21,505 nt of DNA. It comes from a virus. The notes under the pieces were generated by a model. That model had not been told where the DNA came from. It saw nothing but the letters and a program-made list of their open reading frames with translations, and made no database searches. Position 1 is the stretch's first letter, and each line of letters starts with the position of its first letter. The position numbers and the translations under genes were made by a program. Below are positions 1-21,505 of this stretch, one piece after another. The stretch spans positions 1 to 21,505 of IMG/VR virus record IMGVR_UViG_3300021389_000184. The stretch is one strand, 5' to 3'.

Positions 1-2
1 AT

Positions 3-140
3 TCAAGGGGTTGTATTCTAGTAGGACAGAAACGTCAACAAGACTTTGTTAGTAATTCATCTTTGGCTATGGATTTACTTATGCAAGAAATTATATATTT
101 GGGGGGAGAAAATATTAAATTAATAATTAAAAATAAATAA
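3..140 (+). CDS. 3' end of a DUF5675-like phage protein (5' truncated)
   Basis: The window opens inside this reading frame, and only about 45 C-terminal residues are visible before TAA at 138-140. The sequence GCILVGQ followed by a short helix (NSSLAMDLLMQEI) resembles the end of DUF5675 proteins, which typically read GCILVG then a Ser-rich helix. DUF5675 proteins are small phage proteins often placed next to holins or other lysis genes, and the next gene here is holin-like. The biochemical role of the family is not well established, and a part in cell-wall degradation is inferred from context. Family assignment rests on a short motif only. Confidence 0.5.
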   Translation, partial: SRGCILVGQKRQQDFVSNSSLAMDLLMQEIIYLGGENIKLIIKNK

Positions 141-141
141 A

Positions 142-330
142 ATGAAAAATTACATTATTACACAACTTCTTACATCTAAGAAGGTATGGTTAGGGCTAGC
201 ATCTATTGTTATTCCTTTAATTGCAAATGCTTTAAATGTAGATGAAGAATCAGTATCTAAAATTTGGTGGTCATTAATCGCTATGCTAGGTGGACAATCA
301 TTCGCAGATTTTGGAAAGTCAAAGAAATAA
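142..330 (+). CDS. Small membrane protein, putative holin
   Basis: This 62-residue protein has two hydrophobic stretches (about residues 13-32 and 41-56) separated by a short acidic loop (NVDEES), with charged ends. Size, the TSKKVWLG opening and the GGQSFADFGK ending resemble small phage membrane proteins usually annotated as holin-like. It follows the DUF5675-like gene by 1 nt, consistent with a lysis cassette. The start lies behind an A-rich leader (AAATAAATAAA) typical of Bacteroidota genes. Holins form inner-membrane lesions that release the endolysin. That function is inferred from size, topology and position, because holins share little sequence. Confidence 0.55.
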   Translation: MKNYIITQLLTSKKVWLGLASIVIPLIANALNVDEESVSKIWWSLIAMLGGQSFADFGKSKK

Positions 331-1039
331 TCGTTATAGATTAAAGCCACACGAGATAGTCGCTTTACAGAAAATGAGAGAGTCTGAAAATCGTAACGTA
401 TTAGTTATAGGAGACTTACACGAACCATTCTGTTTAGACGGCTACCTTGATTGGTGCATAGAACAATACTATGCTTATAAATGTACTGAAGTAGTCTTCA
501 TCGGAGATGTTATAGATAATCATTTTTCAAGCTACCACGAAACCTCAGCTGATGGAATGGGTGGTGCTGATGAATTAGAATTTGCTATTAAACGTATATC
601 AAGGTGGAGAAATGCTTTTCCTAAAGCTACTGTAATCATAGGAAACCATGACAGAATCATTATGCGTAAGGCTCAAACTAGCTCAATACCTAGTAAATGG
701 ATTAAGTCTTATAAAGAAGTATTGGAAACTCCTGATTGGAACTTTGTAGAAAGATATGAAGTAGATAATGTTCAGTATATACATGGAGAAGGTGGTACTG
801 CTAGAACTAAATGTAGAGCTGATATGATGAACACCGTACAAGGACATCTACATACACAATGTTATACAGAGCATTATGTTGGTAAAAAGTTCAGAGTCTT
901 TGGAACTCAGGTTGGCTGTGGAATTAATCACAAAGCATACGCAATGGCTTATGCAAAGTATGGAAAACGTCCTGCAGTTGGTTGTGCAATAGTCTTAAAT
1001 AACGGAAAAACACCCTTAAACCTGTTAATGCCCTTATAA
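290..1039 (+). CDS. Calcineurin-like metallophosphoesterase
   Basis: This 249-residue protein carries the full metal-binding signature of the calcineurin-like superfamily: GDLH (41-44), GDVID (72-76), GNHD (118-121), a HGEGG segment (165-169) and GHLH (185-188). These Asp/His/Asn residues normally hold two metal ions that cleave phosphomonoesters or phosphodiesters. Phage members may act on nucleic acid ends or nucleotides, but no substrate can be assigned. The start at 290 overlaps the holin-like gene by 41 nt in another frame. An alternative ATG at 374 would remove 28 residues, but the segment RYRLKPHEIVALQKMRE before it looks coding. The gene ends before a non-coding gap and a new promoter, so it is probably the last gene of the upstream transcription unit. 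Confidence 0.85.
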   Translation: MDNHSQILESQRNNRYRLKPHEIVALQKMRESENRNVLVIGDLHEPFCLDGYLDWCIEQYYAYKCTEVVFIGDVIDNHFSSYHETSADGMGGADELEFAIKRISRWRNAFPKATVIIGNHDRIIMRKAQTSSIPSKWIKSYKEVLETPDWNFVERYEVDNVQYIHGEGGTARTKCRADMMNTVQGHLHTQCYTEHYVGKKFRVFGTQVGCGINHKAYAMAYAKYGKRPAVGCAIVLNNGKTPLNLLMPL

Positions 1040-1108
1040 TTTTTATGTTTTTTTATATTAATTTACTAGATATAAATGACTATTTTTGTTAAAAAGTTAG
1101 TTTAAAAC

Positions 1109-1139
1109 TTTGTTAATTCAAAAAAAGGTTTTATATTTG
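1109..1139 (+). promoter_or_regulatory. Bacteroidota-type promoter (TTTG-N19-TAnnTTTG)
   Basis: TTTG at 1109-1112 and TATATTTG at 1132-1139 are separated by 19 nt. This is the known Bacteroidota -33/-7 arrangement read by the host primary sigma factor. Transcription should begin a few bases downstream, leaving an AT-rich leader of about 30 nt before the ATG at 1174. It lies in the only sizeable gap near this end (1040-1173) and heads the run of tightly packed small genes that follows, so it is the likely early promoter. No clear terminator hairpin is visible in 1040-1108. Confidence 0.75.
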
Positions 1140-1173
1140 TCATATCAAATTATTAATTAAAACTAAAACTAAG

Positions 1174-1398
1174 ATGGCAAAATTTCGAGTAATCAATCGT
1201 AAAACAAGACAAGAACATATCTTTAATTCAGAAGAAATAAAAAGATTTTTCACTAAGAACCTAATGTCTGATTATGCAATCAGCTCAATAAAGCACGAAA
1301 AAACAAAAAGATATAACTTTATATCAGATATTGTAGTTGGTGTAGCTGCTGTAACTTTAATTATATGGATAACTAATATCGTACTACAATGGAATTAA
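1174..1398 (+). CDS. Small protein with C-terminal membrane segment, unknown
   Basis: I do not recognise this 74-residue protein. Residues 1-47 are basic and polar, and residues 48-72 form one hydrophobic helix (DIVVGVAAVTLIIWITNIVL), suggesting a single-pass membrane protein with a cytoplasmic N terminus. It is the first gene after the consensus Bacteroidota promoter, so it should be among the earliest expressed. First-expressed small membrane proteins in phages sometimes act in host takeover or superinfection exclusion, but nothing in the sequence shows this. Its stop overlaps the next start by 1 nt (TAATG). Confidence 0.6.
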   Translation: MAKFRVINRKTRQEHIFNSEEIKRFFTKNLMSDYAISSIKHEKTKRYNFISDIVVGVAAVTLIIWITNIVLQWN

Positions 1399-1727
1399 TG
1401 GCAACAGATTTCCATTTCTATGACAATGGTAAATTCAATACTGAAATTAATTGGGATAGTTTAACTCAATCCTTTAGTAATGATATAAAACAGGTTAGCA
1501 CTAAGATTAGGGTGTATGGTACAGAAGAACAAATTGATAAAGCACTAGATGATTATATAGAAAATACAGGTTTGAATTTAGATGAAGCTTATGACCTATG
1601 TGCAGACCCTGTTGGTTCATTTCATTACAATGCAGATTATAATGTTAGAGTAAATAAAAAGCTAAAGGAACTAAATCAATTATATTTAGAACGAAATAGC
1701 AAAGTATTAATTATAAATTTAAGATAA
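1398..1727 (+). CDS. Hypothetical early protein
   Basis: This is an unrecognised 109-residue, mostly acidic protein (MATDFHFYDNGKF start) with a predicted helical middle (EEQIDKALDDYIENTG) and a basic C-terminal stretch. I chose ATG 1398 because it forms a TAATG stop-start overlap with the previous gene, the same coupling used at 1727. An in-frame ATG at 1389 would add three residues. No membrane segment, Cys cluster or catalytic motif is visible. It sits in the early operon ahead of replication genes. Confidence 0.6.
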   Translation: MATDFHFYDNGKFNTEINWDSLTQSFSNDIKQVSTKIRVYGTEEQIDKALDDYIENTGLNLDEAYDLCADPVGSFHYNADYNVRVNKKLKELNQLYLERNSKVLIINLR

Positions 1728-1927
1728 TGTCAGAACTAATACATAAAAGAATGAATGATATTAATACATTCCAAGCACACGAAAATGAAGTTTATTTAAG
1801 AGGAACAGATGAATATGGTAATGACTTTCTAATTTGTTTTGACTCTTACAACTTTATAGAATGGATTGATGAAGAACAATTAGAATATATAAAACAACAA
1901 TTAACTAAATACATAAACGAAAAATGA
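1727..1927 (+). CDS. Small acidic hypothetical protein
   Basis: This 66-residue protein starts in a TAATG overlap with the preceding gene and ends in an ATGA overlap with the next, so it is firmly embedded in the operon. The central part (EVYLRGTDEYGNDFLICFDS) looks like two beta strands joined by a turn, followed by a C-terminal helix rich in Glu, Gln and Lys. No known domain is recognised. Its position beside the putative annealing and SSB-like genes suggests an accessory early role, but no function is shown. Confidence 0.6.
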   Translation: MSELIHKRMNDINTFQAHENEVYLRGTDEYGNDFLICFDSYNFIEWIDEEQLEYIKQQLTKYINEK

Positions 1928-2316
1928 AAACAGAGATTTTGAAGGAAAAGTACATTAAGTACAATTTAACTAAAGATGATGTCTTTAAGCATCAGCACTA
2001 CATTATTATTACACGTAGTGGTATTGATAAGATACAAGCACTTGAAAGCATTCATATTGACTATGATGTTATTAATTGTGAGAAAGACTTTTGTGTAGTT
2101 AAAGCAAACGCAAGAAAAGAAGGTACTGCAATACAGACTTTTGGTTCAGCACTTAAAGGTGCAGGATTTAAAGATGGTAATACAAATACTTGGTACGTAA
2201 TGGAAATGGCAGAGAAACGAGCAATGTCAAGAGCTGTACTAAAACTTACAGGGTTCTATGAACTTGGAGTATTTGGAGAAGATGAAGCAGAAGATTTTAA
2301 AAAGAGTAATAATTAA
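1924..2316 (+). CDS. Putative single-strand annealing/recombination protein
   Basis: This protein has 130 residues. The C-terminal part (91-125) contains YVMEMAEKRAMSRAVLKLTGF followed by an acidic tail. This resembles the pattern at the end of Erf/Rad52-like phage annealing proteins, where an AE-x-RA-x2-RA helix precedes a Gly. The N-terminal part is a mixed strand-helix fold with no clear motif. The neighbour immediately downstream encodes an SSB-like protein, the usual partner of annealing proteins, and NinG lies in the same operon. The protein is shorter than typical Erf or RecT proteins (about 200-300 residues), so this may be a minimal or different family. The assignment is an inference from motif shape and context. 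Confidence 0.4.
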   Translation: MKTEILKEKYIKYNLTKDDVFKHQHYIIITRSGIDKIQALESIHIDYDVINCEKDFCVVKANARKEGTAIQTFGSALKGAGFKDGNTNTWYVMEMAEKRAMSRAVLKLTGFYELGVFGEDEAEDFKKSNN

Positions 2317-2330
2317 ATAAATAAATAAAA

Positions 2331-2654
2331 ATGGAAGTAAAAGGAAAATTAGTTAAGTTTCTAAACTTAGAAACAGGAACAAGTAAGTCAGGAAAAGAAT
2401 GGCAAAAGCAAACAGTTGTTATTGATACAGGCAATGAATTTAATAACTTAATAGCAGTAAGTGCTTTTGGTGATAAAGTTGAACGAATGAATAAATTAGA
2501 AGAAGGTACGACAGTAGCTATTCTTTGTAATGTCTATTCAAGAGAATACAATGGAAAGTATTATCATAATATAGATGGTTACCATTTCGTACAACAGAGT
2601 AATAACACTGAAGTAAATGTAGATGTAGATACTTCTGAAGATTTACCATTTTAA
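2331..2654 (+). CDS. DUF3127-like single-stranded DNA-binding protein
   Basis: This 107-residue protein opens MEVKGKLVKFLNLETGTSKSG and continues with KEWQKQ, the FGDKVE turn and SREYNGKYYHNI. This is the pattern of DUF3127, an OB-fold family common in Bacteroidota and their phages. The C terminus, DTSEDLPF, matches the acidic, Phe-ended tail that bacterial SSBs use to recruit replication and repair proteins. Together these support binding and protection of single-stranded phage DNA. The gene has its own A-rich leader (repeated TAAA) and is followed after 1 nt by the DnaA-like gene. The fold is established for the family; partner recruitment is inferred from the tail. Confidence 0.8.
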   Translation: MEVKGKLVKFLNLETGTSKSGKEWQKQTVVIDTGNEFNNLIAVSAFGDKVERMNKLEEGTTVAILCNVYSREYNGKYYHNIDGYHFVQQSNNTEVNVDVDTSEDLPF

Positions 2655-2655
2655 G

Positions 2656-3165
2656 ATGACTGAAGAATTAAACTTTAAAGCTATATGCGACCTTACTACT
2701 AGAGTAGTAGGGTTGCCTAGTGGCTGTTTATCTTTAAAAAATAGAGAAAGGGAATTGCAGACTGCTCGTTCAGTAGCAGGTTATATTGGATTGATTGAAG
2801 AAAATATAGACAGGAATGTAATTGCTAAAGTATTAAATAGAGATAGAACAGCTACATATCATTATGAAAGGACTCACGATAAGAACTTTAAGCATTGTAA
2901 AATATATAGAAACACTTTTACAAAAGTTTATAAGGAGTACAAAGATATTGATGGACAAAAAGATATATTTATCAATAATAGACAGATGAGAAATCACCTA
3001 TTGCAAAATAAAGTGATGGAATCTAAAGATTCTGATGTTAAATTAATGGTAGAAAGTGGTAGAGCTAAATGTACTATTCATACTTCTTACTTAGATTTTT
3101 CTAATCAAATAGAAAATATTAAGTTAGCAATGAGGAATTACCATTTTAAAATTGATATTATATGA
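2656..3165 (+). CDS. DnaA domain IV-like DNA-binding protein
   Basis: This protein has 169 residues. Residues 29-72 resemble the DNA-binding domain IV of DnaA: a basic RERELQTARSVAGY helix, a middle helix, then LNRDRTATYHYE, corresponding to the DnaA signature where Asp-His-Thr/Ser precedes a recognition helix. The AAA+ ATPase part of DnaA is absent. The remaining C-terminal 95 residues are basic and unrecognised. It lies between an SSB-like gene and a replication initiator gene and overlaps the latter by 4 nt. A role in binding the phage origin, or in mimicking or competing with host DnaA, is plausible but inferred. Confidence 0.6.
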   Translation: MTEELNFKAICDLTTRVVGLPSGCLSLKNRERELQTARSVAGYIGLIEENIDRNVIAKVLNRDRTATYHYERTHDKNFKHCKIYRNTFTKVYKEYKDIDGQKDIFINNRQMRNHLLQNKVMESKDSDVKLMVESGRAKCTIHTSYLDFSNQIENIKLAMRNYHFKIDII

Positions 3166-3806
3166 AAAACCTATTAAGCAGTACTGCATTTCTAGTATTA
3201 AATAAAGAATTGGCTAGGAAGATAGGTTTAAAGGAAGCTATAATGTTAGCAGATTTAATTAGCAAGGAAGAATACTTTATTTCAAAAGGAATGACTGATG
3301 GTTGGTTTTTTAATACTGAAGCAAATATAGAAGCTGACACTACACTAAACCCATATAATCAAAGAAAGTGTCTTAAAACACTTAAAAAGTATGAAATAAT
3401 AGAAACTAAGCGTAAAGGTATACCTGCAAAACAATACTTTAAAATAAATGAATATCAAGTCCTTCAAATTTTAAACAACTTGTTAGATAAAAATTTAACA
3501 ACTATTAATAAGAATAAAGAAATAATAATAAATAATAATATATCTAATAGGAAGAATGATTTTGTTTTTGAGGTTTTAACTTTTGATTATGAAGAAAGTA
3601 TATTAAATGCCTTTATAGATTATTGGACTGAACCAAATAAGTCAAATACAAAAATGAAATTCGAGTTAAACAAAACTTGGAAGACAGGATTAAGATTAAA
3701 GACGTGGGTAACTAATCAAAAGAAATGGGATAAACCTAAGCCAAAGGGAACTTCTAAATTAGATGCTCAGATTAATGAATGGCAAAAAGCAAAGAACTTA
3801 ATATGA
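3162..3806 (+). CDS. Phage replication initiator, winged-helix type
   Basis: This 214-residue protein is built like phage replisome organisers. Residues 1-105 form a winged-helix DNA-binding region (LNKELARKIGLKEAIMLADLI, then GWFFNTEANIEADTTL, a helix with QRKCLKTLKK and the wing KRKGIPAKQYFKI). A very Asn/Lys/Ile-rich linker (about 106-135) follows, then a C-terminal segment (about 150-214) with FIDYWTEPNKS and a basic end. Such proteins bind the phage origin and help load the host helicase. The linker codons form the most AT-rich stretch of the gene, recalling lambda O, where the origin lies inside the initiator gene. It overlaps its neighbours by 4 nt on both sides. Confidence 0.7.
   Translation: MKNLLSSTAFLVLNKELARKIGLKEAIMLADLISKEEYFISKGMTDGWFFNTEANIEADTTLNPYNQRKCLKTLKKYEIIETKRKGIPAKQYFKINEYQVLQILNNLLDKNLTTINKNKEIIINNNISNRKNDFVFEVLTFDYEESILNAFIDYWTEPNKSNTKMKFELNKTWKTGLRLKTWVTNQKKWDKPKPKGTSKLDAQINEWQKAKNLI
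3487..3550. other. Candidate AT-rich replication origin inside initiator gene
   Basis: This stretch encodes the low-complexity linker of the replication initiator and consists almost only of A and T, with repeated AATAATAAT units. In lambda-like phages the origin lies in the matching place within gene O. No convincing longer iterons are seen on either side, so this is a positional and compositional inference only. Confidence 0.25.
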
Positions 3807-3985
3807 AATTAACAGATTATGAATTAGAAGATGTAAAATCTTGGGATTATCCTGACTTTTGTGATGCATTTATAAGTTATGCAGAAGATGAGAATGGTAA
3901 TGAAATGACTGAAGAACAAATACAAGAATGGACAGAAAACAATGAAGAAGAATTTTATGAAATGATATTAAATAATTTAAGATGA
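3803..3985 (+). CDS. Small acidic hypothetical protein
   Basis: This is a 60-residue, strongly acidic protein containing WDYPDFCDAFISYAEDENGNEMTEEQ and a Glu-rich helix. I chose ATG 3803 because it forms an ATGA overlap with the stop of the initiator gene. An upstream in-frame ATG at 3779 would give a 28-nt overlap. The DYPDFCDAFI-x-A pattern followed by a TEEQ helix recurs, as far as I recall, in small uncharacterised phage proteins from marine hosts. High negative charge would fit a DNA mimic or protein-binding adaptor, but no function can be assigned. Confidence 0.6.
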   Translation: MKLTDYELEDVKSWDYPDFCDAFISYAEDENGNEMTEEQIQEWTENNEEEFYEMILNNLR

Positions 3986-4350
3986 AACCACTAAAACAAG
4001 AGAATATACAAGAGCTAACTGAGAAAGTCCTAGACTTAGTAGCAAAGACATCAGTAGAAATAGGACACAGAACACAAGCAGACACATTAGCAAGTCTTAG
4101 TAAGATATTTGCACAAGACTTAATACAAGAGAAAAGATTTGGAAATATGACTTGGAATCAAGTTGTAGATGCTTTTCATCAGGGTGTTAGGTTTGGTAAA
4201 GATGAACCATTCCTAAACATTAGAACTTTTTACAAATGGTGTTATGCTCAAAAACAACTTATAGACAATGCATATTATGAAGTGCATACATTAGGAAAGC
4301 CAAAAGGAAAAACCTTATGGTATCAAGAACCACTAAAACTTTTAAAATGA
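3982..4350 (+). CDS. Hypothetical protein of replication region
   Basis: This 122-residue, probably all-helical protein contains TWNQVVDAFHQGVRFGKDEPF followed by NIRTFYKWCYAQKQLIDNAYY. It overlaps the genes on each side by 4 nt. The combination of an N-terminal helical domain and a conserved NIRTFYKW segment recalls uncharacterised phage proteins near helicase-loader or initiator genes, and position would fit a primosomal accessory factor. No nucleotide-binding motif is visible, so no function is assigned. Confidence 0.6.
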   Translation: MKPLKQENIQELTEKVLDLVAKTSVEIGHRTQADTLASLSKIFAQDLIQEKRFGNMTWNQVVDAFHQGVRFGKDEPFLNIRTFYKWCYAQKQLIDNAYYEVHTLGKPKGKTLWYQEPLKLLK

Positions 4351-4541
4351 AAAAAACAAATGATGAACGAATTAAAATATTGAGAGACAATATTCCAGAA
4401 TTTGATATGGCTTTACATATTAATAAATCTAATGTAGAAAAATTAGAATGGTATGATAATTTTGTAGACTATCTACAAGAACTAAATCCTAATTTATACA
4501 ATGATGCTTGTGAATATGCAGATAATAAAAAATCATTATGA
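4347..4541 (+). CDS. Hypothetical protein
   Basis: This is an unrecognised 64-residue protein, predicted mainly helical, with a basic start and an acidic, aromatic centre (EWYDNFVDYLQELNP). The start at 4347 gives an ATGA overlap with the preceding stop. An in-frame ATG at 4317 would give a 34-nt overlap and is less likely, because every other early junction uses a short overlap. It couples to the next gene by another ATGA overlap. Confidence 0.55.
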   Translation: MKKTNDERIKILRDNIPEFDMALHINKSNVEKLEWYDNFVDYLQELNPNLYNDACEYADNKKSL

Positions 4542-4816
4542 AAACTATTAAAATCACATCAGGAGAAGTGAAAAGTCAATCAGATGCTATTCTATGGCAC
4601 TTGAAAAAATATGGAAGCATAACGAGTTATGAAGCTATTAAAGAATATGGAGCAACTAGACTTTCGGCTATTATATTCAATCATAGAAAAGAAGGATATG
4701 ATATAAGCAGTATGCCTTTAGTTAAAAAAACTAGATTCGGTAGGAATACTACAATTGCTAAATATATATATGTAGCACCACCTGCTCAATTAATACAGGA
4801 AGTCTTATGGGATTAA
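4538..4816 (+). CDS. HTH_39-type winged helix-turn-helix protein
   Basis: This 92-residue protein has one clear domain at residues 14-57: SQSDAILWHLKKYGSITSYEAIKEYG followed by ATRLSAIIFNHRKEGYDI. This is the HTH_39 pattern, in which the recognition helix follows an EA-x5-G turn and a TRLSA segment leads into the wing. Such proteins are common in phages between replication genes and ninG-like genes and probably bind DNA as small regulators or accessory factors. It overlaps ninG by 10 nt. DNA binding is supported by the family; its target is unknown. Confidence 0.7.
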   Translation: MKTIKITSGEVKSQSDAILWHLKKYGSITSYEAIKEYGATRLSAIIFNHRKEGYDISSMPLVKKTRFGRNTTIAKYIYVAPPAQLIQEVLWD

Positions 4817-5220
4817 AATCGATAAGCAAACTAAAGAAAGAACTTGATAAGTGGTTTAGTCTTTATATAAGACTTAGAGATGCTACATCAGAAGGTATGG
4901 TACAATGTATTACTTGTGGATGTATTAAAAATTATAAGCAAGGTATGCAGAACGGACATTTTCAAAGTAGAAGTCATTTAGCTACAAGATTTGATGAACA
5001 AAATTGTCAGCCACAATGTGTAGGTTGTAATATGTTTAAACAAGGAGAACAATATAAATTCTCAATAGCATTAGACTCAAAATATGGAGAAGGTACTGCA
5101 AAAGAATTAGAGTTTAAAGCAAGACAAATAACTAAATTTACTAGAGTTGATTATGATGAAAACATAACTTATTACAAATCAGCTGTTCATAACTTAAAAA
5201 AAGAAAAAGGAATAGAATAA
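4807..5220 (+). CDS. ninG: NinG-like recombination nuclease (Rap)
   Basis: This 137-residue protein matches lambda NinG (Rap): a basic N-terminal helix, then C34-x2-C37, the NGHFQSRSHLATRFDEQN segment (49-66) and C67-x3-C71-x2-C74. These Cys and His residues form a zinc-bound HNH-like core. Rap resolves branched recombination intermediates such as Holliday junctions and D-loops in lambda. Its presence with an SSB-like gene and a possible annealing protein suggests a phage recombination set. It is shorter than lambda NinG (about 200 residues) because the N-terminal extension is missing. It is the last gene before a 21-nt gap holding a weak -7-like element. Confidence 0.85.
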   Translation: MGLKSISKLKKELDKWFSLYIRLRDATSEGMVQCITCGCIKNYKQGMQNGHFQSRSHLATRFDEQNCQPQCVGCNMFKQGEQYKFSIALDSKYGEGTAKELEFKARQITKFTRVDYDENITYYKSAVHNLKKEKGIE

Positions 5221-5241
5221 AAATTTTCTTACATTTGAAAA

Positions 5242-5598
5242 ATGATTGAACCAATCTTTTCAAGCCAAGAACACAAAGCAACATTAGAAGTTTATATTAA
5301 AATGTGTAAGGAGTTTGCAAAAGATATAAGCAGTAAAACAAAATATAATAATTATCTAGATGTTGTATCAGTTATATTTGAATATCACAATGGTTATGGT
5401 GAAGGAGTTAAAGAAAACAACTTTTATGATTGGCTAATGGTAATACCAATTAATTTATCAGTAGCAACAAATGGGTTCTTTGCAGGTATAGAAACACAAC
5501 GTAACAGAGCAGTCATCAGAGCGTATAAGGTAGTTCTTGAAGAAATGCTTCAGGAAACAGTAGACAGATTAAGTTTATTAGAAACTACAAATGAATAA
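5242..5598 (+). CDS. Hypothetical protein upstream of sigma-like gene
   Basis: This is an unrecognised 118-residue protein, mostly helical. The centre has alternating aromatic and acidic residues (FEYHNGYGEGVKENNFYDW), and the C-terminal half is a long amphipathic helix (AVIRAYKVVLEEMLQETVDRL). It overlaps the sigma-like gene by 8 nt, so the two may act together. TACATTTG at 5230-5237 matches the Bacteroidota -7 element and would start transcription within a few bases of this ATG, but the -33 partner is missing. Confidence 0.6.
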   Translation: MIEPIFSSQEHKATLEVYIKMCKEFAKDISSKTKYNNYLDVVSVIFEYHNGYGEGVKENNFYDWLMVIPINLSVATNGFFAGIETQRNRAVIRAYKVVLEEMLQETVDRLSLLETTNE

Positions 5599-6187
5599 GA
5601 TATATCTTGAAATAGCTAAACTTACTGATAAGTTCAGGACAATGTCTTATGGATTAACAAAAGATGAAAACAAAATAAACGAAGCAGTACAAGAATTGAT
5701 GTTGTATTTTATGCAAATGAACCCTACGACATTAAAGTCTATTTATGATAAAGATGGTGTTGAGGGATTAACAAGATATGGAGCAGTAGCACTAAGGAGA
5801 GCATTGACAAGTAAGAGAAGTAATTTTTATTATAAGTATGAAAAGTATTACACACATATTGATAGCTTTAATAACTATGTTTCTTTGTCTAACAATAATT
5901 TTAATTATGAAAATAATAGTACTCATTATAGGGGGTTATCAAACATACCGAATCCTGAAGAAACATTTATTTGGACAAAACTAGAACAGGTGGATAAAGA
6001 ATTAGATAAGTTGAATTGGTACGATAGGGAATTATTTAAATTATACTATTACGAAGAAGGAAGTACATTAGACTCACTTGCTCATAAGACTAAGATAAGT
6101 AGGAATAGCTTATTTACAACAATAGACAAAGTAAGAACAATACTAAAAAATGAATTAAATGAAGATGTATTATCCTGTAAAGAATGA
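5591..6187 (+). CDS. Sigma factor-like protein (region 4-like HTH)
   Basis: This protein has 198 residues. The C-terminal part (121-190) reads like sigma-70 region 4: LEQVDKELDKLNWYDRELFKLYY, then STLDSLAHKTKISRNSLFTTIDKVRTIL, a helix-turn-helix at about residues 158-184. The N-terminal 90 residues are helical (DENKINEAVQELMLYFM) and could correspond to a divergent region 2. The middle is Asn/Tyr-rich. Phage proteins of this shape can redirect host RNA polymerase to later genes. A repeated TCTATTATAT element upstream of later genes is a candidate target. The region 4 likeness is visible; promoter recognition is inferred. Confidence 0.6.
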   Translation: MNKIYLEIAKLTDKFRTMSYGLTKDENKINEAVQELMLYFMQMNPTTLKSIYDKDGVEGLTRYGAVALRRALTSKRSNFYYKYEKYYTHIDSFNNYVSLSNNNFNYENNSTHYRGLSNIPNPEETFIWTKLEQVDKELDKLNWYDRELFKLYYYEEGSTLDSLAHKTKISRNSLFTTIDKVRTILKNELNEDVLSCKE

Positions 6188-6239
6188 TAGTTTTGTAATG
6201 ATGTTTGGCTTTAGACATCCTGATTGGAGAAAAAAATGA
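6159..6239 (+). CDS. Possible 26-residue small protein
   Basis: A short frame begins at ATG 6159 inside the 3' end of the sigma-like gene and ends with TGA at 6237-6239, forming an ATGA overlap with the methyltransferase ATG at 6236. It would encode a small basic-aromatic peptide ending FGFRHPDWRKK. The perfect 4-nt coupling is the junction type used by most genes here and would otherwise leave a 48-nt gap. It may be a real small gene or simply a frame that delivers ribosomes to the methyltransferase start. Short length makes this uncertain. Confidence 0.35.
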   Translation: MKMYYPVKNDSFVMMFGFRHPDWRKK

Positions 6240-6850
6240 AAATAACAAACGAATGTAATATGGAGCTAATGTCAAGATATGAGGACAATCACTTTGACTT
6301 AGCAATAGTTGACGCACCTTATGGTATTGAAAGATTAAAGAAAAAAGGAAGATTTACAGGAAATGGTTTGTCTTGGGATATAAAACCAAACAAAGAATAC
6401 TTTAAAGAACTATTTAGAGTTTCTAAAAATCAAATAGTTTGGGGATATAATCATTTAAGCGAATTATTGCCTTGTTGTACTGCTTTTATATTTTGGGATA
6501 AAGATGTTAGTGTAGATAATTATTCGGCAGGAGAGTTAGCATATAGTTCTTTTAAAGGTGTTTCTAAAAAAGTCAAAATAGTTTGGGATGGTTTTAGACA
6601 GGAAGATATGAAAAACAAAGAAAAAAGAATACATCCAACACAAAAACCTGTTAAACTTTATGAATGGCTATTAATGAACTATGCAAAAGAAGGAGATAAG
6701 ATATTAGATACACATTTAGGTAGTGGCTCAATTGCTATCGCTTGTCATAATTTAGGTTTTGACTTAACAGCTTGTGAATTAGATAAGGAATATTATGAAG
6801 CGTCTATAAAAAGATTTAATAAACATACATCTCAATTAAGAATAATATGA
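6236..6850 (+). CDS. Beta-class DNA methyltransferase (N6-adenine or N4-cytosine)
   Basis: This 204-residue protein has the motif order of beta-class amino-methyltransferases: catalytic DAPYG first (26-30; the usual form is DPPY), then HPTQKP (133-138), then the S-adenosylmethionine-binding segment DTHLGSGS (158-165) near the C terminus. It would methylate an exocyclic amino group in phage DNA, most likely adenine N6. DAPY instead of DPPY is a conservative departure. Start 6236 gives an ATGA overlap with the 26-codon frame before it, and a TTG at 6224 is a weaker alternative. There is no restriction enzyme partner, so self-protection is the likely role. The recognition sequence is unknown, and no GATC occurs in the window. 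Confidence 0.85.
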   Translation: MKITNECNMELMSRYEDNHFDLAIVDAPYGIERLKKKGRFTGNGLSWDIKPNKEYFKELFRVSKNQIVWGYNHLSELLPCCTAFIFWDKDVSVDNYSAGELAYSSFKGVSKKVKIVWDGFRQEDMKNKEKRIHPTQKPVKLYEWLLMNYAKEGDKILDTHLGSGSIAIACHNLGFDLTACELDKEYYEASIKRFNKHTSQLRII

Positions 6851-7251
6851 ATAGGTTTTTTGTTGAAAATGAAGTCTATGAAGATAGGATAGAAATCTGT
6901 AAAGGTTGTGCTTACTATTACAAGCCAACAGGTAGTTGTAAGATATGTATGTGCTTTATGAAAATCAAGGCACGAATTGCTAATCAGAGTTGTCCACAAA
7001 AGTATTGGGAGCAGACAGTTGAGGTTATGAAAGCACCTGATGACTTACCACAAGAGATAATAGATGCTATATTAAATATGTGGGAAGACCTTAAGACAGG
7101 AAGGGCAAAGAATGTACAAGCTAAAAAGAAAATGATAGAAACTTATAATACTATTTACAATACAAATTATAAAACAGGAACTAACTGTGGTTCTTGTATA
7201 TCAACTTGTTTTGATGGTATAAAAAAACTATATAAAAAATACAGCCAATGA
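6847..7251 (+). CDS. Cys-rich, probably zinc-binding protein
   Basis: This 134-residue protein has two Cys groups. The N-terminal one (C18, C21, C31, C34, C36, C49) includes CKGCAYYY and CKICMCFMKIKARIA followed by CPQKYW, a spacing seen in zinc-binding phage proteins of unknown role. The C-terminal one (C114, C117, C121) lies just before a basic tail. The middle is helical and acidic. It overlaps the methyltransferase by 4 nt (ATGA) and the next gene in the same way. Zinc binding is inferred from Cys spacing. The target could be nucleic acid or protein. Confidence 0.6.
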   Translation: MNRFFVENEVYEDRIEICKGCAYYYKPTGSCKICMCFMKIKARIANQSCPQKYWEQTVEVMKAPDDLPQEIIDAILNMWEDLKTGRAKNVQAKKKMIETYNTIYNTNYKTGTNCGSCISTCFDGIKKLYKKYSQ

Positions 7252-7454
7252 GTTACCTAGCACACCTAAAAAGAAATAAGATGCACTATTCAAGTAGATG
7301 GGTAGTAAAATATAATGAAGACTTAGTAAAAGAAGTAAAGCTTATATACTCTCCTGAAGAATATAGAAAGTTTACTGACGCTAAACCTTTACATTCACAA
7401 GATGGACTAATTAAAATACTAGAAAATGACAAAGAAAGAAGGAATCAATCCTAA
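7248..7454 (+). CDS. Hypothetical protein
   Basis: This 68-residue basic protein begins in an ATGA overlap with the Cys-rich gene. It has an N-terminal basic segment (LAHLKRNKMHYSSRW) and a helical C-terminal half (SPEEYRKFTDAKPL). No known domain is recognised. Basic charge is compatible with nucleic acid binding, but there is no specific motif. Confidence 0.55.
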   Translation: MSYLAHLKRNKMHYSSRWVVKYNEDLVKEVKLIYSPEEYRKFTDAKPLHSQDGLIKILENDKERRNQS

Positions 7455-7455
7455 G

Positions 7456-7677
7456 ATGCTAATGAGCAAAGAAGAATTAGGAATACCTGACTATTACGTT
7501 GGTAAGGTTTTTGGATATGAAGCACGTAAAGTAGTAGAAGACTTTGATTTAAGCTATAATATGGCTACTGCTGTAAGTTATCTATTAAGAGCTAAGAACA
7601 AACATAGTGATGGTGGCATACAAGATATAAGAAAAGCTATCAACCACTTACACTTTGAACTAGATAAATTACAATGA
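7456..7677 (+). CDS. DUF3310-like protein
   Basis: This is a 73-residue protein. The core, from YEARKVVEDFDLSYNMATAVSYLL through RAKNKHSDGGIQDIRKAINHL, matches the DUF3310 pattern, in which an E-x-I/V helix is followed by a Y-L-x-RA-K-K loop and a DL/DI-x-KA helix. DUF3310 domains are widespread in phages, and some annotations call them nucleotide kinases, although the fragment is too small for a complete kinase and the biochemical role is not established. I chose ATG 7456, one nt after the previous stop. An upstream in-frame ATG at 7426 would add ten residues and a 29-nt overlap. Confidence 0.65.
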   Translation: MLMSKEELGIPDYYVGKVFGYEARKVVEDFDLSYNMATAVSYLLRAKNKHSDGGIQDIRKAINHLHFELDKLQ

Positions 7678-7901
7678 CATTATATAGTTGCAAATGTGGT
7701 AATACCCAAGAAATAGGTAAACAAACTATTAGATATAGAGATGGTGGGTGGAAAACAATAGAAGCGAGATGTGAATGTGGTTTATGGATGGAGAGTAAAC
7801 CAGAAGAAGGATTACCTTCAATAGTGCGTACAGAACCTACATTAAGCAAGAAACGTGATAAGCTATGGTCAAGAGCAAAAGAAAGACTATTAAATAAATA
7901 A
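7674..7901 (+). CDS. Small zinc-ribbon-like protein
   Basis: This 75-residue protein begins in an ATGA overlap with the DUF3310-like gene. Two paired Cys knuckles, C6-x-C8-G and C33-x-C35-G, are separated by about 25 residues of predicted beta strand, which suggests a zinc ribbon. The C-terminal third is basic and helical (SKKRDKLWSRAKERLLNK) and could contact nucleic acid. Its function is unknown. It closes one block of tightly overlapped genes; a 21-nt gap with a TCTATTATATA element follows. Confidence 0.6.
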   Translation: MTLYSCKCGNTQEIGKQTIRYRDGGWKTIEARCECGLWMESKPEEGLPSIVRTEPTLSKKRDKLWSRAKERLLNK

Positions 7902-7909
7902 CAAAAATT

Positions 7910-7920
7910 TCTATTATATA
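7910..7920 (+). promoter_or_regulatory. TCTATTATATA element, copy 1
   Basis: TCTATTATATA begins 13 nt before the ATG of the ParB-like gene. The same 11-mer at the same distance precedes the genes at 10855 and 20021, and a 10-nt match precedes the gene at 20771. It does not fit the Bacteroidota -7 form TAnnTTTG. It may be a phage-specific promoter element giving a very short leader, or a translation signal. Confidence 0.45.
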
Positions 7921-7922
7921 CT

Positions 7923-8459
7923 ATGAGACAACAAGTTAAGATATACAAAATAAAAGGAAACCCTAAAAATCCTAGAATAATTAAAAATGATAAATTTAAA
8001 AAATTAGTCAAGTCTATACAGGAATTTCCTGAGATGCTAGAAAAAAGACCAATAGTAGTTGATGAAGATATGATGGTATTAGGTGGCAATATGAGACTTA
8101 AAGCAAGTAAGGAAGCAGGACTAAAAGAAGTATGGATAGATATTGCAAAAGGTTGGTCACAAGAACAAAAAGATGAATTTATAGTAAAAGATAATGTAGG
8201 TTTTGGTGATTGGGAATATGATATGTTAGCTAATGAATGGGATAGTGTACAACTTTCTGAATGGGGTTTAGATGTATGGCAAAATGAAGATGACTTAGAA
8301 GAACCTGACTTTAATGAATTAACAGAAGATAATAAAAAAGAATCAGTAATTAAAATAACATTTAAAAATGAAAAAGATTTGGAAGATGCAGAAAAAGAAA
8401 TAGCAAAAATAGTTAATGAATATGATAAAGCATTTTATTCAGTTAGTTCAGAAAAGTGA
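7923..8459 (+). CDS. ParB/Srx-like domain protein
   Basis: This 178-residue protein has an N-terminal ParB-like domain (about residues 5-85): NPKNPR (13-18), a helix with KLVKSIQEF, KRPIVVDED, then LGGNMRLKA (53-61), where GGN-x-R is the signature nucleotide-binding loop. The C-terminal half is very acidic and helical (DLEEPDFNELTEDNKK). Phages often encode ParB-like proteins beside DNA methyltransferases or other modification enzymes, where they may recognise DNA or regulate access to it. Here the partner is Mom, joined by a GTGA overlap, so a shared role in DNA modification is likely. The family is clear; the activity is not. Confidence 0.75.
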   Translation: MRQQVKIYKIKGNPKNPRIIKNDKFKKLVKSIQEFPEMLEKRPIVVDEDMMVLGGNMRLKASKEAGLKEVWIDIAKGWSQEQKDEFIVKDNVGFGDWEYDMLANEWDSVQLSEWGLDVWQNEDDLEEPDFNELTEDNKKESVIKITFKNEKDLEDAEKEIAKIVNEYDKAFYSVSSEK

Positions 8460-9043
8460 GATTGGATAAAGCATCATATAAAGCAGTTAAGTATGCCTGT
8501 CTTAAATTTCACTATGCGAAGACAGTTCCTGTAACTAATATATCTTATTCTGTATTTAATAATAAGAATGAATGGTGTGGTGTTATTTGTTATGGTTTAG
8601 GTGCAAATTATTTATTAGGCAAAACTTATGGAGTAGTATCAGGACAATTTCTAGAATTAACTAGAATGGCTTTAAATGGAAAGCAAGAAAGTACAAGCAA
8701 GGCAATGGCAATATCTATTAAGCTATTAAAAAAACATAAACCATTAGTTAAGATTTTAATAAGTTATGCAGATAAAGGACAAAAACATTTAGGGATTATA
8801 TATCAGGCAACAAATTGGTTTTTTGTAAATGAAACATTATCTAGTGGTTGGGAGATTTTTTATGAGAATAAATGGTGGCACGATAGAAGTATAATGAATA
8901 GAATGACATTAAAAGAAAAAAAGAATGTAATAAAAAGAAAGAAGTCAGGTAAATATAAATACATATACCCTCTAACAAAAGAATTAAAAGATAAGTGTTT
9001 AGAATTAAAAAAACCTTATCCTAAAAATGCGAGTAAAGCATAA
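8456..9043 (+). CDS. mom: Mom-family DNA adenine modification protein
   Basis: This 195-residue protein aligns by eye with Mu Mom-type GNAT-fold enzymes: FHYAKTVP (18-25), WCGVICYG (40-47), LELTRMAL (66-73), then SYADKGQKHLGIIYQATNW (103-121), the most characteristic Mom block with its conserved Asp. Mu Mom converts adenine to N6-carbamoylmethyladenine (a glycinamide-like group), blocking many restriction enzymes. It starts with GTG in a GTGA overlap with the ParB-like gene, which could lower its expression; Mu mom is also tightly restrained. The last five codons (ASKA-stop) form the 5' strand of a tRNA-like acceptor stem, so the transcript of this gene contains the RNA described next. Confidence 0.85.
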   Translation: MRLDKASYKAVKYACLKFHYAKTVPVTNISYSVFNNKNEWCGVICYGLGANYLLGKTYGVVSGQFLELTRMALNGKQESTSKAMAISIKLLKKHKPLVKILISYADKGQKHLGIIYQATNWFFVNETLSSGWEIFYENKWWHDRSIMNRMTLKEKKNVIKRKKSGKYKYIYPLTKELKDKCLELKKPYPKNASKA

Positions 9044-9100
9044 AGAGTAATGCGTTGACTATTCCAAGTCAAAGAAGGGGTGCAATTCCACCTACTCGCT
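9029..9100 (+). tRNA. Noncanonical tRNA-Gly(UCC)-like gene overlapping mom 3' end
   Basis: A 72-nt cloverleaf can be drawn. Acceptor stem GCGAGTA (9029-9035) pairs perfectly with TACTCGC (9093-9099), with unpaired T at 9100, the discriminator of bacterial tRNA-Gly. D stem GCAT/ATGC (9038-9041, 9050-9053). Anticodon stem TTGAC/GTCAA (9055-9059, 9068-9072) encloses TTCCAA, giving anticodon UCC. The T arm is GGTG/CACC (9079-9082, 9089-9092), or a weaker five-pair version with loop TGCAATT. Oddities: the D loop (AAAGAGTA) lacks GG; the anticodon loop has 8 nt, or 6 nt with an extra pair; GTGC replaces GTTC in the T arm; CCA is not encoded. Standard detectors may miss it. Alternatives are a packaging-related or purely structural element before terS. 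Confidence 0.6.
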
Positions 9101-9113
9101 CTAATTAAAAAAA

Positions 9114-9461
9114 ATGGAACAAAATAGAACACAAATAGCAAAAAAGCAAATGCTAAAAGCACTAGAGAAAAGTCTAGGAGTTGTTACTACTGCATTAAAA
9201 GCAACTGATTTATCAAGAACTAATTACTATAAATGGTTAAAAGAAGATAAAGAGTTTAAAGCTAATGTAGAAGAAATAGAAAACATATCAAAAGATTTTG
9301 TAAAATCTAAATATTATGAATGTGTTCAAGATAAAATACCATCAGTAGTAATACACGCAGCTAAAACTAAATTAGGTTGGAATGAAACTAACAAAGTAGA
9401 CTTAACTTCAGGAGATGAACCTATAAAGATTAATGTAAATATAAAAGGAGTTGAATATTGA
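9114..9461 (+). CDS. terS: Terminase small subunit
   Basis: This 115-residue protein starts KKQMLKALEKSLGVVTTAL, followed by SRTNYYKWLKEDKEFKANVEEI, an N-terminal helix-turn-helix of the kind used by small terminases to recognise the packaging site. A central helix leads to KTKLGWNE and a beta-strand tail rich in Lys, Ile and Val. It lies directly upstream of the large terminase and overlaps it by 11 nt. Small terminases form rings that bind pac or cos DNA, often near their own gene; the tRNA-like structure ends 13 nt before this start. Identification rests on the HTH pattern and adjacency. Confidence 0.8.
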   Translation: MEQNRTQIAKKQMLKALEKSLGVVTTALKATDLSRTNYYKWLKEDKEFKANVEEIENISKDFVKSKYYECVQDKIPSVVIHAAKTKLGWNETNKVDLTSGDEPIKINVNIKGVEY

Positions 9462-10761
9462 TGCTAACTTTACGCATACGCAAGAACAAGCAATAGAATA
9501 TCTATTTGACAAAACTACAACAGAAGTATTATTTGGTGGAGCAGCAGGTGGTGGTAAGTCTTGGGTAGGTTGCTCTTGGTTAGTCTTAATGTGCGTTAAA
9601 TATCCTAAGACAAGATACTTAATGGGTAGGTCAAAGTTAGATGCTTTAAAAAAGACTACACTAAATACATTCTTTGAAGTATGTGAGACTTGGGGATTAA
9701 AGGCAGGAAAGCACTACAACTTTAATGGGGGTTCAAATATCTTAACATTTTACAATAAGTCAGAAGTAATGCTTAAAGATTTATTCTTATACCCATCAGA
9801 CAGAAACTTTGATAACTTAGGTTCACTTGAAATAACAGGAGCATTTATAGATGAAGCAAATCAGATAACAGAAAAAGCAAAGAACATAGTAGCTTCAAGA
9901 ATGAGGTATAAGTTAGATGATTATGGATTAATACCTAAGATGCTTATGACTTGTAACCCTGCTAAGAATTGGGTATATACTCAATATTACAGACCTGCAA
10001 AAGATGGTACACAAAAACCTCACAGAAAGTTCATACAGAGTTTAGTCGATGATAATGAATACATATCTAAATATTACAAGACGCAACTAGAAACATTAGA
10101 TGAATTAAGTAAGCAAAGACTTTTATTTGGTAATTGGGAATACGATTCAACAAAAGATAGTTTAATAGAATATGATGCTATTTTAAATATGTTCAGCCAA
10201 AAAGGTGTAGCAGGTGATAAATACATAAGTTGTGATGTTGCAAGATTTGGAGCTGATAAGACAGTTATAATGTTGTGGGAAGGGTTACATATCATAAATA
10301 TAAGAACGTTGCTTAAATCGGCTGTAAATGACGTTGTGGAAGCTGTTAGGCAGTTACAAAAAGAGTATCAAGTTAATTTAAGAAATATAATAGTCGATGA
10401 AGATGGTGTTGGTGGTGGTGTTAAAGATTTTTTAAGATGTCAAGGTTTTACAAATAATGCAAGAGCTTTAAAAAGTGAAAACTATCAAAACCTAAAGACG
10501 CAATGCTATTATAAATTAGCTGATAAAATAAACAAAGGACAGGTAGGAATAGTATGTCCTGATGTAAATGTAAAGAATCAAATCATAGAAGAATGTGAGC
10601 AGGTAAGGACTAAGGACGCAGACAAGGATAATAAACTACAAATAATTCCTAAAGATACAGTGAAAGCAATATTAGGTAGGTCTCCTGATTATTCAGATGC
10701 ATTAGCTATGAGAATGTATTATGAGATAGACCAAAACTTTGGCAGATATTACGTTCAATAA
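9451..10761 (+). CDS. terL: Terminase large subunit (ATPase-nuclease)
   Basis: This 436-residue protein has Walker A GGAAGGGKS (29-37), Walker B with FIDEA (132-136), a coupling motif near MTCNPA (166-171), and an RNase H-like nuclease with acidic residues at D262 (SCDVARFGADKT), D316 (IVDEDGVGGG) and D413/D416 (SPDYSDALAM). It pumps DNA into the prohead and cuts it. No ATG lies in frame before residue 47, which is past Walker A, so translation must begin at a non-ATG codon. TTG at 9451 is used here, while ATT at 9457 lies 6 nt after AGGAG (9446-9450), a rare Shine-Dalgarno-like match in this genome. Confidence 0.95.
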   Translation: MNIDANFTHTQEQAIEYLFDKTTTEVLFGGAAGGGKSWVGCSWLVLMCVKYPKTRYLMGRSKLDALKKTTLNTFFEVCETWGLKAGKHYNFNGGSNILTFYNKSEVMLKDLFLYPSDRNFDNLGSLEITGAFIDEANQITEKAKNIVASRMRYKLDDYGLIPKMLMTCNPAKNWVYTQYYRPAKDGTQKPHRKFIQSLVDDNEYISKYYKTQLETLDELSKQRLLFGNWEYDSTKDSLIEYDAILNMFSQKGVAGDKYISCDVARFGADKTVIMLWEGLHIINIRTLLKSAVNDVVEAVRQLQKEYQVNLRNIIVDEDGVGGGVKDFLRCQGFTNNARALKSENYQNLKTQCYYKLADKINKGQVGIVCPDVNVKNQIIEECEQVRTKDADKDNKLQIIPKDTVKAILGRSPDYSDALAMRMYYEIDQNFGRYYVQ

Positions 10762-10841
10762 AAAAAGGGCAGCATAAAGCGTACCCTAATTATTAACTAA
10801 AACTTAGCAAAGATAACATTTTAAACTAAATTAACTAATTT

Positions 10842-10852
10842 TCTATTATATA
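10842..10852 (+). promoter_or_regulatory. TCTATTATATA element, copy 2
   Basis: TCTATTATATA starts 13 nt before the ATG at 10855, in the 93-nt non-coding gap between the large terminase and the tail genes. The gap otherwise shows only AT-rich sequence and no convincing terminator. Position at the head of the tail gene block suits a late promoter. Confidence 0.5.
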
Positions 10853-10854
10853 GT

Positions 10855-11499
10855 ATGCGAATAAAGATTAACAAAGAAAACAAAACTAAAGAATTTAAAC
10901 TAATCAGTAGTTGGGAAGATGTAACATTAGAGAATTGGACTAAACTTGTCAATTTCAAAACTGAAAGTAAAAGTGCAGAAGCTTTAGAAACAATATCTAC
11001 TTTATCTAATATTCCTAAAGATTTAATCAATCAACTAGCAATACATGATGTAGCAGTTATATTAAACAAAATTGCTGAACTACAACAAGAACAAAATAGT
11101 AATTTAAAAAAAATAATTGAAATAGAAGGTAAGGAGTATGGCTTTCACCCTGACTTAGATTCAATAACATTAGGCGAATATGCTGACATAGAAACATTTA
11201 TTAAAAATGGTTTAGAAAAACATCTTCCTGATATAATGGCTGTTCTTTATAGACCAATAAAAGATAAAGGAGAAAATGGAGTTTATACTATTGAAGGATA
11301 TGATGGTAATATAACTATACGAGCCGAACAGATGAAGAAGATGTCATCAGAACAAGTGCAAAGTGCGCTGGTTTTTTTTTATCTTTTAGGAAAAGAATTA
11401 CAACTGATTTTGCAATCATCTATGATTCATCAGCTGAAGGAAATGAAGGAGCAGTCGCAACAGAGTCCTTCGCAGAAAAATGGGGATACTTTGGAGTAA
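10855..11499 (+). CDS. Tail assembly chaperone-like protein, short form
   Basis: This 214-residue protein opens with an acidic, helical N-terminal region (SWEDVTLENWTKLVNF), followed by EGKEYGFHPDLDSITLGEYADIETFI and AVLYRPI. Related phage proteins near tail genes are, in my recollection, unnamed. It ends with a Gln/Met-rich helix. The key clue is a run of nine T within codons GTT TTT TTT TAT at 11371-11382, with a long coding-quality frame in -1 continuing to 11633. This is the layout of lambda G/GT chaperones, in which a short protein and a longer frameshifted one are made before the tape measure. Function is inferred from that arrangement, and five genes separate it from the tape measure. 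Confidence 0.6.
   Translation: MRIKINKENKTKEFKLISSWEDVTLENWTKLVNFKTESKSAEALETISTLSNIPKDLINQLAIHDVAVILNKIAELQQEQNSNLKKIIEIEGKEYGFHPDLDSITLGEYADIETFIKNGLEKHLPDIMAVLYRPIKDKGENGVYTIEGYDGNITIRAEQMKKMSSEQVQSALVFFYLLGKELQLILQSSMIHQLKEMKEQSQQSPSQKNGDTLE
11373..11379 (+). other. Slippery heptamer for -1 frameshift (TTTTTTT)
   Basis: In the reading phase of the gene starting at 10855 the codons are GT[T TTT TTT] TAT, an exact X-XXY-YYZ slippery site. Slipping back one base after 11379 gives TTA TCT TTT AGG and an open frame to 11633. A pure T run could also be a homopolymer error, but both downstream frames look genuinely coding. Confidence 0.6.
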
Positions 11500-11633
11500 T
11501 GTATAGATTATGTAATGCAGACATATCAAAACTAGAACAAATAACTAAACTTAATCTATTAGAAGCATTTACTTGGTTGAGTTATGAAACAGACTTAGAG
11601 TCACAAAATAAAGTACAAAGACATGGTAAATAA
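11379..11633 (+). CDS. -1 frame extension of tail chaperone (G-T-like long form)
   Basis: This is an open frame of 84 codons with no start of its own near its beginning, in the -1 frame relative to the preceding gene. After the slip it reads LSFRKRITTDFAIIYD, then FAEKWGYFGVMYRLCNADIS and KLNLLEAFTWLSYETDL, and ends HGK-stop. The FAEKWG-x3-VMYRLCN and F-x-WLSYETDL patterns look like a folded helical domain. The fused product would be 259 residues (175 plus 84). The extension also explains the otherwise empty 123 nt between 11499 and the next start, and overlaps that start by 11 nt. In lambda the T part recruits the tape measure protein. The comparison is by architecture. Confidence 0.6.
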   Translation, partial: LSFRKRITTDFAIIYDSSAEGNEGAVATESFAEKWGYFGVMYRLCNADISKLEQITKLNLLEAFTWLSYETDLESQNKVQRHGK

Positions 11634-12168
11634 CAAGACATACAATAACGTAATTAATACTTTATGTAGATTAGGAGAGTATCACAAGCAAATATCTACT
11701 GTATCAGTTGGAGACATTTATGACATTAACTTAGAGAAGCTAGAAAAATTTCCTTTATTACATATTAACCCATTAAATGTAGAAACAGGTGATAGTGAAT
11801 TAGTATATAACTTTCAAATCTTTATTATGGATATGGTAAGTGAAAAGTCTAGTTGGACAACTGCACAACAAACAGCATTGACTAAATTAGTTAATACTAA
11901 AACAAATGAGCAAGAAGTATGGAATCAGACATTGGATATATGTACTGACTTTATAGGTATGCTTAGACACAGCTCAAGACAATCAATAGAGGGAGTCAAT
12001 GATATTAATGCACCAATATATTTTACTGAAGACCAATTTACAATAGAACCATTTCAAGAAAGGTTTGACAATCTTTGTTGTGGCTGGGTGTTTCAGATAG
12101 GAGTTAAAGTAATGAATGACTTTAGTACTTGTAATATACCTGTATTAAATCAAGGTGCTGGTTACTAA
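11623..12168 (+). CDS. Putative tail completion/neck protein
   Basis: This is a 181-residue protein. The segments VSVGDIYDINLEKLEKFPLLHI, NFQIFIMDMV and DICTDFIGMLRHSSRQSIEG, and the C-terminal ERFDNLCCGWVFQIGVKVMND followed by TCNIP, look like an alternating beta-strand/helix fold. Similar unnamed proteins, as I recall, occur in the tail regions of flavobacterial phages. Position between the chaperone and structural genes would fit a tail terminator or head-tail connector. The assignment is contextual. The start at 11623 lies inside the end of the -1 extension. Confidence 0.5.
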   Translation: MVNNKTYNNVINTLCRLGEYHKQISTVSVGDIYDINLEKLEKFPLLHINPLNVETGDSELVYNFQIFIMDMVSEKSSWTTAQQTALTKLVNTKTNEQEVWNQTLDICTDFIGMLRHSSRQSIEGVNDINAPIYFTEDQFTIEPFQERFDNLCCGWVFQIGVKVMNDFSTCNIPVLNQGAGY

Positions 12169-12257
12169 TGATTGAGATACTAAAGAGATTAAATAAGATA
12201 AAGATAGGCAAAGTAATAATAAAAATAATACCACCAACAATAACAATTAAAATATAA
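12168..12257 (+). CDS. Possible 29-residue basic hydrophobic peptide
   Basis: ATG 12168 forms a TAATG overlap with the preceding stop and opens a 29-codon frame rich in Ile and Lys (MIEILKRLNKIKIGKVIIKI then PPTITIKI). It fills the gap before the gene at 12261. The TAATG coupling is used at several real junctions here, supporting translation. The product is too short for family recognition and the AT-rich composition could produce such a frame by chance. Confidence 0.4.
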   Translation: MIEILKRLNKIKIGKVIIKIIPPTITIKI

Positions 12258-12260
12258 AAT

Positions 12261-12710
12261 ATGGCAGATTTAGTAACAACATTATCAGAATCAGTAACCT
12301 TAAATGGTTCACTAAGGGGTTCTACAAACTCAGTAACTACGACAGGTATCAATGATGTATTTGAAAGAATAGTATTATGTACTACGGCACAACAGACAAC
12401 AGTATGTTCTTTTGCAGCAAATCCTTACACTTCTACAGGTTCTTTAGATGTAGACAGAACAAAGTATTTTAGAATCACTAACTTAAGTACAACAGCAAAT
12501 ATAGAAGTAGCTTTTGTAGGTAGTGCTACATTATACCAAGTATTAATTACTCCAGGCAATTCACACATTTTAAGTCAAGCAGAAGCAGTTCTTTTAGCAG
12601 AAGCAGATACAACTCCTAGTTTTGGAACTTTAGAAAATCTTTCTAAGGTAACAGTACAACCTGTTGGAGAATCAGATGCTAGAGTAGAAGTATTTGTAGG
12701 GTTAGAATAA
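12261..12710 (+). CDS. Beta-rich virion structural protein
   Basis: This 149-residue protein is rich in Thr, Ser and Val (TTLSESVTLNGSLRGSTNSV), with regular beta-strand alternation and almost no basic residues. It resembles small structural proteins such as tail tube, decoration or neck subunits. The stretch YFRITNLSTTANIEVAFVG followed by ITPGNSHIL is typical of a beta-sandwich in which a terminal loop bears PG. There is no enzyme motif. It lies between a putative tail completion protein and an HK97 gp10-like gene. A major tail protein is possible because no other candidate stands out, but I cannot confirm it. Confidence 0.5.
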   Translation: MADLVTTLSESVTLNGSLRGSTNSVTTTGINDVFERIVLCTTAQQTTVCSFAANPYTSTGSLDVDRTKYFRITNLSTTANIEVAFVGSATLYQVLITPGNSHILSQAEAVLLAEADTTPSFGTLENLSKVTVQPVGESDARVEVFVGLE

Positions 12711-13243
12711 TGAAGACTGACAATATAGAAAGGTACTTAAATAGTTTTGGCAAATATATAGTCAAACAATCAAGAACTAATTTAACTAAAGGTAAAAAGA
12801 ATGCTAGTGATACACTTTATAATTCTATTAGTTTTAAAGTAGTTGCTGATTCAAAAGGTTTTTCAGTACAATTTTATATGGCAGACTATGGAACTTTTGT
12901 AGATAAAGGAGTTTCAGGAAATAAACAAGTTAGAAGATATAAAGATTACACAGGTAAAACACAAAAAAGTCCATATCAATATACAACTAAACAACCACCA
13001 AGTAAATTATTAGATAAATGGATAGTTAGAAGGGGTATAGCACCAAGAGATGAAAAAGGTAGATTTATTTCAAGAAAAAGCATATCATTTTTAATAGCTA
13101 GAAGTATAAAAATAAAAGGAATTAAAAGTACAAGTTTCTTTCAGAGACCAATGGAATTAGGATTAAAAAATTTTAGTAAAGATTTATTAAGTAATTTAAA
13201 AGAAGATATAATTAACGGATTAACACCAAAGAATAATGGCTAA
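12710..13243 (+). CDS. HK97 gp10-like tail completion protein
   Basis: This is a 177-residue, strongly basic protein. The N-terminal helix with LYNSISFKV, followed by VQFYMADYGTFVDKGVSG, matches the core of HK97 gp10-like proteins, where a short strand ends in YG-x-F/Y-V/Q-x-KG. These proteins join heads and tails or complete tails. Here a basic insertion (KTQKSPYQYTTKQPPSKL) and a C-terminal helix extend the usual 120-150 residues. It is coupled by TAATG to the preceding gene and overlaps the next by 8 nt. The family match is partial. Confidence 0.55.
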   Translation: MKTDNIERYLNSFGKYIVKQSRTNLTKGKKNASDTLYNSISFKVVADSKGFSVQFYMADYGTFVDKGVSGNKQVRRYKDYTGKTQKSPYQYTTKQPPSKLLDKWIVRRGIAPRDEKGRFISRKSISFLIARSIKIKGIKSTSFFQRPMELGLKNFSKDLLSNLKEDIINGLTPKNNG

Positions 13244-14651
13244 CTCAATAATAGAACAATCACCTTTATATGAATTTTTACCTGTTGGACAGGATATCAT
13301 ATATGTAGTATCTAATGCAACAGCAGTATCAACAGAAACTAAAGTTAAGTTTGGAGTTGATGTTCATATCAGTTATGCTTCTATAAATATGAATACATCA
13401 AATGATTTAATAGGAACATTTAAAACAACTCCTAATAATGCAGGTGTAGGTATGTTTGATTTAAGAAGTATTATAGAGAATTATGTGAAAGCTGATAATA
13501 TGGCTTATGGGGGTAGTGAATACAAAGGAACACTAACCACTCCTAATGTCAAGCACCCATTACATATAATAGATAAATTCTCTCAGAATCATAGTGTAGT
13601 AAGAAATATGCAACTACGTTTCTTTGTAGAATATTTAGGTGCTACTAATGCAGCAGGTGACCAAGATGACAATGTAGTAAGGAGAGCAGTAGGAACCTCA
13701 ATAGATTCAGACCCTTATGTTGTATTTAATGGGTACTTAAATTATACAGATGTATTAACAATTCAAAATTCTAATTTCGGTTATGATTTAACAGATTTTA
13801 AAATAGGTAATTCAACTAGAAAGTTCTTAACTAATTCACCTAATACTTTATATGCTAATGGTGATGATTATGGTACATTATCTTTTATAGTTGAAAATGC
13901 ATTAACATATACATTATTAAGTAATATTACTTTTGATTATTATGATTCAACAGATTCATTATTAAGTACAGAGACTGTTATTGCTAATGATGCAAATGGT
14001 GCTTATGCTTTATGGGGTGCAAGTTCTATAAAGCAAATTCTTCACGTTGGTTGTTATCCTGGCAATAGGCAAAATACATCAGCAACATTCAGAGGATATA
14101 TTTCAGCAGGAAGTGTAGCATACTATGATGTTTATTTAGATGGTGTTGTTCAATATACAGAAAAGAAAAGAATATATGTAAACTGTCCTAATCAAAAAGG
14201 TTATGAAAGCATACGTCTTACTTGGCTTAATCAATGGGGTGTATGGGATTACTATACATTTACTCAGAAGTCTATAAGAAGCACATCAACACAAGGTTCT
14301 ACATATAATCAATTAGAAGGTACTTGGAATGAAGGAAAGTATAGAATAGATAGTTTTAAAGGTGGTAAAAAAGCATTTAGAGTAAATGCAACAGAAAGAA
14401 TAAGAATGAATACAGAATTTGTTACTGAAGAAGATACAGTTGTCTTTGAGGAGCTGATAAATAGTCCTGAAGTTTATATGTTAAAAGGTTATGAAAATAT
14501 AGTAGAAACTACATCTGCACTTAATCAATATGTAACACCTGTAAGACTTTTAACATCAAGCTTTACTAAAAAGACAATAGCTAATGATAAGCTAATGCAG
14601 TACACTTTTGAAGTAGAGAAAAGTAAAACATTAAGAACACAATCAGTATAA
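13236..14651 (+). CDS. Large tail structural protein
   Basis: This 471-residue protein has mainly beta structure, many aromatic residues and no catalytic motif. Distinct segments include VGQDIIYVVSNA near the N terminus, a middle with RLTWLNQWGVWDYYTFTQKS (about 330-350) and a C-terminal basic tail. The RLTWLN-x2-G-x-WDYYTF pattern recurs, as far as I recall, in phage tail proteins from Bacteroidota hosts. It is coupled by TAATG to the 884-residue tail protein that follows, and both probably belong to the tail tip or baseplate. No exact role can be given. Confidence 0.6.
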   Translation: MANSIIEQSPLYEFLPVGQDIIYVVSNATAVSTETKVKFGVDVHISYASINMNTSNDLIGTFKTTPNNAGVGMFDLRSIIENYVKADNMAYGGSEYKGTLTTPNVKHPLHIIDKFSQNHSVVRNMQLRFFVEYLGATNAAGDQDDNVVRRAVGTSIDSDPYVVFNGYLNYTDVLTIQNSNFGYDLTDFKIGNSTRKFLTNSPNTLYANGDDYGTLSFIVENALTYTLLSNITFDYYDSTDSLLSTETVIANDANGAYALWGASSIKQILHVGCYPGNRQNTSATFRGYISAGSVAYYDVYLDGVVQYTEKKRIYVNCPNQKGYESIRLTWLNQWGVWDYYTFTQKSIRSTSTQGSTYNQLEGTWNEGKYRIDSFKGGKKAFRVNATERIRMNTEFVTEEDTVVFEELINSPEVYMLKGYENIVETTSALNQYVTPVRLLTSSFTKKTIANDKLMQYTFEVEKSKTLRTQSV

Positions 14652-17305
14652 TGAGCATACAACTTATATTATATCCTCAATCTTATGACGGAACCAATCC
14701 AATAACAGGAACACCTGATGAATTTATTGTAGATGGTGTTTATTTTACCACTATTAATTCTTCATCTACATCATTATCACTAGCATTTCCTGTGTATCAG
14801 TCAGCAATTAACTTGCTTAATCCGACAATAGCTATTAATACTTGGTACAGGTTTAGTGGAAATACTAATTCAGCTACTCAATCAGCAGGTGAAATAACAT
14901 TTTCATCTACACAAGGAGTATTGCAGAAAGTTTCTAATCTTATAACAGGTGCAAATTATAGTGTAAATGTTACAACATCTACTAATCCTAGCAATTTATT
15001 TTTAGCAATATACACAGGTACTACAATACATACTTATTTACCAATATCAAATTTAGGTTTAAATAGTTTACAATTTATTGCTAATTCATCTACTGATACT
15101 ATTGTTATATATTCAGGTGGTACAAATATTGTATCATCTATTTCAGTATTAGGTGCAACACAATTACCTAGTGGAGCTATACAAGATTTAAGTAATGGAC
15201 AAGTCATTTGTGATTTATACGAAGATGAAGATATACCATTGACTCTAAGTGTAGATAACTTTAAAAATGTAGCTGAACAAGTACAGTCATATTCTAAAGC
15301 ATTTAATTTACCTGCAACAAAAAGAAATAATCAAATTTTTGATAATATATTTGAGATAACAAGAACAGATAATGGACTTGTATTTAATCCTTATGTAAAG
15401 ACTCAATGTGAATTAAAACAAGATGGCTTTATTTTATTTGAAGGATATTTAAAACTTATAGACATACAAGATAAAGCAGGAGAGATAAGCTACAATGTTA
15501 ATTTATATTCTGAAGTAGTTGCTTTAGCAGATGTCTTAAAAGATAAAACATTTAATGATATTAATTTTTTAGAATTACAACATAACTATTCTGTTGATAA
15601 TATAACAAATAGTTGGAATAGTCAGACAACAGGAATATCATATACAAATGCAAGTACATCAGGTTATAGAGATAGTTACAATACAGTTAAATATCCATTA
15701 GTAGATTGGACACATAGCTTTTGGGTAGGTGGTAGTAATGATATAAACTTTACAAGTATTGCTGATATTTTTAGACCTTTTATAAATATTAAATATTTAA
15801 TTGATAGAATATTTCAAGATACACCTTTTACATACGAAAGTAGTTTTTTTAATGAAGCAAACTTTCTTAATCTATTTATGGACTTTAATTGGGGTTCAGA
15901 TAATATACCATCTAATTCTAATTTGAATGGATATTATGGAGCATCTTTAGATATTAATCCTAATACACCTTATTATGCAGGAACCACTTTTACTAATTTA
16001 ACAATATATTCAACCCAAACAAATTTTTTTACACCTGTACCACCTGATTATAATACTACTACAAATACATTAACTAATACCACAGCGAATAATCAATATA
16101 CCATAAGTTATTCTTATGAGGTAAAAAATACTGATACAGTAAATAGAGATGTAGAATTTAGAATATTATCATCAGGACAAGTGTTCGATTATTCAGGAGT
16201 GATTACTCTTGCTGCAAATCAATCATATACATACGCAGGAACTTTAACTGTACCACCTTTAGCTATTGGAGATACTTTAGAATTACAATTTAAAGCAAGT
16301 GTTGCAGGTGTAATAAGTCAAATTAATTATAATGTAGGTTGGTTGTCTTCTATTTATACTTTTGAATCAATGTTAAATTCATTAAGAGGTGAATTAGGAC
16401 AATGGGAATTTTTAAAAGGTATAATGACAATGTTTAATTTAGTTTCTATACCTGACAAATCTAATCCTAATAATATTTTTATTGAACCATATAGTGATGC
16501 TTTTTTATCTAGTAATGACACTGCTAATCCTAACTTCTTTGATAACAATTCTACTAAATTAGATTGGACTGATAAAATAGATGTATCAGAAATGAAGCTT
16601 ACACCTTTAACTGATTTAAACAAGAATACTATTTTTAAATTTGTAGAAGATGATGATGACTATGCTTTTAGTGTATATAAAAAGGCACTATCAGGTTTTT
16701 TATATGGAAGTAAAGAATTTGATGCTTCAAATTTTACCATATTGCAAGGAGAAGAAGAAATAGTAGCAGAACCATTTGCAGCTACATTAGTTAAACCATT
16801 AGAAGATACTTTTGCTGATTTTATTACTCCATCAATATATTCACATAATGCAGATAGTGGAACATCTGAAGGGTTTGATAATAGTCCTAGAATAATGTTT
16901 AATAATGGTATTAAAAATATATCTACTTATTCTTATGATGCTCCTCTACCTAATGGTTCAACAGGTTTTTTAAATGAGAATCAATTCTTACAATTTAGTC
17001 ACCTTACAGAAATTCCTTCAAGTTCATCTGCAATAGATTTTAATTTTGGAGAATGCCAATACATACAACCTGTGGGAAGTACAACATCAAATAATTTATT
17101 TAATTTTTATTGGTTACCTTATTTTAATGAGTTATACAATCCTGACACTAGAACTATGACTTTAAAAGTAAATTTAAATGCAGGAGATATTAATAGATTT
17201 GAATTTTATGATACTGTCTTTATTAAAAACAGAGAATTTAGAGTCAATAAAATAGACTACAAACCAAATGATTTAGCAACTGTTGAATTTATCCTTATAA
17301 TATAA
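14651..17305 (+). CDS. Large tail tip/baseplate-like protein with N-terminal beta domain
   Basis: This 884-residue protein is the largest in the window. Residues 1-170 form a Ser/Thr-rich beta domain with a strand pattern like a carbohydrate-binding jelly roll (NTWYRFSGNTNSATQSAGEI). A region from about 185 (VICDLYEDEDIPLTLSVDNF, SKAFNLPATKRNNQIFDNIF) resembles tail hub proteins. Later parts (500-560) form another Ser/Thr-rich beta module, and the C terminus (RFEFYDTVFIKNREFRVNKI) looks like a phage tail end domain. It probably sits at the tail tip and may touch the host surface. Coupling by TAATG on both sides places it in the tail operon. Domain boundaries are approximate. Confidence 0.6.
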   Translation: MSIQLILYPQSYDGTNPITGTPDEFIVDGVYFTTINSSSTSLSLAFPVYQSAINLLNPTIAINTWYRFSGNTNSATQSAGEITFSSTQGVLQKVSNLITGANYSVNVTTSTNPSNLFLAIYTGTTIHTYLPISNLGLNSLQFIANSSTDTIVIYSGGTNIVSSISVLGATQLPSGAIQDLSNGQVICDLYEDEDIPLTLSVDNFKNVAEQVQSYSKAFNLPATKRNNQIFDNIFEITRTDNGLVFNPYVKTQCELKQDGFILFEGYLKLIDIQDKAGEISYNVNLYSEVVALADVLKDKTFNDINFLELQHNYSVDNITNSWNSQTTGISYTNASTSGYRDSYNTVKYPLVDWTHSFWVGGSNDINFTSIADIFRPFINIKYLIDRIFQDTPFTYESSFFNEANFLNLFMDFNWGSDNIPSNSNLNGYYGASLDINPNTPYYAGTTFTNLTIYSTQTNFFTPVPPDYNTTTNTLTNTTANNQYTISYSYEVKNTDTVNRDVEFRILSSGQVFDYSGVITLAANQSYTYAGTLTVPPLAIGDTLELQFKASVAGVISQINYNVGWLSSIYTFESMLNSLRGELGQWEFLKGIMTMFNLVSIPDKSNPNNIFIEPYSDAFLSSNDTANPNFFDNNSTKLDWTDKIDVSEMKLTPLTDLNKNTIFKFVEDDDDYAFSVYKKALSGFLYGSKEFDASNFTILQGEEEIVAEPFAATLVKPLEDTFADFITPSIYSHNADSGTSEGFDNSPRIMFNNGIKNISTYSYDAPLPNGSTGFLNENQFLQFSHLTEIPSSSSAIDFNFGECQYIQPVGSTTSNNLFNFYWLPYFNELYNPDTRTMTLKVNLNAGDINRFEFYDTVFIKNREFRVNKIDYKPNDLATVEFILII

Positions 17306-18159
17306 TGTCAAAAATAAGAAACATACCATTTTTAAAAGATTATCCTGTTAGACCTGTATCAGTAGATACAACAGGTATTGTAACCTTTACTGATGGAACT
17401 AATGACATAGTTCCTAACCAACAACAATGTGAAGCTTATGGATATACATTTAATGAAATTTTAGGTACTTGTACTTCTTTTAATTACAATACTAATTTAG
17501 ATAGTAACTTTAATAACATAAATAATGTAACTAGAGGTACAGGAAACACCACAGAAAGAGGTACCAATAATACCTACATAATGGGTGACAATAATACTGT
17601 AAAAGGTTTGTCAAGAAATAACATTATAGTAGGAAGTAACAATGAAATAGCTAATGGAGTTAATAATGCTAACGTCTATGGCACTTTAGGAGAGGTTACA
17701 GCGACAAACTCAATAGTGTTAGGGGGTAATGCACCAACAGACAATTTAGCTGAAAGACAAAGTATTCAATTAATGTATGGAGTACAGACAACAGCAGGTG
17801 GTACAGTAGATTCATACTTAAATAACATTACAGATAACTATTTTACTATTCCTGATAATACTGCTATGTATTTTCACGCAGATGTTTTAGCAGTAAGAGT
17901 AGGTGGAACAGGAACAGGTAATCCTGGAGACTTTTTAAGTTGGGTAGAAAGAGGAGTAGTTATTAATAAGTCAGGCACGTTAAGTATAGAAAGAGAAAGA
18001 GATACTATTAAAGGCTCTGGTAATCATACAAATTGGAGACCAACTGCTAATGTATCAGGAACTAATTTTAGAATGACAGTAAGAGGAGCAACAGATATGA
18101 TAATAGAATGGGCTAGTAATATAACATTCACACAAATTAAAACAGGGGTAGCACTTTAA
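17305..18159 (+). CDS. Tail fibre with Asn-rich beta-helical repeats
   Basis: This is a 284-residue protein. After a short virion-binding N terminus, residues about 68-140 contain imperfect repeats built on NN-x-x-x-G (TNNTYIMGDNNTVKG, RNNIIVGSNNEIANG, VNNANVYG, TNSIVLGGN). These look like the YadA-head left-handed beta-roll, in which each turn ends in a small residue, here with Asn ladders. The C-terminal domain (NTAMYFHADVLAVRVGG, then GTLSIERERDTIKG and MIIEWASNITFTQIKTG) resembles a globular receptor-binding or trimerisation end. It probably forms a trimeric fibre at the tail tip. The repeat pattern is visible; trimerisation and receptor binding are inferred. Confidence 0.7.
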   Translation: MSKIRNIPFLKDYPVRPVSVDTTGIVTFTDGTNDIVPNQQQCEAYGYTFNEILGTCTSFNYNTNLDSNFNNINNVTRGTGNTTERGTNNTYIMGDNNTVKGLSRNNIIVGSNNEIANGVNNANVYGTLGEVTATNSIVLGGNAPTDNLAERQSIQLMYGVQTTAGGTVDSYLNNITDNYFTIPDNTAMYFHADVLAVRVGGTGTGNPGDFLSWVERGVVINKSGTLSIERERDTIKGSGNHTNWRPTANVSGTNFRMTVRGATDMIIEWASNITFTQIKTGVAL

Positions 18160-18169
18160 AAATAAAGAT

Positions 18170-19984
18170 ATGGCAAACAAAACAGAAACAGCAACTTTTA
18201 ATGTTAAATCAAATATTGGTGATGTAACTAAAGACGCATCTAATGCAGCTGCAGAATTTAAAGTTATGGGAGTATCTTTGAACGGTGTTAAAGCAGGTTT
18301 AGTATCTGTTGGAACAACTGCTAAAGCAATGTTTGGTTCAATTAAGGCAGGTTTAATATCAACAGGAATAGGAGCATTTGTAGTTTTAATAGGTTCATTA
18401 GTAACTTGGTTTACTAAAACAAAAGTAGGTGCTGAAGCATTATCAAGAGCATTTGCAGGTATAGGTGCAGCAGTTGCTGTATTAACTGATAGAATAAGTG
18501 CTATTGGTGGTGCAATAGTTAAAGTATTTTCAGGAGATTTTCAGGGTGCAGTTGAAGATGTTAAAGGTGCTATGGTTGGAATTGGTGATGAAATAGCAAG
18601 AGAATTAGAATTAGCAATAGAATTAGAAAGAAAATTTCAACAAATAGCAGATTCAGAAAGAGAATTAAATGTAGAAAGAGCCAATGCAAATAAGATTATA
18701 GCAAAAGCAAGATTAGATGCTGAAGATGAAACTAAAAGTCTTGAAGAAAGAATGGCAGCTTTACAAATTGCAAATGAAGCTGAATTAGAAATTACTGCAA
18801 AAGCTTTAGATTTACAAAAAGAAAAATTAGAAACTAAACGTCAAGAAGTAGAAATGGGTGAGTCTTTAGCTGAAGATTTAGATGCTTTAAATGCTGAACA
18901 AACCAAGTTTATTAATATGCAGACTGCTAGTTTTATGACACAAAAAAGATTAGCAACAGCATTAGAAACATTAAGAGTTGAAGCAAGAGCAAAAGAAAAA
19001 GCAAGAGAAGATGCAAGATTAAAAAGATTAAAAGAAATAGCAGATGCTGATATAAAGTTACATAATCAAACTATTGCAATTAAACAACAATTCTATTATG
19101 ATTCATTAGATTCAGAAGAAAAAAGAGAAAGAGCAAAACTCCATACAATAAAAGAAAGAGCAATTAGAGATGTTAACCTATCTAAAGCAAGTCGTAAAAA
19201 GAAAAGTGAAGCTATTTTAGCACTTGAAGAAAAGTTTGAAGTAGATGCACAAGCTGTTAAAGATAAGTACAAAAAAATAGCTGAGGATAAAGAAAAAGAT
19301 GAAGCAAATAAATTATTAGATATACAGAATGAAAATAGATTATCTTACATTGAAGATTTAAACACATTAGCAGCAGAAGAATTAGAAATTCAAAGAAAAA
19401 AAGAATTAGCTAGTGTTGAAAATATGGATAATGCTACTGAAATGAAATTAGCTATTAATGAAAAATACCAAAATAAATTACTTGAAATTACACAAAAAAG
19501 AGTAGATGAAGAAAAAGCATTAGATAAATCAGTTGCAAATGCTAAACTAGGTATTGCAGGACAGACATTTGGATTAATTGCAGAAATTGCAGGTGAAGGA
19601 ACAGAGGTTGCTAAGGCAGCAGCAGTAGCACAAGCAACAATATCAGGAGTTCAGGGTGTACAAAATGCCTTTACAACAGCATCAGCATCTCCAATTACAT
19701 CAGTATTTCCAGCTTATCCATTTGTTCAAGCAGGATTAGCAGGAGCATTTAGTGCATTACAAATAGGCAAGATAATGAGTGGTACACCTGCAGATACAAG
19801 TACAAGTGGAACTGATACTACTGCAAATATAGAAGCACAAACTCCTGCACCTCAAATGATGTCAGGAGCATTTGAATTAGGGGGTGGAATGACACCTGAA
19901 CCTACTCGTGCTTATGTAGTTACAGATGAAATGACTAATAGTCAAAACCAATTAGCTAATATAAGACGTAGAGCTACAATTTGA
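18170..19984 (+). CDS. Tail tape measure protein
   Basis: This 604-residue protein has hydrophobic helices near the N terminus (about 57-81, AGLISTGIGAFVVLIGSLV; and 90-120), a long Lys/Glu/Ala coiled-coil region (about 145-450), and an Ala/Gly/Ser-rich C-terminal region with a second hydrophobic stretch (GIAGQTFGLIAEIAGEG and FVQAGLAGAFSALQIGKIM). This architecture is typical of tape measure proteins, which set tail length and help DNA pass the membrane. At about 0.15 nm per residue the tail would be near 90 nm, a siphovirus size. It lies after the fibre gene, while in most siphoviruses it precedes the tail tip genes. Confidence 0.85.
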   Translation: MANKTETATFNVKSNIGDVTKDASNAAAEFKVMGVSLNGVKAGLVSVGTTAKAMFGSIKAGLISTGIGAFVVLIGSLVTWFTKTKVGAEALSRAFAGIGAAVAVLTDRISAIGGAIVKVFSGDFQGAVEDVKGAMVGIGDEIARELELAIELERKFQQIADSERELNVERANANKIIAKARLDAEDETKSLEERMAALQIANEAELEITAKALDLQKEKLETKRQEVEMGESLAEDLDALNAEQTKFINMQTASFMTQKRLATALETLRVEARAKEKAREDARLKRLKEIADADIKLHNQTIAIKQQFYYDSLDSEEKRERAKLHTIKERAIRDVNLSKASRKKKSEAILALEEKFEVDAQAVKDKYKKIAEDKEKDEANKLLDIQNENRLSYIEDLNTLAAEELEIQRKKELASVENMDNATEMKLAINEKYQNKLLEITQKRVDEEKALDKSVANAKLGIAGQTFGLIAEIAGEGTEVAKAAAVAQATISGVQGVQNAFTTASASPITSVFPAYPFVQAGLAGAFSALQIGKIMSGTPADTSTSGTDTTANIEAQTPAPQMMSGAFELGGGMTPEPTRAYVVTDEMTNSQNQLANIRRRATI

Positions 19985-20018
19985 AAATCAAATAAATTAA
20001 TTTAAAATCTATTATATA
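19983..20018 (+). repeat. Long repeat unit A (GAAAATCAAATAAA-N11-TCTATTATAT), copy 1
   Basis: GAAAATCAAATAAA (19983-19996), 11 variable bases, then TCTATTATATA (20008-20018) 13 nt before the protease ATG. The same two blocks with the same 11-nt spacing recur at 20723-20757, flanking the protease gene. The conserved two-part layout suggests a promoter-like or other regulatory repeat. The left block partly overlaps the tape measure stop codon. Confidence 0.6.
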
Positions 20019-20020
20019 AT

Positions 20021-20746
20021 ATGCCTTGCGAAAAATGTGATAACGGAAAATACAAATGGGGAAAGACAGGAAGCTGTACTTATGATTCAGTAGCTGAATG
20101 TGAAGAAGCCAATAAAGACTACTACGAAGATATGAAAACAACTAAGATAGTAGAATTAATAATACAAGACGACAATCAAGAATTAGCTATTGATGCTATA
20201 AGCTTGGTTACAAGTCCTGCAATAGAACAAGACTTTGTATTCTTTGGAAAGGATAAAAATAACTTGACATTTGCTAAAGTAGATGAGGAGAAACGTATGT
20301 TAGTTTCACCTGCTTTAATTCCTAACAAGCAAATATTTAGACACGACCCTAATACAGACTCAGACTACTATGTTTATTTTAGTCCTGATACGGTAAGAAA
20401 AGCTAGTGAACTTTATTTAAAACATAACAATCATCATAAAGCTACATATCAACATCAAGATAGAGTTTCAGGAGTACTAACTATTGAGTCTTGGATTAAG
20501 GAAGGAGATATGGATAAGTCTAAAATGTATGGTTACGACTTACCTAATGGTACTTGGTTTGTTAAAATGAAGATAGAGAACGAAGAACTTTGGCAAAAGA
20601 TAAAAGCAGGGGAACTTAAAGGGTTAAGCATTGAAGGATATTTTACAGATAAATTTGAATCTATGCAAAAACAAAAACCTACAGACCAAGAAATACTAGA
20701 AGCATTGAATGAAATAATTAACGAAAATCAAATAAAGTCAAAATAA
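20021..20746 (+). CDS. XkdF-like prohead protease with N-terminal Cys module
   Basis: This is a 241-residue protein. Residues 40-210 match the XkdF putative phage serine protease family: IDAISLVTSPAIEQDF (58-72), RMLVSPALIPNKQIFR (92-107), YYVYFSPDTVRKASELYL, ATYQHQ with candidate catalytic H145, and KGLSIEGYF with candidate catalytic S203. It would mature the scaffold and capsid. The first 36 residues contain C3, C6, C19 and C27 in a small zinc-knuckle-like extension (CEKCDNGKYKWGKTGSC), a module I recall in Bacteroidota phage head proteins. M38 could be a second start without it. The next genes are scaffold-like and capsid, as expected. Confidence 0.8.
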   Translation: MPCEKCDNGKYKWGKTGSCTYDSVAECEEANKDYYEDMKTTKIVELIIQDDNQELAIDAISLVTSPAIEQDFVFFGKDKNNLTFAKVDEEKRMLVSPALIPNKQIFRHDPNTDSDYYVYFSPDTVRKASELYLKHNNHHKATYQHQDRVSGVLTIESWIKEGDMDKSKMYGYDLPNGTWFVKMKIENEELWQKIKAGELKGLSIEGYFTDKFESMQKQKPTDQEILEALNEIINENQIKSK

Positions 20747-20757
20747 ATCTATTATAT
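20723..20757 (+). repeat. Long repeat unit A, copy 2 (with TCTATTATAT)
   Basis: GAAAATCAAATAAA (20723-20736), 11 variable bases and TCTATTATAT (20748-20757) repeat the layout of copy 1. The left block lies within the last codons of the protease, the right block in the gap before the scaffold-like gene, 23 nt upstream of its ATG instead of 13. The conserved spacing despite overlap with coding sequence argues for function. Confidence 0.55.
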
Positions 20758-20770
20758 TAAAAAAGAAACT

Positions 20771-21457
20771 ATGGACATTAAAGAACAAATATTAGTAGCA
20801 CTTGGTTTAAACAAAAGTGAAGAACCAATCAAATTAGAGTGGCAAGCGAAGTCAGAAGATGGCACTATTTTTGTATCAACTGCAGAAGAGTTAGAAGCAG
20901 GGGTAGATATTTCTGTACTAACTGAAGATGGTACTACAATACTTTTACCTATTGGTACTTATAAGACTGCTGAAGGAGTTAGCTTTAGAGTTGAGGAAGA
21001 AGGTGTAGTAGCAGAAGTTATGGAGTCTGAGACTGAAGAAGAAGTAGAAGCTACTGAAGAAAAAGAAGAAATGGCAGAAGATGAAGATAAATATGCAGAT
21101 GTAGGAGATTGGGAAGGTATGGAGAAAAGAATACAGAACCTAGAAGATGCAGTAGCAAGACTAAAAGAAGATAAAGATGGAGGAGATGATGAGGTTGAAG
21201 AATTAGCTGAAGAAGTTGAAGAGCCATCTACTAATCCTAAATCTATTAAAACAACTGAAGTAGTTGAATTTTCAGCAGAAGAAGAATTAGAGAAGTTAAA
21301 GTCTGAAAACGAAAAACTAAAAACTGAATTAGCAAAATCACCTGCTGATTCACCAATTAACACAAATAAATTTAGCTCTGAAAAGACAAATGTTATAAAA
21401 CAAGATTTAAGCAAAATGTCAAGACGAGAAAGATTTTTATATAACTTACATAATTAA
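20771..21457 (+). CDS. Acidic scaffold-like protein
   Basis: This 228-residue protein is very rich in Glu and Asp. An N-terminal beta-like part (IKLEWQAKSEDGTIFVSTAEEL) precedes long acidic and coiled-coil segments (KRIQNLEDAVARLKEDKDGG and EELEKLKSENEKLKTELAKS), ending with a basic tail (SRRERFLYNLHN). Scaffold proteins are acidic and helical with a basic C terminus that contacts the capsid protein. The location between the XkdF-like protease and the probable capsid gene supports this. Sequence is low complexity, so assignment relies on composition and place. Confidence 0.7.
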   Translation: MDIKEQILVALGLNKSEEPIKLEWQAKSEDGTIFVSTAEELEAGVDISVLTEDGTTILLPIGTYKTAEGVSFRVEEEGVVAEVMESETEEEVEATEEKEEMAEDEDKYADVGDWEGMEKRIQNLEDAVARLKEDKDGGDDEVEELAEEVEEPSTNPKSIKTTEVVEFSAEEELEKLKSENEKLKTELAKSPADSPINTNKFSSEKTNVIKQDLSKMSRRERFLYNLHN

Positions 21458-21476
21458 TAATTAAAAAATAAATAAA

Positions 21477-21505
21477 ATGGCATTATCAACAACTAGCAAT
21501 TACGC
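21477..21505 (+). CDS. 5' end of probable major capsid protein
   Basis: The last 29 nt contain ATG and nine codons (MALSTTSNYA) running off the edge, behind an A-rich leader (AATAAATAAA) typical of highly expressed genes here. Position directly after protease and scaffold-like genes strongly suggests the major capsid protein, but the sequence is too short for recognition. Confidence 0.5.

What the first reader, a model, noticed from the sequence alone, without database searches (positions are those of the whole stretch)
9029..9100. Unusual tRNA-Gly(UCC) gene fused to mom: possible glycyl donor for DNA modification
Seen: a four-arm cloverleaf with perfect 7-bp acceptor stem, anticodon UCC and Gly-type discriminator T starts inside the last five codons of mom. 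It lacks GG in the D loop and has GTGC where tRNAs have GTTC, with an 8-nt anticodon loop. Known: Mom adds a glycinamide-like group (C2H4NO) to adenine N6, its donor is not settled to my knowledge, FemX/FemA-type enzymes of related GNAT fold use Gly-tRNA, and staphylococcal cell-wall tRNA-Gly isoacceptors, which avoid translation, also lose D-loop GG and carry GTGC. Inference: this RNA may be charged with glycine and used by Mom, not the ribosome. N6-glycyladenine and N6-carbamoylmethyladenine are isomers of equal mass, so earlier mass data would not separate a direct transfer from a rearranged product.
Basis: partly seen in the sequence, partly recalled or inferred. Interest (0 to 1): 0.88.

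Follow-up and report, generated by a model that had tools for sequence, protein, structure and literature searches.

The report
Dedicated glycine tRNA for DNA modification
Next to the phage gene mom, whose enzyme decorates viral DNA with a glycine-derived group, hundreds of diverse phages carry a small odd glycine tRNA that keeps what is needed to be loaded with glycine but has lost parts needed for making protein, so it probably feeds glycine to DNA instead of to the ribosome.

Summary
It is one member of a large family. A matching RNA sits beside mom in 80/80 close homologues, in 285/319 viral-contig mom loci, and in phages or prophages of several phyla, downstream, antisense or upstream. 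In reverse, 108 of 115 RNAs found by sequence pattern alone have mom next door; the other seven lie at contig ends. Close relatives of this phage without mom lack it (77/78). D-loop GG, T-loop TTC and U33 are often lost; 78 RNAs have no D arm. Best reading: a dedicated glycyl-tRNA donor for Mom, not for translation. The core chemistry is not new: a 2023 preprint title reports a viral enzyme (cited for Mom) and charged tRNA. I found no report of the dedicated RNA family, or of a second GNAT family (PF22555-PF22559) with the same adjacent tRNA-Gly. Charging and transfer are inferred, not shown.

The parts
8456..9043 (+). mom: Mom-family GNAT-fold DNA-modifying enzyme, 195 aa, GTG start
   Evidence: Pfam PF25680 E 1.1e-34, phrog_1384 E 6.7e-44; AlphaFold2 model pLDDT 94.6, best solved match Mu Mom 8bv8 Z 20.0, rmsd 2.9 over 178 residues; S81 and D106 align with Mu S124 and D149
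9029..9100 (+). mom-linked tRNA-Gly-like RNA (overlaps mom by 15 nt); CCA not encoded
   Evidence: Rfam tRNA 37.1 bits; family covariance model R1 75.6 bits; only such RNA in the 21.5-kb record
9029..9035 (+). acceptor stem 5' strand GCGAGTA (G1, C2, G3 = glycine identity)
   Evidence: G1-C72 and C2-G71 in 278/278, G3-C70 in 276/278 relatives
9038..9053 (+). D arm GCAT-AAAGAGTA-ATGC, no GG in loop
9055..9072 (+). anticodon arm, stem TTGAC/GTCAA, 8-nt loop TATTCCAA; anticodon UCC at 9063-9065
   Evidence: NCC in 278/278 relatives
9077..9092 (+). T arm GGGG-TGCAATT-CC(A)CC with bulged A at 9090
   Evidence: the bulged fold pairs fully in 51/51; flanking pairs covary
9093..9100 (+). acceptor stem 3' strand TACTCGC and discriminator U73
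   Evidence: U73 in 277/278
7923..8459 (+). ParB-like gene directly upstream of mom (also upstream of mom in phiEf11 and Appa; next to the DAM-GNAT gene in other phages)
   Evidence: PF02195 weak, phrog_498 and phrog_620

Best explanation
The RNA is a dedicated, non-translational glycine tRNA that works together with Mom. It is processed out of (or beside) the mom transcript, given a CCA end by the host, and charged with glycine by the host glycyl-tRNA synthetase, which needs only the acceptor-end and anticodon bases that the RNA still keeps. Its altered D arm, T loop and bulged T stem make it a poor client of elongation factor Tu and the ribosome, so the glycine is not used for protein. Mom, a GNAT-fold transferase, takes glycyl from this RNA and puts it on adenine N6 of the phage DNA. 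The known product (N6-carbamoylmethyl-adenine) could follow from glycyl-N6-adenine by attack of the glycine amine on C6 (a Smiles-type shift); that step is my inference. Shown here: the RNA, its linkage to mom, its conservation pattern, and that the neighbour is a Mom. Reported elsewhere for Mu: Mom with charged tRNA (known to me by title only). Inferred: charging of this RNA, avoidance of translation, transfer from it to DNA.
For: Linkage: 80/80 closest mom loci, 285/319 viral-contig mom loci and 98/151 non-redundant Moms, including Salinibacter, Arthrobacter and Microbacterium phages and loci in Bacteroidota, Acidobacteriota, Chloroflexota, Calditrichota, Ignavibacteriota, Bacillota and Pseudomonadota assemblies. 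Reverse: of 118 loci found with a T-arm pattern, 115 hold a real RNA and 108 of these have mom within about 400 nt; the other 7 lie at locus ends. Position varies (downstream 322, antisense 93, upstream 9), with at least 10 switches on the Mom tree, so it is not one frozen block. Control: 80 relatives by large terminase (79-100% identical); both with mom have the RNA, 77 of 78 without lack it (p = 9e-4). Selection: the invariant bases equal the glycine identity set, while acceptor pairs 4-7 take all Watson-Crick types. Not for decoding: U33 in only 128/232, A34 in 52, D loop without GG in 50 of 196, T loop not starting TTC in 112/245, D arm gone in 78/278. Preprint title on Mom and charged tRNA.
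Against: No expression, charging or transfer data for any of these RNAs. Mu, Listeria, Staphylococcus, ICP1 and other Mom phages have no linked RNA, so the RNA is not required by Mom in general; those may use host tRNA-Gly. The window RNA keeps U33 and a near-normal cloverleaf, so translational use is not excluded for it alone. Many RNAs lie inside the mom reading frame (147 of 197), so some constraint there could be coding, though the RNA occurs in all three frames. 34 of 53 non-redundant genome-collection hits show no RNA.
Confidence: 0.85

Rival explanations
1. It is an ordinary phage-borne tRNA-Gly that supplements translation and happens to be next to mom.
For: Cloverleaf above the Rfam threshold; phages often carry tRNAs; the Appa copy looks nearly canonical.
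Against: Only glycine, never another amino acid, in 278 distinct mom-linked RNAs; absent from close relatives lacking mom; loss of D-loop GG, T-loop TTC, U33 and whole D arms; A34 in 52; most members fall below Rfam's threshold (3 of 20 loci passed).
Confidence: 0.05
2. It is a cis-acting structure in the mom mRNA (processing site, stability element or translational control), a tRNA mimic rather than a charged tRNA.
For: It overlaps or lies inside the mom reading frame in many phages; Mu mom is controlled at the RNA level by Com (PMC6483171).
Against: 93 loci have it on the opposite strand and 9 upstream, where it is not the 3' end of the same mRNA; a cis element gives no reason to keep U73, G1-C72, C2-G71, G3-C70 and C35-C36.
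Confidence: 0.05
3. It belongs to the packaging region or is an integration (att) site near the terminase genes.
For: In the window it lies 13 nt before the small terminase gene; tRNA genes are common att sites.
Against: 77 of 78 mom-less relatives with the same terminase lack it; in other groups mom and the RNA lie beside other genes; no integrase was recognised among the window genes searched; paired positions vary freely.
Confidence: 0.02
4. It is a decoy or replacement tRNA-Gly against host defences that attack or acylate glycyl-tRNA, sitting in an anti-defence cassette with mom.
For: GNAT toxins such as TacT acetylate glycyl-tRNA and read U73 and G71 (PMC9976931; PMC9241777); Mom itself is anti-restriction.
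Against: Strict pairing with one gene over a wide range of phages; no other amino acid seen beside mom; the mom-less exception sits beside another GNAT DNA-modification candidate.
Confidence: 0.03

Closest known systems
Phage Mu Mom with charged tRNA (Silva et al. 2023 preprint, doi 10.1101/2023.03.24.534169; Mu Mom structure PDB 8bv8)
   Same: Same enzyme family and fold (Z 20 to 8bv8); charged tRNA as donor according to the title.
   Different: Mu-like phages show no linked RNA, so they must use host tRNA if they use one. Here the phage brings its own altered tRNA-Gly. I could not read the preprint, so I cannot say whether it noted tRNA genes beside other mom genes.
Staphylococcal cell-wall tRNA-Gly isoacceptors used by FemX/A/B (from memory)
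   Same: Glycine tRNAs that are charged but kept out of translation, with D-loop GG lost and a changed T loop.
   Different: Those donate to peptidoglycan and are bacterial genes; these are linked to mom, mostly carry a bulged A in the T stem, and in 78 of 278 cases have no D arm.
TacT-type GNAT toxins acting on glycyl-tRNA
   Same: GNAT fold reading the tRNA-Gly acceptor end (U73, G71; PMC9976931).
   Different: TacT adds acetyl to glycyl-tRNA; Mom is proposed to take glycyl from it.
Glycyl-CoA model for Mom (stated in PMC7824862)
   Same: Same glycyl group and same target, adenine N6.
   Different: The donor is CoA there; the linked tRNA-Gly argues for tRNA.

Membership tests
Mom DNA-modification enzymes (PF25680) | sequence profile, GNAT fold, Ser and Asp matching Mu S124 and D149 | tested here: met
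Bacterial glycine tRNA (identity set) | U73, G1-C72, C2-G71, G3-C70, C35, C36 | tested here: met
   window sequence and 278 relatives against Table 1 of PMC9976931
Bacterial glycine tRNA (identity set) | is charged with glycine by GlyRS | not testable with these tools
   needs an aminoacylation assay
Canonical elongator tRNA | D-loop G18-G19 and T-loop T54-T55-C56, regular five-pair T stem, 7-nt anticodon loop | tested here: not met
   window: D loop AAAGAGTA, T loop TGCAATT, bulged A in the T stem, 8-nt anticodon loop
Canonical elongator tRNA | found by standard tRNA finders | tested here: inconclusive
   Rfam above threshold, ARAGORN negative; most relatives below the Rfam threshold
mom-linked RNA family (defined here) | within about 500 nt of mom, acceptor GCG...CGC-U, NCC, bulged A in the T stem | tested here: met
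FemX/FemA or Aat aminoacyl-tRNA transferases | Mom shares their fold | tested here: inconclusive
   best matches after 8bv8 are ordinary GNAT acetyltransferases
Staphylococcal cell-wall tRNA-Gly | homology to those isoacceptors | not tested
   resemblance recalled only

The most novel reading that the evidence does not exclude
tRNA-fed DNA modification is a general phage strategy beyond Mom: phages keep dedicated tRNA-Gly genes for at least two separate GNAT enzyme families, Mom and the DAM-like/GNAT fusion (PF22555-PF22559), whose function is unknown. The only RNA found in a mom-less relative of this phage (L603) led to it, and a tRNA-Gly also lies directly upstream of the fusion gene in L623, Mycobacterium phage Taptic and Gordonia phages Clawz and Soos. 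In Faecalibacterium phage FP_Brigit the tRNA there reads as lysine, so other amino acids may be used too.
Probability: 0.5. Interest if true: 0.88.

Novelty: new variant of a known kind. Interest (0 to 1): 0.76.

Why it matters
Aminoacyl-tRNA as a donor for DNA modification is a recent idea that, as far as I could find, rests on one phage. A widespread family of tRNAs kept beside the enzyme, stripped to the parts the synthetase reads, would be strong independent support, would give ready-made substrates for assays, and would be one of few tRNA families outside translation (D-armless forms in bacteria would be unusual). Most are missed by standard tRNA finders. The link to a second GNAT family makes a function for those fusion proteins directly testable.

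Tried and rejected
A home-made loose cloverleaf scan gave false folds and was dropped. The first T-stem parse missed the bulged A and was replaced. A first anticodon parser failed on 6-nt readings and was replaced. L068 first looked like an exception; R1 found its RNA about 430 nt downstream. Pattern hits in L531, L483 and L473 were judged chance (inside a coding gene; no R1 match at the hit). The R1 model misses D-armless forms; a second model R2 recovered 53 of 87 further mom loci. Fold comparison of its GNAT domain gives Mu Mom second (Z 10.0, rmsd 3.3, 139 aligned) but tied with ordinary GNATs; profile comparison with Mom gave 39% probability, E 3e-4, so kinship beyond the GNAT fold is open. 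The 2023 preprint could not be read. No FemX or Aat structure appeared among the listed fold matches.

Full report
OBSERVATION. The stretch 9029-9100(+) reads GCGAGTA AA GCAT-AAAGAGTA-ATGC G TTGAC-TATTCCAA-GTCAA AGAA GGGG-TGCAATT-CC(A)CC TACTCGC T. Rfam's tRNA model scores it 37.1 bits, above the gathering score of 29, ARAGORN does not report it, and only 1 of 200 shuffles folds as well. It starts at a GCG codon of mom and runs 57 nt past the mom stop. The neighbour is a true Mom: PF25680 and phrog_1384, a confident model (pLDDT 94.6) that matches the solved Mu Mom 8bv8 with Z 20, with the residues matching Mu S124 and D149 kept. Gene order is adenine methylase, ParB-like, mom, RNA, small and large terminase.

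FAMILY. A search of viral contigs with this Mom gave 80 loci. In 79 of them a GCG...CGC-U cloverleaf lies at the mom 3' end, 56 on the same strand, 23 on the other; the last, L068, has it about 430 nt away. The 51 distinct sequences covary in every stem: 96.9% of cells paired, 284 cells changed on both sides against 78.5 in shuffles, and slid controls collapse. All 51 have an extra A bulged from the 3' side of the T stem, with covarying pairs around it.

DISTANT RELATIVES. A covariance model R1 found the RNA beside mom in Salinibacter phage B2_17 (annotated tRNA-Gly, 68.5 bits, bulge kept at 70% GC), Arthrobacter phage BarretLemon (unannotated, 49 bits, 5-nt D loop, regular T stem) and Microbacterium phage Appa (annotated tRNA-Gly ccc). 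Searches from three further Mom queries and from bacterial genomes and R1 showed the RNA in loci of Bacteroidota, Acidobacteriota, Chloroflexota (there upstream of mom), Calditrichota, Ignavibacteriota, Bacillota and Pseudomonadota assemblies as well as actinobacterial phages. A class of 64-68 nt has no D arm; its acceptor and T stems still covary and the bulged A is present in 78 of 78. A second model R2 built from it recovered 53 more mom loci. In total 285 of 319 viral-contig mom loci, and 98 of 151 Moms after clustering at 70% identity, have the RNA. Those without it include Enterococcus prophages of the phiEf11 type, Mu-like phages, Listeria, Staphylococcus, ICP1, Proteus, Salmonella and T4-like phages. 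On a Mom tree, built before the R2 hits were added, the RNA occurs on both sides of the deepest split and changes position at least 10 times (many inner branches are weak).

REVERSE TEST AND CONTROL. An exact pattern of the bulged T arm, blind to mom, hit 118 new viral loci. Three are chance; of the other 115, 108 have a Mom gene within about 400 nt and the remaining 7 have the RNA at a locus end (two with a cut Mom visible). As a control I took 80 loci whose large terminase is 79-100% identical to the window's: two have mom and both have the RNA; 78 have no mom and 77 of these no RNA (p = 9e-4). Some control loci have little sequence before the terminase. The RNA follows mom, not the terminase.

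WHAT IS CONSERVED. Among 278 distinct RNAs: G1-C72 278, C2-G71 278, G3-C70 276, U73 277, NCC in the anticodon region 278. A stricter test, CC at positions 35-36 of a hairpin loop, passed in 237 of the first 245; the other 8 fit by eye. Table 1 of 'The tRNA identity landscape' (PMC9976931) gives bacterial glycine identity as U73, G1-C72, C2-G71, G3-C70, C35, C36: the same list. R1 itself favours the acceptor bases, so it could miss departures, but the first 80 loci and the mom-first searches leave few loci for such a hidden class. Acceptor pairs 4-7 are paired in 99-100% but take all types. Position 34 is U 169, A 52, C 11; U33 is kept in only 128 of 232; the T loop starts TTC in 133 of 245; D-loop GG is missing in 50 of 196 with a D arm. 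So selection keeps what a synthetase reads and lets go of what EF-Tu and the ribosome need. That last step is inference from established tRNA knowledge.

MECHANISM. Best reading: host GlyRS charges the RNA, Mom transfers glycyl to adenine N6. The library holds a 2025 review that cites Silva et al. [quoted passage not shown] 435). The preprint is not held, so its content, including whether it mentions mom-linked tRNA genes, is unknown to me; the linkage may have been one of its clues. Other literature searches found no description of this RNA family. Not shown.

SECOND FAMILY. The single mom-less relative with an RNA, L603, has it (43.7 bits, anticodon ACC) 14 nt before a 450-aa protein of the DAM-like/GNAT-like fusion PF22555-PF22559. 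A 27% identical relative, L623, has a tRNA-Gly(UCC) (66 bits) 158 nt before the gene; Mycobacterium phage Taptic has an annotated tRNA-Gly(tcc) overlapping the gene start, and Gordonia phages Clawz and Soos have an unannotated one. L621, L622 and ValentiniPuff show none; FP_Brigit has a lysine-type tRNA there. The GNAT domain model (pLDDT 73) folds as a GNAT with Mu Mom second among matches but tied with others. This is a lead, not a result.

LIMITS. All evidence is comparative. Counts come from capped searches and redundant collections; the E-values of R1 and R2 are rough. Many RNAs overlap or lie inside the mom frame; since they lie in all three frames and their stems covary, coding constraint does not explain them, but it may shape them.

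Noticed in passing
L603 2495-2565 and 2579-3931: A phage related to the window but lacking mom carries the tRNA-Gly-like RNA directly before a DAM-like/GNAT fusion gene (PF22555-PF22559); same pairing in L623, L624, L625, L626.
   Followed up: partly
L627 about 2231-2308 (Faecalibacterium phage FP_Brigit): A lysine-type tRNA (anticodon CTT) without GG in the D loop lies upstream of the DAM-GNAT gene; possibly a different amino acid donor.
   Followed up: no
L253 1425-1498, L255 2092-2165: A mom-linked RNA with A73 instead of U73, the discriminator of archaeal and eukaryotic tRNA-Gly; host unknown.
   Followed up: no
L096 2038-2352 (Synechococcus phage S-SSM7): Four tRNAs (Ile, Thr, Arg, Leu) end just upstream of a mom-like gene, none for glycine.
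   Followed up: no
L290 1-30 and 2116-2186; L320 1312-1378 and 2023-2089: Loci with a second (in L290 partial) copy of the mom-linked RNA.
   Followed up: no
many L102-L340 loci, for example L223 750-816: D-armless RNAs lie wholly inside the mom reading frame, so processing the RNA would cut the mom message; a possible switch between enzyme and RNA.
   Followed up: partly
window 7923-8459: A ParB-like gene precedes mom here and in phiEf11, Appa and BarretLemon, and follows the DAM-GNAT gene elsewhere; it seems part of the same modification cassettes.
   Followed up: no
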